Source: Pantoea eucrina | Lineage (GTDB): Bacteria > Pseudomonadota > Gammaproteobacteria > Enterobacterales > Enterobacteriaceae | Assembly (NCBI RefSeq): GCF_002095385.1 | Contig: NZ_MIPP01000005.1 | Location: 1-64,000 of the forward strand | Direction: 5' to 3' | Length of the DNA stretch: 64,000 nucleotides | Notes under the pieces: generated by a model | The model's input: only the letters and a program-made list of their open reading frames with translations | What the model was told of the DNA's origin: nothing | Databases searched by the model: none | Shown: positions 1 to 64,000 of the stretch, piece by piece | Position numbering within the stretch: the first letter of the stretch is position 1 | Layout: each line of letters begins with the position of its first letter | Made by a program: the position numbers and the translations under genes

Positions 1-20
1 GCGTCCCTGGCAAACCCACA

Positions 21-48
21 ATAAAAAAGGGCCCGCAGGGGGCCCTTT
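21..48 (-). terminator. Rho-independent terminator of putA
   Basis: A 9-bp perfect stem (26-34 with 40-48, AAAGGGCCC/GGGCCCTTT) has a 5-nt loop. Read on the minus strand it is followed by a T-run (complement of 23-28), just after the putA stop. Confidence 0.85.
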
Positions 49-68
49 ACTGTGATGAACCGGGGGGT

Positions 69-3000
69 TTAACCGATGGTCATCAGACTGGCGTTGCCGC
101 CTGCTGCTGCGGTGTTGACGCTCAGCGAGCGTTCAATCAGCAACCGCTCCAGCAGCAGATTGGTTTCTCCGCGGGCAAAGCCCTGGACGGAAACAATAGC
201 GCCCTCGCGTGCAGCGATATCGGCACACAGCGTACGCAGCTGATCGGCATCACCATGGTAGATCACCGCATCAAACTCACCGGACAGGGCATCTTTGGCC
301 AGCCGGATACGCTGCTGTACGGCAGACGGCAGCGATTTCAGCAGGGCGCGATGCAGCTCATCATCCTGCCACAGCGCCTGACTGCCCACGCTGGTAACCG
401 CAGCCAGCTGGATCAGCGCATCCTGCTCATTATCGGCCAGGCAGAGCACGCGTTCACGTGGCAGCAGGCTAAAGGTGTTGCGTTCGCCCGTTGGCCCCGG
501 CAGCAGACGCACCGTGCCCGCCTGCGACAGCTCATCATAGCGCTGGCACAGCGCCTGCAATGCTGGCTTATCCTGCGCCCAGTTCTGCAGCGCCTGGTGT
601 GCACCCATCAGCGTTGTACGCACGCTGCTGTCAACCGGCTGCTCAGCATCCTGACGATCGAAGGTCAGGCGCAGCGCGCCATCCGGACGATGTGCCAGCA
701 GGCGGTAGAGATAGAGCGGGCCACCCGCTTTCGGGCCGGTACCGGAGAGGCCTTCGCCGCCAAACGGCTGCACGCCAACTACGGCACCGACCATATTACG
801 GTTCACATAGAGGTTGCCGACGTGCGCGTTTGCAGTAACCTGAGCGATGGTTTCATCAATACGCGTATGTACGCCAAGCGTCAGGCCATAGCCGGTGGCA
901 TTGATCTGCTCAATCAGCTGCGGCAGGCTGCTGCGTGAGAAGCGCACCACGTGCAGCACCGGTCCGAAGATCTCTTTATCGAGATCGCTGACCTGATCCA
1001 GCTCAATCAGCGTGGGTTTGATAAAGGTGCCGCTCTCCCACTCTTTACGGTCCTGCGCATTCTCCTGCACCGCCTGATAAACGGTAAAGCCTTTGTTGCG
1101 CATCGCCTGAATGTGACGCTCGATGCCCGCTTTCGCTTCCTGGTCGATAACCGGACCGATATCAGTTGAAAGACGCTCCGGGTTGCCCATGCGGCACTCC
1201 GCCATCGCGCCGCGCAGCATCTTAATGGTGTGATCGGCGGCATCTTCCTGAATACAGAGCAGACGCAGCGCCGAGCAGCGCTGGCCGGCGCTGTCAAACG
1301 CGGAGGCAACGATATCCACCACCACCTGTTCGGTGAGAGCAGAGGAGTCAACGATCATGGCGTTCATGCCGCCGGTTTCTGCGATCAGCGGCGTCGGACG
1401 CCCCTGGGGATCGAGACGACCGGCAAGATTACGCTGCAGCAGCGTTGCCACGGCGGTTGAGCCAGTGAACATAACGCCGCGCACGCGCTCATCGCCGGTG
1501 AGCTGTGCGCCCACGGTTTCACCCTGGCCAGGCAGCAGCTGCAGCACACCGGCGGGAACGCCTGCATCCAGCAGGATCTGCACCGCCTGCGCCGCGATAA
1601 GTGGCGTCTGCTCGGCCGGTTTTGCCAGCACGCTATTGCCGGCAGCCAGCGCGGCGGCAATCTGGCCGGTAAAGATCGCCAGCGGGAAGTTCCACGGGCT
1701 GATACAGACTACCGGACCCAGCGGACGATGCGTTTCGTTGTCAAAATCATCGCGTACCATACCGGCGTAGTAGTAGAGGAAGTCTACCGCTTCGCGCACT
1801 TCGGCGATGGCATTGTTGTACGTTTTGCCCGCTTCGCGCACCAGCAGACCAATCAGCTGCTGCATCTGCGCTTCCATCGCCTGACCGGCACGCTCAAGGA
1901 TCGCCGCGCGCTCGGCTGGCGGAGTGGCAAACCAGATCGGTCCGGCGCCGACCGCCGCATCCAGCGCGGCAGAGACTTCGGTTTCGGTGGCTTCGCGCAC
2001 GCTGCCGACCACGTCAGCCGGCGCCGCCGGGTTCAGTACCGGCTGGCTGACACCCGTTTCCAGGGTGCCCTCGATCATCGGCTGGGCCACCCATGGCTGG
2101 CTGGCGCTGTTCAGCAGGGCGCTGGAGAGTGAGGCGAGGCGATGTTCATTCGCGAGGTCGAGACCCGCGGAGTTCGGACGCTTGTCGCCATAGAGATCGC
2201 GCGGCAGCGGGATCTTCGGATGTGGCAGACCCACGGCGCCTTCGGCTGCGCCCATTTTTTCTACCGCTACCACCGGGTCAGCAACCAGCTCATCTATCGG
2301 CAGGCTCTTATCGGCGATCCGGTTAACAAAGGAGGTGTTGGCACCGTTTTCCAGCAGGCGACGTACCAGGTAAGCCAGCAGCGTTTCGTGCGTGCCCACC
2401 GGCGCGTAAATACGGCAGGGACGGCTGAGTTTGCCATCGGCCACTTTGCCCACCACCTGTTCATAGAGCGGCTCGCCCATGCCGTGCAGGCACTGGAACT
2501 CATACTGGCCCGGATAGTAGTTATTACCCGCCAGATTATAGATAGCGGCCAGCGTGTGGGCGTTATGCGTGGCAAACTGCGGGTAGATCTGGCTCGGTAC
2601 CGCCAGCAGTTTGCGGGCGCAGGCGAGATAGGAGATATCGGTATACACCTTGCGGGTATAAACCGGATAGCCTTCAAGGCCTTCCATCTGCGCGCGCTTG
2701 ATTTCGCTGTCCCAGTAGGCGCCTTTCACCAGACGGATCATCAGGCGGCGACGGCTGCGCTGTGCCAGATCGACCAGCGAGTCGATCAGCATCGGGCAGC
2801 GTTTCTGGTAAGCCTGAATCACGAAGCCAATCCCGTTCCAGCCTTCCAGCTCAGGCTCAAAGCAGAGTTTTTCCAGCAGATCCAGCGACAGCTCAAGGCG
2901 ATCGGCCTCTTCGGCATCGATATTGATGCCGATGTCATATGAACGCGCCAGCAGCGTCAGCGATTTCAGGATCGGATAAAGCTCTTCCATAACGCGATCG

Positions 3001-4013
3001 TACTGGGCGCGGCTGTAGCGCGGATGCAGCGCAGAGAGTTTGATCGAGATGCCCGGGCCTTCATAAATGCCGCGGCCGTTGGAGGCTTTACCAATCGCAT
3101 GGATCGCCTGCTGATAAGAGAGCAGATAGGCTTTCGCATCGGCGGCGGTCAGGGCCGCTTCACCGAGCATATCGTAGGAGTAGCGGAAGCCTTTCTCTTC
3201 CAGCTTGCGGGCGTTGGCCAGCGCCTCAGCGATGGTCTCGCCGGTAACGAACTGCTCGCCCATCAGGCGCATGGCCATATCCACGCCTTTGCGCACCAGC
3301 GGCTCGCCGCTTTTACCGATAATACGGTTCAGCGAGCGGGACATGCTCGCTTCGTTATGGGTTGAGACCAGGCGTCCGGTAAACAGCAGGCCCCAGGTTG
3401 CGGCGTTAACAAACATGGATGAGCTGCGGCCCAGGTGCGACTGCCAGTTGCCGTTGCTGATTTTGTCGCGGATCAGCGCGTCGCGGGTGGGTTTATCCGG
3501 AATACGCAGCAGCGCTTCTGCCAGGCACATCAGCGCCACGCCCTCCTGCGAGGAGAGGGAGAACTCCTGCAGCAGGCTTTGCACCATTCCGGCGCGTCCG
3601 GTTGCACCTTTCTGGTGCCGCAGCTTGTCGGCAAGGCTATAGGCCAGCTGATGGGTTTTCTCTGCCAGCGGAGCGGGCAGGCGCGCCTGCTCCAGCAGCA
3701 TCGGCACCGCTTCCGTCTCGGGCCGGCGCCATGCGGCGGTAATTGCGGAGCGGGTAACTGACTGCGGCAGAATGTGTTCAGCAAAGTCGAGGAACGGCTG
3801 CAGGCTCTCTTCGGGCAGGTTCTCTTCTGCCGTGGTTTCACTGGCCTGCAGGGGAATTTCCGGCAGGGTCTCGCCCGCTTCAAGCTGGGTTAGGTAATTG
3901 AAAATAGCCTGCTTAATCAGCCAGTGAGATGTGCGATCGACCTTCTGTGCTGCCAGCTTAATGCGCTCGCGGGTGGCTTCATCCAGCTTCACCCCCATGG
4001 TAGTTGTTCCCAT
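69..4013 (-). CDS. putA: Bifunctional proline dehydrogenase / P5C dehydrogenase and put repressor PutA
   Basis: Oxidises proline to glutamate in two steps (FAD proline dehydrogenase, then NAD-dependent P5C dehydrogenase). In enterics it also represses the put genes. The 1314 residues match the usual enteric length of about 1320. An N-terminal ribbon-helix-helix DNA-binding segment (about residues 5-48, with GVKLDEATRERIK) marks the trifunctional form. The proline dehydrogenase barrel contains RLVKGAYWDSEIKRAQ. The C-terminal aldehyde dehydrogenase half has the catalytic cysteine at residue 913 in SAGQRCS and the glutamate motif IAETGG. The gene is divergent from putP, with GTTGCA operators between them, implying autoregulation. 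The reading frame is intact. Confidence 0.98.
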   Translation of the reverse strand: MGTTTMGVKLDEATRERIKLAAQKVDRTSHWLIKQAIFNYLTQLEAGETLPEIPLQASETTAEENLPEESLQPFLDFAEHILPQSVTRSAITAAWRRPETEAVPMLLEQARLPAPLAEKTHQLAYSLADKLRHQKGATGRAGMVQSLLQEFSLSSQEGVALMCLAEALLRIPDKPTRDALIRDKISNGNWQSHLGRSSSMFVNAATWGLLFTGRLVSTHNEASMSRSLNRIIGKSGEPLVRKGVDMAMRLMGEQFVTGETIAEALANARKLEEKGFRYSYDMLGEAALTAADAKAYLLSYQQAIHAIGKASNGRGIYEGPGISIKLSALHPRYSRAQYDRVMEELYPILKSLTLLARSYDIGINIDAEEADRLELSLDLLEKLCFEPELEGWNGIGFVIQAYQKRCPMLIDSLVDLAQRSRRRLMIRLVKGAYWDSEIKRAQMEGLEGYPVYTRKVYTDISYLACARKLLAVPSQIYPQFATHNAHTLAAIYNLAGNNYYPGQYEFQCLHGMGEPLYEQVVGKVADGKLSRPCRIYAPVGTHETLLAYLVRRLLENGANTSFVNRIADKSLPIDELVADPVVAVEKMGAAEGAVGLPHPKIPLPRDLYGDKRPNSAGLDLANEHRLASLSSALLNSASQPWVAQPMIEGTLETGVSQPVLNPAAPADVVGSVREATETEVSAALDAAVGAGPIWFATPPAERAAILERAGQAMEAQMQQLIGLLVREAGKTYNNAIAEVREAVDFLYYYAGMVRDDFDNETHRPLGPVVCISPWNFPLAIFTGQIAAALAAGNSVLAKPAEQTPLIAAQAVQILLDAGVPAGVLQLLPGQGETVGAQLTGDERVRGVMFTGSTAVATLLQRNLAGRLDPQGRPTPLIAETGGMNAMIVDSSALTEQVVVDIVASAFDSAGQRCSALRLLCIQEDAADHTIKMLRGAMAECRMGNPERLSTDIGPVIDQEAKAGIERHIQAMRNKGFTVYQAVQENAQDRKEWESGTFIKPTLIELDQVSDLDKEIFGPVLHVVRFSRSSLPQLIEQINATGYGLTLGVHTRIDETIAQVTANAHVGNLYVNRNMVGAVVGVQPFGGEGLSGTGPKAGGPLYLYRLLAHRPDGALRLTFDRQDAEQPVDSSVRTTLMGAHQALQNWAQDKPALQALCQRYDELSQAGTVRLLPGPTGERNTFSLLPRERVLCLADNEQDALIQLAAVTSVGSQALWQDDELHRALLKSLPSAVQQRIRLAKDALSGEFDAVIYHGDADQLRTLCADIAAREGAIVSVQGFARGETNLLLERLLIERSLSVNTAAAGGNASLMTIG

Positions 4014-4069
4014 GAATTCCTCGTCTTGAAAAATAAATCAACATCAGCGTGGGCTGCACTATCACTCAT

Positions 4070-4230
4070 GTTGCAACTTTGTGCAACCGTGTTAAATGTG
4101 ACCCAGGTTGCATGCCTGAAAGCCGTTTGTTTGTTAACTGTAAAGAAACGGCACGTTTCTTGCTGCAAGAATCTCGCCAGAGTTGCAACCGGGTTCACTA
4201 AACCGCAAAAAGCCGCGTTTCTGGTGCAAC
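4070..4230. promoter_or_regulatory. PutA operator cluster between putA and putP
   Basis: GTTGCA or its complement occurs at 4070-4077 (palindromic GTTGCAAC), 4082-4087, 4107-4112, 4182-4189 (palindromic again) and 4225-4230. E. coli PutA is known to bind GTTGCA sites in the put control region. The number and clustering of sites next to a PutA with a ribbon-helix-helix domain support the same repression circuit. The whole gap 4014-4540 holds no other gene I can support. Confidence 0.8.
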
Positions 4231-4540
4231 CAAAAGTTTGAACGGGCGCAACCTTTGAGCAAAGAAATGAGAAAGAGAGGTGAAACCCAGGTAACAGCTG
4301 TGTTAAATCCATTGTGCACATCGCACCTTTGCGGCAGGATACCGCGCCTTAAGAGAAATTCGCTTCTCTGACGGCGGTAACGCGCAGTGGCCACCCCGTT
4401 CCGGTGCTGCCGCGCTGATTCAATTGCCGTGACAAAGAGGGTAAGTGATACGTCGCGCCAGGGAGACGCCCGGCTAATGCTGCTGAGGCAGGGCGGGCAA
4501 AGAATTTCTCTTAAGCAATTACATAATAAGTGGAGAGAGT

Positions 4541-6025
4541 ATGAGTATAAGTACACCAATGCTGGTGACCTTTATTATCTATATCCTTGGGATGGTGTTG
4601 ATAGGGTTTATCGCTTACCGGTCAACAAAAAACTTTGATGATTATATTCTGGGCGGCCGCAGCCTGGGCAGTTTTGTTACGGCGCTCTCAGCCGGTGCCT
4701 CCGATATGAGTGGCTGGCTGCTGATGGGCCTGCCTGGTGCCATCTTTCTGTCCGGCATCTCTGAAAGCTGGATCGCTATCGGCCTGACGATTGGCGCCTG
4801 GCTGAACTGGAAAATTGTGGCGGGTCGCCTGCGTGTACAGACCGAGCATCACGATAACGCCCTGACGCTGCCTGACTTCTTTACCAGCCGCTTTGAAGAC
4901 AAAAGCAAGCTGCTGCGCGTGATCTCCGCGGTAGTTATCCTGATTTTCTTCACCATCTACTGCGCTTCAGGCGTGGTGGCCGGTGCGCGCCTGTTTGAAA
5001 GCACCTTTGGTATGGATTACCAGACTGCGCTCTGGGCGGGTGCTGCGGCCACCATACTCTATACGCTGGTGGGCGGCTTCCTGGCCGTGAGCTGGACCGA
5101 TACGGTGCAGGCGACGCTGATGATTTTTGCGCTGATCCTGACGCCGGTGATTGTCATTATCGCCGTAGGCGGCTTTGATGATTCACTGACGGTGATCCGC
5201 GAGAAGAGTATCGAGAACCTCGATATGCTCAAGGGGCTCAATTTTGTCGCGGTCATCTCGCTGCTGGGCTGGGGGCTGGGCTACTTCGGGCAGCCGCATA
5301 TCCTGGCACGCTTTATGGCGGCAGACTCTCATCGCTCCATCCGTACTGCGCGTCGCATTGGCATGGCATGGATGATCTTCTGCCTGGCGGGCGCGGTTGC
5401 CGTAGGCTTCTTTGGTATCGCCTACTTCCAGAATAACCCGGCGCAGGCCGCAGGCGTCACGCAGAATGGAGAACGTATCTTTATTGAGCTGACGCGTATT
5501 CTGTTTAACCCGTGGATCGCCGGTATTCTGCTTTCGGCCATTCTTGCTGCGGTTATGTCCACTCTGAGCTGCCAGCTGCTGGTCTGTTCAAGTGCGCTGA
5601 CGGAAGATCTCTATAAGGGCTTCCTGCGTAAAAATGCCAGCCAGCAGGAGCTGGTATGGGTCGGACGTGCCATGGTGCTGCTGATTGCACTGATTGCTAT
5701 TGCCCTGGCATCCAATCCGGATAACCGGGTGCTGGGCCTGGTGAGCTATGCATGGGCTGGCTTTGGCGCGGCGTTTGGTCCGGTGGTGCTGTTTGGTGTC
5801 TGCTGGAAGCGCATGACGCGTAACGGCGCGCTGGCGGGAATGGTAATTGGTGCCGCGACGGTGCTGCTGTGGAAACAGTACGGTTACGCTGAGCTGTATG
5901 AAATCATTCCAGGCTTCATCTTTGCCAGCATCGCGATTGTGGTCTTCAGCCTGACGGGCAAAGCACCTTCCGCCGCTGCGCAGCAGCGTTTTGCCGCCGC
6001 GGAAGCGGAATACCAGGCAGATTAA
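4541..6025 (+). CDS. putP: Sodium/proline symporter PutP
   Basis: Inner-membrane sodium:solute symporter that imports proline for PutA. The protein has 494 residues, close to E. coli PutP (about 502), with about 13 hydrophobic helices. Family landmarks include the N-terminal NFDDYILGGRSLG stretch, SAGASDMSGWLLMG in helix 2, and STLSCQLLV, which carries the serine/threonine sodium ligands. The start follows a good ribosome site (GGAGAG, 5 nt away). It is divergent from putA and followed by a strong terminator, so it is monocistronic. Confidence 0.97.
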   Translation: MSISTPMLVTFIIYILGMVLIGFIAYRSTKNFDDYILGGRSLGSFVTALSAGASDMSGWLLMGLPGAIFLSGISESWIAIGLTIGAWLNWKIVAGRLRVQTEHHDNALTLPDFFTSRFEDKSKLLRVISAVVILIFFTIYCASGVVAGARLFESTFGMDYQTALWAGAAATILYTLVGGFLAVSWTDTVQATLMIFALILTPVIVIIAVGGFDDSLTVIREKSIENLDMLKGLNFVAVISLLGWGLGYFGQPHILARFMAADSHRSIRTARRIGMAWMIFCLAGAVAVGFFGIAYFQNNPAQAAGVTQNGERIFIELTRILFNPWIAGILLSAILAAVMSTLSCQLLVCSSALTEDLYKGFLRKNASQQELVWVGRAMVLLIALIAIALASNPDNRVLGLVSYAWAGFGAAFGPVVLFGVCWKRMTRNGALAGMVIGAATVLLWKQYGYAELYEIIPGFIFASIAIVVFSLTGKAPSAAAQQRFAAAEAEYQAD

Positions 6026-6058
6026 GGTATTCGCGCGGTGCGTTGCGGCACCGCCATC

Positions 6059-6090
6059 AAAAAGGAGGCACAGTAATGTGCCTCCTTTTT
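6059..6090 (+). terminator. Terminator after putP
   Basis: A 13-bp stem (6059-6071 with 6078-6090, AAAAAGGAGGCAC/GTGCCTCCTTTTT) lies 33 bp after the putP stop. The A and T flanks would let it work in both directions. Confidence 0.9.
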
Positions 6091-6203
6091 ACGTTGAGGC
6101 GTCAGGCAACGCGATCCTGCCGACCTTTCTGAACGGTCATCCCCTGACTTCTCCCCCCTGTGCAGCAAAATAATTTCCCGCAGTGACTTGTTTTTTCTGC
6201 AGC

Positions 6204-6222
6204 GATAATGATAATCGATATC
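6204..6222. promoter_or_regulatory. Fur box upstream of efeU
   Basis: GATAATGATAATCGATATC matches the 19-bp Fur consensus GATAATGATAATCATTATC at 17 positions. It lies 60 bp before the efeU start. Iron-dependent Fur repression of efeUOB is established in E. coli. Confidence 0.85.
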
Positions 6223-6282
6223 GTTCGCACTTTACGTTTTTTTACGACAGATTTACCCTGCTAAACACTTAAGAGGCAAACG

Positions 6283-7143
6283 ATGTTTGTTCCGTTTCTC
6301 ATTATGCTCCGTGAAGGTCTGGAAGCGGCGCTGATTGTCAGCCTGATCGCCAGCTATCTGAAGCGCACCGGACGCACCCGGTGGTTCCCGGCGATGTGGG
6401 GCGGGGTGATAGCGGCCATTGTGCTCTGCGCGGGACTGGGTATCGCCATCAATGCCACGACCGGTGAGTTTCCGCAGAAGCAGCAGGAGCTGTTTGAAGG
6501 CGTGGTAGCGCTGATTGCGGTCGTGATGCTGACCACCATGGTGTTCTGGATGCGCAAAGTTGCGCGCAGCATGCGCCTGACGCTGGAGAAGTCAGTGGAT
6601 CTGGCGCTGGCAAAGCGGGGCGGCAGCGGCCTGCCGCTGGTGATTATGGTGTTTCTCGCCGTAGCGCGCGAAGGGCTGGAGTCGGTGTTCTTTCTGCTGG
6701 CGGCCTTTACGCAGGATGTGGGCTATGCCCCACCTGCGGGCGCGCTGCTCGGCCTGCTGACCGCAGCGCTGCTCGGTACGCTGATCTACTACGGCGGCGT
6801 CCGGCTTAATCTGGCCCATTTTTTCCGCTGGAGCAGCCTGTTCATTCTGTTTGTAGCCGCCGGGCTTGCGGCCGGCGCAATCCGCGCTTTCCATGAGGCG
6901 GGATTGTGGAACCATTTCCAGGCAACGGCGTTTGATATAAGCAGCGTGCTCTCTGTGCACTCTCTGGCCGGTACGCTGCTTGAAGGCCTGCTCGGCTATC
7001 AGGAAGCGCCCAGCGTCAGTGAGGTTGCAGCCTGGCTGCTCTATCTGGTGCCGGCGCTGCTGCTGTTTTTTTCCCGGCGCCTTCTGCTCCGGCTGCCGCA
7101 CGCAGCCTGCGCTAATCCCGATTGTTTTAACCTGACTCTTTAA
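6283..7143 (+). CDS. efeU: Ferrous iron permease EfeU
   Basis: Inner-membrane permease of the EfeUOB ferrous iron system, Ftr1/OFeT family. The 286 residues match the roughly 276 of E. coli. Two REGLE signatures are visible, [11 protein letters not shown] near the N-terminus and [10 protein letters not shown] near residue 130; in this family the glutamates bind iron. About seven hydrophobic helices follow. The gene is intact, unlike E. coli K-12 efeU, which is known to be frameshifted. It starts the efeU-efeO-efeB operon under the Fur box at 6204. Confidence 0.96.
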
Positions 7144-7156
7144 CACGGATACCATC

Positions 7157-8272
7157 ATGAATACCACGTTACGCGCTACCGCCTCTGTCGTCGCGCTGCT
7201 GCTTTCCGGTGCTGCAGCCGCTGCAGAGATCCCGCAGTTCACCGTCACCGTTACGGATAAACAGTGTGAGCCCATGACGCTGAACGTGCCGGCGGGTAAA
7301 AGCCAGTTCATTATCAAAAACCATAGCCAGAAAGCGCTGGAGTGGGAGATCCTGAAAGGGGTCATGGTGGTCGAGGAGCGGGAAAATATCGCGCCGGGCT
7401 TTACGCAGAAGCTGACGGCAAATCTGGAAGCGGGTGAGTATGAGATGACCTGCGGCCTGCTGAGTAATCCGAAAGGCAAACTGACGGTGGCCGGATCGGG
7501 GCAGTCATCAACGCCAGAGCAGAAAGAGCTGCTGCAGCTGGCTCAGCCTATCGCCGACTATAAAGCGTACGTCCTGAATGAAGTTAACGCGCTGGTAAGC
7601 AGTACCAAAGCGTTTACGGCAGCCATTAATGCAGGCGACGGTGACAAGGCGAGAGCGCTCTATTCGCCGACCCGCGCCCACTACGAGCGGATTGAGCCTG
7701 TTGCTGAACTCTTCTCCGATCTGGATGGCAGTATCGACGCACGCGAAGATGATTTTGAACAGAAAGCGGCGGATCCTAAATTCACCGGTTTCCACCGCCT
7801 GGAGAAGCTGCTGTTTGCCGATCGCACAACGACCGGTGCCGCGCCTTTCGCCAGTCAGCTCAATGACGATGTTAAAGCGCTGCAGGCGCGCATCAGCGCG
7901 CTGGCATTTGCGCCGGTTAAAGTCGTGGGCGGCGCAGCGGGTCTGATTGAAGAGGTGGCTTCGAGCAAAATCTCCGGAGAGGAGGATCGTTACAGCCGCA
8001 CTGACCTGTCTGATTTCCGGGCAAACGTCGACGGCGCGCAGAAAATTGTGTCGCTGCTGCGCCCGCTGTTGCAGCAGCGGAATCCGCAGCTTCTGGCAAA
8101 AATCGATACTAACTTCAGCAAAGTTGACGCAATACTGGATAAATACCGTACGGCTGAGGGTTACGCATCCTATGAGAAGCTGACCGCGGCCGATCGCAAT
8201 GCGTTAAAAGCACCGATTACCGTGCTGGCTGAAGATCTCTCGCTGCTGCGCGGCACGCTGGGCCTCGATTAA
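7157..8272 (+). CDS. efeO: Periplasmic iron uptake protein EfeO
   Basis: Periplasmic component of the EfeUOB system, 371 residues (E. coli 375). A signal peptide ends around [13 protein letters not shown] cupredoxin-like domain follows (about residues 28-115), with the ligand cysteine in [13 protein letters not shown]. The C-terminal M75 peptidase-like (imelysin-type) domain contains [10 protein letters not shown], the HxxE motif linked to metal binding. It begins 13 bp after efeU and ends 2 bp before efeB, so the three genes are co-transcribed. Confidence 0.96.
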
Positions 8273-8274
8273 CC

Positions 8275-9555
8275 ATGGCTAAACAGCATGATGCCATGCA
8301 GCCGGCACGTCGCCGGTTACTGCAGGGGCTGGGTGTGCTGGGCGGTGCGGCTGCGCTCGGGGGCAGCTGTCCGTTCCACGCTGGCGCAGCAGCAGAGCAT
8401 TTTTATCCGGGCACGGTTGCACCTGATGCGCGTCAGCAGGTACAACCATTTTATGGTGCGCACCAGGCGGGCATCCTGACGCCGCAGCAGGCCGCCATGA
8501 TGCTGGTGGCCTTTGACGTGCTGGCCGACGGTAAAGCGGAGCTGACGCGTCTGCTGCGGCTGCTGACGGAGAGGTTCGCCTTTCTGACGCAGGGCGGACC
8601 CGCACCAGCGGTGACAAATGCGCAGCTGCCGCCGGCTGATTCCGGCATTCTCGGTGCCACTATTGCACCAGATAACCTGACGCTGACGCTCTCCGTGGGC
8701 AGTTCGCTGTTTGACGAACGCTTTGGGCTGGGCGCGCACAAGCCTGCACAGCTGCAGGCCATGACACGCTTCCCCAATGATTCGCTTGACGCCAGCCAGT
8801 GCCACGGGGATTTACTGATTCAGATCTGCGCTAATAGTCAGGACACCGTGATCCACGCGCTGCGCGATATCATCAAACACGCTCCCGATCTGCTGGCGAT
8901 ACGCTGGCGGCGCGAAGGGTTTATTCCTGAGCACGCAGCGCGCAGTCACGGGCAGGAAACCCCGATTAATCTGCTGGGTTTTAAAGACGGTACGGCGAAT
9001 CCGGATGCGCAAAACGGCGCGCTGATGGATAAAATGCTGTGGGTCACGGCCGATCAGCAGGAGCCCGCCTGGACATACGGCGGCAGCTATCAGGCGGTGC
9101 GGATTATTCGTTTCCGCGTTGAGCAGTGGGATCGCACGCCGCTGGGTGAGCAGCAGACTATTTTTGGCCGGGAAAAGCTCAGCGGAGCGCCGCTTGGCGG
9201 GCATCATGAGCATGATGAGCCGGATTATGCCAGCGATCCGGATGGGGATGTGATAGCGCTGGATGCCCATATCCGGCTCGCTAACCCGCGTACGCCTGAG
9301 ACGGCGGACAGCCTGATACTGCGGCGCGGCTACAGCTACTCTGCCGGGATCACCGGGGCAGGGCAGCTTGATATGGGGCTGCTGTTTATCTGCTATCAGC
9401 ACGATCTCACTAAAGGTTTTATCGCAGTGCAGCAGCGGCTTAACGGTGAGGCGCTGGAAGAGTATGTCCGACCCACCGGCGGCGGCTACTTTTTTGCGCT
9501 GCCGGGCGTCGCCGATGCCACGCGCTATCTTGGTCAATCGCTGATTGAGGCCTGA
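8275..9555 (+). CDS. efeB: Deferrochelatase/DyP-type peroxidase EfeB, Tat-exported
   Basis: Heme-containing dye-decolourising peroxidase of the periplasm. In E. coli EfeB is reported to release iron from heme and to peroxidise substrates. The 426 residues begin with a twin-arginine signal ([10 protein letters not shown] followed by a hydrophobic Ala/Gly stretch). The DyP motif GFKDGTANP (aspartate near residue 238) supplies the distal catalytic aspartate. The ATG is 2 bp after the efeO stop, and efeB closes the operon. Confidence 0.96.
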
Positions 9556-9604
9556 ACCCTGCTTCCGGCAATGCGTGTTGCGGCAGATTAGCGTTATGCT
9601 CTGC

Positions 9605-9629
9605 AAAAGGATCCGCAAAGGATCCTTTT
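9605..9629 (+). terminator. Terminator after efeB
   Basis: A perfect 10-bp stem, AAAAGGATCC (9605-9614) with GGATCCTTTT (9620-9629), 5-nt loop, 49 bp after efeB. Confidence 0.8.
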
Positions 9630-10083
9630 GATATTTTATATAAGGCATTATTTTAATTGAATTTTTTATGTGAAGCGCCTGATGCCATCGCCACAACAAA
9701 TCTTAATTTGCATCTAAAAGTAAAAATAGTGTTGCAAATTTTCGGCGCTATGTTTCACTTTACTCATAAGCGTTGTCAGTTTTGTGGCATCAGCCACTGG
9801 AGTTCGCGCATGAGGCGTTCCATTCCGGAACCAGCAGGTGTAACACAGCAAGCGCAGTTCTCTGCGGGAGAGAGCCTCCTGTCAACGTTTTACTCATCTT
9901 TCATCCACTATTTTCATCATCCCGTTTGTTTTTATCCGGTGCGCTGCGGCGTTTCGGCGCTGTTGTACACCCCGTTTTGTGTATCAGTACGGCTAAAAGG
10001 AAGCCAACGTAACCTCTAAAGCGTTCAAGTCATCGCCGCGGGTGATCCGTCGCGATTCATGAAACCAACTGTAAGGTGCCACT
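9630..10083. other. Intergenic region upstream of phoH, no gene seen
   Basis: About 450 bp of fairly AT-rich sequence between the efeB terminator and phoH. ORFs of 79 and 120 codons cross it, but they lack a convincing ribosome site or recognisable protein features. A clear Pho box is not visible. AAGGTG before the phoH ATG is the only firm signal. Confidence 0.5.
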
Positions 10084-10872
10084 ATGGGAAGACAGAAAGC
10101 AGTGATCAAAGCGCGTCGTGAAGCTCGTCGTGTGCTTCGTAGTGACTCCCGGAGTCATCGTCAGCGCGAAGAAGAATCGGTCACTTCGCTGGTGCAGATG
10201 GGCGGGTTAGATGCAATTGGCATGGCGCGCGATGTGCGCGACCGGGCACCAATTGCAGCCCGGAATGAAGCTCAGGCGCACTATCTTAACGCCATAGAAA
10301 CGAAACAGCTGATATTTGCAACCGGTGAAGCTGGCTGCGGTAAAACCTGGATTAGCGCTGCAAAAGCAGCTGAGGCCCTGATCAATAAGGATATCGAAAG
10401 GATTATCGTGACGCGCCCGGTACTGCAGGCGGATGAAGATCTCGGTTTTCTGCCCGGAGACATTTCCGAGAAATTCGCCCCCTATTTCCGTCCGGTTTAT
10501 GACGTTCTGGTTAAACGTCTCGGCGCTTCCTTTATGCAGTACTGCCTGCGGCCTGAAATCGCCAAGGTAGAGATTGCGCCCTTCGCCTATATGCGTGGAC
10601 GTACTTTTGAGAACGCAGTGGTTATCCTCGACGAGGCACAAAACGTTACCGCTGCACAGATGAAGATGTTTCTGACCCGCCTGGGGGAAAACGTCACGGT
10701 TATCGTTAACGGTGATATTACCCAGTGCGATCTGCCCGCCAGCGTCCAGTCCGGTCTTGCCGATGCGCTGGCGCGCTTTGAAGAGGATGAGATGGTGGGC
10801 GTGGTGCGCTTTGCGAAAGAGGACTGCGTTCGCTCAGCACTCTGCCAGCGCACGCTGCACGCCTACGGCTGA
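10084..10872 (+). CDS. phoH: PhoH family ATP-binding protein
   Basis: Cytoplasmic P-loop ATPase of the phosphate-starvation-inducible PhoH family; its precise role is unsettled. The 262 residues include Walker A GEAGCGKT (about 80-87) and Walker B VVILDEAQ (about 180-187), then the GDITQCDLP helicase-like segment. The start at MGRQKAVIKARREA fits an AAGGTG ribosome site. It sits after efeUOB as in E. coli and is followed at once by a terminator. Confidence 0.95.
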   Translation: MGRQKAVIKARREARRVLRSDSRSHRQREEESVTSLVQMGGLDAIGMARDVRDRAPIAARNEAQAHYLNAIETKQLIFATGEAGCGKTWISAAKAAEALINKDIERIIVTRPVLQADEDLGFLPGDISEKFAPYFRPVYDVLVKRLGASFMQYCLRPEIAKVEIAPFAYMRGRTFENAVVILDEAQNVTAAQMKMFLTRLGENVTVIVNGDITQCDLPASVQSGLADALARFEEDEMVGVVRFAKEDCVRSALCQRTLHAYG

Positions 10873-10892
10873 TAGCATCCCATCCCGTTGAT

Positions 10893-10919
10893 AAACCCGG
10901 CCCCGGCCGGGTTTTTTTC
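10893..10919 (+). terminator. Terminator after phoH
   Basis: Stem AAACCCGG (10893-10900) with CCGGGTTT (10907-10914), followed by a T-run to 10918, 20 bp after the phoH stop. Confidence 0.9.
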
Positions 10920-11023
10920 TGTCCCTAATTTCACCGGCAAAGCATGACGACCTTTCAGAGTGATGAGAGTTGCAGCGGTTCGCTAACGCGGTAAGATTGA
11001 TCTTTTTTCAGGGAGCAAAACCA

Positions 11024-11386
11024 ATGAAAAACGTCGTCCTGAGTATGCTGGCAAAAATATCGCACATCGATGCGGACATGAAACAGCTGACCGCCCGGGT
11101 TGAAGCACAGTCGCTGCTGATTAGCGCGCTGGTACTGGCCGTCAGCAGGCAGGGTGGAGTGACGGAGATGATCGATGCGGCTAATAAAGCGATCAATACG
11201 GTTATCGACTCCGCTGAAAGCGATGAGGTGCTGAGGTCCGATGCCGCTATTCTGCTAAGCGAATTGCAGAATCTGCTGACTATCTCTCAGGCCGTGGATA
11301 AAGCCGATGGTGAAATTAACCATGCAGGACTGAGCGAGCTGACCGGCGTTGCGGCTGCTGAACCCGTTTTACCTGCTAAAAAGTAA
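11024..11386 (+). CDS. IraP-like RssB anti-adapter (putative)
   Basis: 120-residue protein whose first 60 residues resemble E. coli IraP, from my memory of that sequence: MKN start, LxxKI..., KxLxARVEAxxxxISAL, then a MIDAANKAI segment. IraP blocks the RpoS adaptor RssB and so stabilises sigma-S. This protein is longer than the 86-residue E. coli IraP, with an Ala-rich C-terminal extension. I chose ATG 11024, not the upstream in-frame 10970, because GGGAGC sits 7 nt before it. A terminator follows directly, so the gene is monocistronic. In E. coli iraP neighbours phoA; here phoA lies beyond the prophage remnant. The function is inferred from weak similarity. Confidence 0.55.
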   Translation: MKNVVLSMLAKISHIDADMKQLTARVEAQSLLISALVLAVSRQGGVTEMIDAANKAINTVIDSAESDEVLRSDAAILLSELQNLLTISQAVDKADGEINHAGLSELTGVAAAEPVLPAKK

Positions 11387-11411
11387 GCTGGCCAGACACA
11401 GCAGATAATCA

Positions 11412-11438
11412 AGCCTGAACGCGCGTTCAGGCTTTTTT
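11412..11438 (+). terminator. Terminator after the IraP-like gene
   Basis: Stem AGCCTGAAC (11412-11420) with GTTCAGGCT (11425-11433), loop GCGC, then a T-run. The same GCCTGAAC stem recurs at 19617, 22482 and 22657. Confidence 0.9.
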
Positions 11439-11465
11439 CAGGCATAAATTCATGCCGCGGCTGGC

Positions 11466-11678
11466 TTATTCGCCGTTAATACGCTGTTTCATTTCACGCT
11501 GGTGCTTGTGATAGTCCTCTCCGCACTCTGCAGAGCAAAATGCAGTATCGGCGACAACGCGTTCATCTCTGCACCAGATACAGTTGCCCGTTGCGCTCAC
11601 CAGACGTGGTTTACGCGCAAACAGGGCGCTCTCCAGATGAGCGGCTTCTCGTTCCTGTGCCAGATCTACATCATCCAT
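11466..11678 (-). CDS. TraR/DksA-type zinc finger protein, phage-associated
   Basis: 70-residue protein. An N-terminal acidic helix (MDDVDLAQEREAAHLESAL) is typical of small phage TraR/DksA-like proteins. A C4 zinc motif follows: CIWC at about 33-36 and CSAEC at about 48-52. TraR-like proteins bind RNA polymerase through the secondary channel and mimic DksA with ppGpp; whether this one does so is inference. AAGGA lies 9 nt before the ATG. It reads toward the IraP-like gene and probably marks the left side of the prophage remnant. Confidence 0.7.
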   Translation of the reverse strand: MDDVDLAQEREAAHLESALFARKPRLVSATGNCIWCRDERVVADTAFCSAECGEDYHKHQREMKQRINGE

Positions 11679-11955
11679 AACTTTTTCCTTAATAAAACAT
11701 ATGTTTCTTCAGGCCCCACGGCCCTGACCACGTTGATGACAATCCAGGAGGTGTCTGCAACATGGCGTCTCCTTCAGCAGGTTTGAGCGAAAGAGGTAGC
11801 TGATACCCGCATCCGGTTTATGCCTGCTAAATGTTGCTGCCGGGTCAGTTTAGCAGAGGCGGAGCAGAGCTGCGGTCTGAGTTTGCTGATGATGGCGCAT
11901 TGCGGTCAGGAGTGGGCACCTGAATCCGATAATATGCATTGCACAAATTGGCAGG
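11679..11955. other. Intergenic sequence left of the REP-like array
   Basis: No convincing gene. Short ORFs (60-95 codons) on both strands lack ribosome sites or recognisable features. Confidence 0.4.
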
Positions 11956-12048
11956 GGACGCAACCTTACAGGGGCGCCATCTATGGCGCCCTGGCCATCG
12001 GGTACGGGGCATAAATGACGGCAGGGACGCATAAATGCGTCCCCTACG
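11956..12048. repeat. REP-like palindromic unit, copy 1
   Basis: About 93 bp containing two palindromes: GGGGCGCCAT with ATGGCGCCC, and GGGACGCATAAATGCGTCCC. Nearly the whole unit recurs at 12075-12168. The tandem spacing and nested palindromes resemble enterobacterial intergenic REP/ERIC-like repeats. It can fold but shows no coding signs. Confidence 0.8.
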
Positions 12049-12074
12049 GACGGCATCTGTCATTTATTAAGTTT

Positions 12075-12168
12075 GGATGCAACCTTACAGGGGCGCCATT
12101 TATGACGCCCTGGCAATCGGGTGCGGTGCATAAATGACGCCAGGGACGCATAAATGCGTCCCCTACAG
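12075..12168. repeat. REP-like palindromic unit, copy 2
   Basis: Second unit in the same orientation, 119 bp downstream of copy 1. It shares the GCAACCTTACAGGGGCGCCAT core and the GGGACGCATAAATGCGTCCC palindrome with a few substitutions. Confidence 0.8.
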
Positions 12169-12183
12169 CGGCACCTGTCATTC

Positions 12184-12223
12184 GACGCAATCACGCAGGG
12201 GCGCCATTTATGACGCCCTGGCA
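12184..12223. repeat. REP-like palindromic unit, copy 3 (partial)
   Basis: The first 40 bp of the unit only (GACGCAA...GGGGCGCCATTTATGACGCCC). It breaks off immediately before the operator-like site at 12227. Confidence 0.75.
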
Positions 12224-12226
12224 TTA

Positions 12227-12239
12227 TGCGTAAAACGCA
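12227..12239. promoter_or_regulatory. Distal copy of the prophage repressor operator
   Basis: TGCGTAAAACGCA fits the pattern TGCGT-N3-ACGCA seen twice in the repressor promoter region (13078 and 13126). It lies beyond the 3' end of the repressor gene, so it would be an outlying operator. Binding is inferred from pattern identity only. Confidence 0.5.
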
Positions 12240-12323
12240 TAGCATGGCACAAAACAGCTTCAGGTAAACCAAACCAGGCTAATGTTTTCACATTAGATTT
12301 TATGAAAATAATGCGGCAGGTAC

Positions 12324-12346
12324 AAAAAAGCCCGCATAACGCGGGC
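12324..12346 (-). terminator. Terminator of the prophage repressor gene
   Basis: Stem GCCCGC (12330-12335) with GCGGGC (12341-12346). The A-run at 12324-12329 gives a T-run on the minus strand, 20 bp after the repressor stop. Confidence 0.8.
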
Positions 12347-12365
12347 CTGGTTGAAAAGAGGGCGG

Positions 12366-13055
12366 TTATCCGTGACGTCGGAACTGCTGGGACTGACTGA
12401 GCATTACCCTGCCAGCAACATGGAGCATAGAGAGTTCTTCTTCTGAGATAGACCATTCACGATAACGGGGATTGTCAGAGATAACGATAATTTCGCGCTT
12501 AACTTTTTGCAGGCGCTTAACAAACATATCGCCGTTGAAGTCAAAGACGTAAATTCCATCCCCATCAAACGTACTGACAGCTACGTCTACAAAGATGAGA
12601 TCACCGGGCTCAATGGTTCCCTCCATGCTGTCACCGCGGACGTTGATCAACTTAACAGAGGTTTCCGGCCGGTTGCCGAATATCACGCGCGCCTGATCCG
12701 GAACATATTCAATAGACCTTATGACTTCAACCACATCTTTAGACGGCGACCCGTCTCCGGCACTTGCAGAAACGTCAAGAACATCAATCCTGTACACATC
12801 TTTTCTCCCCTTTTTTATAATGGAACTTACACTGTATGAATCTACAGTATCATTAGCCTCATTAGAAGAGAATAGCTCAGAAACAGGAACTGACAGGGCT
12901 GCTGCAATTTTGTGTAGCAGACCATCACTGTATCCCTGTATGCCGCGTTCCAGGCGTGACAGATTGCCCACATCGCTATCTGTACGCAGGGCAAGTTCAC
13001 TCAGGGTCATCTTATTCGCTTTGCGAATCTGTCTGATTTTATCGCCTATTTTCAT
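12366..13055 (-). CDS. CI-like prophage repressor (HTH plus S24 LexA-like domain)
   Basis: 229 residues. An N-terminal HTH_3 domain (about 1-62, IRQIRKANKMTLSELALRTD) precedes a C-terminal S24 peptidase domain with the Ser143/Lys180 dyad (GDSMEG and MFVKRL). An Ala99-Gly100 bond lies in the linker, as expected for RecA-stimulated self-cleavage. It should hold the divergent replication genes silent until DNA damage. It is transcribed away from the O-like gene, and the shared 147-bp gap carries two TGCGT-N3-ACGCA operators. All catalytic elements are visible, so it may be active. Confidence 0.92.
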   Translation of the reverse strand: MKIGDKIRQIRKANKMTLSELALRTDSDVGNLSRLERGIQGYSDGLLHKIAAALSVPVSELFSSNEANDTVDSYSVSSIIKKGRKDVYRIDVLDVSASAGDGSPSKDVVEVIRSIEYVPDQARVIFGNRPETSVKLINVRGDSMEGTIEPGDLIFVDVAVSTFDGDGIYVFDFNGDMFVKRLQKVKREIIVISDNPRYREWSISEEELSMLHVAGRVMLSQSQQFRRHG

Positions 13056-13077
13056 AGCGGATAGTTAACCTTTTTTA

Positions 13078-13138
13078 TGCGTTACACGCAAAGCGCCTTG
13101 CGCATATTTGATTATACTCATAATATGCGTGATACGCA
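13078..13138. promoter_or_regulatory. Prophage repressor operators
   Basis: Two matching inverted repeats, TGCGTTACACGCA (13078-13090) and TGCGTGATACGCA (13126-13138), lie 48 bp apart between the repressor and the O-like gene. A third copy is at 12227. The sequence between them is AT-rich with TATACT and similar promoter-like hexamers. Confidence 0.75.
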
Positions 13139-13202
13139 TTATTTAAATGCATTGCCACAATGCCATCGCGGAAAGTGCGTGTATAGAAAAAAGTGAAAAT
13201 TT

Positions 13203-14072
13203 ATGACGCTAATCAGGCCCGGACTGCGGGCCGTGGAGACAAGTATGGCAGATACCGAAGAGGGATTTACACGTCTGGCAAACGCGCTGTATGAGGAGCT
13301 GATAGGGGCCAGCCTGACGCGAAATCAGGCCAAAGTCGCACACGCCGTTTGCCGGAAAACCTGCGGCTTTAATAAAAGCATGGACCGTATTGCTGACAGC
13401 CAGATAAGCCAGTTAACCGGGCTGCCAAGACAGAAGGTTAACAAGGCAAAAAATGAGCTGATTCAGATGGGTGTGCTTATCCGGGAAGGGACGATGATCG
13501 GCCCAAATAAACACCTTTCACAGTGGCAAATACCGGGGTGTCACCGGGAGGGTGTCGCTGTCACCAAATCAGCGACAGCGCTGTCACCAAAACAGAGGCA
13601 TACAAAAGACACTGTGACAAAAGACAATAATTCTGCGTCAGAGAATTGTGTCGAATCCCCTGACACATCCTCTGCAACGCTTTCTGCATCGCGTCCTGAA
13701 GCCGCGGTCCGGACTCCCAGGGGGGACAAGTGGGGAACCGAAGAGGATCTCAAAACAGCCAGGTGGATGTTCAGCAGGGTGCAGATTGTCGCTCCGCATG
13801 CCCGGCAGCCCGCCTGGCCCGCCTGGTCAAACGACATCAGACTGCTGCGCTCGGCCCTGCAGGTTACGCACCGCGATATCTGTGAGGTATTTCTCTGGGC
13901 CAGCCGCGATCGCTTCTGGCAGTCAAACGTGCTCAGCCCTGCGAAGCTGCGGGAAAAGTGGGACACACTGAAAATTCAGATGAACCAGCCAGACCGTAAC
14001 CGGGCGGCACCAGCGGGGCAGCAGCCTGCCGTCCACTGGAACAGCCAGGAAGCATGGGAGAACTTCATATGA
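13203..14072 (+). CDS. Lambda O-like phage replication initiator
   Basis: The 289-residue protein aligns by eye with lambda O over its N-terminal winged-helix half: ADTEEGFTRLANALYEEL, then LTRNQAKVAHAVCRKTCGFNK, MDRIADSQISQLTGL and GPNKHLSQW. O binds the phage origin and recruits P and DnaB. The middle (about 120-180) is Ser/Thr-rich, and the C-terminus resembles other phage replication proteins. Translation may begin at 13203 or at ATG 13245, which has the better GGAGA ribosome site; I keep the longer form because lambda O also has residues before this point. The stop overlaps the next start (ATGA). Confidence 0.88.
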   Translation: MTLIRPGLRAVETSMADTEEGFTRLANALYEELIGASLTRNQAKVAHAVCRKTCGFNKSMDRIADSQISQLTGLPRQKVNKAKNELIQMGVLIREGTMIGPNKHLSQWQIPGCHREGVAVTKSATALSPKQRHTKDTVTKDNNSASENCVESPDTSSATLSASRPEAAVRTPRGDKWGTEEDLKTARWMFSRVQIVAPHARQPAWPAWSNDIRLLRSALQVTHRDICEVFLWASRDRFWQSNVLSPAKLREKWDTLKIQMNQPDRNRAAPAGQQPAVHWNSQEAWENFI

Positions 14073-14770
14073 GAGATCTCGTCACGGCAGTTAATCATCG
14101 TGACAGCAGCGCGCTGGCGCGCATGGCCGGTGATGTCCCGCAGCCGGCGGATCGACGCCTGCATCAGGCGATCGAAAAAGTGATAGATGAGTTCTTCAGC
14201 GGGCTGAAGCAGGTTTTCCCTGCCTCAGTCAGCACGGTCTGGCGGGATCCGGCAGACGAAGCCGCCGCTAAACGTCAGTGGATAGCCGCCTTAGCGGAGA
14301 ACGGCGTGACCAGCAAACAGCAGCTTTCAGCCGGCATGCGCCAGGCGCGCGCCAGCGGCTCGCCATTTCTTCCATCACCGGGCCAGTTCATCAGCTGGTG
14401 TAAACAGGACGCTTTCGCCGCTGCGGGCCTGCCGGATGAAGAGACGCTCTATAGCAGGGTGATGACCTACTGCGCGCAGCGTGGCGACTATGCCTCTCCG
14501 GAGCACTATCCGTGGAAGAGCAACGCCGATTACTGGATGGTTACCAGCCTCTGCAGCCTGATGCGCGCGAACAACCTGAGCGAGTCTGAGCTGCGCATTA
14601 CGTGCCGCTCTGAGCTGCGCAAAATGTCTGCGCGGATCGAGGCCGGTGAAACAATTCCGGAGCCGCGCAGGCAGCTGCTGAAGGCTGCAATGCCCTCCAC
14701 CCCGGAAAAGGCGAGGGAGGGCGTGGCCCTGCTGCGCGCTACGCTGAAAGCAAAACGCACTACAGCATGA
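14069..14770 (+). CDS. Lambda P-like replication protein (DnaB loader)
   Basis: 233 residues resembling lambda P, which delivers host DnaB helicase to the O-bound origin. Shared landmarks are FPASVSTV, QWIAALAENGVTSKQQLSAGMRQAR, the near-identical SPFLPSPGQFISWCK, and YPWKSNADYWMVTSL. ATG 14069 overlaps the O-like stop as ATGA, with GGGAG just upstream. An in-frame ATG at 14054 is the alternative. The 3' end overlaps the next small ORF in the same ATGA fashion. Confidence 0.9.
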   Translation: MRDLVTAVNHRDSSALARMAGDVPQPADRRLHQAIEKVIDEFFSGLKQVFPASVSTVWRDPADEAAAKRQWIAALAENGVTSKQQLSAGMRQARASGSPFLPSPGQFISWCKQDAFAAAGLPDEETLYSRVMTYCAQRGDYASPEHYPWKSNADYWMVTSLCSLMRANNLSESELRITCRSELRKMSARIEAGETIPEPRRQLLKAAMPSTPEKAREGVALLRATLKAKRTTA

Positions 14771-14868
14771 TGCAAAGGATTCAGCACGACATCGATATCC
14801 CGCTGTGGCGGCAGATGTACCGCCGGGATAAAACAGGCGAACTGATTAAGCAAAGAGAGGCAGTATGA
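14767..14868 (+). CDS. 33-residue translationally coupled phage protein
   Basis: A small ORF (MMQRIQHDIDIPLWRQMYRR...) starts in an ATGA overlap with the P-like gene and ends in an ATGA overlap with the Q gene. Both junctions are tight, which argues for real coupled translation. No domain is recognised. The peptide is basic and amphipathic. It might only serve to carry ribosomes from P to Q. Confidence 0.55.
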   Translation: MMQRIQHDIDIPLWRQMYRRDKTGELIKQREAV

Positions 14869-15632
14869 GCTTAGAAGCAACGGTTAAGTATCATTTTCCG
14901 AAGGGGCAGAACTTTAGCGGAACAGCACCGCAGACGTCGCCTGATACGCTTACCGGCATCGACTATATCGCCGCCATAGGTATGACGCAGAGCCGCGTTC
15001 AGCTCGGTTACAGCGCTTTCATGGGGAAGATGGGCGTCAGTGAAATCGACGCAGCACGGGCCGTCTCCCTGCTAACTGATTTTGCACTGCAGAGCTGCGA
15101 TAAGGTTGCCGCCTTTCGCAAGCTTGATGCCGGTGTCAGAACGGCAGTTATGCAAACGCTCGCCGCTTATGCCTGGCTCGATTACTGCCGCAGCGCCGCC
15201 AGCGTGAAGCCGTGCGAATGCTGTCAGGCCACCGGATTCATCGAGGCAGAGGTGTTTTCAATGAAATCGCCTCTGCACGGCGGCCTCACCAGAAACGTCA
15301 AAGAGGCCGTACGCGTGCTCTGCGGGGCGTGCAAAGGCAAGGGCGTCGTATCAACTGCATGCCGCGACTGTAACGGACGCGGACAGGCAGTGCTAAAAGC
15401 GGCAACGGAAAAGCAGGGGGTGCCGGTGAAGGGTGAGTGCAGGCGCTGCTGCGGGCGCGGCTACGAGCGCATACCCTCAACCGGGGCGTATAAGGCAATT
15501 TCAGAATTCACCGGCGCTATCAGCCTGGACACATGGAAGAAGAGCGGTAAGCCATTTTACGATCGGCTTATTACTAAGCTGGAAGCTGAGGAAACCCGCG
15601 CAGATGCCGCGCTGAAAAGCGCCACTGAATAG
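14865..15632 (+). CDS. Lambdoid antitermination protein Q
   Basis: 255 residues of the phage 82/Qin-type Q family. Landmarks are MSLEATVKYHFPKGQ, LTGIDYIAAIGMTQSR, and a C-terminal zinc-rich region with four CxxC pairs (CECC, CGAC, CRDC, CRRC) followed by GRGYERIPS and ISLDTWKKS.KPFYDRL. Q modifies RNA polymerase at the late promoter so that it reads through terminators into the lysis genes. The gene is intact, and the lysis cassette follows 220 bp later as in lambdoid phages. Confidence 0.93.
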   Translation: MSLEATVKYHFPKGQNFSGTAPQTSPDTLTGIDYIAAIGMTQSRVQLGYSAFMGKMGVSEIDAARAVSLLTDFALQSCDKVAAFRKLDAGVRTAVMQTLAAYAWLDYCRSAASVKPCECCQATGFIEAEVFSMKSPLHGGLTRNVKEAVRVLCGACKGKGVVSTACRDCNGRGQAVLKAATEKQGVPVKGECRRCCGRGYERIPSTGAYKAISEFTGAISLDTWKKSGKPFYDRLITKLEAEETRADAALKSATE

Positions 15633-15852
15633 CACCCTAAAAAATAGTGTATTAAATTATCGCAGGCTATTTACTTTTCCCGAACCCGGGGGTATACTTT
15701 TCAACAGTTGAAGTTGCGTGATGATGTTCAGCCCGCAAACTAAATCAGCTTTCATCACTCTGTGATAATAAAAGAGCCCTGCAGATTCACACGCTGCGAG
15801 GGCTTTTTTTATGGGCATCTGAAATATATGACGCCGGTTTCAGGGAGGAATA
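15633..15852 (+). promoter_or_regulatory. Putative Q-dependent late promoter region
   Basis: In lambdoid phages the late promoter and its Q-sensitive terminator lie directly after Q. This AT-rich 220-bp gap holds a TATACT hexamer near 15693 and a strong terminator at 15775. A 23-bp stretch at 15662-15684 recurs imperfectly at 17687-17709 before the tailspike. The promoter assignment rests on position. Confidence 0.5.
15775..15810 (+). terminator. Late-region terminator, likely Q-antiterminated
   Basis: Stem AGCCCTGCAG (15775-15784) pairs with CTGCGAGGGCT (15794-15804, one bulge). A T-run runs to 15810. It occupies the position of lambda tR'. Confidence 0.85.
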
Positions 15853-16221
15853 ATGAGAATTCTGTGCGCCCTTTTAATCGTGCTGTGCGCGCCATCTTTT
15901 GCTGTGATATCGGATGCGCAACGCGCAGCTAACGATCTGTGCGAAATGGAATGGCGTATAACTGACCGATCAATGTCGACCCATCTCAGCACCAGGCAAA
16001 TAGTGTCAGAAGAAGTTCAGGCGTTTGAAGCGGATGGGCACGCTCTTTCCGACTACGCTATTGAAAAAGATGACTTCATAAGCGTCTCTGTAAAAGGCGC
16101 AGAAACCTACAGAAAGATGGCTAAGGATGTCAGCTATCCCTATGCAGATACAAGAGATTTTTTGCGGGGAAGAATGATGCCGCTGTGTATCAAAAACGTT
16201 CTGGAAACGCTTAAAAAATAA
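15853..16221 (+). CDS. Small secreted protein of unknown function in the lysis region
   Basis: 122 residues with a clear signal peptide (MRILCALLIVLCAPSFA, probable cleavage after Ala17), so probably periplasmic. The mature part has two cysteines (Cys29 in NDLCEMEW and one near the C-terminus in MMPLCIKNVL). The ribosome site is strong (AGGGAGGA, 3 nt from the ATG). It lies between Q and the holin, where lambdoid phages often carry accessory genes. I do not recognise a family. Confidence 0.65.
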   Translation: MRILCALLIVLCAPSFAVISDAQRAANDLCEMEWRITDRSMSTHLSTRQIVSEEVQAFEADGHALSDYAIEKDDFISVSVKGAETYRKMAKDVSYPYADTRDFLRGRMMPLCIKNVLETLKK

Positions 16222-16246
16222 TCCTGAATAGTTTATTTCCTTTTCT

Positions 16247-16275
16247 AAAGGCACTGCTTCGGCGGTGCCTTTTTC
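16247..16275 (+). terminator. Terminator before the holin gene
   Basis: An 11-bp stem with a TTCG tetraloop (AAAGGCACTGC around 16247-16257, partner 16262-16272) is followed by T residues. Confidence 0.75.
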
Positions 16276-16393
16276 GTTTCCGCCCCCGCCACTCAATGCG
16301 ACATCAATGCTATCCGTTGTGGCGGAGGGCCTCTTTTCTTCTGTTGATCAACAGCACCTGTCCGATCGGACGGCGTCTGCGAGCACTCAAACT

Positions 16394-16624
16394 ATGAGCA
16401 AACTTGTTACTGGTGTTGCCCTGGGCACGTCCGGGGGCACCATTCTTAACGGTGTACTCACCAGCCTGAGTCCTGATGAGTGGTCTGCCATCGGCGTACT
16501 GGCAGGTATTGCCGGCATCATCATTACAGGGCTCATCAACTGGTACTTCAAACGCAAGGTCGCCAACGCTCAGGTAAAAGCACTTGAGAAATATGGTCCG
16601 GCCGTAAAAGTGGAGGAGGATTGA
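16394..16624 (+). CDS. Class II phage holin (S21 type)
   Basis: 76-residue protein with two predicted transmembrane helices (about 6-25 and 33-53). It resembles phage 21 holin (MSKxxTGVAxGTS..., SPDEWSAIGVLAGIAGIIITGLINWYFK), with a charged C-terminal tail. Pinholins of this type depolarise the membrane and so activate SAR endolysins. That fits the SAR endolysin directly downstream. I start at ATG 16394; the longer in-frame ORF upstream adds residues not seen in the family. Confidence 0.88.
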   Translation: MSKLVTGVALGTSGGTILNGVLTSLSPDEWSAIGVLAGIAGIIITGLINWYFKRKVANAQVKALEKYGPAVKVEED

Positions 16625-16625
16625 T

Positions 16626-17138
16626 ATGACTATGTCCGGCAGCGTGCGCAGAAAACTGATCGCCGCCGCAGGTGGCGGCTCCATGCTGATTGCCACCCTG
16701 TTTCTTGGCGGAAAGGAGGGAGCGGAAGGGCGTACTTATAAAGCTTATCAGGATGTGGCCGGCGTCCGGACCGTCTGTGACGGGCATACCGGCAGCGATA
16801 TCATCAGCGGCAGGCAGTATAGCGATAGCGACTGCGATCGGCTGCTGCAAAACGATCTCCGGTCCGTTAAAAAGGTGGTCGATGGCGTAGTAAAGGTTCC
16901 CCTGAGTGAATACCAGCGCGCATCGCTATACAGCTTTGCCTATAACATCGGCCCGTCTGCTTTCACCCGCTCCACTCTGCTCAAAAAACTCAACGCTGGC
17001 GATCGGGCTCAGGCCTGCGAAGAGCTGCGCCGCTGGGTCTATGCCGGTGGCATAAAATGGCGCGGGCTGATGCATCGTCGCGACATGGAACGCGCTTTGT
17101 GCCTGGCGGAGAGTAGTGATGATTTGGCTGATAAATAA
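16626..17138 (+). CDS. SAR endolysin (R21-type lysozyme, GH24)
   Basis: 170-residue muramidase with an N-terminal signal-anchor-release segment rich in Gly/Ala (about 10-29, LIAAAGGGSMLIATLFLGG), typical of lysozymes exported by Sec and kept inactive until membrane depolarisation. The catalytic triad E34-x8-D43-x5-T49 is intact in EGRTYKAYQDVAGVRT, and Cys51 may take part in disulphide control. The family motif LRRWVYAGGIKWRGLMHRR is present. It begins 1 bp after the holin and overlaps the Rz gene. Confidence 0.94.
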   Translation: MTMSGSVRRKLIAAAGGGSMLIATLFLGGKEGAEGRTYKAYQDVAGVRTVCDGHTGSDIISGRQYSDSDCDRLLQNDLRSVKKVVDGVVKVPLSEYQRASLYSFAYNIGPSAFTRSTLLKKLNAGDRAQACEELRRWVYAGGIKWRGLMHRRDMERALCLAESSDDLADK

Positions 17139-17520
17139 CGGGCATCTGGTTCTCAGGCTCTTCCTTATGGCGACGGTTGTGATATCTGCCGCCGTTGCCA
17201 GTCACTATCACTCGCGAATGTTGCAGGCGCAGGAGGAGATCTCCCGGGCAGTCCAGGCCCGGAAAAAGGCGGAGTCAGTAACCAGCAACCTCATTACCGC
17301 AGTAATGCTCTTTAACGATATCGCAAAGGCTGCTCATCATGATCGATATCAAAACGACGCTGAAAGCGAGAGGCGCGTTGTCTACATCAGGCAGGCGGTT
17401 AAAGAGGATGCGTGTTCCGCTCACTCTGTTCCTGCTGATGTGGCTGACAGCCTGCGCAGACACAGAGAAAGAATACGTTCAGCTTCCGGCAATGCCCGTT
17501 CCGGCAGAGCTGCTGGCTGA
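17119..17520 (+). CDS. Rz-like inner-membrane spanin
   Basis: 133 residues: one N-terminal transmembrane helix (about 8-28, LVLRLFLMATVVISAAVA), then a periplasmic coiled-coil-like region rich in Gln, Glu, Arg and Ala. This is the i-spanin layout, which spans the periplasm and joins Rz1 to fuse the two membranes in the last step of lysis. ATG 17119 follows GGAGAG by 5 nt and overlaps the endolysin end by 20 bp. The Rz1 gene is nested in another frame, as in lambda. Confidence 0.8.
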   Translation: MIWLINNGHLVLRLFLMATVVISAAVASHYHSRMLQAQEEISRAVQARKKAESVTSNLITAVMLFNDIAKAAHHDRYQNDAESERRVVYIRQAVKEDACSAHSVPADVADSLRRHRERIRSASGNARSGRAAG

Positions 17521-17653
17521 CTGCGAAATCCCCCCCGTACCCGATCCTATGACCTGGGGCGACAGCCTCGAACTTAACGAAAGGCTTATGACGTCGGTTG
17601 AAAACTGCAACCGGGATAAGCGCGCCATAAGAAAAATTGAATCGCTCCGGTAA
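17408..17653 (+). CDS. Rz1-like outer-membrane spanin lipoprotein
   Basis: 81-residue lipoprotein. The signal MRVPLTLFLLMWLTAC ends in the lipobox LTAC (Cys16), and the proline-rich mature part includes LPAMPVPAELLADCEIPPVPDP, typical of Rz1. The gene begins inside the Rz gene in another frame and runs beyond it. With Rz it completes the four-part lysis cassette (holin, endolysin, two spanins). Confidence 0.85.
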   Translation: MRVPLTLFLLMWLTACADTEKEYVQLPAMPVPAELLADCEIPPVPDPMTWGDSLELNERLMTSVENCNRDKRAIRKIESLR

Positions 17654-17763
17654 CTCATCAGGCGATTTTCTCACTATCTGCATTTTGCAGGTTATTTACC
17701 TTAACCGAAAAATAAAGCTTCTCCACGAGCAAACAGGCTCAATAAACCCTAAAAGGAAATATC

Positions 17764-19584
17764 ATGATCGAAGTAAATTCATTTGCTGAACTCCGCACCA
17801 CCAAACCTTCTGCATCAGGTGAAATTGCATTTCTTAAGCGCTATTACGACAGGGACTCAACCTTTAATGGTGGTGGCCGCTTTGTAGGCTTTGTCGACAC
17901 AAAGGGTAAAGCCCCTGCGGATGACAGTGGCACCGTTGCGGTCTCTTCTGCCGGCGATTATTACTGGCAGCGTATTATTGATGATGTATCCGCTATTAAT
18001 ATTTTCCATTTTGGCGGCAAGCGCTTACGCGGCTCGGTTTCATTTGATGCCGATAACGGCGCAGTTAACCACAATGCCTGTATCAACATGTACCGCTGGG
18101 CCAGAGGCTTTGTATCACCGGTTGATGATCCGAACAAAAACCCTATCCGCGATATCGGAATACGTTTTCCTGCCGGTAAGTTTATTATTAATCCTGTCGA
18201 TTTAACCGGTGAAGGCGAGCTGCCATTCTTCAATCTCTATGGCGACGACTGCGAATATGGTGTTGCACCCAGAACGATTATTACCTCGGATAAGTCAGCT
18301 AACACCGTTTTCAAAATTAAAGCGCGCCGGACGGCTATTCGCGGTATTTTCTGGGATGGTCAGGCGACCGCCGATACCACGGCAAACACCGGCGCGATTA
18401 CCACTGCAATGGTAAGTAACCAGCAGCCATTTTTTGAAAATATTACCATTGAAGGCCAGTACATCAACGTCACCTGTTTTCGTGTGGAAAACAATGGTAA
18501 CTCGGTGTTCAGGTTTATCGATACGCTTGATACGCGACTGGATCAGATTTACTCCAGCAATACCTATGGTCGGGTATTTGATATTACCTGGTCCGATTCA
18601 CCCCAGGGTAACTGGGACCACTCAACGGCCGTGGAGCTAACCAACTCCAATTTCCAGCACGGTTATGGTGATGCCACGCTGTTTATGCCGCGCGTGGGGC
18701 AGGGCCTGATCCGTAATGTATGGATTGAACATACGCGCTTCCCTGGCGATCTGAGTAATGGTCAGTGGATCATTGATGCGCTGAGCATCGAATCCTCCAT
18801 TAACCCGCTGAAGCTTAACTACTCACGTGTTCTGATGCGCCAGCTAAGCCTGCAGTCCGGTTCCAGCATTGATACCGAGCGCACCGGCTTTGCGCTGCTT
18901 TCAAACTATGAACAGGGCTGGCGCCGTGATGAGAACTTTGGCACCCAGATGACGGGTTCGATGAAGGCGGGCTGGTACTCGGGATATCGCGTCTCCAATA
19001 CCAGCACGGAAGATAATTGGTTCCGCCTTGGCAAGTTCTTTTTCCCTCGTGCTAATCAGCACTGGAACATCGACATGTTGGGCAAAGCGCTGCGTGATAC
19101 TCAGACACAGCCAGCTACCGCACCACTGCTTACCAACGTCTGCGGTAAAACATTGCTCAATGTTTATCGCGGAGAAAGTTCGGTCGGCGGCAATCTGCAT
19201 TATGAAGGTGATTCCGGTGTCATCGACTGCATTGTTCGCACCACTGATGATAAAGGAAAATATGCTGAAGTCTGGATCAAGCTTAAAGCACAGTGTGGTG
19301 ATGTAGTCATCAACCTTACTACTGATGGCCCGTCGCGGTTCGATGGCGGTGAATGTTCACTGTTTAATCCTGATTTGTCTGAAGTGACCAATCTGAATAC
19401 GGATAACCGCGTTAACCTGTCAACGGTGATGAACTATCACAATGGCACCGCCGGCGTGGGTTATGACGGCAAAGTGGTTACGCTGACGTCCGATCCGGCA
19501 TCGGCACCGGCCGCATCAGCCACGGCGGCGGGTTACATTACCGTCAGGATTAACGGCGTTAACCGCAAGCTCGCCTATTTTTAA
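17764..19584 (+). CDS. Putative phage tailspike / polysaccharide depolymerase
   Basis: 606-residue protein with a repetitive Asn/Gly/Ile-rich pattern suggestive of a right-handed beta-helix (for example PAGKFIINPVDLTGEGELPFFNLYGDD). The start (MIEVNSFAELRTTKPS..., FNGGGRFVGF) resembles N-termini of enterobacterial phage tailspikes and exopolysaccharide depolymerases. The C-terminus (AAGYITVRINGVNRKLAYF) is also common in such proteins. I see no long phage head- or tail-binding domain before the helix. AGGA lies 7 nt before the ATG. It follows Rz1 after 110 bp, with all structural genes missing between. The substrate cannot be told from sequence. Confidence 0.7.
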   Translation: MIEVNSFAELRTTKPSASGEIAFLKRYYDRDSTFNGGGRFVGFVDTKGKAPADDSGTVAVSSAGDYYWQRIIDDVSAINIFHFGGKRLRGSVSFDADNGAVNHNACINMYRWARGFVSPVDDPNKNPIRDIGIRFPAGKFIINPVDLTGEGELPFFNLYGDDCEYGVAPRTIITSDKSANTVFKIKARRTAIRGIFWDGQATADTTANTGAITTAMVSNQQPFFENITIEGQYINVTCFRVENNGNSVFRFIDTLDTRLDQIYSSNTYGRVFDITWSDSPQGNWDHSTAVELTNSNFQHGYGDATLFMPRVGQGLIRNVWIEHTRFPGDLSNGQWIIDALSIESSINPLKLNYSRVLMRQLSLQSGSSIDTERTGFALLSNYEQGWRRDENFGTQMTGSMKAGWYSGYRVSNTSTEDNWFRLGKFFFPRANQHWNIDMLGKALRDTQTQPATAPLLTNVCGKTLLNVYRGESSVGGNLHYEGDSGVIDCIVRTTDDKGKYAEVWIKLKAQCGDVVINLTTDGPSRFDGGECSLFNPDLSEVTNLNTDNRVNLSTVMNYHNGTAGVGYDGKVVTLTSDPASAPAASATAAGYITVRINGVNRKLAYF

Positions 19585-19616
19585 CCGCCTGAGAGAGTAT
19601 TGCGGCAGGTAAAAAA

Positions 19617-19644
19617 GAGCCTGAACGAGAGTTCAGGCTCTTTT
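19617..19644 (+). terminator. Terminator after the tailspike gene
   Basis: Perfect 10-bp stem GAGCCTGAAC (19617-19626) with GTTCAGGCTC (19631-19640), loop GAGA, A-run before and T-run after. Confidence 0.9.
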
Positions 19645-20187
19645 CACTCTCTGTTTTGATCCCAGGTCTCGACAGGTGCCCATCGTATCAGCGTGGGCAG
19701 CACGGCGGCGTTCTTGTGCGTTTATAGTTATTCTCCTGTCAGTTAGCTTTGATTGAGCGTTGCCGCGCACCAAAGCTTACTGCTTTGTATGTTTGCGCTT
19801 TTTCAGCGCCTGATGTTAAGGAGCGGCGGGACTCAGTTCCGTGCCCCTGCGTTGCTTCAGCGTGCTGCTGATGAGATTAAATGCATCTGATATGTGATTT
19901 TATTTTTTTTCAGACGTAAAAAAACCCGCGTTACACGGGCGTAAATTCGTTCAATAAGGGCAAATCATTTGTCAGCGTTAGCTGACGACAGTAAGGATAT
20001 GCGTTCAGTGTTACTTAAGGAAACAACCATTCGACAAATTACTCTGCATGGCACGCATTGCATAAAAAAGCCCGCTTAGCGCCGGCTTTAAGAGGAAGCA
20101 TAGTAGCTCAATAGAAGAAAAAGCCCGATAAACCGACATCCCGACCCCGCAAGTGTTAATGTGGTTAGCAGTTACAGATGGGGGATT
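19645..20187. other. Non-coding stretch with minus-strand terminators
   Basis: No convincing gene in about 540 bp. Two hairpins with T-runs on the minus strand are visible: 19918-19940 (CCCG...CGGG stem, A-run before it) and about 20064-20088 (an imperfect AAGCC/GGCTT stem). They may be terminators left behind by lost minus-strand genes. Confidence 0.5.
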
Positions 20188-20361
20188 ATGGAAAATGACA
20201 ATGACAGAGTGGAATTGATAGCTAATGCCATTTTGAAAGCAGCACTCGAACTCGCTGACACCGGGGCTGAAACCACAATCGAAGAGTTGCTGGGCAGGCT
20301 TGAGCCTACCGGCGAGCAACCAATGATGTCTTCATGGCAGATGTATACCGCGATGCCATAG
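20188..20361 (+). CDS. Small acidic protein of unknown function
   Basis: 57 residues (MENDNDRVELIANAIL..., ETTIEELLGRLEPTG), mainly helical and acidic. ATG 20188 follows a GGGGGA ribosome site by 3 nt. The upstream in-frame start at 20161 is less likely. Similar short helical proteins occur in enteric prophages, but I do not recognise a named family. Confidence 0.5.
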   Translation: MENDNDRVELIANAILKAALELADTGAETTIEELLGRLEPTGEQPMMSSWQMYTAMP

Positions 20362-20703
20362 TGATCATTAAGAAAGGCAAGTTATAAACATAAAAAGCCC
20401 GCTCAGTGGCAGGCTTATGGGTGAGGGAGCATGAAAAACCAGGATGCGATCCGGATATTTTTTACAGTTCAGGCTTCATTTTCCCAAATACTTTCTCAAT
20501 ATCAGCTTCATATTCTTCTTTGTTATCACTCATGGCCGCCACGCCCGGGAGCTTAACGATGTGCTGCCTGAAAGATTTGACGCCGATTTCGGAAAGAAAC
20601 AAGTGTAACTTATTGATCGCTAAGCTGTATCGATGTAAATGCCTTAGCGTGTGCAATGCCGCATTTCTGCGGCCTTATCTTATCTAAACGCTCTTTCCGG
20701 CTA
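20362..20703. other. Stretch with only a doubtful gene
   Basis: The best candidate is a minus-strand ORF at 20462-20656 (64 codons), ending with a plausible helical segment (SDNKEEYEADIEKVFGKM). It lacks a good ribosome site and may be the tail of a decayed gene. The opposing 93-codon ORF looks like noise. Confidence 0.35.
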
Positions 20704-20862
20704 CTAACCCGTAGTAAACGCTATCACGACATTCACAAAGCCAGCAGCTAACAGAACAAAGCCCGGAACGAGGTAATTTTTGTCCCGCTTATTGCGCGCC
20801 AAATAGAACATTGCGAACGCAATGCAAAACATCGGAATTGATATCTTCGCAAAAACTGACAT
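20704..20862 (-). CDS. Small membrane protein, 52 residues
   Basis: The ORF encodes a protein starting MSVFAKISIPMFC with two hydrophobic helices (about 7-22 and 31-50) joined by a short basic loop (RNKRDKN). A strong ribosome site (AAGGAG) lies just upstream of the ATG. No family is recognised, but the ribosome site and the two-helix hairpin make a real gene likely. It lies upstream of no obvious partner. Confidence 0.6.
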   Translation of the reverse strand: MSVFAKISIPMFCIAFAMFYLARNKRDKNYLVPGFVLLAAGFVNVVIAFTTG

Positions 20863-20979
20863 GCCATCTCCTTAGCTAAAATTTTCTTCCTGCTATCAAA
20901 CAGTAAACCAGACGCATTTTCGTCCCGATCGCCAGGCCCGGCACCTTACATTTTAGTTACCGTTAACCGGCACCACAGC

Positions 20980-21207
20980 TTATTGATTATCTCGGCGGTA
21001 CAGCGCCCACTCCTCGATACGCTCCCCACCCGGAAGGGTGCAGTAACCTGAATCACCATCAGGACCTTTAACTATGTCTGGTTTACCCCCCATTTTTTCA
21101 CAATAAACTGAGGCAGGGTTAGACATGCCTGTTTGCTGAGGCTTGTCTGTCCGGGACGAGCATGCTGCCAGTAATACACTGGAAGCAATCAGTAGAATAA
21201 TTTTCAT
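20980..21207 (-). CDS. DUF333 family lipoprotein
   Basis: 75-residue lipoprotein with lipobox LAAC (Cys16). The mature part is a single DUF333 domain: NPASVYCEKMGGKPDIVKG, then GDSGYCTLPGGERIEEWALYRRD, with the two conserved cysteines. Members are small envelope lipoproteins, sometimes labelled putative hemolysin without evidence. AAGGA lies 5 nt before the ATG. It stands alone among accessory genes. Confidence 0.85.
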   Translation of the reverse strand: MKIILLIASSVLLAACSSRTDKPQQTGMSNPASVYCEKMGGKPDIVKGPDGDSGYCTLPGGERIEEWALYRRDNQ

Positions 21208-21425
21208 TACGGTCCTTATTTAAAGTCTATTGAATGACTTTAACTCAAACCTGAATTAACCAGCCAGTGTTAATTCACATGTGATTTACTGATATATGAG
21301 CAGACCAGGGGTGGAGGCTTAAAAGAGCCATTCACGCGAGCCGCAGCAAATACATATCCATACCAGTCAGCAGGTTCGCAAAAGATACGCCTGGCGCATC
21401 TTGATCGGATCTCCGATCGATACTA

Positions 21426-21441
21426 CTGTATTTATATACAG
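21426..21441. promoter_or_regulatory. LexA (SOS) box
   Basis: CTGTATTTATATACAG is a full-length LexA box: CTGT and ACAG half-sites with an AT-rich 8-bp centre. It lies 25 bp before the ATG of the next gene. Confidence 0.85.
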
Positions 21442-21465
21442 TTATTATCAGAGGAGGATTTAACC

Positions 21466-21705
21466 ATGCCATGCGAATACCAGATAAAAGAAGCATTCGT
21501 CAGTTCCATCAAGCGCGAGCCATCAGGCCGCAGCACCGTTGCCACTTCTGACTTCGTAGAGGAGCTGGAGCGCGTTAACTGGCACTTTACGCTCAAGGCA
21601 GCCAATGACTGGATCCGGAGCCATACAACCACCTTCCGCGACGCTTCAACGCAGGAGGGCGAGAACATGACGTGGTTCCGGTTCAACCTTAACGGTGGCC
21701 TCTGA
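21466..21705 (+). CDS. SOS-regulated small protein of unknown function
   Basis: 79 residues (MPCEYQIKEAFVSSIKRE..., a WHFTLKAANDWIRSHTTTFRD segment, ending MTWFRFNLNGGL). The LexA box at 21426 and a strong GAGGAGG ribosome site make expression after DNA damage likely. The length and pattern resemble small SOS-induced proteins of enteric prophages and plasmids, but I cannot name the family. It lies alone, between divergent genes. Confidence 0.75.
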   Translation: MPCEYQIKEAFVSSIKREPSGRSTVATSDFVEELERVNWHFTLKAANDWIRSHTTTFRDASTQEGENMTWFRFNLNGGL

Positions 21706-21778
21706 GGGGTTCCCTTCACCGGCGCAGGACTATACAGAGCCGCGGCTTAACTTTGCCAGGCTATCGATAACCGCGAGG

Positions 21779-22012
21779 CTATAACCTTCCGTTAACGCGC
21801 TGGTTATCTCTCAGAACATCAATAGCGGTCTGCATTGCTATTTTATTATCGCGTAACTTCTGTTTGTTTTGCTGTATCTGGAGGTATTCAAGAAGTGTGC
21901 GTGTATTGACTGGCCGTCCGGTTCTGCCGACTTCGATCACAGCATCACCGAGTATGGTTTTTACAGGAGGAAGCTGGGCAGGGTACCAGTCCAGCGTGTC
22001 TTCAGATTTCAT
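21779..22012 (-). CDS. YmgB/AriR-family small regulatory protein (putative)
   Basis: 77 residues from the internal ATG at 22012. The part ILGDAVIEVGRTGRPVNTRT...IQQNKQKLRD..TAIDVLRD follows the YmgB/AriR pattern (VLGxAV...G..VN...L..L...D...T...VLR) as I recall it. In E. coli these small proteins connect stress signals to biofilm and colanic acid control. The 130-codon version starting at 22171 seems over-extended. A weak GAGAA ribosome site precedes ATG 22012. Confidence 0.55.
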   Translation of the reverse strand: MKSEDTLDWYPAQLPPVKTILGDAVIEVGRTGRPVNTRTLLEYLQIQQNKQKLRDNKIAMQTAIDVLRDNQRVNGRL

Positions 22013-22088
22013 ATCAAATTTCTCAGGGACGGGCAGTATATCACATGACAGGGGATATAGCGCCCGACTATAAAAACAATCATTCCTG

Positions 22089-22208
22089 TTATGGTTCCTT
22101 CTCATCATTATTGTTAGAAACCTGTGAGGCAATCTTAACCAGCGCGACGCTACCTGCGCCGGCGAATGCAATCATTAGAATGATAGCGATCCAGCATGGA
22201 AAATTCAT
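22089..22208 (-). CDS. 39-residue putative membrane protein
   Basis: MNFPCWIAIILMIAFAGAGS continues into one transmembrane helix and a short polar tail (SNNNDEKEP). The ribosome site is weak. The clean helix-plus-charged-tail pattern and position upstream of the YmgB-like gene on the same strand are the only support. Confidence 0.4.
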   Translation of the reverse strand: MNFPCWIAIILMIAFAGAGSVALVKIASQVSNNNDEKEP

Positions 22209-22425
22209 TTTGTACTGTCGCTTATGGCCTCCTGTATGAAGGCGCCATCAAGCCTGACATTGCCTGAGCAAATAGTAATCACATCAATTAGCCGTACCAT
22301 GTGTTAGCGCAGGCAGTCACGAAGCATGAAGATATAGGGAAAATGATCACGGAAGGGCTGAGTTGGTCGCTTGCGCCATCTCAAAAGCTGTATGTGAGCT
22401 CATGTCTGAAGGTCATGATGTCACT

Positions 22426-22536
22426 GTCGAACCCGGTCGGAGGTTCTCATCCCCCTCTCACTGTGCAATATGCAAAAAAAAAGCCTGAACGTGAGTTCAG
22501 GCTCTTCTTCAAATTTGTGGCGGTGAGAGGGGGATT
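22426..22536. repeat. 111-bp direct repeat with tRNA-Ser 3' end, copy A
   Basis: Identical to 22601-22711 except for one base (C at 22451, A at 22626). It includes a minus-strand terminator (AGCCTGAAC/GTTCAGGCT, 22482-22503) and, at 22518-22536, the 19-nt 3' end of tRNA-Ser. This is what an att duplication left by a tRNA-targeting element looks like. Confidence 0.85.
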
Positions 22537-22600
22537 GATTCGCTTCGCTCACCCTGCGGGCAGCGTCGCAGGCTCCGCTGTCCGGTGAACAGAGTTCACC

Positions 22601-22711
22601 GTCGAACCCGGTCGGAGGTTCTCATACCCCTCTCACTGTGCAATATGCAAAAAAAAAGCCTGAACGTGAGTTCAGGCTCTTCTTCAAATTTGTGGCGGTG
22701 AGAGGGGGATT
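22601..22711. repeat. 111-bp direct repeat with tRNA-Ser 3' end, copy B
   Basis: Second copy, 175 bp from the first. Its right end runs into the intact tRNA-Ser gene. The 64 bp between the copies hold no gene. Confidence 0.85.
22650..22678 (-). terminator. Terminator of tRNA-Ser
   Basis: Stem AGCCTGAAC (22657-22665) with GTTCAGGCT (22670-22678). The A-run 22650-22657 becomes a T-run on the minus strand, 15 bp beyond the tRNA 3' end. Confidence 0.85.
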
Positions 22712-22780
22712 CGAACCCCCGATACGTTGCCGTATACACACTTTCCAGGCGTGCTCCTTCAGCCACTCGGACACCTCACC
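22693..22780 (-). tRNA. tRNA-Ser (anticodon GGA)
   Basis: 88-nt class II tRNA on the minus strand, with 3' CCA encoded, T-arm GGGGGTTCGAATCCCCC, long variable arm, and anticodon loop CTGGAAA giving GGA (reads UCC/UCU). Nearly identical to the E. coli serW/serX product as I recall it. The 3' end is duplicated at 22518-22536, marking it as an integration site. Confidence 0.95.
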
Positions 22781-22945
22781 ACATATTTTTTTGCTAACCG
22801 CACTGGGTCAACGGGGCGCTACTATAGGGAGTTAGCTGAAAAGGGTCAAGCGCTATTTTCTCCTTTTTTTCTATCTGCTTAAGCTCTGCGCAGATTGTAT
22901 TAACCCTGTTCGCTTCGCGGCGATTGTCATAGAAACGTTGCGCGT

Positions 22946-22963
22946 CTGACACAAAAATGTCAT
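22946..22963 (+). promoter_or_regulatory. Possible Pho box upstream of phoA
   Basis: CTGACAC-AAAA-ATGTCAT fits the Pho box layout (two CTGTCA-type 7-mers separated by 4 AT bases) with a few mismatches. It lies 63 bp before the phoA start. PhoB control of phoA is established in E. coli. Confidence 0.5.
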
Positions 22964-23026
22964 CCCGCTGACGCAGACTTGGCAGCGAAAATAACCGGGT
23001 TGTCTCACTGATAAGGATGCTGAAGA

Positions 23027-24433
23027 ATGAAACACTTACCTCTGCTGACGGTTTCACTGCTGGCTTCGCTGATTGCCACCTCCGCGGTGGCAGATGTTAC
23101 AACATACAATAGAGCAGCAACTGGCGATTTGACGCAGCATGGTGGCGCGCGTCGGCTGAGCAGCGATCAGACTGAGGCGCTGAAAGCCTCGCTGAGTAAT
23201 CAGACGGCGAAAAATGTCATTTTACTGATCGGCGACGGCATGGGTGACTCTGAGATCACCGCGGCACGTAACCTTGCAGTGGGAGCGGGCGGCTTTTTTG
23301 CCGGTATTGATGCGCTTCCGCTTACCGGGCAGTACACGCACTATTCGCTGGATAAAAAAACGCATAAACCCTCTTACGTCACTGACTCTGCCGCGTCCGC
23401 CACCGCGTGGGCTACAGGCACCAAATCCTATAACGGGGCGATTGGCGTCGACGTCAATGGCAAGGATCAAATCACGCTGCTTGAGCTGGCTAAAGCGGCC
23501 GGCAAAGCAACGGGTAATGTCTCTACTGCCGAACTGCAGGATGCTACGCCAGCGGCACTGATGGCGCATGTTACCTCACGCAAATGCTACGGCCCGGAGA
23601 AAACCAGCGAACTCTGCCCGGGCAACGCCTTAGAACAGGGCGGCCGCGGCTCAATTACCGAGCAAATGCTGCTGACCCGGCCGGATGTGGTCCTGGGCGG
23701 CGGTGCAAAGAGCTTTAACGAGGTGGCTAAAGCAGGCGACTATAAAGGCAAAACGCTGTATGAGCAGGCGCAGGCGCGCGGCTATCAGCTGGTAGAAAAC
23801 CTGGACGCAATGAACGCGGTACAGCAGGCCACCCAGCAGCAGCCTCTGCTGGGGCTGTTTGCGCCGGGCAATATGCCGGTGCGCTGGCAGGGTCCCAAAG
23901 CCAGTTATCATGGCAACATCGATAAACCGGTGGTGACCTGTGAGGTTAATCAGGATCGTCCGGCATCGGTGCCGACGCTGGCGCAGATGACAACAAAAGC
24001 GATCGACCTGCTGAGCAAAAATGAGAAAGGGTTCTTCCTGCAGGTCGAGGGCGCTTCAATCGATAAACAGGATCACGCGGCTAATCCGTGCGGCCAGATT
24101 GGCGAAACGGTCGATCTCGACGAAGCGGTCCAGGTGGCGCTGGCCTATGCCCGCGAACATGGCGATACGCTGGTGGTGGTCACCGCCGACCACGCGCACA
24201 GCAGTCAGATTGTTGAGAACGGCACCAAAGCGCCGGGCCTGACCCAGGCGCTGAACACAAAAGATGGTGCGGTAATGACCATCAGCTACGGCAACTCGGA
24301 AGAGGATTCGCAGGAGCATACCGGTGCTCAGCTGCGCATTGCTGCTTACGGACCGCACGCGGCAAACGTGGTGGGGCTGACCGATCAGACCGATCTGTTC
24401 TTCACGCTAAAAAATGCGCTGGCGCTTAAATAA
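23027..24433 (+). CDS. phoA: Alkaline phosphatase PhoA
   Basis: Periplasmic phosphomonoesterase that frees phosphate from organic esters. The 468 residues are close to E. coli PhoA (471). A signal peptide ends at TSAVA. The active site is complete: [10 protein letters not shown] (Asp70 metal ligand), [14 protein letters not shown] with nucleophile Ser121, and [10 protein letters not shown] near the C-terminus. Cysteines are present for disulphides. AGGAT lies 9 nt before the ATG. It is a single-gene unit between tRNA-Ser and a terminator. Confidence 0.96.
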
Positions 24434-24450
24434 GCGGATAGCAGACAGAA

Positions 24451-24477
24451 AAAATCCACGCTGCGGCGTGGATTTTT
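24451..24477. terminator. Bidirectional terminator between phoA and the amino acid ABC operon
   Basis: Stem AATCCACGC (24453-24461) with GCGTGGATT (24466-24474), loop TGCG, A-run to the left and T-run to the right. It serves the convergent genes on both sides. Confidence 0.85.
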
Positions 24478-24495
24478 GTTATTACCGGAGCAGCA

Positions 24496-25230
24496 TCACC
24501 CCAGCACTTTGCTGAGAAACGCCTGAGTACGCGGATTTTGCGGCCGGGTGAACAGCACATCCGGCGTGTCCAGCTCCTGAATGATCCCCTGATCCATAAA
24601 CATCACGCGATCTGCCACTTCGCGCGCAAACCCCATTTCATGCGTGACAATCACCATGGTCATGCCTTCCTGCGCCAGCATTTTCATGACGCTCAGCACC
24701 TCGCCGACCAGCTCAGGGTCGAGCGCGGAGGTCGGCTCATCGAACAGCATGATCTCCGGCTCCATCGCCAGCGCCCGTGCAATAGCAACGCGCTGCTGCT
24801 GGCCGCCGGATAAGCTGTTTGGCCAGGCGTGCATCTTATCGGTTAAGCCCACCTTCTCCAGCAGCGCTTTAGCCTGTTCTGTGGCCTGCTGGCGCGACAG
24901 TTTGCGCACATCCATCGGCGCCATAATCAGGTTTTCCAGCACGGTCATGTGCGGGAACAGATTGAAGCGCTGAAACACCATACCCACGTGTTGACGCAGC
25001 GTATTGATGCGGGTTTTGGGATCCTGTACCTCAAACCCGTTCACCACCACGCGACCGCCGTCAATGCTTTCAAGCCCGTTCAGGCAGCGCAGGAAGGTGC
25101 TTTTACCGGAGCCGGACGGACCGATAACGCACAATACTTCCTGCGCCGGAATGTCACAGCTGATGCCGTTCAGCACCTGGTTTTCACCAAAGTTTTTCTG
25201 CAAGTTTTCAACGTGGATCACTTTTGCCAA
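24496..25230 (-). CDS. Polar amino acid ABC transporter ATP-binding protein (GlnQ/HisP type)
   Basis: 244-residue ATPase that powers amino acid import. Walker [10 protein letters not shown] (about 37-45), Q-loop FQRFNLFPH, signature LSGGQQQR and Walker [15 protein letters not shown] are all intact. It overlaps the permease gene by 23 bp, which shows tight coupling. The exact amino acid cannot be read from sequence. The order in transcription is binding protein, permease, ATPase. Confidence 0.95.
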
Positions 25231-25972
25231 ACCTCTTTTCCATGTAACGAACCAGCAGCGACAGCAGGAAGGTGAATACCCAGTACACCAGCGAAATCAC
25301 CAGATAGGGCTCCCAGTAAGTCGCATAGGCGCCTGAAACCGTACGGGCAGCATACGCCAGATCGGCGAGGCCGATCGCTGACGCCAGCGATGAATCCTTA
25401 ACAATAGCGATCGCGTTGTTGCCGAGCGGCGGCAGCATGCGGCGAAACGCCTGCGGCAGGATCACTCTGCGCATAGTGCGACCATATGGCATGCCGAGCG
25501 ATCGCGACGCTTCCATCTGGCCGCGATCGATCGACTGGATCCCGGCGCGAAAAATCTCTGATACGTAAGCGCCTGCATTAAGAGTGATGGCCACAACGCA
25601 GGAAAGAAAAGCGCCATAGTTGGCGCGCAGCTCGCGGGCAAACTCTGCCGGCATAATGCCGTTCGCCACCAGCACGCCGTCGCGCGGATTGATAAATAGC
25701 GGGATCAGCGCAAAGTGCACGACCATAATCTGCACGAACAGCGGCGTGCCGCGAAAAGCGCTGATATAGATGCGCACCGGCCACTGAATGCCGTAATGCA
25801 GTATATATTTCCACGGGCCGTGCGGCGCCGACGCCAGGCGGCCTAAGCCTAGCGTCAGGCCCCACAGGGTGCCCGTGATCACACAGATAAGCGTGCATTT
25901 GAGGGTCATCATCGCGCCGTCGATAAACAGCGGCATATATTCCCCGATGATTTCCCAGCGGAAGCCAGTCAT
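25208..25972 (-). CDS. Polar amino acid ABC transporter permease
   Basis: 254-residue inner-membrane protein of the HisMQ/GlnP family with about five helices. The coupling segment (EAASRSLG-like, here [33 protein letters not shown]) contacts the ATPase. A single permease gene suggests a homodimeric channel, as in GlnP. It lies 45 bp after the binding-protein gene. Confidence 0.94.
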
Positions 25973-26017
25973 AAAAACGTCCTTATTGTGCCGCGCGAGC
26001 GCGCGGCGACGGGAAAA

Positions 26018-26779
26018 TTACTGCGCGGGAAGAGCAGGAACGTTGCTGTCGAACCAGGTCGCGTAAATTTTCGCATAGGTGCCGTCGGCAATGATTTTTT
26101 GCAGGCCGGCGTTGATCTTGCTGCGTAATTCATCGTTGCCTTTTGCTACCGCGATGCCGAAATACTGGCGCTCAAACTTGTTATCAGAAACCAGTTTGAA
26201 CTGCTTTTCCGGATGCGTTTTTATGTAGTATTTCACCACGCCAACATCCCCCACGGCCGCGCCAATACCATCTTCATACAGCTCCTGCAGCATCAGCGGC
26301 GTATTATCAAAACGTTTAATCGCCGTGCTGTTTTTGCCCAGCACATCGGAGACCACGATATCGCCGGTACTGGAGTTCACCACGCCTACGTTCAGGTTCT
26401 TCAGCGACGCCAGTGACGATACGCTGGCGGTTTCCGGTACCACAATAGCCTGTTCAGCCGGGAAGTAGGGCGCGGAGAAATCCACCATCTGTTTGCGCTT
26501 ATCGGTGATGGTAATGCCGGAGATAATGATGTCGCGATCGCCCGAATTGAGTGTGGCAAAGATGCCTTCCCACGGGGTATTGACCAGCTTAATATCAAAA
26601 TTTTCCGCTTTGGCGACGGCCTTGATAATGTCGATATCAAACCCTTCCAGCTGCTTCTGCGCGTTTTCAAATTCGAACGGACGGTAAGTGCCGCCAGAGC
26701 CGACAACATAGGTAACGGCCTGCGCCGCCGTGGCTGACAGTGCCAGCACTAAGCCCAGCAGGGCTGAACGGGTAAACAT
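26018..26779 (-). CDS. Polar amino acid ABC transporter substrate-binding protein
   Basis: 253-residue periplasmic binding protein, SBP family 3. The signal peptide MFTRSALLGLVLALSATAAQA is cleaved before VTYVVGS. Family features include RPFEFENAQKQLEGFDIDIIKAVAK, NTPWEGIFATLNSGDRDIIISGITIT and RKQMVDFSAPYF. It resembles GlnH/ArtJ-type proteins, but the specificity is unknown. It is first in its operon, and the promoter must lie in 26780-26969. Confidence 0.94.
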   Translation of the reverse strand: MFTRSALLGLVLALSATAAQAVTYVVGSGGTYRPFEFENAQKQLEGFDIDIIKAVAKAENFDIKLVNTPWEGIFATLNSGDRDIIISGITITDKRKQMVDFSAPYFPAEQAIVVPETASVSSLASLKNLNVGVVNSSTGDIVVSDVLGKNSTAIKRFDNTPLMLQELYEDGIGAAVGDVGVVKYYIKTHPEKQFKLVSDNKFERQYFGIAVAKGNDELRSKINAGLQKIIADGTYAKIYATWFDSNVPALPAQ

Positions 26780-26969
26780 AGTGATTCTCCTGGAGAAGGG
26801 ACAAGGTGCGTAATTTATGCAAATTTAATGCATAAAAATACACATTGCTGCATGCTCTGGCAAGCGGAATAGTCAGCGCTGAGGACAATATTCATCAAAG
26901 CGTGAAGGGGGGCATCCGCCCGTTGTGGCACAGTGCGGAACGCAGGAGAGCAGCGCGTCCGGCCGCAGG

Positions 26970-28196
26970 TCACGCTTTGCGCAATGGCGCACAGATAATG
27001 CGCATGGCAATCGCGCTGGCGAGAGGAAACAGCGCCAGCAGTAGCCACGGCAGCCGTGCCGCCTCTGAGGGTTCGCGCGCCTGTTCCAGCACGCCTCCCA
27101 GCAGGACGTTACCCAGCAATACCGCCACGCCACCGGCAGTGGCCAGGGCGCCATAGTGCGCGCCTAGCGATGACGGCTCCGCAAACCACGGCACCAGGTC
27201 TTTTGCCGCCGGCACCAGCAGCATCTGTCCCAGCGTCAGCAGCGTGACAAAAGCTGCTGCGGGCAGCAGGCGTAGCCAGCCTGCGGCGGGAGTAGCATCA
27301 GCACACAGCGCTACGCTGAGAAATGCCACGGTAATCAGCGCAAAGCCCCACGGCACAACCCGCGCCGCGCCGGTGTGGCGGGCGAGACGCGCCAGCGGCA
27401 GCTGCAGCGTAATGATCAGCAGCGAGGCCAGCATAAACAGCGGCGCCAGATCGCTCTCCTGACCGCCGGCGCGCTGGATCTCCACCGGCAAGGCCAGATA
27501 GAGCTGGTTATAGCTCAGCAGCCAACTGCTGTAAGCGATAATAAATGCTACAAAGCGCGGCTGGTGAAAGGTGCGCCACCACGGCACGATCTGCAGCGAA
27601 GCGCGGCGTACTGGCGCGGCGGGCAGGGTGAAAAAGAGCACAATCATCGCCAGTACAAATACCGCCGCGCCGGCATAGGCGATCTGGCGAAAACCGTAGC
27701 CGGTCAGCAGCGCGCCCGCGGCCGGACCGATAACGGCACCCAGTTCACCGCAGACGGCAAACAGGGCGAACCACTCTGCCCGGCTGCGTTTACCTTCAGC
27801 TTCACTCTGCGTACCCGCTTTCGCCAGCAGCGCTTCAATAGAGGGCGAAAACAGCGCGCCGCCAATACCGGTCAGACAGGCACCCATGATAACCGGCGTT
27901 AAAGATTCACCGCCTGCCAGCAGCAGATAGCCGCTGATACGCACTATGCAGCCTGCCAGCACCACACGCCGGGCACCAAAGCGATCGGAGAGCGCGCCGC
28001 CGAGCAGAAACATACCCTGCTGACAGAAGGTGCGCAGTCCCAGTATCAGCCCGACAAGCGTGCCTGAGAGCGCCAGATCGTCGCGCAAAAAAATGGCCAG
28101 GAAAGGCACCACGGCGTAAAAGCCAAGGTTGAAAATAAACTGGCAGCCCGGCAGCAGAGGCAGCCAGAGCCGCGTGGCGGGCCGGGGCACAGACAT
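26970..28196 (-). CDS. MFS transporter in the iron ABC operon
   Basis: 408 residues with 12 predicted helices and the MFS loop motif GGALSDRFGARR between helices 2 and 3, as in DHA1 drug/metabolite exporters such as MdtH. It starts 11 bp after the Fe-siderophore ATPase gene, making it the last gene of that Fur-linked operon. A role in siderophore export or intracellular siderophore handling is a reasonable inference; nothing in the sequence fixes the substrate. Confidence 0.9.
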   Translation of the reverse strand: MSVPRPATRLWLPLLPGCQFIFNLGFYAVVPFLAIFLRDDLALSGTLVGLILGLRTFCQQGMFLLGGALSDRFGARRVVLAGCIVRISGYLLLAGGESLTPVIMGACLTGIGGALFSPSIEALLAKAGTQSEAEGKRSRAEWFALFAVCGELGAVIGPAAGALLTGYGFRQIAYAGAAVFVLAMIVLFFTLPAAPVRRASLQIVPWWRTFHQPRFVAFIIAYSSWLLSYNQLYLALPVEIQRAGGQESDLAPLFMLASLLIITLQLPLARLARHTGAARVVPWGFALITVAFLSVALCADATPAAGWLRLLPAAAFVTLLTLGQMLLVPAAKDLVPWFAEPSSLGAHYGALATAGGVAVLLGNVLLGGVLEQAREPSEAARLPWLLLALFPLASAIAMRIICAPLRKA

Positions 28197-28207
28197 GAAG
28201 GTTTCCG

Positions 28208-28969
28208 TCAGGCGATATAGTGAATGTGTTTACCGCTGTGGTAAGGGGAGTTTTCAATTTTTGCCCGCACGCGGAAAACATCCCACAGCAGATCCTCATT
28301 CAGAATCGCCTGCGGCGTGCCGGTGGCAACAATCTCTCCCTGCTGCATCACAATCAGCGTATCGCAAAACATCGAGGCGTGATTGAGATCGTGTATTGCG
28401 ACGATGCTGGTCACCGGCAGTTCGCTGATCAGTTTCATTAACTGCATCTGGTGATGAATATCGAGGTGGTTGGTCGGCTCGTCCAGCAGAATTTCGCTCG
28501 GCATCTGCGCCAGCGCCCGCGCAATATGCACCCGCTGCCGCTCACCCCCGGAGAGGCTCTGCCAGCCCTGTTCACTTTTCTCTACCATATCCACGCGCTG
28601 CAGCGCCGCCAGCACCGCGGCGTCATCCTGCGCACTCCAGCTGGAGAAAGGGGAGTGATGCGGAATACGTCCCAGTTTCACCACGTCGCGCACGCGCATA
28701 TTGGCCTCCGTCATCCCGTGCTGCTCAACAAAGGCCACCCGGCGCGCCAGCGCTTTTTTGGCGATAAAGCGGATATCGTTGCCATCCAGCGTGACCTGTC
28801 CTGCATGCGGACGCCGCAGGCCCGCCAGCACGCGCAGCAGCGACGATTTACCGGAGCCGTTTGGCCCCAGCAGGCCCACGGTCTCTCCGCGCGCTACGTT
28901 CAGCGAGACATCATTAACAATGACTTTCCTGCCCACTTTCCACGTAATGTTTTCAGCGCAAATACTCAT
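28208..28969 (-). CDS. Fe-siderophore ABC transporter ATP-binding protein (FecE/FepC type)
   Basis: 253-residue ATPase. Walker A GPNGSGKSS (about 35-43), signature LSGGERQRVHIARAL and Walker B EILLDEPTNHLD match the FecE/FhuC/BtuD class, which drives iron-chelate or cobalamin uptake. It overlaps the permease gene by 4 bp. The Fur-like palindrome upstream of the operon favours iron. Confidence 0.94.
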   Translation of the reverse strand: MSICAENITWKVGRKVIVNDVSLNVARGETVGLLGPNGSGKSSLLRVLAGLRRPHAGQVTLDGNDIRFIAKKALARRVAFVEQHGMTEANMRVRDVVKLGRIPHHSPFSSWSAQDDAAVLAALQRVDMVEKSEQGWQSLSGGERQRVHIARALAQMPSEILLDEPTNHLDIHHQMQLMKLISELPVTSIVAIHDLNHASMFCDTLIVMQQGEIVATGTPQAILNEDLLWDVFRVRAKIENSPYHSGKHIHYIA

Positions 28970-30006
28970 GGTTTATTTCCTGAGCGGTAAATGATGATGG
29001 CGAAGAAAGGAACGCCGACCAGCGCAGTAACCACGCCTACCGGCAGGCTTTGCGGCGCAATCAGCAGGCGCGAGGCGATATCCGCCAGCACCATCAGAAT
29101 CGCTCCCGCCAGCGCGCACGCGAGCAGCAGGGTGCGATGCAGCGGGCCGAAGAAAAAGCGCATCACGTGCGGCACAACCAGGCCGACAAAGCCGATCGAG
29201 CCGGCCATGCTGACAATGGTGGCGGTGATCAGTGCGGTAGTGGTAAACAGGATCAGGCGCACCCGCGGTACGGCGATACCCAGCGACGCGGCGGCATCAT
29301 CACCAAAGGTAAACGCATCCAGCGCGCGCGCGTACCAGAGACAGATCGCCAGCCCCAGCAGCACCACAATCAGCACCAGCTGAAATTCCGGCCAGCGCAC
29401 GCCGCTAAAACTGCCCAGTAACCAGAACATCACGTCACGCGCCTGCTGGGCGCTGGCTGACGTGCTGATGGTGTAGGCGGTCACGGCATTAAACAGCTGA
29501 GAGGCCGCGACGCCGGCGAGGATGGTGCGTTCATTGCCGCTGCGCGCGCCCTTAGTGAGAAAAGCGACAAACGCAAACGCGGCAAAGGCGCCGGCAAACG
29601 CCCCCGCCGAGAGCGAAACAGCGCCGGTGCCGAGACCCAGAATAACAATGGCCACCGCGCCGGTAGAGGCGCCCGCCGATACGCCCAGCACGTAAGGCTC
29701 CGCCAGCGCGTTTTTCAGCAGGCTCTGCAGCACCGCGCCGCAGATGGCGAGACCCGCGCCGCAGCAGGCGGCAACCAGCGCCCGGCTAAGCCGGAAGTCC
29801 CAGATCACGCTCTCATAAATTCGATTGAGCGGCTCTGCCGTCAGGCCCAGACGGTTGCTGAACGCGTAAAACACGCTTCTGAGCGGCACCGGGAGTTCGC
29901 CCACGCTGATCCCCAGCGCAATGACCAGGGTCAGAAGCAGCAGCGCCGCTGCTGTGGTCACGCTGAGCATCAGCGTCTGCCGCACGGCGGTAACAGCGGA
30001 GGGCAT
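28966..30006 (-). CDS. Fe-siderophore ABC transporter permease (FecCD family)
   Basis: 346-residue polytopic protein of the FecCD family with about ten helices. Landmarks are WDFRLSRALVAACCGAGLAICGAVLQ near the N-terminus, LAEPYVLGVSAGAS, and GSIGFVGLVVPHVMRF near residue 260. One permease gene implies a homodimer, as in BtuC or FhuB-like systems. The start overlaps the binding-protein stop by 1 bp. Confidence 0.94.
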   Translation of the reverse strand: MPSAVTAVRQTLMLSVTTAAALLLLTLVIALGISVGELPVPLRSVFYAFSNRLGLTAEPLNRIYESVIWDFRLSRALVAACCGAGLAICGAVLQSLLKNALAEPYVLGVSAGASTGAVAIVILGLGTGAVSLSAGAFAGAFAAFAFVAFLTKGARSGNERTILAGVAASQLFNAVTAYTISTSASAQQARDVMFWLLGSFSGVRWPEFQLVLIVVLLGLAICLWYARALDAFTFGDDAAASLGIAVPRVRLILFTTTALITATIVSMAGSIGFVGLVVPHVMRFFFGPLHRTLLLACALAGAILMVLADIASRLLIAPQSLPVGVVTALVGVPFFAIIIYRSGNKP

Positions 30007-31003
30007 TAATTCAGCCCCAGCTTACGCAGCTGCTCTGCCACCTGCTCCGCGCCGTAGATGGTGCGGATAGTCGGGTTCATCGCCTGGCCATCCATGACCA
30101 CGATATGCCCTTTTTTCACCGCATCCAGCTGGCTTACCGCCGGGTCGCTCTTAAGGAATTTAATCTTCTCTTCGGCGCTGTCCAGCGTCCAGCGGTTACG
30201 ATCGAGGCTGGAGACAACAATCACATCCGGGTTGGCAGCAATAATGCTCTCCCAGCCCACGGTAGGCCACTCGGTCTCGGTAGTAATGGCGTTATGCCCG
30301 CCCAGCACGCTGGCAATGAAACCGGAAGCGCTGTTTTTGCCGCCCACATAGGCGTCTGCCGCAGGGGAGGAGCTGGAGAACCAGAAGACAAAAGAGAGGT
30401 TACGCTTGTTTTTACTGAAGGTTTCACGCAGTGCGGCTTCACGCTGTCTGAAATCCGCAATCAGCGCCTGACCGCGATCTTCCACATTGAAGATACGTGA
30501 GAAATCGTCAATCTCTTGATACAGATAAGTCATGTCCCACAATTTCTGACGACTGCCGTACATATCACCCGCGCCTTTTTTGGTGGCGCACATGCCGGGC
30601 GACATATAGCTGTTCAGCCCCAGCGTGGCAAAATCTTCACGCTTTGCGACCTTGCTTTCCGGACCGAGCAGCAGCGGCGCCTGCGCCGGTACAAAGTCCG
30701 GGTTTTGCGCCAGAATCGATTCCAGCGTCGGGATCTCCACGGTCAGCGTTTTGATTCCGGCGTTCTGCTTCGCCAGCTGCGGCAGCACTTTTGTCGGCCA
30801 GAAAGCGCTGGCAACAATCTTATCCTGCAGCCCGAGCAGCAGCAGGATCTCCGTGGTGTTCTGTCCCAGCGCAACCACGCGCTCCGGCGCTTGGTAAACG
30901 TCTCTTTATAGCCACAGTTTTCGATGGTCAGCGGGTAGGGGGCAGCAGCGACTTGACTGGCGGCAGTAAACAGTAAAGCAAATGCACAAATGACGTTTTT
31001 CAT
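30006..31003 (-). pseudogene. Fe-siderophore ABC substrate-binding protein, frameshifted as sequenced
   Basis: Two frames together encode one 332-residue FepB/BtuF-type binding protein. The first (from 31003) gives signal peptide MKNVICAFALLFTAASQVAAA and PYPLTIENCGYKETFTK. The rest (ERVVALGQNTTEILLLLGLQDK onward) is in another frame down to 30006. They join near 30889-30892, where AAGGCGCCG would be expected but AAGCGCCG is present: one G missing. Either the gene is broken or the base was lost in sequencing; the rest is intact and the operon partners look functional. The GTG at 30878 is only the first start in the second frame and would make a protein without a signal peptide. Confidence 0.85.
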
Positions 31004-31060
31004 CTAACCCTTTCTTGTTTAAAAGCGCTAATCCGTAAAGTTTATGCCCGCGATAATAAT

Positions 31061-31079
31061 GATAATGAATTACATTATC
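31061..31079. promoter_or_regulatory. Fur box upstream of the siderophore ABC operon
   Basis: GATAATGAATTACATTATC is an inverted repeat (GATAATG-N5-CATTATC) matching the Fur consensus at 15 of 19 positions, preceded by further GATAAT hexamers from 31052. It lies 58 bp before the binding-protein start and implies iron repression of the operon. Confidence 0.8.
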
Positions 31080-31130
31080 AACGGTTGGCTATCGCCGGTG
31101 ACTGCCTGACGGTAATGGCATAAGCCGCCA

Positions 31131-31159
31131 TAAAAAAATCCACGCCAGAGCGTGGATTT
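31131..31159 (-). terminator. Terminator of the pth-ychF unit
   Basis: Stem AAATCCACGC (31136-31145) with GCGTGGATTT (31150-31159), loop CAGA. The A-run to its left becomes the T-run on the minus strand. Confidence 0.85.
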
Positions 31160-31217
31160 GAAAGCAGTTGCTTAGCTTCGCGAGATTAACGGTGATCCCG
31201 CGAACCAGCCGGGGTCA

Positions 31218-32309
31218 TCAGACGTTGAACAGGAAGTTCATCACATCGCCATCTTTAACGATATACTCTTTGCCTTCGGAACGCATTTTGCCCGCTTCTT
31301 TGGCACCCTGCTCACCTTTATAGGTGATGAAGTCATCAAAGGCGATGGTCTGCGCGCGAATAAAACCTTTTTCAAAATCGGTGTGAATTTTACCGGCGGC
31401 CTGTGGGGCAGTGGCGCCTACCGGGATGGTCCAGGCGCGCACTTCTTTAACGCCAGCGGTGAAGTAAGTCTGCAGGTTCAGCAGCGCGTAACCGGCGCGG
31501 ATCACGCGGTTCAGACCTGGCTCTTCCAGACCCAGCTCAGCCATAAACTCATCGCGCTCTTCATCATCCAGCTCAGCGATGTCAGATTCAACGGCAGCAC
31601 ACACCGGCACCACTACCGAGCCTTCTGCTTCAGCAATAGCGCGTACCTGGTCAAGGTACGGGTTGTTCTCAAAGCCATCTTCATTGACGTTGGCGATGTA
31701 CATGGTGGGCTTCAGCGTCAGGAAGCTCAGGTAGCGAATAGCGGCTTTTTCATCAGCGTCCAGCTTCAGGGCGCGCAGCATACCGGCGTTTTCCAGGTGT
31801 GGCAGGCACTTCTCCAGCGCAGCCAGCTCCGCTTTCGCGTCTTTATCACCGCCTTTGGCTTTTTTCTGGCAGCGCTGGATGGCGCGCTCACAGGTATCAA
31901 GGTCAGAAAGCGCCAGCTCAGTATTGATGATATCAATATCCTCCGCCGGGTTAACTTTGCCTGAGACGTGAATAATGTTCTCATTCTCAAAGCAGCGCAC
32001 TACGTGACCAATCGCTTCAGTTTCACGGATGTTGGTCAGAAACTGGTTGCCGAGGCCTTCGCCTTTCGATGCGCCTTTTACCAGTCCGGCAATATCCACG
32101 AACTCCATGGTGGTAGGCACCACGCGCTGGGGTTTAACAATCTCGCTCAGCTGATCGAGGCGCAGATCGGGCATCGGTACTACGCCAGTGTTTGGCTCGA
32201 TGGTGCAGAACGGAAAGTTCGCTGCTTCGATACCCGCTTTGGTCAGCGCGTTAAACAGGGTAGATTTACCAACGTTTGGCAGGCCCACGATACCGCATTT
32301 AAATCCCAT
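31218..32309 (-). CDS. ychF: Redox-regulated ATPase YchF (Obg/OLA1 family)
   Basis: 363 residues, the same as E. coli. P-loop GLPNVGKST (8-16) begins an Obg-type nucleotide-binding domain, followed by [14 protein letters not shown]. The C-terminal TGS-like domain ends [17 protein letters not shown]. YchF binds ATP rather than GTP and associates with ribosomes; in E. coli it limits oxidative-stress responses. It lies downstream of pth on the same strand, as in E. coli. Confidence 0.97.
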
Positions 32310-32418
32310 GATCTGATTACCTTTCTCACTGAGGGTGGCACACCGCCGGGCGGTACGCCTGATTCAAAAAATTTCGCGCATTATACACAGAATTGCCCGG
32401 CGCGGCGCGGGAATTGCC

Positions 32419-33006
32419 TTAGCCCGCTTTGAAAGCGTGCAGACGATTCATCGCTTTAATCTTATCCTCTTTCAGCCACAGCTCCGTGCAGCGCACCGCT
32501 TCATCAACCGCGTCATCAATCAGCTTCTGCTCGCTGGCCGGCGGTTTCCCCAGCACAAATCCGGTCACCTTGTTGCGATCGCCAGGATGACCGATGCCTA
32601 CGCGTAAACGGTGAAAATTATTGTTGTTACCCAGCTTGCTGATAATGTCTTTCAGGCCGTTATGCCCGCCGTGCCCGCCGCCCTGTTTAAATTTGGCAAC
32701 GCCCGGCGGCAGATCCATCTCATCATGCGCCACCAGAATCTCTTCAGGCGTAATGCGGTAAAACGTGGCCATTGCCGCCACCGCTTTACCACTGAGATTC
32801 ATATAGGTGGTCGGCACCAGCAGCCGCACATCATTCCCGGCCAGAGCCAGGCGCGCCGTATAGCCAAAGAATTTAGGCTCCTCTTTTAGCGCCTGATTAT
32901 GGCGGCTGGCCAGCAGATCCAGATACCACGCGCCGGCGTTATGACGCGTCGCCGCATATTCGGCACCGGGATTTGCCAGTCCCACAATCAGTTTAATGCT
33001 GCTCAC
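32419..33006 (-). CDS. pth: Peptidyl-tRNA hydrolase Pth
   Basis: Cleaves peptidyl-tRNA released from stalled ribosomes and recycles tRNA; essential in E. coli. Using the GTG start at 33006 (GTG AGC AGC ATT AAA, reading [14 protein letters not shown]) the product has 195 residues, against 194 in E. coli. Catalytic residues are visible: Asn12 in GLANPG, His22 in ATRHNAGAW and Asp in [10 protein letters not shown] longer 216-codon version starting further upstream would add residues not found in the family. Confidence 0.96.
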
Positions 33007-33268
33007 AATAGTTATCCTGTTCTCCTGCAGAAAGGTGGCTAGTTTACTGTCTGCTGAGAGGGATGACAAAGATTGTCAGGCAAAAGTAGTGTCAGGGTGT
33101 GATTAGTCAATTTCTATATAAAACAAGATGCTGCAGGTAAATTTTTGTCATTTGCACATTGTGTTGTGTGATCCTGGGCGCAAAATGTCCCGCTATCATT
33201 GCCTAAACTTATGACAGGTTAACGTTATGTGCGGTTTTTTACTTTGCTCATAAGGATGGAGGTGATTC

Positions 33269-33544
33269 ATGAAACGTCATCAATGCCGCGTTATAGGCAA
33301 TAGCCTGATGTGTCTGGGACTGCTGACCATGGTTGCAGGCGTCGCCTCATCCGTAGTCAATCAGCTGCCGTCAGTGAATATGCCGCCTCTGCTGGCCAGC
33401 GGAGCCATGTTTGGCATATTTATCGGGGCACTGTTGTGGCTGGCGGGCGCCCGCGTCAGTGGTCGCGAGAAGATTGAAGATCGTTACTACTGGCATCGTC
33501 ACCATGGCGACGTCCGCTGTCGTCGTAACCATACGCCACATTAA
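33269..33544 (+). CDS. ychH: Stress-related inner-membrane protein YchH
   Basis: 91 residues (E. coli 92) with two hydrophobic helices: SLMCLGLLTMVAGVASSVVNQLP and LLASGAMFGIFIGALLWLAGARV. The basic tail DRYYWHRHH...RCRRN matches the E. coli pattern. E. coli YchH is linked to stress survival and biofilm; its mechanism is unknown. It is divergent from pth as in E. coli, and its 3' end overlaps the convergent cyclase gene by 4 bp. Confidence 0.9.
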   Translation: MKRHQCRVIGNSLMCLGLLTMVAGVASSVVNQLPSVNMPPLLASGAMFGIFIGALLWLAGARVSGREKIEDRYYWHRHHGDVRCRRNHTPH

Positions 33545-34713
33545 ATCGCCATTTCAGTAATTGGCTGTGGCCGGGCAACGTAGCATTCTGTCCGGTTGCG
33601 GCCGTGGGCTTTCGCGCGATAGAGCGCTTCATCAGCCAGCGCCAGCAGCGCCGGAAACTGACTGACGGTCGGATCGGCCGGCGCATAGCCAATGCTGACG
33701 GTATAACCGATGCCGGCCGGCTGCGACCGCTGCGTTGCCACGCGAATAGCTTCGCACACGCGCTGCACCTGTGCACTGTCGCCTGTCACCAGCGCGGCAA
33801 ACTCCTCGCCGCCGAGCCGGGCGAAATAGCTTTCTGCCGGCATTTGCGCCTCAGCTATCTGACAAAAGTCGATTAACACCCGGTCACCCTGCAGGTGGCC
33901 GTAGCGGTCGTTAATACTCTTAAAATGGTCAAGATCGAACAGCACCGCGCTAAACCCGGCGGCAGAGGAGACTCTGGCCCGCCGCAGCAGCACATTATCC
34001 GCCTGCTCAAACAGCGCGCGCCGGTTCCATGTGCCGGTCAGCGGATCGCGCAGTGACGCCAGCCTGTGCGCCACCTGCGACCGTTCATTCACCATCGCCA
34101 GCAGGGTAAAGGTCAGGCCAATCACAAACAGAATCGACTCAAGGATCACGTAAATCGAGAAACCCGAGCCGCCAATGGCGCCCGGCAGGCGGCTGGCCAC
34201 GGCGTCATCGAGAAAAATCCGCGCAAGATGAAAGCCGAGATGGATCCACAGCAGCGTCTGCGCAGGCCAGAACGTCACTTTCAGCATGCTGCGCGCGCGC
34301 CACAGCAGAGTGATAAACGCTGCGGTGTAGAGTATGCAGAGCAGGCAGAGCACCAGCACCCGCAGTGGCTGACTGTGATAGAAAGCGGGCAGCAGGCAAA
34401 GCAGCGCCCAGAGCAGCGCGCCACCGGGCCACAGCAGGCCAGCGGGTCGTTTACAGAAAGTACGAAATGCGCACAGCAGCGTACCGTAAGCCAGCATAAC
34501 TATGACATTGCCCAGCGCAACCGGAAGAAACTGCAGGCCGGCACTGCGCAGGCTGCTGAGAAACACCGCGCACAGCGTCAGTATCAGGGTCAGCGTGGTA
34601 AAGCCCAGCACGCGATCGTACTGAGCGCCGACCCAGGCAAATATCATAATGATGCTCAGAAACCCCAGCACATAAAGCTCGCAAACAAACAGCGTATAAA
34701 TATCGAGCGTCAT
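33541..34713 (-). CDS. Membrane-bound diguanylate cyclase
   Basis: 390 residues. About seven hydrophobic helices (residues 1-210) precede a GGDEF domain with DPLTGTWNRRALFEQ, FDLDHFKSINDRYGHLQGD and the active-site GGEEF at 301-305. It should make cyclic di-GMP from two GTP at the inner membrane and so affect motility and matrix production. No RxxD inhibitory site is seen before GGEEF, so product inhibition may be weak. It sits between ychH and prs, where E. coli has dauA, so it is lineage-specific here. Confidence 0.93.
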   Translation of the reverse strand: MTLDIYTLFVCELYVLGFLSIIMIFAWVGAQYDRVLGFTTLTLILTLCAVFLSSLRSAGLQFLPVALGNVIVMLAYGTLLCAFRTFCKRPAGLLWPGGALLWALLCLLPAFYHSQPLRVLVLCLLCILYTAAFITLLWRARSMLKVTFWPAQTLLWIHLGFHLARIFLDDAVASRLPGAIGGSGFSIYVILESILFVIGLTFTLLAMVNERSQVAHRLASLRDPLTGTWNRRALFEQADNVLLRRARVSSAAGFSAVLFDLDHFKSINDRYGHLQGDRVLIDFCQIAEAQMPAESYFARLGGEEFAALVTGDSAQVQRVCEAIRVATQRSQPAGIGYTVSIGYAPADPTVSQFPALLALADEALYRAKAHGRNRTECYVARPQPITEMAI

Positions 34714-34901
34714 GGCAGTGGGCGTTCCCGGAAAAAAGTGGAGCTGAAAATAGCACTATTTCCGGGGCTGCTGAAGTGCCGGACAGCGCGAAAGTGAAAA
34801 AGAGCAGAAGGCAGGGGAAATAGTGCACAGACTGAAAATTTATCGGGCGAAGCGCGCGGGAAAAAGCAGCTTCAGCAAGGCAGGAGGAAGCGGATAAGCA
34901 T

Positions 34902-34926
34902 AAAAAACCGGGCGCGAGGCCCGGTT
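34902..34926 (-). terminator. Terminator of prs
   Basis: Stem AACCGGGC (34906-34913) with GCCCGGTT (34919-34926), and a T-run on the minus strand from the A-run at 34902-34907. Confidence 0.88.
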
Positions 34927-34938
34927 AAGCGTGAACAA

Positions 34939-36875
<1,937 letters not shown>

Positions 36876-36879
<4 letters not shown>

Positions 36880-37505
36880 TGCAGGGTCCAGCTATCCATA
36901 CGCAGTTTGATACGCTGGTCACCTTCGGTCAGCTCCAGATTAGCGGGCAGAGAGGGCGTGACTTTCGTGTCGTAGTCGCCGATAGCGACGTGCCACTGCT
37001 GGCCGTTGCGGCTGTAGCTCAGGCTTTTCAGCTGGTAGCTATTATTGAGCTGATAATCGGTGGCATCGCCCGGCAGACCCATCATCCACTGCCGCAGGTT
37101 GGCCAGCGGAATATCCATGCCCGTGAGCTGCGAAATCATTTTCTCAGCATCGTTGCTGGTGTAGCGCTTGCCCTTGTTGTCAACAATCTGCACCACGGAG
37201 CCCTGCGCATCCAGCTGCAGTTCGGTGCTGCCCAGCGGGTTGGTCAGCAGCAGACGATAGCGGTCAGGGGCGCTCTGCTGCCAGTTGAAGCGGGCGTAGA
37301 CCTTCTGTTTATCGGACAGATAAGCAAAGGCGCCGCGCGTCTGATAATGGCTGATACCGGCTACCTGCTGCTGGTGCTGTTGCCACTGCGGTGCGGTGGT
37401 AGCGGGCCCCGCGCCCTGCTGCGGTTTGTTGATGCTGCAGGCCGCCAGCAGAACGCTGGCAAGGGGTAAAAGGCGCAACAGTTTGCGCGTGGGCAATGGC
37501 ATCAC
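36876..37505 (-). CDS. lolB: Outer-membrane lipoprotein receptor LolB
   Basis: Accepts lipoproteins from periplasmic LolA and inserts them into the outer membrane. The 209 residues (E. coli 207) include lipobox LAAC (Cys23), then the LolB beta fold ([52 protein letters not shown]). The start is divergent from hemA, and the 3' end overlaps ispE by 4 bp, so lolB and ispE are one unit. Confidence 0.96.
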
Positions 37506-37717
37506 GTGGTCATCTCCTCAGACACGTTTTTAATTCGTAACCGATAACGCTAACTGCCCGCCTTAGAACCGTCAATGCCGGCCAGCGGAAAATTGCGCAC
37601 GATCAGTTTAATCTTATCACTGTCATAGTCTTTGTATGGCTTTCCATGATCTGCCGCATCTTGTAGAATGCGCTTCACAAAACCAGACAATCAATGGGAC
37701 TTCCCAGCCGCAATCAC

Positions 37718-38974
37718 ATGACGCTCCTGGCACTCGGAATCAATCACAAAACTGCTCCTGTCGCTCTGCGTGAACGCGTGTCGTTTACGCCGGACACGCT
37801 TGACCAGGCGCTAAACAGCCTGCTGTCGCAGCCAATGGTACAGAGCGGAGTGGTACTCTCTACCTGTAACCGCACCGAACTCTACCTCAGTGTAGAGCAG
37901 CAGGCGGATTTGCAGGAGAAGCTGGTACGCTGGCTATGTGATTATCATAATTTGCCGGAAGCGGACGTGCGCAACAGCCTTTACTGGCATCAGGATAACG
38001 CTGCGGTCAGCCATCTGATGCGCGTAGCCAGCGGCCTCGATTCGCTGGTACTGGGTGAGCCGCAAATCCTCGGCCAGGTGAAAAAGGCGCATGCTGACTC
38101 CTCACGCGACCGGGCGCTGACCAGCGAGCTGGAGCGTATGTTCCAGAAAACCTTCTCCGTGGCCAAGCGCGTGCGGACCGAAACCGAAATCGGCGCCAGC
38201 GCGGTCTCTGTTGCGTTTGCCGCCTGCTCGCTGGCGCGGCAGATATTTGAGTCGCTCAGCACCGTTAATGTGCTGCTGGTCGGGGCGGGCGAAACCATTG
38301 AGCTGGTCGCACGCCATTTGCGCGAGCACAGCGTAAAAAAACTGATGATCGCGAACCGCACCCGCGAACGTGCTCAGCTGCTGGCTGACGAGGTGGGTGC
38401 CGAGGTGATCAACCTCGCTGAGATTGAAACCCGTCTTTCTGAAGCTGATATCATTATCTCCTCTACCGCCAGCCAGCTGCCAATTATTGGTAAAGGCATG
38501 GTGGAGCGTGCGCTGAAAGCGCGACGTAATCAGCCGATGCTGCTGGTGGATATCGCCGTACCGCGCGACGTTGAGCCTGAAGTGGGCAAGCTGCCCAACG
38601 CCTACCTCTACAGCGTCGACGATCTGCAGGCGATCATTGAGCAGAATATGGCGCAGCGTAAAGCGGCAGCCCTGCAGGCGGAAAGCATTGTCGTGCAGGA
38701 GAGCGGAGAGTTTATGGCGTGGCTGCGCGCGCAAAGCGCCGGCGAATCGATCCGTGAATACCGCATGCAGGCAGAGCAGGTGCGCGCTGAACTGCAGGAG
38801 CGCGCGCTGGCTGCGCTGCGGCAGGGAGCAGACGCAGAAAAAGTGCTGCAGGAGCTGGCACATAAACTCACCAACCGCCTGATCCATGCGCCAACCAAAT
38901 CACTTCAGCAGGCCGCCCGCGATGGCGATGGCGAACGCCTGCAGATCTTACGCGACAGCCTCGGTTTAGAGTAA
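37718..38974 (+). CDS. hemA: Glutamyl-tRNA reductase HemA
   Basis: First committed step of tetrapyrrole synthesis: reduces glutamyl-tRNA to glutamate semialdehyde using NADPH. The 418 residues from ATG 37718 equal E. coli HemA ([15 protein letters not shown]). Catalytic Cys50 is in STCNRTELY. The NADPH-binding stretch [14 protein letters not shown] and the C-terminal dimerisation helices are present. An in-frame ATG at 37694 would add eight residues absent from the family. It heads the hemA-prfA-prmC-sirB2-sirB1-kdsA cluster. Confidence 0.97.
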
Positions 38975-39015
38975 TCTCCGCTGTCACGACCTATCACCGG
39001 GATACCTACAATTAG

Positions 39016-40098
39016 ATGAAAAGCTCGATTATTGCCAAGCTGGAAGCGTTACAGGAACGCCATGAAGAAGTGGAAGCGTTACTGGGCGATGCCGGCGTGA
39101 TTGGCAATCAGGAACGTTTCCGCGCGCTGTCACGCGAATATGCCCAGCTGAGCGATGTGACCCGCTGCTTCCGCGACTGGCAGCAGGTGCAGGATGATGT
39201 GGATACCGCTGAAATGCTGCTTGAGGACCCGGAAATGCGCGAAATGGCGCAGGACGAACTCAGACTGGCGCGCGACAAACGCGAGGTGCTGGAGCAGCAG
39301 CTGCAGGTGCTGCTGCTGCCGAAAGATCCGGATGACGAACGCCCCTGCTTTATTGAGGTGCGTGCCGGAACCGGCGGCGACGAAGCGGCGATTTTTGCCG
39401 GCGATCTGTTCCGGATGTACAGCCGTTACGCTGAAGGGCGGCGCTGGCAGGTAGAGATCATGAGCGCCAATGAAGGCGAGCATGGCGGCTATAAAGAGGT
39501 GATCGCGCGGGTGACGGGCGAGGGCGCTTACGGGCGGATGAAGTTTGAGTCGGGTGGTCATCGCGTTCAGCGCGTGCCGGAAACTGAATCGCAGGGGCGT
39601 ATCCACACCTCGGCCTGTACCGTGGCCGTTATGCCGGAGCTGCCGGAAGCGGAACTGCCGGACATTAATCCGTCCGATCTGAAAATCGATACCTTCCGCT
39701 CCTCAGGCGCGGGCGGGCAGCACGTCAATACCACCGACTCCGCTATCCGCATCACCCACCTGCCTACCGGCATTGTGGTTGAGTGTCAGGATGAGCGTTC
39801 ACAGCATAAAAACAAAGCCAAAGCGCTGGCGGTGCTGGGTGCGCGTATTCACGCGGCTGAGATGGCAAAACGCCATGCGGCTGAGGCATCAACCCGGCGC
39901 AACCTGCTTGGCAGCGGCGATCGCTCCGACCGTATCCGCACCTATAATTTCCCGCAGGGACGCGTGACCGATCACCGCATTAACCTCACGCTTTACCGGC
40001 TGGATGAAACCATGGAAGGCAAGCTGGATACGCTGATCGAGCCGATCGTTCAGGAGTATCAGGCCGATCAGCTCGCCGCGCTGGCCGGACAGGATTGA
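39016..40098 (+). CDS. prfA: Peptide chain release factor 1
   Basis: Terminates translation at UAA and UAG. The 360 residues equal E. coli RF1. The anticodon-like tripeptide is P-E-T (in [14 protein letters not shown], where E. coli has P-A-T) and the hydrolysis motif is GGQ ([13 protein letters not shown]). PrmC, encoded just downstream, methylates this glutamine. The gene overlaps prmC by 1 bp (TGATG). Confidence 0.98.
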
Positions 40099-40928
40099 TG
40101 GAGATCCGCCGCTGGCGTCAGCTGGCTATGACGGCGCTGAGCGGAGGCGAAAGTCCGAAGCGGGACGCCGAGATCCTGCTCAGCTTTGTGACCGGCAAAA
40201 CGCGCAGCTGGCTGCTGGCCTTTGATGAGCACCCGCTGAGCGACGCACAGCTGGCACAGCTGGAGCAGCTGCTGGCGCGCCGTCAGCGGGGTGAACCGAT
40301 CGCTCACCTGACGGGCGAGCGGGAGTTCTGGTCGCTGCCGCTGCGCGTCAGTGACGCCACGCTGATCCCGCGTCCGGATACTGAAGTGCTGGTGGAACAG
40401 GCGCTGCTGCGTCTGCCTGCGGGACCCTGTCACGTGCTTGATCTGGGCACCGGCACCGGTGCTATTGCGCTGGCGCTCGCCAGTGAACGACCTGACGCGC
40501 AGATCACCGGCTGCGATCGCATTCCCGCTGCCGTTGCGCTGGCGCAGGAGAATGCGGCACGGCTGGGTCTCACCAACGCCCGCTTTCAGCTCAGCCACTG
40601 GTTTGACAGCCTGCCTGCGATCCGTTATCACCTCATCGCCAGCAACCCACCTTATATCGACATGGACGATGCGCATCTGCTGCAGGGCGACGTGCGTTTT
40701 GAGCCGCGCAGCGCGCTGGTAGCCGATGACGCCGGACTGGCTGATATTCGTTTTATCATTCACAGCGCCCCGGCGTGGCTGCAGCCGCAGGGCTGGCTGC
40801 TGCTGGAACATGGCTGGCAGCAGGATGCCGACGTGCGCACCCTGATGCTTGAGCAGGGCTATCAGCAGGTTACCACTCTCAACGACTACGGCGGCAATCC
40901 GCGCGTGACGCTTGGGCAATATGCATAA
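40098..40928 (+). CDS. prmC: Release factor glutamine methyltransferase PrmC
   Basis: SAM-dependent methylase of the GGQ glutamine in RF1 and RF2. The 276 residues include the SAM loop DLGTGTGAIALALASERP and the catalytic NPPY motif at 183-186. It starts in a TGATG overlap with prfA, which supports coupling. An in-frame TTG three bases upstream is a less likely start. Confidence 0.97.
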   Translation: MEIRRWRQLAMTALSGGESPKRDAEILLSFVTGKTRSWLLAFDEHPLSDAQLAQLEQLLARRQRGEPIAHLTGEREFWSLPLRVSDATLIPRPDTEVLVEQALLRLPAGPCHVLDLGTGTGAIALALASERPDAQITGCDRIPAAVALAQENAARLGLTNARFQLSHWFDSLPAIRYHLIASNPPYIDMDDAHLLQGDVRFEPRSALVADDAGLADIRFIIHSAPAWLQPQGWLLLEHGWQQDADVRTLMLEQGYQQVTTLNDYGGNPRVTLGQYA

Positions 40929-40939
40929 AGGGGCACTGG

Positions 40940-41338
40940 ATGGCCAGCTGGTATCCGCAGATTAAGCAGTTTCATATTTTTATCGTGATAGTCAGCGTCA
41001 GCCTGTTTCTGCTGCGCTTTTACTGGCTGACGACCGCTTCAGGCTTGCTGCAGCAGCGCTGGGTGCGGATTGTGCCGCACCTGTGCGACACGTTTTTACT
41101 GCTGAGCGGCGCGCTGCTGGTGATAATTACTCACTTTTATCCTTTCACACCACAAGGAAGCTGGCTGACGGAGAAGCTGTTAGCGGTTATTATCTACGTC
41201 GCCTTGGGTTTTGTGGCACTGAGTCGTCGTCCGCGGAAGCTGAGCACGCGCTGGATCGCCTGCCTGCTTGCGCTGGTTGCTCTGCTGTTTGCAGGCAAAC
41301 TGGCGATGACCAAAATGCCGATTTTGGGGATAGTATGA
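40940..41338 (+). CDS. sirB2: SirB2 family inner-membrane protein
   Basis: 132 residues (E. coli YchQ 130) with four hydrophobic helices: FHIFIVIVSVSLFLLRFYW, HLCDTFLLLSGALLVIITHF, LLAVIIYVALGFVAL and WIACLLALVALLFAGKLAM. The function is unknown; the name comes from an early invasion-gene regulation screen in Salmonella. It begins 11 bp after prmC and overlaps sirB1 by 4 bp. Confidence 0.93.
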   Translation: MASWYPQIKQFHIFIVIVSVSLFLLRFYWLTTASGLLQQRWVRIVPHLCDTFLLLSGALLVIITHFYPFTPQGSWLTEKLLAVIIYVALGFVALSRRPRKLSTRWIACLLALVALLFAGKLAMTKMPILGIV

Positions 41339-42144
41339 CCTCATCAGTAGAATTTGATTTTAATGAATCACCGTTAAGTGAAGCGGTTATCGGTGCAACC
41401 TGCGCCATCCGCGACGATTTTTCCGCGCCTTCGGTTCAGCAGCAGCTGTCAAAGCTGGTGGAAGAAGCGCGCGACTATATCAGCAGCGCCACAGATGCCG
41501 ATCTGCGGCTGGAAAAGCTGCTGGAGCTGTTCTATCGCGAATGGGGCTTTGGCGGCGCCAGCGGTGTCTACAACCTTTCAGATGCGCTCTGGATTGATAA
41601 AGTGCTGAAAAGCCGTCAGGGCACGGCGGTGTCGCTCGGCGTGATACTGCTGCATATCGCCGAGCAGCTGGAGCTGCCGCTGATGCCGGTGATTTTTCCG
41701 ACTCAGCTGATTCTGCGCGCAGACTGGCTGGATGGCGAAATGTGGCTGATCAATCCGTTTAACGGTGAAACGCTCGATACCCATACGCTTGAGGTCTGGC
41801 TGAAGGGCAATATCAGCCCCACGGCCAAACTCTATACCGACGATCTGGATGAAGCCAAAACGCTCAGCGTAATGCGGAAAATGCTCGACACGCTGAAAGC
41901 GGCGCTGATGGAAGAGAAGCAGATGGAGCTGGCGCTGAATGTCAGTAAAGTACTGCTGGAAATCGATCCTGACGATCCCTATGAAATCCGCGATCGCGGT
42001 CTCATCTACGCCCAGCTGGAGTGCGAGCATATTGCGCTCACTGACTTAACCTATTTTGTTGAGCAGTGCCCGGAAGATCCGGTGAGTGAAATGATTAAAG
42101 TACAGATCCACGCAATCGAACAGAAACAGGTCACGCTACACTAA
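41335..42144 (+). CDS. sirB1: SirB1 transglutaminase-like/TPR protein
   Basis: 269 residues, the same as E. coli YchA. The N-terminal SirB1 (transglutaminase-like) domain spans about 35-190, with YREWGFGGASGVYNLSDALWIDKVLKSRQGTAVSLGVILLHIAEQ. A C-terminal TPR-like helix pair follows (ALNVSKVLLEIDPDDPYEIRDRGLIYAQL). The biochemical role is not established. I chose ATG 41335 in ATGA overlap with sirB2; the long upstream extension of the frame is antisense-like noise. Confidence 0.93.
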   Translation: MTSSVEFDFNESPLSEAVIGATCAIRDDFSAPSVQQQLSKLVEEARDYISSATDADLRLEKLLELFYREWGFGGASGVYNLSDALWIDKVLKSRQGTAVSLGVILLHIAEQLELPLMPVIFPTQLILRADWLDGEMWLINPFNGETLDTHTLEVWLKGNISPTAKLYTDDLDEAKTLSVMRKMLDTLKAALMEEKQMELALNVSKVLLEIDPDDPYEIRDRGLIYAQLECEHIALTDLTYFVEQCPEDPVSEMIKVQIHAIEQKQVTLH

Positions 42145-42159
42145 GCGTTGCCGGCATAA

Positions 42160-43023
<864 letters not shown>

Positions 43024-43036
43024 CAGCCTCTGGCAA

Positions 43037-43067
43037 ATAAAAAGGCACCCGTAAGGGTGCCTTTTTT
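43037..43067. terminator. Terminator between kdsA and chaA
   Basis: Stem AAAAGGCACCC (43040-43050) with GGGTGCCTTTT (43055-43065), loop GTAA. A- and T-runs suit the convergent pair. Confidence 0.92.
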
Positions 43068-43086
43068 GTTTTCGCGGTGTATCCGG

Positions 43087-44172
43087 TCAGAGCATTATTG
43101 TCAGCAGATAACCGGCGAACAGCGCCAGATGTGCCGCACCGTTAAGCACATTCGTTCGGCCGGTTGAAAACGAAATATGGCACAGGATCAGAACGGCGAT
43201 GAGCATGACCATATGCGGTGGCTCCAGGCCAAAAATCAGCGTCTGACCCGTCAGCGTGGCGATGATACTGACCGCGGGCACGGTAAGTGAGATTGTCGCC
43301 AGCACGGAGCCGAAAAACAGGTTCATGGCGCGCTGCACCTGGTTGGTCAGTACCGCCCGGATGGCACCCAGCCCTTCCGGTGAAAGGATCAGCAGCGCGA
43401 CGAGGAAGCCGGTAAACTGTTCCGGAGCGTTAAGCTCTGTGAGCAGCAGCTCAAGCGGGTTAGCGTTCATTTTAGTCACGCTGATAACCGCAATCAGATG
43501 GACGATCAGCCAGATTGTATGCCACAGCGAGCTGTGTGCTGAAGGCTTACCGTGATGCGGATCGTCCCCCTCATCCTCATGCTCATAGACAAACAGGCTC
43601 TGGTGCGTTTTGGTTTGAATCAGCAGGAAAACGCCATACATCGCCGCAGAGATAGCCGCGATAATCAGCGCCTGTGCGGTGGTGAAATTGCCGCCCGGCA
43701 GGGCGTTCGGGAATACCAGTACCAGAATGGCAAGCGGGAAGATGGCAATCATATACTGTTTGACGCCGGCCAGATTGACGTACTGAGTAGCGAATTTTCT
43801 GCCTCCCAGCAGCAGCGCGCAGCCTACCAGCCCGGATGTGACGATCATAATGATGGAATAGAGTGTGTCGCGCATCAGTGCCGGTGCGGCGTCGCCCGTT
43901 GCCATCAGCGCAGAGATCAGGCTTACCTCCAGAATCACCACGGAGAGGCTGAGGATCAGCGAGCCGTAAGGTTCGCCCAGCCGGTGAGCCAGCACGTCAG
44001 CATGGCGCACAACGCTGAAAGCGCTGCTCAGAATAGCCACCAGTGCCAGCAGGTTGATACCGATAACCGGCAGAAGCGCTGTCTGATCGCCAAAAAAGGT
44101 CAGCACCGTCAGCGCAGCAACGGGAAGAATCAGCGAAAACTCGCTGTGTCGTGTTTTCTCATGTCCAGGCAT
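43087..44172 (-). CDS. chaA: Calcium/sodium:proton antiporter ChaA
   Basis: 361-residue CaCA-family antiporter (E. coli 366) that expels Na+, Ca2+ or K+ in exchange for protons at alkaline pH. About eleven helices are seen, with an acidic and His-rich central loop (EHEDEGDDPHHGKPSAH). The two alpha-repeats carry LILSLSVVILEVSLISALMATG and LLILSPEGLGAIRAVLTNQVQRAMN, including the conserved acidic residues. It is divergent from chaB. Confidence 0.95.
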   Translation of the reverse strand: MPGHEKTRHSEFSLILPVAALTVLTFFGDQTALLPVIGINLLALVAILSSAFSVVRHADVLAHRLGEPYGSLILSLSVVILEVSLISALMATGDAAPALMRDTLYSIIMIVTSGLVGCALLLGGRKFATQYVNLAGVKQYMIAIFPLAILVLVFPNALPGGNFTTAQALIIAAISAAMYGVFLLIQTKTHQSLFVYEHEDEGDDPHHGKPSAHSSLWHTIWLIVHLIAVISVTKMNANPLELLLTELNAPEQFTGFLVALLILSPEGLGAIRAVLTNQVQRAMNLFFGSVLATISLTVPAVSIIATLTGQTLIFGLEPPHMVMLIAVLILCHISFSTGRTNVLNGAAHLALFAGYLLTIML

Positions 44173-44538
44173 TCACCATCCCCATTAGCAAAATGTTTAA
44201 AAACCGGCGTCATTGCCTGTTAACTATACGCATTAATTACACTGGCGCAGTGTAGCTTTTCATCACTCGCTGAACAGTTTTTTTACGCGACTTTACTTTT
44301 TGCACTTTATTGCTCCTGGTGGCTTAAACAGGAAGTTATTGTCATATTTATATTTCAATTCAGCTAAATATAAACTGCGGGTAAGCAGACAGAGCACAGA
44401 AAATGTTGTTTAACGGCTGCAATGACAGGCTTTTTTTTGCCTTATGCAGGCCACTTAAGCTATGAGCGGCAAAAGACAGCATTTGAATTTTAGCTAAGCT
44501 GTTCCAGACTTTAAGTGATACCTGATACCGGAGGAGCT
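44173..44538. other. chaA-chaB divergent intergenic region
   Basis: About 366 bp, AT-rich in the middle (44230-44420). No gene or named operator site is evident. It must hold the promoters of chaA and chaB. Confidence 0.5.
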
Positions 44539-44769
44539 ATGCCTTATTCATCAACCAGCGAACTGCCGGACAGCGTGCGTCATGTGCTGCCGGCTCATGC
44601 ACAAACCATTTACCAGAACGCGTTTAACAGCGCCTGGGATCAGTACAAGGATAAAGAGGATCGGCGGGGCGACGCATCACGGGAAGAGGTCGCACACAAG
44701 GTCGCCTGGGCGGCAGTAAAGCATGACTACGTGAAAGGTGACGACGACAAGTGGCATCCGAAAAAGTAG
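44539..44769 (+). CDS. chaB: ChaB, putative regulator of cation transport
   Basis: 76 residues, the same as E. coli. The start MPYSSTSELPDSVRHVLP and the strongly conserved NSAWDQYKDKEDR, then AHKVAWAAVKHDY, identify it. It was proposed to act with ChaA, but its mechanism is unclear. ATG 44539 follows GGAGGAG by 3 nt; an upstream in-frame start at 44515 would add eight non-conserved residues. Confidence 0.95.
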   Translation: MPYSSTSELPDSVRHVLPAHAQTIYQNAFNSAWDQYKDKEDRRGDASREEVAHKVAWAAVKHDYVKGDDDKWHPKK

Positions 44770-45000
44770 TTGCTGCTGCGGGCCTGTAGAGCCCGCATCA
44801 TCCCCGGTTTTAATCCTCTCATTATTTTTTCCCGCCCGCCGATACTCTGAAACAGTTCTTTATGTGAAAAGCGTCAGGACAATCTTGAAACCGCAGCAAT
44901 GAATGCATTACTGTTTCTGACTGTGCCGACGCGCGTCGTTTTCAGGATACCGGTTCGGGATCCAGGCGTGCGGGATGCCAGGGCAGTAGAGGAGATCGCA

Positions 45001-45675
45001 GTGTTAACCCGGGAATTCTTACTTAAAGCCGATTGCAAAACATCCTTTGGTGATATCGATGAAGCACTGCTGTGGAGCTGTGAAAAGCGCGCCGCTTCGC
45101 TTTCTGCCACGCTCGCCTGTCGGCCCGATCAAAGTCCGGTGTGGATCTTTGGTTATGGTTCGCTGATGTGGAACCCGGTGTTTGACGCGGAGGAGGTGGC
45201 TTCGGGGCGCCTGGAAGGGTGGCATCGTGCGTTCTGTCTGCGGCTCACCGCCGGACGGGGCACCGAGGCCGCACCCGGACGCATGCTGGCGCTGAAAGAG
45301 GGCGGCAGCACCAGCGGCCTGGCCTTTCGTCTGCCGGAGGCGCGCCTGCATGAAGAACTGGAGCTGCTCTGGAAGCGCGAGATGATCACCGGCTGCTATC
45401 TGCCCACCTGGTGTGAGCTGCAGCTGGAGGATGGACGCCGCGTTACCGCGCTGGTGTTCATCATGGATCCGCGTCATCCGCTATATGAGGATGACTCCTG
45501 CCGCAGTACCATTGCACCCCTGATTGCGCAGGCGAGCGGGCCGCTCGGAACCAATGCGCAGTATCTTTTCTCGCTTGAGCAGGAGCTGGTCAGACGCGGC
45601 ATGCAGGAAGCCGCGCTGACGCGTCTTGCCGCTGAGGTAAGAGCGCTGCAGCAGCGCAGCGCACCTCAGGCTTAA
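45001..45675 (+). CDS. chaC: Glutathione-specific gamma-glutamylcyclotransferase ChaC
   Basis: Degrades glutathione to 5-oxoproline and Cys-Gly. 224 residues from GTG 45001 (VLTREFLLKADCKTSFG), with GAGGAG 7 nt upstream. The substrate-binding GYGSLMWNP motif is near residue 50, followed by WHRAFCLRLTAGRGT and the REMITGCYLPTW segment. The 3' end overlaps the convergent kinase gene by 4 bp, the border of the T6SS-like cluster. Confidence 0.95.
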   Translation: MLTREFLLKADCKTSFGDIDEALLWSCEKRAASLSATLACRPDQSPVWIFGYGSLMWNPVFDAEEVASGRLEGWHRAFCLRLTAGRGTEAAPGRMLALKEGGSTSGLAFRLPEARLHEELELLWKREMITGCYLPTWCELQLEDGRRVTALVFIMDPRHPLYEDDSCRSTIAPLIAQASGPLGTNAQYLFSLEQELVRRGMQEAALTRLAAEVRALQQRSAPQA

Positions 45676-47090
45676 TTACCGGGGTTAATGAGCCAGGTAC
45701 CAGGCTGCTTAATCGTCAGGGCCTGGCTGCGCACCTGGTCGCCATGCCGCACCTCAAGACGATAGCTGCCGGCAGCGAGATTGAGTGACGCAAAACCGCT
45801 GCTGGCGGCTTTCACATCCTGCACTTCACCATTCAGCACGACGCTTTCGCCTGAATGCAGCTGCAGATAGATGGTGGCAATGGCAGGCGTACTGGCCGCC
45901 GCCGCCGGTACCTTCGTTGCTGCCGGCGCAGCGGCTTCCGGCGCGGCTGCGACAGGCGGCGTCTCACTGTGACGCACCGTCTGCCACACGACCAGACCCA
46001 CAGCCAGCAGCGCCACAGCAGCCAGCGCCACTATACCCGGCGAGACGCGCCGGCCTGCTGCACTGCCAGCGATCGGCTCAGCGGCGGCGGCGGCGGGATT
46101 CACCGCCACCAGCGGAGGTTCCGGTTCAGCGGCGGTCTCCGGCAGCCCGGCGGGCAGGGCAACAACCGGCAGCGGCGTGCTGAGCGCTTCGGCATCGCTC
46201 ACCGGCAGATCGATAAGCTGCGCAAAGGCGTCGATGGTCTGCGGACGATCCTGAGGCTTCATCGCCAGCGCACAGTCGATGGCGTGCAGCAGCGGCAGGG
46301 AATAGCCTTCAGGCCGGGTGACGGCAAGCGGCTGGTAATTATCCTCAATGCAGCGCACTACGCTGACCGGCGGCGCATGGCCGGTAATCAGCGTGTGTAA
46401 TACCGCCCCCAGCGCGTAGATATCGGTCCACGGACCCTGTTCAACCTCACCCTCTTCGCTATATTGCTCGATCGGCGCAAAGCCCGGCTTCAGCATGATT
46501 TCAGTTTCATCTGACAGATTGCCGATCTCTTTACGCGCTGAACCAAAATCGAGCAGTACCGGCAGCTGGTTATCCTGAATCTGAATATTATCCAGCGAGA
46601 TGTCGCGATGCAGATAGCCGGCAGTATGAATGGTGTTGATGGCACCAAACAGCGGCGGAAGCAGGCGACGGATCCAGGCTTCATCAACGGCGTCAGACTG
46701 GCTCGCCTGCCACGCTTTCAGCGTCATACCGCTATAGAACAGCGTGCCCATATAGGCGGTGCCGTTCTCTTCCCAGAAGCGCAGCACGTGCAGCAGCCCC
46801 GGATGATTAAAGCGTGCCAGCAGGCGTGCTTCCTGAATAAAGCTGTTGCGGCCCGCGTTGAACAGTTTCTGAAAGCGCTCACCGCGCAGTTCAAGCGACA
46901 TGTCGGCAGCGCGCACGGCCAGCGACTGCGGCATATACTCCTTGATGGCGATAAACCGTTCCAGCTGGTGATCCCAGGCGCGGTAGACGATGCCAAAGCC
47001 GCCCCCGCCCACGACGTCCCTGATTTCAAACTCGTTAAACCGGTAGCCCGCAGGCAGGGCATTAGGGATATGATTTTCGTTTGCCGACAT
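45672..47090 (-). CDS. PpkA-type transmembrane Ser/Thr protein kinase
   Basis: 472 residues from ATG 47090. A eukaryotic-type kinase domain spans about 15-290, with glycine loop VGGGGFGIVYRA, Lys in FIAIKEYMP, HRDISLDN and DFGSARKE intact. An Ala/Pro-rich linker follows, then one transmembrane helix (IVALAAVALLAVGLVVW, about 355-371) and a periplasmic PEGA-like beta domain (AAGSYRLEVRHGD). In T6SS clusters PpkA phosphorylates the FHA protein, and PppA reverses this; both partners are encoded here. It is last in the operon. The 5' extension to 47216 seems over-long. Confidence 0.9.
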   Translation of the reverse strand: MSANENHIPNALPAGYRFNEFEIRDVVGGGGFGIVYRAWDHQLERFIAIKEYMPQSLAVRAADMSLELRGERFQKLFNAGRNSFIQEARLLARFNHPGLLHVLRFWEENGTAYMGTLFYSGMTLKAWQASQSDAVDEAWIRRLLPPLFGAINTIHTAGYLHRDISLDNIQIQDNQLPVLLDFGSARKEIGNLSDETEIMLKPGFAPIEQYSEEGEVEQGPWTDIYALGAVLHTLITGHAPPVSVVRCIEDNYQPLAVTRPEGYSLPLLHAIDCALAMKPQDRPQTIDAFAQLIDLPVSDAEALSTPLPVVALPAGLPETAAEPEPPLVAVNPAAAAAEPIAGSAAGRRVSPGIVALAAVALLAVGLVVWQTVRHSETPPVAAAPEAAAPAATKVPAAAASTPAIATIYLQLHSGESVVLNGEVQDVKAASSGFASLNLAAGSYRLEVRHGDQVRSQALTIKQPGTWLINPGN

Positions 47091-47154
47091 AGTGAGTTCT
47101 CTGAACACATCCTGTAGTGCCTGTTGCCGCGGGGCAGCAGGCAGCGATCGCTGA

Positions 47155-48105
47155 TTAATTAATGTTACGCCAGGCACCGATAGCCGGATCGGCGAGATCC
47201 GCATGCAGGGTGTCAATTAGTAACACTGTCACTTTTTGCTGTGGCATAAACTGCGGCGACCAGATGCCGCGTAAACGATCGACCTGCGTTTTCACCGTGC
47301 TGCTGTCACTGCCAGCTTTTTTATCCATCTGAATCAGCAGGGTACCGCCAAAGCGCCAGACATGCTCCCGCGCATCAAACGGCAACACCAGCCAGCTCCC
47401 GGCAGCGTCCGGCCGGGTCACAATCATTCGCTGTTTATTGACTGCGACAATTTCCAGCGGTTTGCTGCCGGTCGCGAGGCTGGCGACCGGATACCCCTGA
47501 TAAAAGGTCACCGGCAGCGTTGCAGGTTCACCTTTACTCAGCAGCGTTATGCTGGCTGCGCCTTCCAGCCAGCCTTCCGTTGAGCAGCGCTGCGCCGGCG
47601 CATCAGGAATAAACAGCGAAGCACCTTTGTCGTCCCACCAGGTGCGGAAATGACAGCCGCCCGGCAGCGCAAAGTGCTGCAGCGGCGTGTTGTCCGCCGG
47701 ACGGGAGAGATCCAGCGGTGCGGCGGTGGTGGCGCTGGCGCTGGCGGTTGCATCATTCAGGATAATCGGGCGCCAGTTCTGCAGTTTTGCTGCGCTGCCG
47801 TTAGCCAGCACGCTGCCTTCTTTGGTCATCATCTGCCACGGCAGCTCGTCAAGGCTGCCGCACTGGTTCGCCAGCAGCGTGCCTACCCGGGGCAGGAAGC
47901 TGGTGAGAATGCGCGTGTCGCTGCTTTTACCGGAGACAATACGTAACGGCAGCGTCTCTTTGCACCAGTCGTCGGGCGCTTTACTGGCAACATTGTCGAT
48001 CCAGACCTCGAGCGCCAGGCTGGGCGAATAGACCACACGATAATCTTCTGCCTGTGCATTCTGGGCCAGCAGCAGGGCGGCAATGCCCGACAACCACACT
48101 TTCAT
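47155..48105 (-). CDS. Periplasmic protein of unknown function in the T6SS-like operon
   Basis: 316 residues with a signal peptide (MKVWLSGIAALLLAQNAQA, cleavage before EDYRV). The mature protein has five cysteines (DDWCKE, NQCGSL, GGCHFRT and QRCSTE are visible) and looks beta-rich. A VRxRLRG-like segment (VDRLRGIWSPQFMPQQKVTVLLID) lies near the end. The position between the PP2C and kinase genes suggests a periplasmic sensor or input for the phosphorylation pathway, comparable in place to TagQRST; there is no sequence support for that role. I do not recognise the family. Confidence 0.75.
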   Translation of the reverse strand: MKVWLSGIAALLLAQNAQAEDYRVVYSPSLALEVWIDNVASKAPDDWCKETLPLRIVSGKSSDTRILTSFLPRVGTLLANQCGSLDELPWQMMTKEGSVLANGSAAKLQNWRPIILNDATASASATTAAPLDLSRPADNTPLQHFALPGGCHFRTWWDDKGASLFIPDAPAQRCSTEGWLEGAASITLLSKGEPATLPVTFYQGYPVASLATGSKPLEIVAVNKQRMIVTRPDAAGSWLVLPFDAREHVWRFGGTLLIQMDKKAGSDSSTVKTQVDRLRGIWSPQFMPQQKVTVLLIDTLHADLADPAIGAWRNIN

Positions 48106-48120
48106 AGGGATCCTTGCAAA

Positions 48121-48897
48121 TCAATAGTGAGGCGGCACAAAGCGCGCCGCATCAGCCTGAGAATAGAGCAGCGTGGCATCCTGCGGTTCGCCAATCCAGA
48201 TTGCCAGCGCGCTCAGGTTGTCCCGCTTGTCGCTGCGATTGACCGCCTGTTCCATCAGCGTCAGCCACTCTTCACAGGCGTTAACCATGCGTAACGCCTG
48301 TTCCATCTCCTGCGTGGTCAGGTTGAGCCAGAAGCCATCCGTGCAGACCAGAAACGCATCGCCGTCCTGGAGGTCAATCGCGCTGCTGAAGGTCACCGGG
48401 CGTACCGGCTCAGTGCCGAGGGCATTATAAAGTAAATTACTGTTAATGCCGGAATTTTCATAGCCTGCCTCTTGCAGATGTTGGGCCAGACTATGGTCCC
48501 GGGTTACCTCACATAGCGTACCATGACGAAAGTGATAAACCCGGCTATCACCGGCGTGCGCCCACCATGCACGCTGTTTTTCACGGTCAATAAACAGAGC
48601 CGCGAGCGTGGTGCTCATGCGGGAAAATTTCGGATTCTTCCCCTGCTCAGCCGCCAGCGTTTGCTGACAAAGAGTGATAGCCGCCTGGGTAGTGGCAGGC
48701 GTAAAGCTGCGGCTGTTTTGCACCGCGCTGAGGAGCGTATCGCGCACCAGCTGCGCTGCGTAGTCGCCACCGGGTAATCCGGCTACGCCATCACACACCA
48801 GAAAGCAGGCGCGCTCGTCGTCGAGTTGCGCACCGGTGCGATCCTGATTTTCGTCACGCCGGCCCTGCTGACAGCGGCTGGCAAACATCATTTTCAT
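48121..48897 (-). CDS. PP2C-type Ser/Thr phosphatase (PppA/Stp1 type)
   Basis: 258-residue metal-dependent phosphatase. Conserved motifs are RDENQDR, CDGVAGLPGGDYAA (metal aspartate), WWAHAGDSRVY, LVCTDGFW and RDNLSALAI. In T6SS-linked signalling PppA removes the phosphates added by PpkA. The gene overlaps the FHA gene by 4 bp, so kinase substrate and phosphatase are made together. Confidence 0.93.
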   Translation of the reverse strand: MKMMFASRCQQGRRDENQDRTGAQLDDERACFLVCDGVAGLPGGDYAAQLVRDTLLSAVQNSRSFTPATTQAAITLCQQTLAAEQGKNPKFSRMSTTLAALFIDREKQRAWWAHAGDSRVYHFRHGTLCEVTRDHSLAQHLQEAGYENSGINSNLLYNALGTEPVRPVTFSSAIDLQDGDAFLVCTDGFWLNLTTQEMEQALRMVNACEEWLTLMEQAVNRSDKRDNLSALAIWIGEPQDATLLYSQADAARFVPPHY

Positions 48898-50024
48898 GTC
48901 TCATCCGTCCGCGTCTGTGAATCTTTATACTGATTAACTTCCATGTCATACGCGTTGAGAAACGCTTCGCCAAACAGCGTATGGAAGTCATCTTCAATCT
49001 CGCCGGCAGTGCGCTGATAGTGTCGCGTAAAGGCGTCCCACAGGGCGGCCTTGCGCCCGCTGCTGAAGGCGATTTTAGGCAGAGCGCCATCCTCGCGCGC
49101 GCGATCTTCCAGCCGCTGCGGATTAAACGATTGCAACATGGCAGCAATGATCGCCCGGATACCGGCGATCATGCCCAGCTGATGCGCCTGCAAATCTACC
49201 AGCGCATCGCGCACTGCGGCTTCAGGCGGCATAAAACCCGGCATCTGGCTCTGATACATCTGCATCAGCACGGTTTTGCCGGAAGGCAGGATCTTAAACG
49301 GATTGTTGGCTTCGTTCAGAATCATGGTCATATCCGCTTTCACGCCGCGCTTAAGAATTGAACGCGAGGAGAGCAGGGCAACGGTTCCCTGAGAAAACAG
49401 GCTGAGCATACGACCGGTAACGCGCATCTGCTCTTCACCGAGCGATGTCTGATGACCATTATTGAGTCCCATTCCCTCCAGCAGAGCGGCGATAAGCTTC
49501 TCCTCGCCGGCTTCTGCAGGCAGGCGGGTTTGCGGTGCGCTGTCTCGGGCGGGATCGATGGCCAGCCGCGGATCGGGCCGCCGCTCCTGACGTACCGGGG
49601 CAGGGGGTCCCGGCATCAGCTCAGCACTCAGGACGGCCTCCTGCTGCATGCCAAGTGGATCGCTGGCGTCCTCGCTAAAAAACGACAGCGGATCGTCCTG
49701 TAGCGCAGGCTGATGCGCAGGATCGGTAATTTCCAGCATATATTGACCAATCTGCAGCCGATCGCCATGCTGCAGCAGGGCCTGGGCACCCCGCTGCACC
49801 ACCTGACCATTGAGCTCAATCGCCGTCACGCTGCCCTGTGCGGTCAGACGGCATTCCCCTTCGGCAGAGAGATGGACAAGCGCCTGCAGGCGTGAGATGG
49901 CGCGCGTCTCATCAGGCAGGATCAGATCGTTATCCTGACTGCGGCCAATGGTGCCGCCAGGCGGCATAAAGGTGACGCTTCTGGCGGGCACATCCGTATC
50001 GCACTGCACAAAGGTAAATTGCAT
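48894..50024 (-). CDS. FHA-domain T6SS-associated protein (TagH/ImpI type)
   Basis: 376 residues: an FHA domain (about 1-100, with GGTIGRSQDNDLILPDETRAISRLQALV) that should bind phosphothreonine, a Pro-rich linker, and a C-terminal ImpI/VasC-type domain (about 175-376, including GEEQMRVTGRMLSLFSQGTVALLSSRSILKRGVKADMTMI). FHA proteins are the usual substrates of PpkA and connect the phosphorylation state to assembly of the T6SS membrane complex. It follows TagF by 33 bp. Confidence 0.92.
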   Translation of the reverse strand: MQFTFVQCDTDVPARSVTFMPPGGTIGRSQDNDLILPDETRAISRLQALVHLSAEGECRLTAQGSVTAIELNGQVVQRGAQALLQHGDRLQIGQYMLEITDPAHQPALQDDPLSFFSEDASDPLGMQQEAVLSAELMPGPPAPVRQERRPDPRLAIDPARDSAPQTRLPAEAGEEKLIAALLEGMGLNNGHQTSLGEEQMRVTGRMLSLFSQGTVALLSSRSILKRGVKADMTMILNEANNPFKILPSGKTVLMQMYQSQMPGFMPPEAAVRDALVDLQAHQLGMIAGIRAIIAAMLQSFNPQRLEDRAREDGALPKIAFSSGRKAALWDAFTRHYQRTAGEIEDDFHTLFGEAFLNAYDMEVNQYKDSQTRTDET

Positions 50025-50057
50025 GAGTCATCCCGTTAACAAGGCAAACGTGCCGGC

Positions 50058-50756
50058 TTATTCAAACATGGGTGGATAGAGGCCATTACGTCCCGGCTGC
50101 GCACCCGCCGCCGGGTTAAATAACAGTGAAAAAAGCTCTGCGGTCAGCGGGCCGCTGTGTTTATGGGTGGCGTGGGCAAAGCCGTCACTGCGATTACTCC
50201 ACCAGTAGCTGATATGCTGCTGCGGTTCAAACCGTTCTGCCACTTCCTGCCAGCTCAGGGTGCAGGGAAGATCCGCAAAACCGATGACATCCATAATATC
50301 GCTGCGCTGATTGCCGGGCACCAGCAGGGGTGAGAGCTGCTGCATCTCTGCTTCCAGGCTCTCCGGCAGGGTGCGCTCGCGCACCGCTGACCAGAGCAGC
50401 CCGCCCAGTTCGCGAAACCAGTCGCCGGAGATAGTCAGCTGCGCCGGGTGCCACTCATTCAGCGTAAAGGTGCGCAGGGCCAGCAGCGGCCAGGCGCGTC
50501 CTACGCGATCGCACGAGGGCAGCAGGCAGCCCATCTGCACCTGCTGACGCAGCGGCGACAGCGGCAGAACAAAGTTCCACACCGGCGCGCGCAAAAAGAG
50601 CTGCGTGCTGGCGTGCTGCTGCTGATGCCAGTGGGTGAGTCCCTGCTGAAACCAGTGACTCCAGGGGGAGACCGTAGCCTCGCTCAGGCGCTGCCGCAAA
50701 AAATCGCCGGTAGCGGGGAGTTTGCCATACCAGCCCGGCACGCTGTGGTTCGCCAT
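50058..50756 (-). CDS. tagF: T6SS-associated protein TagF (ImpM/SciT family)
   Basis: 232 residues from ATG 50756. The N-terminus VPGWYGKLPATGDFLRQRL and the FRELGGLLWSAV segment are typical of TagF, known in P. aeruginosa as a post-translational repressor of T6SS that works alongside the kinase pathway. A GTG 21 bp upstream could also start it, but would overlap tssM. It lies 13 bp after tssM. Confidence 0.9.
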   Translation of the reverse strand: MANHSVPGWYGKLPATGDFLRQRLSEATVSPWSHWFQQGLTHWHQQQHASTQLFLRAPVWNFVLPLSPLRQQVQMGCLLPSCDRVGRAWPLLALRTFTLNEWHPAQLTISGDWFRELGGLLWSAVRERTLPESLEAEMQQLSPLLVPGNQRSDIMDVIGFADLPCTLSWQEVAERFEPQQHISYWWSNRSDGFAHATHKHSGPLTAELFSLLFNPAAGAQPGRNGLYPPMFE

Positions 50757-50769
50757 GTTTACCTCACCG

Positions 50770-52884
50770 TCACTCACTATAGCGGGTCAGCTGTCCGGCA
50801 GAGGCCTCTGGCGCGGTCGCCAGCACGCTGCTCTCCTGACCCGCCCGTTTCAGGTTTTCTGCAAGCTTGCGCATCATCAGCGCGTTATCACGTGCATAGG
50901 GTGAAGATTGTATCTGCTGATCGAGCAGCTGACTGAGATGCCAGTCGAGCTGCTGCAGATCGCGCACGCTGACATCGGCCGGCAGCGTGCGCTGCAGATT
51001 TTCGATCAGCCAGCTGCGCAGAAACGTGCCGTCGTAATTTCGCGGCTGATAAAGCATCTGATAGGCGCGCAGCGCGTTGCGGCTGTAAGCGTTATCGGTG
51101 CCAGGATCGTCGCGCAGCAAATGCGTGATCTGCTGCGCCACCCGCGGCAGCAGCAGAGACTTAAGCGCATTTTGATAAAGCACCCAGGCCGCGTCGCTGA
51201 CCTGTGTGCCGCGATAGAGTCCGGCGCGCATAGTAAGCGGCGGATTATCCAGCGAAAAGCGCTCGGACAGCGGCAGCTTAACCAGGTTATTTAAAAAGGG
51301 TAGCAGATCAAAAATATTATCGACGGGCTGATGTGTGACCTGCTGACTCTGCTGCGTCAGGGGCGCAATACGGCTCGCCACCTGATCAAGATAGCGCTGG
51401 TTTTGCACATAGCTGGTAAGCCATAAGCCGCACAGCAGGATCAGCGCACCCGCCAGCGCGCCATAGCCGATCCAGTGCAGCAGACGGTTGCGGTATTCCC
51501 AGTGGCGGTTGCTGCCGGCAAGGCCGCTTTCGCGAAACACCAGTTCGCTGAGCAGATCGCGGATAAAGTAGCTCTGGCCTTTATTGCCTGGAATAGGATT
51601 ACTGCGGTTAACGCTGTCCCAGGCTGCCAGGGTGTGGTCACCGCTCTGCGGCAGCTGCAGCTTGCGATTAAGGGCGCCCATAATGCGGTCAAACGGCAGG
51701 CCTTCCTGGGTCCCGCTGGTAAAAAACAGCCCGCGGGCAGACCAGGCAATATCCTCCTCATGACGGGAGAAGATCACGTCAAGATACTCATTAAGCAGCG
51801 GGCGCAGGGAACCAAACTCCTGCGGAAAGAGAAAGCTGTCAGCGCGCTGCATCAGATCGCGGTCGGCCGCCATGCGCTCCGACAGCTGCTGCTTAAGCTG
51901 CTGCTCAAGCCGCTGAAAACGTGCCGTAAAACTGCTCTGCCACTCGTCTTTGTGAGGTTTGCCCGGCTCCCAGGGAAAGGTAAATCCCCAGATGGCATCC
52001 CGCTGCGGCTTGCTGAGGCCCGCATGAAAGCTCAGAAATCCCTTCAGCAGATCCGTTTTGGTTACCATGATATAGACCGGAAAATGGATACCGGTTTGCT
52101 GATGCAGCTCAGCCATACGGCAGCGCAGCGCCGTGGCCTGCGCATGCCGCGCCTCTGCGGTGTCGGTCAGCAGGTCGGCCACGCTGATGGTGAGGATCAC
52201 GCCATTAATTGGCTGACGCGTGCGGTAGCGCTTGAGCAGGTTGATAAAGCTCTGCCACTCGGCGCTGTCGCGCGCGCGCTGGCTCTCCTGCAGCGCATAG
52301 CGCCCGGCGGTGTCGATCAGCACGGCGCTGTCGGTAAACCACCAGTCGCAGTGACGGGTGCCGCCTACGCCACGCACTGCGCTATTGCCGTGCGTATCCG
52401 TAAGGGGAAAAGAGAGGCCGGCGTTCAGCAGCGCGGTGGTTTTGCCCGCGCCCGGTGCGCCGACAATCAGATACCACGGAAGCTCATAAAGATAGTGACT
52501 CTGAAAACGCGCCAGCCAGCTTTTTTGATGATGGCGACCAAACTGCGTGCGTTTCAGACGCAGCGCGGCTTCGCTAAAGCGCTGTGCCAGCACCTGTTCG
52601 GTGGAGTGACGATCGGAGAGCTCTTCCTGACTCATGCTCTGGAGACGATTCAGCAGCTTGCTATTGAACCAGCCGCGCCATATTGCCGGAATAAGCTGAA
52701 ACAGCGTCCAGCAAAAAAAGAGCAGGGCCACGGCCAGCTGCCGGGAGAAAACCGGCTCCAGCGGTCGGGTCTCACCCCATACCCAGAGCGGGCCAAGCAT
52801 CCACACCAGGCAGCTGAGGGCGGTAACACCAATCAGACTCCAGAGCAGGCGATGAGTCAGCAGGTGACGAACAGATGTGCGCAT
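50770..52884 (-). CDS. tssM: TssM/IcmF-like T6SS membrane protein, C-terminally shortened
   Basis: 704 residues; full TssM proteins are usually about 1100 or more. Two N-terminal helices (about 13-33 and 48-67), a cytoplasmic domain with Walker A VGAPGAGKTT (about 141-150) and FTDSAVLIDTAGRY, and a third helix (about 470-490) are present. Only about 210 residues follow it, ending GQLTRYSE, so the large periplasmic domain that binds TssJ and forms the channel is missing. TagF begins 13 bp later, so the missing part is deleted, not in another frame. Confidence 0.92.
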   Translation of the reverse strand: MRTSVRHLLTHRLLWSLIGVTALSCLVWMLGPLWVWGETRPLEPVFSRQLAVALLFFCWTLFQLIPAIWRGWFNSKLLNRLQSMSQEELSDRHSTEQVLAQRFSEAALRLKRTQFGRHHQKSWLARFQSHYLYELPWYLIVGAPGAGKTTALLNAGLSFPLTDTHGNSAVRGVGGTRHCDWWFTDSAVLIDTAGRYALQESQRARDSAEWQSFINLLKRYRTRQPINGVILTISVADLLTDTAEARHAQATALRCRMAELHQQTGIHFPVYIMVTKTDLLKGFLSFHAGLSKPQRDAIWGFTFPWEPGKPHKDEWQSSFTARFQRLEQQLKQQLSERMAADRDLMQRADSFLFPQEFGSLRPLLNEYLDVIFSRHEEDIAWSARGLFFTSGTQEGLPFDRIMGALNRKLQLPQSGDHTLAAWDSVNRSNPIPGNKGQSYFIRDLLSELVFRESGLAGSNRHWEYRNRLLHWIGYGALAGALILLCGLWLTSYVQNQRYLDQVASRIAPLTQQSQQVTHQPVDNIFDLLPFLNNLVKLPLSERFSLDNPPLTMRAGLYRGTQVSDAAWVLYQNALKSLLLPRVAQQITHLLRDDPGTDNAYSRNALRAYQMLYQPRNYDGTFLRSWLIENLQRTLPADVSVRDLQQLDWHLSQLLDQQIQSSPYARDNALMMRKLAENLKRAGQESSVLATAPEASAGQLTRYSE

Positions 52885-54098
52885 CAGCGTTGGCCCTCCG
52901 GGGTAACCGCTGCTTCCGGCGCAGCGAAGAGTGTGATCTCAACCCGGCGGTTGCGGGCGCGGTTTTCATTGCTGTCGTTAGGCAGCAGCGGATTACTGTC
53001 GCCGCGCCCCTCAGCTTTAACGCTCTGCCCCGACGCCAGCTGCGTCGTCAGCAGCTGCGTAATAGCGCGCGCGCGGGCCAGTGAAAATTCATAGCTGGAG
53101 GCGAAACGGCCATCGACGGCGCGGTTATCGGTATAGACCGAGACCAGAACGGTTCCTTTAACGCTTTTCATAGCGCTGGCGACGTGCGCCAGCAGCGCGC
53201 GGCCGACCGGGTTTACAACGGTGCCGTCCGGAACAAAAAGTTTATCGGCGGGAATAATGACTTTGCTGCCAAACGCGCCATCGCTGACTTCCAGCTGACC
53301 GGCGGCAATCACATCATTCAGACGCTGGCGCAGATCGAGCAGCGCCTGCGGTGAAGCGGGGCGTCGTCCGGGCATGATCTGCGGCAGGGGAGTCTGATAG
53401 ATATCGCGCAGCAGCGGTTCAGCCGCATTGCCGAGCCGCCAGTTCAGCATGCTGTAGACCATGCAGGCGATAAGCGCTGCCACGGTGGCACAGGCCCAGA
53501 GCGGGACCATCGGCCGCGTCAGGCTGTTCACTAACGGATGCACCTCGACCAGCGGCGTTGCGGTGCTACTCTCTGCAGCGCGCGCGTCGTGGATCAGCTG
53601 CGCCAGACGTTTACGGATCCCTTCACACTGTGTGCGGCCGCTTTCGCTGCCGCGGTAGCGACCTTCATATCCCAGCAGCAGACAGTAATGGATGACTTCA
53701 AGCAGCCACAGATGCTGCTGCGGGCTTTGTGAAACGCGGGAGAGAAGCTGAAAGAATTTTTCACCCCCCCAGCTCTCATTGTGAAAACTCACCAGCATGC
53801 CGTTGCCTGACCAGACGCCGCGCGTCCCCCACGGCGTCTGTGCCGCCGCCTCATCCAGCACGCTGCAAAGACAGTAGCGTGCGCCGATAATCATCTCAAA
53901 CGGCAGGCCAGCCTGCTTGCAGCGCTGTTCAAACAGCCGGATTTCATCAATCAGCAGCTGGCGCAACCCGGCCGGATCGTCATGCGTGGCAGCCTGCCGG
54001 ATGCGGACAACAGCATTCAGCACCGGGGCGGCGGCGTTCAGCAAAAGGTTATCGTTGCCCGCGCTGATATCCTCGCGGGCAATGGGATCCTGCATCAT
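52884..54098 (-). CDS. tssL: TssL with C-terminal OmpA-like peptidoglycan-binding domain
   Basis: 404 residues. The DotU/TssL cytoplasmic domain (about 10-190; CSVLDEAAAQTPWG, SWGGEKFFQLLSRV, CLLLGYEGRYRG) is followed by one transmembrane helix (PLWACATVAALIACMVYSML, about 200-220). The periplasmic OmpA-family domain has TDNRAVDGRFASSYEFSLARARAI and EGRGDSNPLLPNDSNENRARNRRVEI. This evolved TssL would anchor the complex to peptidoglycan. It overlaps tssM by 1 bp. Confidence 0.95.
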   Translation of the reverse strand: MMQDPIAREDISAGNDNLLLNAAAPVLNAVVRIRQAATHDDPAGLRQLLIDEIRLFEQRCKQAGLPFEMIIGARYCLCSVLDEAAAQTPWGTRGVWSGNGMLVSFHNESWGGEKFFQLLSRVSQSPQQHLWLLEVIHYCLLLGYEGRYRGSESGRTQCEGIRKRLAQLIHDARAAESSTATPLVEVHPLVNSLTRPMVPLWACATVAALIACMVYSMLNWRLGNAAEPLLRDIYQTPLPQIMPGRRPASPQALLDLRQRLNDVIAAGQLEVSDGAFGSKVIIPADKLFVPDGTVVNPVGRALLAHVASAMKSVKGTVLVSVYTDNRAVDGRFASSYEFSLARARAITQLLTTQLASGQSVKAEGRGDSNPLLPNDSNENRARNRRVEITLFAAPEAAVTPEGQR

Positions 54099-54183
54099 TA
54101 ACTCTCGTTTTTCCTGGCGATGACGGCGCTATTTTGCCATAAACTGCGGTATGACTGTCGCCAATATGCGCCAGATTGTTGAC

Positions 54184-54687
54184 TCAATCCAGGATCCAGG
54201 TCGCGGTATCAGTGGTGCGGCACGCCTTACTGGCACCGCCTACTGCCACGCACACCTGTTTAGCACGACGCGGTTTCGGGCGATCGCTGCGCAACGTGGC
54301 GTCATAGCGGCTGGTCTCAACGGCCGCTTTAGGGGGGATATAGCCTATCAGCTGGCCTTCAGGCTCTTCAGCAATCGCCAGCCAGTTATGCTCCACCCGG
54401 CCAAGCACTTCAAAGCGCTGGGCGTTATCAAGGTAGCGCACGACTTTACCGCCGTAGTCAGGGGTGGTCATAACGGAAGCGGCGTAGAGTGCGCGCCAGG
54501 ATGCGTTGACGGGGGTGAACTCTGCCGGTGCGGCAACCGCATAACGATGCGTCAGGGTAACGCCGTTAACCGTACTGGTTACCAGCGTATCCTCTGTCAC
54601 TGCCGGCGGCGGGGTTTTGCACCCGGCCAGCGTCAGGGTCGCCAGCAGCGTAAGCATAAGCGTTTTTTTCACCATCATCCTTATCAT
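54184..54687 (-). CDS. Lipoprotein with SH3-like segment, first gene of the T6SS-like operon
   Basis: 167 residues with lipobox LAGC near residue 23 (LATLTLAGCKTPPP). The part KVVRYLDNAQRFEVLGRVEHNWLAIAEEPEGQLIGYIPPKA resembles a bacterial SH3 domain, a fold often used to bind peptidoglycan. It is not a recognisable TssJ, although it occupies the lipoprotein slot beside TssL and TssM. Several ATG codons lie close together at the 5' end (54687, 54678, 54675), so the exact start is uncertain. Confidence 0.75.
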   Translation of the reverse strand: MIRMMVKKTLMLTLLATLTLAGCKTPPPAVTEDTLVTSTVNGVTLTHRYAVAAPAEFTPVNASWRALYAASVMTTPDYGGKVVRYLDNAQRFEVLGRVEHNWLAIAEEPEGQLIGYIPPKAAVETSRYDATLRSDRPKPRRAKQVCVAVGGASKACRTTDTATWILD

Positions 54688-55266
54688 TCCATCAGATTAA
54701 TTGCAGAGTAACAGTGGGCGTACCCGGCGAGTATGAACATAGTGTGTTGCGAAAAAACCACGAAAAACAGCCAGATCTCTTCAGGACAACGTGCGTCTCA
54801 GTCTACCTAAGACTTTTGAGAATTCAAACTATTGCATCGCGGTAAATTGCGTGTTAGCACCATAACATCACGCCTGAAGCCGCAGAGGAGGTCTGCAGAA
54901 GGCTGCAACAGTTAAGCGACTTTTACGGTTCACCCGGCATCGGGCAGGCCGGGTAGCGAAGAATCTTTTCAGGCAAACGTCTGTCCGGGATAAAGCATTA
55001 TAAAAATTTATTTTTTACAGTGAAATTAATAATGTGATCTCTTTGCAGAAAATTCTCATTTTAAGATTTTCCGCGCCTGTTCAGATCCCCAAAACCCCGA
55101 TCGCGTCACGTCTTTTGTGCGCTGTTTCTGCTGAGAAAACGGACAGGGCACGACAACGATTTTACTTATGACGCAATAAGCAGGTTATTTCGTGGTTTAA
55201 TCCGCGCTTCACTCCCGGGTAAGTTTGTCATCCTGTGCTCAGAATTTCTGCCAGCTGAGGTGTGCT
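54688..55266. other. Divergent intergenic region before flhB
   Basis: About 580 bp between the T6SS-like operon and flhB. It contains a GC-rich hairpin at 54931-54954 (ACCCGGC with GCCGGGT) without a T-run, and an AT-rich block at about 54998-55070. It must hold promoters for both operons. I see no gene and no clear flagellar sigma-28 promoter. Confidence 0.5.
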
Positions 55267-56421
55267 GTGTCTGAAGAGAGTAGCAGCGAGGACAAAACAG
55301 AATCGCCCACCCCCCACCGACTTGAGAAAGCGCGGGAAGAGGGGCAGATCCCGCGATCGCGCGAGCTGACATCGGTGCTGATGCTGCTGACCGGGCTGAT
55401 GATCCTCTGGCTTGGCGGTTCCCACATGGCCACACAGCTTGCCCGTATGGTGGCAACCGGCTTTCGCTTCGATCACGGTATGGTGAACGATGACAAAATT
55501 ATTGTGGCGCATATCGGCAATCTGGTCATGCAGGCAGTGGTGGCGCTGCTGCCGCTGATGGGCGGGCTGGTAATTGTTGCCATGGCGGCCCCGATGGCGC
55601 TGGGCGGCATTCATATCAGCGGTAAGTCGATCAAACTCGATTTTAAGAAGCTCAACCCGCTGCCAGGCATAAAACGCCTCTTTTCCGGCCAGAGCGCGGC
55701 TGAACTGGTGAAGGCGATCCTCAAGGCGGTGCTGGTAGGGGTGGTAGCGGGCTGGTATCTCTGGAGCCACTGGCAGGAGATGCTGCGGCTGATCGCGGAA
55801 TCGCCGGTTAACGCGCTGCACCATGGCCTGAGTATGGTCGCCACCAGCTGCGGGCTGGTGATGCTGGGTCTGTTTCCGATGGTCGGTTTTGATGTGTTCT
55901 GGCAGCTCTACAGCTATTTCAAAAAGCTGCGCATGACGCGTCAGGAGATCCGCGACGAACATAAACAGAATGAGGGCGATCCGCACGTGAAGGGGCGGAT
56001 CCGCCAGGCGATGCGCGCGGCGGCCCGCCGCCGCATGATGGCTGATGTACCGAAAGCTGACGTGATTGTGACGAACCCGACGCACTACTCAGTGGCGCTG
56101 CAGTATCAGGAAGGCAAGATGAATGCGCCAAAAGTGGTGGCGAAAGGCGCAGGTGACATCGCGCTGCGCATCCGTGAAGTGGCAAAAGAGCACCGCGTGC
56201 CGATCCTTGAAGCGCCGCCGCTGGCGCGAGCGCTCTATCGGCATACTGAAATTGGTCAGTTTATCCCCGGTGCGCTGTACGCTGCCGTAGCGGAAGTGCT
56301 GGCCTGGGTCTGGCAGCTGCGGCGCTGGAAGCGCGAAGGCGGCCTGATCCCGACCAAACCTAAGCATCTGCCGGTCCCGGCAGAGATGGACTTTGCAGGA
56401 GAGAACAGAGACGATGGCTAA
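55267..56421 (+). CDS. flhB: Flagellar type III export switch protein FlhB
   Basis: 384 residues from GTG 55267 (VSEESSSEDKTESPTPHRLEKAREEGQIPRS), with GAGG 6 nt upstream. Four hydrophobic helices are followed by the cytoplasmic domain with the self-cleavage site NPTH at 270-273. Cleavage there switches export from rod/hook to filament proteins. A TTG start at 55225 is unlikely. It starts the flhB-flhA-flhE operon; the neighbouring chemotaxis genes of E. coli are absent. Confidence 0.97.
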   Translation: MSEESSSEDKTESPTPHRLEKAREEGQIPRSRELTSVLMLLTGLMILWLGGSHMATQLARMVATGFRFDHGMVNDDKIIVAHIGNLVMQAVVALLPLMGGLVIVAMAAPMALGGIHISGKSIKLDFKKLNPLPGIKRLFSGQSAAELVKAILKAVLVGVVAGWYLWSHWQEMLRLIAESPVNALHHGLSMVATSCGLVMLGLFPMVGFDVFWQLYSYFKKLRMTRQEIRDEHKQNEGDPHVKGRIRQAMRAAARRRMMADVPKADVIVTNPTHYSVALQYQEGKMNAPKVVAKGAGDIALRIREVAKEHRVPILEAPPLARALYRHTEIGQFIPGALYAAVAEVLAWVWQLRRWKREGGLIPTKPKHLPVPAEMDFAGENRDDG

Positions 56422-58501
56422 TCTGGCCGAAAAGCTGCGTTTACCGGGCAGTTTTAAAGAGACGCAATGGCAGGTGCTGGCAGGACCGGTGCTGATAATG
56501 TTGATCCTGTCGATGATGGTGCTGCCGCTGCCCGCCTTCATTCTCGATCTGCTGTTTACCTTTAATATCGCGCTATCGATCATGGTGCTGCTGGTGGCGA
56601 TGTTCACCCAGCGCACCCTGGAGTTTGCGGCGTTCCCCACCATACTGCTGTTCTCAACGCTATTACGCCTGGCGCTGAACGTCGCCTCCACCCGTATCAT
56701 TCTGCTGGAAGGACATACCGGGGCCGACGCAGCGGGCCGCGTCGTAGAAGCGTTTGGCCACTTTCTGGTCGGTGGTAACTTTGCCATCGGTATTGTGGTG
56801 TTTATCATTCTGGTGATCATCAACTTCATGGTCATCACCAAAGGCGCCGGACGTATTGCGGAAGTTGGCGCCCGCTTTGTACTGGACGGAATGCCCGGCA
56901 AGCAGATGGCGATTGATGCCGATCTTAACGCCGGTCTGATTGGCGAAGATGAGGCCAAGCGTCGCCGTTCCGAAGTGACGCAGGAGGCCGATTTCTACGG
57001 TTCAATGGATGGTGCCAGCAAGTTTGTGCGCGGGGATGCCGTCGCCGGTATTCTCATCATGGTGATCAACGTCATTGGCGGCCTGCTGGTGGGCGTTGTG
57101 CAGCATGGGATGGATGTTGGCCACGCCGGTGAGACCTATACGCTGCTGACTATCGGTGATGGCCTGGTGGCGCAGATCCCGGCGCTGGTGATCTCCACGG
57201 CAGCAGGCGTCATCGTCACCCGCGTCGCCACTGACCAGGATGTCGGTGAGCAGATGGTCGGGCAGCTGTTTAATAATCCACGCGTGCTGATGCTCAGCGC
57301 CGGGGTAATCGGCCTGCTTGGTCTGGTGCCCGGCATGCCTAACTTTGTCTTTCTGCTGTTTACCGGCGCGCTGCTCGGGCTTGCCTGGTGGCTGCGCGGC
57401 CGTGAGATGCAGCCGAAGAAGCAGCCTGAATCAGCCAGCCTGATGAAAACCCAGGAGACGCCCGCCACGGTTGAGGCCTCCTGGACCGACGTTCAGCTGG
57501 AGGATTCGCTGGGAATGGAAGTGGGCTATCGCCTCATTCCGATGGTTGACCATACCCAGAATGGCGAGCTGCTGGGCCGTATCCGCAGCATCCGTAAGAA
57601 AGTGGCACAGGAGGTTGGTTTTCTGCCGCCGGTGGTACATATCCGCGACAACATGGAGCTGCCGCCCGCACGCTATCGCATTCTGATGAAAGGCGTGGAG
57701 ATTGGCAGCGGTGACGCCTACCCTGGCCGCTGGATGGCCATTAATCCCGGCACCGCAGCCGGCAGCCTGCCGGGCGAGCCTACCGTTGATCCGGCGTTTG
57801 GCCTGGCGGCGATCTGGATCGACAGCGCCCTGAAAGAGCAGGCGCAGATTCAGGGTTATACCGTGGTCGAGGCAAGCACCGTGGTGGCAACGCACCTCAA
57901 CCACCTGATTGGACAGTACGCCAGCGAGCTGTTTGGCCGGCAGGAGGCGCAGCAGCTGCTGGATCGCGTTACTCAGGAGATGCCGAAGCTGACGGAAGAT
58001 CTGGTGCCGGGGGTAATCAGCCTGACCACGCTGCATAAAGTGCTGCAGAACCTGCTTACCGAGCGGGTATCAATCAGGGATATGCGCACCATCATCGAAA
58101 CGCTGGCGGAGCACGCGCCGGTGCAGAGCGACCCACAGGAGCTGACCAGCGTAGTACGCGTGGCGCTGGGGCGGGCGATCACCCAGCAGTGGTTCCCGGG
58201 CAGCGGAGAGGTGCAGGTTATTGGCCTGGATGCCATGCTGGAGCGTCTGCTGCTGCAGGCGCTGCAGGGCGGCGGTGGCCTGGAGCCAGGGCTGGCCGAT
58301 CGTCTGCTGATGCAGGCACAGGCGGCGCTGCAGCAGCAGGAGATGAGCGGTGCGCCGCCGGTCCTGCTGGTGAACCATCCGCTGCGTGCGCTGCTGGCGC
58401 GCTTCCTGCGGCGTAACCTGCCGCAGCTGGTGGTACTTTCCAATCTGGAGCTGAGTGACAATCGCCAGATCCGTATGACCGCCACGATTGGAGGCAAATA
58501 A
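56414..58501 (+). CDS. flhA: Flagellar export gate protein FlhA
   Basis: 695 residues from ATG 56414 (MANLAEKLRLPGS). Eight N-terminal helices, the FHIPEP-family cytoplasmic linker motif RIAEVGARFVLDGMPGKQMAIDADLNAG, and a large C-terminal cytoplasmic domain that docks export chaperones are present. The nearest E. coli protein has 692 residues. It overlaps flhB by 8 bp and flhE by 1 bp. The in-frame start at 56393 lies inside flhB and adds residues not conserved. Confidence 0.97.
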   Translation: MANLAEKLRLPGSFKETQWQVLAGPVLIMLILSMMVLPLPAFILDLLFTFNIALSIMVLLVAMFTQRTLEFAAFPTILLFSTLLRLALNVASTRIILLEGHTGADAAGRVVEAFGHFLVGGNFAIGIVVFIILVIINFMVITKGAGRIAEVGARFVLDGMPGKQMAIDADLNAGLIGEDEAKRRRSEVTQEADFYGSMDGASKFVRGDAVAGILIMVINVIGGLLVGVVQHGMDVGHAGETYTLLTIGDGLVAQIPALVISTAAGVIVTRVATDQDVGEQMVGQLFNNPRVLMLSAGVIGLLGLVPGMPNFVFLLFTGALLGLAWWLRGREMQPKKQPESASLMKTQETPATVEASWTDVQLEDSLGMEVGYRLIPMVDHTQNGELLGRIRSIRKKVAQEVGFLPPVVHIRDNMELPPARYRILMKGVEIGSGDAYPGRWMAINPGTAAGSLPGEPTVDPAFGLAAIWIDSALKEQAQIQGYTVVEASTVVATHLNHLIGQYASELFGRQEAQQLLDRVTQEMPKLTEDLVPGVISLTTLHKVLQNLLTERVSIRDMRTIIETLAEHAPVQSDPQELTSVVRVALGRAITQQWFPGSGEVQVIGLDAMLERLLLQALQGGGGLEPGLADRLLMQAQAALQQQEMSGAPPVLLVNHPLRALLARFLRRNLPQLVVLSNLELSDNRQIRMTATIGGK

Positions 58502-58902
58502 TGCGGCGCTGCTATCCGTTAATGTTGCTGCTGCTGTTCACACCGCTGGCGGGCATAGCCGCTACCGGTGCGTGGAGCGCCAGCGTCAGCGGTCCCGGAC
58601 TTGGGGCACGCGGCAGCTGGCTGTTATCGCCAGCGCTCAGGGCGCCTTCTGCGGCACCCGGCAACATCGCCGTGGTGAACTGGCGCTATCAGCTCAGCCG
58701 TCCGGCACCGTCCGGGCTGGTGGTGCGCCTCTGCGCCAGCCAGCGCTGCGTGGAGCTGGATGGTGCCAGCGGATCCACGCGCGGTCTGGCGCTGATCCCG
58801 GCCGAAGAGCCGCTCTATCTGGCGTTTGGCTTTCAGGGGCAGGGAGCGCTGCCGCCGGGTCTGCGGGTGCTCAGCAGTGAAGTGACCGTAAACTATCGGT
58901 AA
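58501..58902 (+). CDS. flhE: Flagellar protein FlhE
   Basis: 133-residue periplasmic protein (E. coli 130) with signal peptide MRRCYPLMLLLLFTPLAGIAA. Two cysteines (LCASQRCVEL) may form a disulphide. FlhE is reported to prevent proton leakage through the export gate. The ATG shares one base with the flhA stop (TAATG). A terminator ends the operon. Confidence 0.93.
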   Translation: MRRCYPLMLLLLFTPLAGIAATGAWSASVSGPGLGARGSWLLSPALRAPSAAPGNIAVVNWRYQLSRPAPSGLVVRLCASQRCVELDGASGSTRGLALIPAEEPLYLAFGFQGQGALPPGLRVLSSEVTVNYR

Positions 58903-58906
58903 TAAC

Positions 58907-58933
58907 AAAAAACCCGCACAAGGCGGGTTTTTT
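58907..58933. terminator. Terminator between flhE and argS
   Basis: Stem AACCCGC (58911-58917) with GCGGGTT (58923-58929), loop ACAAG, A-run before and T-run after. It suits both convergent genes. Confidence 0.9.
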
Positions 58934-58947
58934 ATCAGCTGCCGTCA

Positions 58948-60678
58948 TTACATCCGTTCGACGGTTTTAATCCCCAGCGTATCCAGCCCCTGTTTCAGGG
59001 TCTTCGCGGTGAGAGCCGCCAGCTGCAGGCGGCTGTTGCGTACAGACGCCTCTTCAGCCGCCAGAATCGGGCAGTGCTCATAGAAGCCGGAGAAGAGTCC
59101 GGCCAGGTCATACAGATAAGCACACATAACATGCGGCGTACCATCACGCGCAACCTGCGTGATCACCTCTTCAAACTGCAGCAGGCGCGTGGCCAGCAGC
59201 GCTTCGCGCTCATCCGTCAGCGTAATCTCACCGCTCAGAGTCTCTGCATCCAGACCCGCTTTACGGAACACCGACAGGACGCGGGTATAGGCATACTGCA
59301 TATAAGGCGCGGTATTGCCCTCAAATGCCAGCATGTTGTCCCAGTCGAAAATGTAATCTGTGGTACGGCTCTTGGAGAGATCGGCATATTTAACCGCGCC
59401 GATGCCAACAATTTCCGCCAGATCGGCCAGTTCCTGCGGCGACATCTCCGGATTTTTAGCGCTGACCAGCGTGTGGGCGCGTTCAACGGCTTCATCCAGC
59501 AGATCCGCCAGCTTGATGGTGCCGCCGCTGCGGGTTTTAAACGGACGGCCATCTTTGCCCAGCATCATGCCGAAGGCGTGGTGCTCAAGCGGCACCGAGG
59601 CTGGCACATAGCCCGCTTTACGTACGATGGTCCACGCCTGCTGCAGGTGCTGATGCTGGCGCGAGTCGATATAGTAGAGCACGCGATCGGCGTGCAGCGT
59701 TTCATAGCGATATTTCGCGCAGGCGATATCGGTAGTGGTATAGAGATAGCCGCCATCCTTTTTCTGGATGATAACGCCCATCGGCTCGCCTTCCTTGTTT
59801 TTATACTCATCAAGGAAAACCACCGTCGCGCCTTCGCTGGTGACCGCCAGACCCTTTTCACGCAGGTCAGCGACAATGCCTGGCAGCATATCGTTGTAGA
59901 GGCTCTCTCCCATGACATCATTACGCGTCAGGGTGACATTCAGACGGTCATAGACCAGCTGATTCTGACTCATGGTGATATCAACCAGCTTTTTCCACAT
60001 GACGCGACAATACTCATCGCCGCCCTGCAGCTTGACGACATAGCTGCGCGCGCGCGCGGCGAACGCTTCATCTTCATCGTAAGTACGCTTTGCTTCGCGA
60101 TAAAATGCTTCCAGATCGGCGAGAGCAATATCAGCATGATCTTCATTCTGCTGCTTTTCCAGATAGGCGATAAGCATGCCAAACTGCGTACCCCAGTCGC
60201 CGACGTGGTTAGCCCGGATCACATTGTGACCCAGAAACTCCAGCGTCCGCACCGCCGCATCGCCGATGATGGTGGAGCGCACGTGGCCCACGTGCATCTC
60301 TTTCGCCACGTTAGGTGCCGAGTAGTCGATAACAATGGTTTGCGGTTCAGGTTTGCTGACGCCGAGATCGGGCTGCTGCAGCGCCTGCGCGGCCTGCTGT
60401 GCCAGCCACTGGCGATCGAGGAAAATATTGATAAAGCCAGGCCCTGCAATCTCGGTATGACTGGCAATGCCGGTCAGATCCAGATGCTTCACCACCTGTT
60501 CAGCCAGCTGACGCGGTGCCTGGCCCAGCCGTTTTGCCGCGCCCATGATGCCGTTCGCCTGATAATCACCAAACTGGACTTTAGCTGACTGACGAACCAG
60601 CGGTTCGCAATCGTCGGGCGCACCCGCTGCACGCATCGCCTGACTGACTTTATCGGAAAGAAGAGCCTGAATATTCAC
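58948..60678 (-). CDS. argS: Arginyl-tRNA synthetase
   Basis: Class I synthetase that charges tRNA-Arg. 576 residues (E. coli 577). The HIGH-like motif is HVGH in [20 protein letters not shown]; the KMSKS region is replaced by a divergent [12 protein letters not shown], as is normal for ArgRS. The C-terminal anticodon domain ends [15 protein letters not shown]. It is a single gene with its own promoter in 60679-60852. Confidence 0.98.
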
Positions 60679-60852
60679 CGCGTTACCTTCATATGCTGAA
60701 AAGGCCCGTCAGCAGAGGACGAGCCGATACCATCATCCCGCGCTTGTGTCGGGATGGAAAAAAAGAGAGGGGAAGTATACGTGAAATGTTAGGATGCGTC
60801 AGCAACAGCAGTCGGCCCGGACTGGTCAGCTGACGGCAAAACCGCGCGCCGA

Positions 60853-60975
60853 TTAACGGCGGCGCGGGTGACGACGAGGATTTTTGACGCTTTTGTCTTC
60901 ACGCACCTTCCAGTGACGGGAAATGGCGAATCCCGTTAATGCAATGAGAACCGCGACAACAATGAGCATAGACAT
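60853..60975 (-). CDS. 40-residue membrane protein
   Basis: MSMLIVVAVLIALTGFAISR gives one transmembrane helix, followed by a strongly basic tail (KVREDKSVKNPRRHPRRR). AAGGAA lies 7 nt before the ATG. It sits in the argS-yecM gap on the argS strand. No family is recognised. Confidence 0.6.
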   Translation of the reverse strand: MSMLIVVAVLIALTGFAISRHWKVREDKSVKNPRRHPRRR

Positions 60976-61285
60976 AGAGCCGTTCCTTGTGAGGTAGAAA
61001 CTCAAATTTATAAGAAAGGGGGGTTATCTGCAATTCATTGGCGCCCAAATAAGAGTTATCTCATTGTGTAAAGATTCGTCAATCTAATCATAAGCTTAGC
61101 TTGTTTTTATAAAGTTAAGACTGGCCCTGATTAGGCGAATAATCTGAATGTAAGCCTGTTTTTATCTGGTTTTGGCGGTTTTTATTGACTAAATCGGATG
61201 AATCCGAAGGTTTTGTCTGGCTGAAAAAGCTGGCATATTGATTTTAATGATTAATTTCACTGAACAGACGTTGAGGTTTCAGGTA
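60976..61285. other. Intergenic region before yecM
   Basis: About 310 bp, AT-rich (61060-61250), with promoter-like stretches. No gene or named site seen. Confidence 0.45.
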
Positions 61286-61846
61286 ATGAAGCTGGACTTT
61301 CCCCCGGAGTTAGACGATTTAACAGAAGATTTTTGCCGTTTTGAGCAGGCGCTGCAGGCTTTTGCTGCGCGACTCGGACTTTCACCGCAGGCACACGAGA
61401 TTGATCATCTGGCCGTGCGCTGTCACCAGTTTGCTACCGCCGAACGCTGGAAGCGCGGCTTTTTGCAGATTGGTGAGCTCTTTTCAGAAGCGATGATTAA
61501 CGGTCGACCGATCTGTCTGTTTAAACTCCGGCAGCCGGTCACGCTGGCAGGGCAGCAGATTGATGTGATTGAGCTGCCCTGGCCGGGCGCGAAGCTGTAC
61601 CGGCACGAGGGCTGGGAACATATTGAGATCGTCCTGCGCGGTGAGCCGGAAACGCTGGGCATGCGCGCCATGGCGCTGCTCTCTGATGCGGCATTGACGC
61701 AGCCCGGCATCTCTTTTAAAACCAGCGCGCCGCAGGGCGAGAATGAACGCCTGCCTAATCCTGTGCTGGCCGTCACCGATGGTGAAACCACGATTAAATT
61801 TCACCCCTGGCGACTTGAAGAGATTGTCGCCAGCGAGCGCGATTAA
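61286..61846 (+). CDS. yecM: YecM-family protein (putative metal-binding, VOC-like fold)
   Basis: 186 residues from ATG 61286 (MKLDFPPELDDL), with GAGG 9 nt upstream. It shares with E. coli YecM the stretches LAVRCHQFATAERWKRGF, MINGRPICLFKL, ELPWPG, HEGWEHIEIVL and FHPWRLEEIVASE. The histidines and glutamates suggest metal binding, as the E. coli crystal structure indicated. The function is unknown. Other in-frame starts upstream (61238, 61247) lack ribosome sites. Confidence 0.92.
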   Translation: MKLDFPPELDDLTEDFCRFEQALQAFAARLGLSPQAHEIDHLAVRCHQFATAERWKRGFLQIGELFSEAMINGRPICLFKLRQPVTLAGQQIDVIELPWPGAKLYRHEGWEHIEIVLRGEPETLGMRAMALLSDAALTQPGISFKTSAPQGENERLPNPVLAVTDGETTIKFHPWRLEEIVASERD

Positions 61847-62982
61847 CGCCGGGCTTCCACCGCCTGCTCCAGACGCGCTGCCGCTTCCTGCAGGGTGGCG
61901 CGCGTACAGCCAAAATTGAAGCGGACAAAGCGGTCATCGCCAAAATCGCCTCCGGGCGAGAAGCCGAGCCCGTACTGCTCAAAATAGCGCGCCGGGTTTT
62001 CACTCTGCAGGCCGCTGGCGTCAATCCAGCCGAGATAGGTCGCGTCCGGCACAACCATATCGAGGCCGGGCAGGGCATCAATGCGGCTCGCCAGCCAGTC
62101 GCGGTTTGCGCGCAGATAGGCAATTTGCGCCTGCAGCCACGCATCACCCTCGCGCCACGCCGCCTCGGCGGCAACCAGCGCCAGAATATCCACGCCCGGC
62201 ACGATCCCCTCACGCACCTGCTTAAAGCGCCGGCGCAACGTATCATCGGGAATAATGGCCATAGAGGCGCCCAGCCCGGCGATATTGAAACTTTTAGAGG
62301 GAGAGATAAGCGTTATGCTGCGCTGTGCAGCATCCTCACTCAGCGCGGCAAACGGCGTATGCTGCACGCCCGGCGTCAGCACCAGATCGGCATGGATCTC
62401 ATCTGAACAGACGATAAGATCGTGACGCTGCGCAAACGCAAGCTGCCAGGATAGCTCATCGCGCCGGTACACCGTGCCGCCGGGGTTTTGCGGGTTGCAC
62501 AGCATCAGCAGTCGCTCGTTGCCCGTCATCTCCGCCCGATCTATGTCCATGACCCAGCGATTTTCTGTCCGCTGCAGCGGCAGACTGAGCTGCGCGCGAT
62601 CGGCCAGCCGGGAAGCGCCGCGAAACGGCGGATAGATGGGCGCAGGCGCCACGGTACGTTCTCCGGCTGCGGTAAAAGCACGCACGGCAATGTTAAGTCC
62701 GCTTACCACACCCGGCAATATCACTATCCATTCCGGCCTGATAATCCAGTCATAACGCTCCGCCATGCGCTGCACGATAATCTCTGTCAGTCCGGCAGGC
62801 GTGACACCGTAACCAAATACGCCGTGTGCGACCCGCTTTTGAATGGCCTCAATAATACAGGGTGGCGAGCGAAAATCGGTATCTGCAATCCAGAGTGGCA
62901 GCACATCACGGTCACGATATTTGTGCCATTTAAGACTATCACTGTGACCGCGGTCTATCCGTTGATCAAAATCGAATACCAT
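61843..62982 (-). CDS. MalY/PatB family PLP-dependent beta C-S lyase
   Basis: 379 residues, fold type I aminotransferase family. The PLP lysine is Lys230 in SPSKSFNIAGLG. FDFDQRIDRGHSDSLKWHKY and LPLWIADTDFRSPP at the N-terminus are typical of MalY/PatB cystathionine beta-lyases, which cleave cystathionine or cysteine conjugates. E. coli MalY also represses maltose genes, but I cannot say whether this protein does. It is convergent with yecM, with a 4-bp overlap. Confidence 0.92.
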   Translation of the reverse strand: MVFDFDQRIDRGHSDSLKWHKYRDRDVLPLWIADTDFRSPPCIIEAIQKRVAHGVFGYGVTPAGLTEIIVQRMAERYDWIIRPEWIVILPGVVSGLNIAVRAFTAAGERTVAPAPIYPPFRGASRLADRAQLSLPLQRTENRWVMDIDRAEMTGNERLLMLCNPQNPGGTVYRRDELSWQLAFAQRHDLIVCSDEIHADLVLTPGVQHTPFAALSEDAAQRSITLISPSKSFNIAGLGASMAIIPDDTLRRRFKQVREGIVPGVDILALVAAEAAWREGDAWLQAQIAYLRANRDWLASRIDALPGLDMVVPDATYLGWIDASGLQSENPARYFEQYGLGFSPGGDFGDDRFVRFNFGCTRATLQEAAARLEQAVEARR

Positions 62983-63067
62983 AGTGCGCTTTCCACGTAA
63001 AATGAGTGAGTAACAGACTAACCGAAGCTACCCCCTCTGAGCCAGCAGTCGTGATAAGGAGAAACCG

Positions 63068-63820
63068 ATGACGAAACTGGAAATTTGTTGCTACGGCATT
63101 GATTGCGCAGTGACCGCCCAGCGCGCCGGTGCCGATCGCGTAGAGCTTTGCAGCGCCCCGCGCGAGGGCGGGCTGACGCCATCAGCGGGCATGCTGCAGG
63201 CCGCGCTGCGCGAGCTGACTATTCCGGTGCATCCCATCATCCGGCCGCGCGGCGGCGATTTTTGCTACTCCCGTCTGGAGTTTGACATCATGAAATCGGA
63301 TATCGCGCAGATACGCGAATGGGGCTTTCCCGGCGTCGTCGTGGGCGTTCTGGATGAAGATGCGCATATCGATGTGCCGCGTATGCAGCAGATTATGCAA
63401 CTGTGCGAAGGCCTGGCCGTGACCTTTCACCGGGCGTTTGATCTGTGCCACAGCCCCAGGCGGGCGCTGGAGGTGCTGACCGATTTGGGTGTCGCGCGCA
63501 TTCTGACGTCAGGCCAGCAGCAGAGTGCAGAAACAGGAATTGCACTACTCAGGGAACTTAATCAATTAAGCACGGGTCCAATCATTATGGCCGGTGCTGG
63601 TGTACGCCTGAGCAATCTGCAGAAGTTTCTGGATTGCGGCTTGCAGGAGGTCCACAGCTCAGCCAGTCGCGCCATCGCTTCCCCTATGCGCTATCGCAAA
63701 GCGGGTGTTTCGATGTGCGCCGAAGCAGAAACCGATGAATTCAGCCGTTCCTGCGTTGATGGTGACGTAATAGAAGCCATGAAAAGTATGATGCAGATGA
63801 ACGTTAACCGGGTCGCCTGA
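63068..63820 (+). CDS. cutC: CutC family protein (copper homeostasis)
   Basis: 250-residue TIM-barrel protein (E. coli 248). Landmarks are [60 protein letters not shown] and [10 protein letters not shown]. CutC was named for copper tolerance, but its biochemical activity is not settled. A terminator follows, so it is a single gene divergent from the PLP enzyme. Confidence 0.95.
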
Positions 63821-63883
63821 TCCGCTATCGATTTTGCCGCACAGCACGCCACCAACCCTGACGTGATGTTTGCAAGTACCACG

Positions 63884-63910
63884 CCCCAGTCATTTGCTGG
63901 GGTTTTTTTT
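63884..63910 (+). terminator. Terminator after cutC
   Basis: Stem CCCCAG (63884-63889) with CTGGGG (63897-63902), 7-nt loop, followed by eight T residues. The rest of the window (63911-64000) shows no gene. Confidence 0.85.
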
Positions 63911-64000
63911 ATGCCGTTAAAAACGCGCAGGTGAGCCGGCTGCCGGCAAACATAGCCTGTTCTGCGGTTGATTCAGCCCCTTGTATATTCGCTATACCCG

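What the first reader, a model, noticed from the sequence alone, without database searches (positions are those of the whole stretch)
45672..54687. Incomplete T6SS cluster built around phospho-signalling
Eight minus-strand genes form what looks like one operon: SH3-like lipoprotein, TssL-OmpA, short TssM, TagF, FHA protein, PP2C phosphatase, periplasmic protein, kinase. All regulatory parts of the T6SS threonine-phosphorylation pathway are intact by motif, but no sheath (TssB/C), tube (Hcp), spike (VgrG), baseplate or ClpV genes are present. I recall that incomplete T6SS clusters have been reported in Pantoea. Retained frames with full catalytic motifs suggest selection, perhaps as an envelope signalling complex or a helper to a full T6SS elsewhere.
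Basis: partly seen in the sequence, partly recalled or inferred. Interest (0 to 1): 0.7.

Follow-up and report, generated by a model that had tools for sequence, protein, structure and literature searches.

The report
Pantoea T6SS-2: switch without weapon
Eight neighbouring genes in a Pantoea bacterium keep the control switch and part of the membrane base of a bacterial weapon but none of its firing parts; the gene set was already published, and natural selection and an unusually conserved control sequence suggest that most lineages still use it.

Summary
Window 45672-54687 (-) holds TagV, TssL-OmpA, a truncated TssM, TagF, Fha, PppA, an RtkS-like periplasmic protein and PpkA. It is a published locus: "T6SS-2" of De Maayer 2011 ("potentially non-functional") and "PA T6SS-3" of Shyntum 2014 (conserved, role unknown). 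The genome also has a complete T6SS on another contig, but no T6SS-1.

New here: (1) RtkS and the PpkA ectodomain match proteins solved together in one PDB entry. (2) The locus is in 58 of 61 genus genomes; median dN/dS per gene is 0.055-0.11. (3) 26 of the 58 lack any T6SS-1-like TssM; 23 of these have an intact TssM-2. (4) TssM-2 forms one clade across four Erwiniaceae genera, not a recent Pantoea duplication. (5) A ~36-bp block upstream of tagV occurs once in each of the 58 carriers and in none of the 3 others.

Against independence: the operon is broken more often in genomes without any sheath gene (48 of 51 unbroken against 4 of 10, or 4 of 7 carriers).

Best reading: a selected RtkS-PpkA-Fha-TagF phospho-switch acting on its own TssL-TssM stub, not a secretion machine (0.5). 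A helper of a full T6SS remains open.

The parts
54800..54835 (-). Conserved promoter/operator-like block upstream of tagV: two adjacent short palindromes and a weak sigma-70-like TTGAAT-N16-TAGACT
   Evidence: its 20-mer (up to 3 mismatches) occurs once in each of 58 genus genomes with the locus and in 0 of 3 without; function inferred
54184..54687 (-). TagV, lipoprotein with bacterial SH3-like domain (lipobox LAGC read from the sequence)
   Evidence: NF041850 8.3e-59, 198 bits (cut-off 300); role in Serratia from PMC7614798, summary and passages
52884..54098 (-). TssL (DotU) with C-terminal OmpA-type domain
   Evidence: PF09850 9e-64, PF00691 6.6e-9
50770..52884 (-). TssM truncated to 704 aa: three hydrophobic segments, Walker A, about 210 aa after the third segment; C-terminal half missing
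   Evidence: the T6SS-1 TssM of G181 has 1209 aa
50058..50756 (-). TagF (repressor of membrane-complex assembly in Serratia, PMC6082577)
   Evidence: PF09867 1e-35
48894..50024 (-). Fha/TagH: FHA domain plus T6SS_FHA_C; linker much shorter than in the T6SS-1 Fha of G181 (376 against 618 aa in all)
48121..48897 (-). PppA, PP2C-type phosphatase
47155..48105 (-). RtkS-like periplasmic protein, 4 cysteines invariant in 32 aligned; matches the protein of PDB 9k0l/9k1p/9k1u
   Evidence: (E 3.2e-42, residues 132-316); the name RtkS rests on gene position and pathway
45672..47090 (-). PpkA, Ser/Thr kinase with one hydrophobic segment and a C-terminal ectodomain
   Evidence: kinase domain to 5hnv PpkA, E 7e-149; ectodomain to 9k1u chain D, E 7e-18

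Best explanation
The operon is a functional, old envelope phospho-switch that derives from a T6SS but no longer builds one. Shown: the gene content, intact motifs, purifying selection, the conserved upstream block and the absence of the firing parts. Inferred from the Serratia pathway: RtkS in the periplasm binds and stabilises PpkA; PpkA phosphorylates Fha; phospho-Fha overcomes TagF, so that TssL and the TssM stub assemble into an inner-membrane complex, held to peptidoglycan by the TssL-OmpA domain and perhaps TagV; PppA resets it. With the outer half of TssM, TssJ, baseplate, tube and sheath missing, the complex cannot fire; its output is the phosphorylation state or the complex itself. 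The conserved block is taken to be the operon's own promoter and operator.
For: Complete switch and its membrane target present, motifs nearly invariant. Median dN/dS 0.055-0.112 per gene, neighbour chaC 0.095. Locus in 58 of 61 genus genomes, 26 of them without T6SS-1-like TssM; all eight frames at 90% length or more in the window and 48 of 57 further loci, three more being cut by contig ends without a visible break. Five genomes without TssC have an intact short TssM; of these G155 has no TssC, TssK or Hcp match, all eight genes intact and a branch dN/dS of 0.047-0.051 against 0.080-0.091 in its sheath-bearing sister. TssM-2 is one clade over Pantoea, Mixta, Erwinia and Winslowiella rows and short in them. 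The upstream block is single-copy and more conserved than two control intergenic regions. T6SS-1 of G181 holds the same genes in the same order with structural genes between them.
Against: Operon breakage goes with absence of a sheath: unbroken in 48 of 51 genomes with TssC and 4 of 10 without (p 0.0003), or 4 of 7 when the three genomes under 3 Mb that lack the locus are left out (p 0.019). Also with absence of T6SS-1: TssM-2 intact in 32 of 32 against 23 of 29 (p 0.009); operon unbroken in 31 of 32 against 21 of 26 carriers (p 0.08). G155 lost its full T6SS secondarily, a 572-bp remnant remaining, so its sheath-free time may be short. In sheath-free G158 the branch dN/dS is higher than in its sister (0.121 against 0.059). 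The upstream block was not found in three T6SS-2 carriers outside the genus (L089; G020 and G031 by the degenerate pattern). No expression, phosphorylation or complex has been observed. The Fha linker is shortened and the phospho-acceptor is not established.
Confidence: 0.5

Rival explanations
1. Helper in trans: the operon's switch or its TssL/TssM stub regulates or assists a complete T6SS elsewhere in the genome, such as the cluster on C4, which belongs to a type (De Maayer T6SS-3, Shyntum PA T6SS-2, by gene order) for which De Maayer reports no kinase, phosphatase or FHA gene.
For: Unbroken operon in 48 of 51 genomes with TssC against 4 of 10 without, or 4 of 7 carriers; weaker association with T6SS-1. 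In the window's own genome the C4 system is the only complete T6SS seen.
Against: Not T6SS-1 specific: 26 of 58 carriers lack it. Of the eight proteins only TssL matches the C4 region at E 0.01, at 29-30% identity over about 90 residues, so direct exchange of parts is unlikely. Two genomes without TssC keep all eight genes intact. The association may reflect general genome erosion and was not corrected for kinship.
Confidence: 0.27
2. Decaying relic of a duplicated or acquired T6SS, not yet lost.
For: Only TssL and a truncated TssM remain of the core set; breaks in 6 of 58 carriers; De Maayer 2011 reports further loss in Erwinia.
Against: Median dN/dS 0.055-0.11 within the genus; one clade of short TssM over four genera; upstream block nearly invariant in the genus; exactly the switch plus its target is kept.
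Confidence: 0.1
3. A phospho-signalling module that controls other proteins (flagella, polysaccharide, envelope stress) through PpkA and PppA, with TssL/TssM as a platform.
For: Kinase and phosphatase motifs intact; the locus stands next to flhBA in this genome. A deletion of spk1 (T6SS-1 ppkA) raised exopolysaccharide in E. amylovora, as cited in PMC5561584 (passage).
Against: The flhB neighbour was seen in 9 of 57 other genus loci. Serratia Fha Thr438 is stated to be the sole PpkA target there (PMC6082577, passage).
Confidence: 0.12

Closest known systems
T6SS-2 locus of Pantoea and Erwinia (De Maayer 2011, PMC3235180); the 9-kb PA T6SS-3 of Shyntum 2014 (PMC3942780) fits the same locus
   Same: Eight syntenous genes; by Shyntum's count only icmF and dotU of the 13 core genes; kinase, phosphatase and FHA genes; no sheath genes
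   Different: It is the same locus. De Maayer called it partial and potentially non-functional and suggested partial duplication of T6SS-1; here TssM-2 is a separate clade, under purifying selection, with a conserved upstream block
Serratia marcescens TPP pathway RtkS-PpkA-PppA-Fha-TagF (PMC6082577) with TagV (PMC7614798)
   Same: Every named component has a homologue in the operon; the RtkS-like protein and the PpkA ectodomain match proteins of PDB entry 9k1u
   Different: In Serratia it controls a complete T6SS; here TssM is halved and TssJ, baseplate, tube and sheath are missing; the Fha linker is shorter than in the T6SS-1 Fha compared
Pantoea T6SS-1 (read in unnamed genus genome G181)
   Same: Same order TagV, TssL, TssM, TagF, Fha, PppA, RtkS, PpkA; 38-73% identity
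   Different: Between these genes T6SS-1 has TssB, TssC, TssE, TssF, an ImpE protein and a ClpB/ClpV-type ATPase, TssK, TssG and an effector island (by first residues, recalled), and a 1209-aa TssM
IcmF/DotU of Legionella-type IVB secretion (recalled as a precedent for TssL/TssM relatives without a T6SS)
   Same: TssL/TssM homologues act outside a T6SS
   Different: Far weaker match than to T6SS TssM (IcmF_IVB 61.7 bits, cut-off 1000); no Dot/Icm gene was noticed, none was searched for

Membership tests
Type VI secretion system | Contractile sheath TssB/TssC, Hcp tube, VgrG spike, baseplate in the locus | tested here: not met
   none among the eight genes; the genome's copies are on contig C4
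Type VI secretion system | Membrane complex TssJ-TssL-TssM with full-length TssM | tested here: not met
   TssL present, TssM ends at profile position 631 of 1168, no TssJ among the eight genes
Threonine-phosphorylation pathway, Serratia type | Hanks-type kinase with intact catalytic motifs | tested here: met
   G-loop, catalytic Lys, HRD and DFG invariant in 52 of 52 aligned (6 of 58 carriers dropped or cut); PDB 5hnv over the whole kinase domain
Threonine-phosphorylation pathway, Serratia type | RtkS-like periplasmic activator and matching kinase ectodomain | tested here: met
   both match proteins of entry 9k1u; the name RtkS rests on PMC6082577 and gene position; the Serratia sequence itself was not compared
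Threonine-phosphorylation pathway, Serratia type | PP2C phosphatase, FHA protein, TagF | tested here: met
Threonine-phosphorylation pathway, Serratia type | PpkA-dependent phosphorylation of Fha (Thr438 in Serratia) | tested here: inconclusive
De Maayer T6SS-2 / Shyntum PA T6SS-3 locus | Eight syntenous genes incl. IcmF, DotU, FHA, kinase, phosphatase | tested here: met
   gene lists compared from text passages, not from their figures or locus tags
Type IVB secretion IcmF/DotU | Closer to IcmF of T4BSS than to T6SS TssM | tested here: not met
   TIGR03348 637.9 bits against IcmF_IVB 61.7

The most novel reading that the evidence does not exclude
A T6SS was turned into a stand-alone envelope signalling machine early in the Erwiniaceae: the weapon was cut away, the phospho-switch and an inner-membrane TssL-TssM stub were kept, and the operon works from a promoter block with no second copy in these genomes, with an output unrelated to secretion.
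Probability: 0.3. Interest if true: 0.75.

Novelty: already known. Interest (0 to 1): 0.45.

Why it matters
[quoted passage not shown] If it works alone, parts of a contractile weapon have been reused as a sensor and envelope complex, and the threonine-phosphorylation pathway could be studied without the firing machine. The window's genome and its relative G155 (P. eucrina), one with and one without a full T6SS, give a natural test of 'independent' against 'helper'.

Tried and rejected
Helper of T6SS-1 alone: rejected as a general explanation, since 26 of 58 carriers lack it. Recent duplication of Pantoea T6SS-1: not supported; the Pantoea T6SS-1 TssM (L125) groups with 11 rows of other genera (100/100), and the join with T6SS-2 is unresolved. 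Fha Thr193 as phospho-acceptor: rejected, Thr in none of the 26 T6SS-1 Fha at that column. Regulon behind the upstream block: no second site with up to 3 mismatches in 61 genomes; best in the T6SS-3 region 7 mismatches, as in shuffled sequence (6-7). RNA family: only a sub-threshold RT-5 hit on the other strand. TssM and Fha against PDB sequences: none for TssM, only a weak FHA-domain hit for Fha (E 0.0068). Regulator of the block: nothing better than a guess. Structure prediction was not used. Listings of searches on this locus showed no functional test of it; the library is open-access only and most listed papers were not opened.

Limits: dN/dS is pairwise Nei-Gojobori; pairs are not independent; rows with stops, under 85% coverage or running off both ends were dropped (52-58 of 58 rows kept per operon gene, 49 for chaC). 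TagF was set one codon early in the scripts. 'Unbroken' includes three loci cut by contig ends (G157, G158, G201). Broken: G156 (kinase frameshift), G167 and G179 (frameshifts, neighbour chaC also broken, perhaps assembly error), G171 (stop in TssM), G191 (several genes), G200 (tagV in pieces). 'With TssC' includes genomes with only a partial or split TssC (G152, G207). 'T6SS-1-like' is any long TssM at 49% identity or more (32 genomes); five of these (G157, G180, G182, G192, G205) have only the 49-53% kind, part of which groups apart from L125 in the tree. The genus is that of the search tool and includes records labelled Mixta, Erwinia and Enterobacter.
Full report
OBSERVATION. From upstream to downstream on the minus strand: TagV, TssL with an OmpA domain, a 704-aa TssM, TagF, Fha, PppA, a 316-aa periplasmic protein and PpkA. 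Flanks are ordinary: FlhB, FlhA, ArgS and ChaA by family; a ChaC-like gene, kdsA and prfA are named by recall. The contig is 157,524 bases and the window is its first 64 kb, so the cluster is not cut by a contig end.

THE REST OF THE GENOME. One TssC, one TssK and one Hcp match, all on contig C4. Beside them are TssB, a ClpB/ClpV-type ATPase, VgrG, TssA, TssF, TssG, TssJ, a gp25-type TssE, a DotU and an OmpA protein and a long TssM. Their order (tssB-C-K-L; tssH-vgrG; icmF-tssA; tssF-G-J-E) is that which Shyntum gives for PA T6SS-2, the type De Maayer calls T6SS-3 (my equation of the two names). So a complete T6SS exists on another contig. Only two IcmF genes match, hence no T6SS-1 was found. 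The completeness estimate is 99.75%.

IDENTITY. The window is Pantoea, nearest to P. eucrina strain Russ (TssM 98%). De Maayer 2011 (PMC3235180; passages) describes this locus as T6SS-2: eight syntenous genes, partial and potentially non-functional, perhaps a partial duplication of T6SS-1. Shyntum 2014 (PMC3942780; passages) describes a 9-kb PA T6SS-3 in P. ananatis, lacking 11 of 13 core genes, highly conserved, under presumed strong selective pressure, role unknown. The finding is therefore a published locus.

THE SWITCH. The kinase domain matches PDB 5hnv PpkA over 286 residues (E 7e-149), and its C-terminal 68 residues match chain D of 9k1u. The periplasmic protein matches a 'Type VI secretion system-associated protein' found in 9k0l, 9k1p and 9k1u. 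So the kinase ectodomain and the periplasmic protein have relatives solved in one entry; the paper behind it was not found. In Serratia the periplasmic protein RtkS binds the PpkA ectodomain, stabilises PpkA and promotes Fha phosphorylation; TagF blocks TssL foci; phospho-Fha overcomes it (PMC6082577; abstract and passages). TagV is a lipoprotein proposed to bind peptidoglycan, supports some firing without TssJ, and did not bind TssL or TssM in vitro (PMC7614798; passages). Kinase G-loop, HRD and DFG motifs are invariant in 52 of 52 aligned genes, five PP2C aspartates are kept in 53-55 of 55, FHA Gly-Arg and Ser-Arg in 56 of 56, TssM Walker A in 55 of 55 (broken rows had been dropped).

THE STUB. 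TssM-2 aligns with T6SS-1 TssM of genome G181 to about residue 675 and then ends, while the T6SS-1 protein goes on to 1209. It keeps three hydrophobic segments and Walker A. The missing part includes the end that links TssM to TssJ (PMC7614798). In the T6SS-1 of G181 the same eight genes stand in the same order, with structural genes between them: T6SS-2 looks like a T6SS-1 with the weapon removed. TssM is short wherever T6SS-2 was seen: open frames of 705-749 aa in 9 genomes of a 149-genome family sample, two of them of this genus, and 694-757 aa in the named Mixta, Erwinia, Winslowiella and divergent Pantoea loci L079-L083, L085-L087, L089, L098, L100.

DISTRIBUTION. In the genus, 58 of 61 genomes have a T6SS-2 TssM, 55 with an unbroken frame; the 3 without it have genomes of 1.4-2.9 Mb. 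Some T6SS-1-like long TssM is in 32 of 61; 26 genomes have T6SS-2 without it, 23 of them with intact TssM-2. Ten of 61 have no TssC. None of these ten has TssK. Six of the ten have Hcp-family matches: near full length in G158, G168, G191 and G176, fragments only in G200 and G188; none in G155, G201, G171 and G190. Seven of the ten carry T6SS-2: all eight genes intact in G155 and G168; intact as far as the contig reaches in G158 and G201; broken in G171, G191 and G200.

SELECTION. Median pairwise dN/dS for pairs with dS 0.1-1.0: PpkA 0.089, RtkS 0.107, PppA 0.099, Fha 0.079, TagF 0.112, TssM 0.068, TssL 0.056, TagV 0.055; chaC 0.095; single pairs reach 0.31. Three-taxon branch estimates for genomes without TssC are G155 0.047, G158 0.121, G168 0.118, G200 0.076, G201 0.184, against 0.091, 0.059, 0.102, 0.077 and 0.195 for their sisters; G152, with only a partial TssC, has 0.086 against 0.036. 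None is near 1; three of these six exceed their sister. G155 kept a 572-bp piece of the T6SS-3 tssE/tssJ region at 94% identity, so its loss of the full T6SS is most likely secondary and may be recent.

RESULTS AGAINST INDEPENDENCE. The operon is unbroken in 48 of 51 genomes with TssC and in 4 of 10 without (p 0.0003), or 4 of 7 after leaving out the three genomes under 3 Mb that lack the locus (p 0.019). For TssM alone the figures are 50 of 51 and 5 of 10 (p 0.0002) or 5 of 7 (p 0.036). Against T6SS-1: TssM-2 intact in 32 of 32 with it and 23 of 29 without (p 0.009); operon unbroken in 31 of 32 and 21 of 26 carriers (p 0.08). This fits a helper role, or erosion of the whole genome in these lineages; kinship was not corrected for.

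ORIGIN. In a tree of 51 TssM N-termini (22 T6SS-2, 23 T6SS-1-like, 6 outgroup) the T6SS-2 rows form one group with 100/100 support, spanning Pantoea, Mixta, Erwinia and Winslowiella; the Pantoea T6SS-1 row L125 groups with T6SS-1 of other genera. The split is thus older than Pantoea; the exact join is open. Vertical inheritance is inferred from the grouping by genus; no species tree was compared.

UPSTREAM BLOCK. Upstream of tagV lies GCAAT(A/G)GTTTGAATTCTCAAAAGTCTTAGGTAGACT (window 54800-54835, minus strand). Its 20-mer, with up to 3 mismatches, occurs once in each of the 58 genus genomes that carry T6SS-2 and in none of the 3 that do not; 51 of 58 are exact; the reversed control gave 8 matches in 7 of 61 genomes. 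In the 57 loci fetched it ends 1762-1942 bases before TssM; its core ends 50 bases before tagV in one of 30 loci aligned and 112-148 in the other 29. The best 30 columns are 98% conserved, against 77-79% upstream of chaC and chaA; upstream of kdsA it is 96%, where by recall and by the ORF list a coding gene lies close (prfA and flhB had too few rows). Of 11 divergent loci outside or at the edge of the genus, 10 have it with 2-5 mismatches; in L089 (Erwinia oleae) it was not found and L089 was left out. A degenerate form was found in 15 of 392 family genomes, once each. Of the nine T6SS-2 carriers in the earlier sample, seven match and two (G020, G031) do not; five of the 15 were not tested for T6SS-2 in my calls. 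By coordinates the five matches in known carriers of other genera lie 1.4-2.0 kb upstream of TssM. The block reads as two adjacent palindromes and as a weak sigma-70 promoter; the promoter scan did not pick it and listed another weak site at 54997-55024. Which it is was not shown.

MECHANISM. Shown: parts, motifs, selection, block. Inferred from Serratia: RtkS to PpkA to Fha, against TagF and PppA, governing assembly of TssL-TssM. Candidate phospho-acceptor: Thr214, invariant in 56 of 56, possibly the Serratia Thr438 by position (weak). The output is unknown; independence is favoured over a helper role by about two to one, a judgement.

Noticed in passing
window 54800-54835: Highly conserved single-copy block upstream of tagV, in the genus present only with the T6SS-2 locus; its regulator is unknown.
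   Followed up: partly
G000 contig C4 about 70.9-108.6 kb (L005, L002, L003): The complete T6SS stands next to type I restriction-modification-like genes and an integrase-like gene (by first residues, recalled), which suggests a variable region; in G155 most of it is missing, with short remnants left.
   Followed up: partly
   Followed up: no
L178 (G200; P. stewartii subsp. stewartii by matching contig length): tagV of the T6SS-2 locus is broken although the 20-mer of the upstream block is exact and the seven other genes are intact.
   Followed up: partly
window 54975-55072 (+): Sub-threshold Rfam match to RT-5 RNA (28 bits, gathering 45.7, E 0.0032) in the flhB-tagV intergenic region.
   Followed up: no
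locus flanks, L126-L182; L051, L058, L068, L075: The upstream neighbour differs: flhB near tagV in 9 of 57 genus loci fetched (some cut short); in four genus loci looked at, other ORFs, ABC-transporter-like by first residues (recalled), stand there, yet the conserved block stays with tagV.
   Followed up: partly
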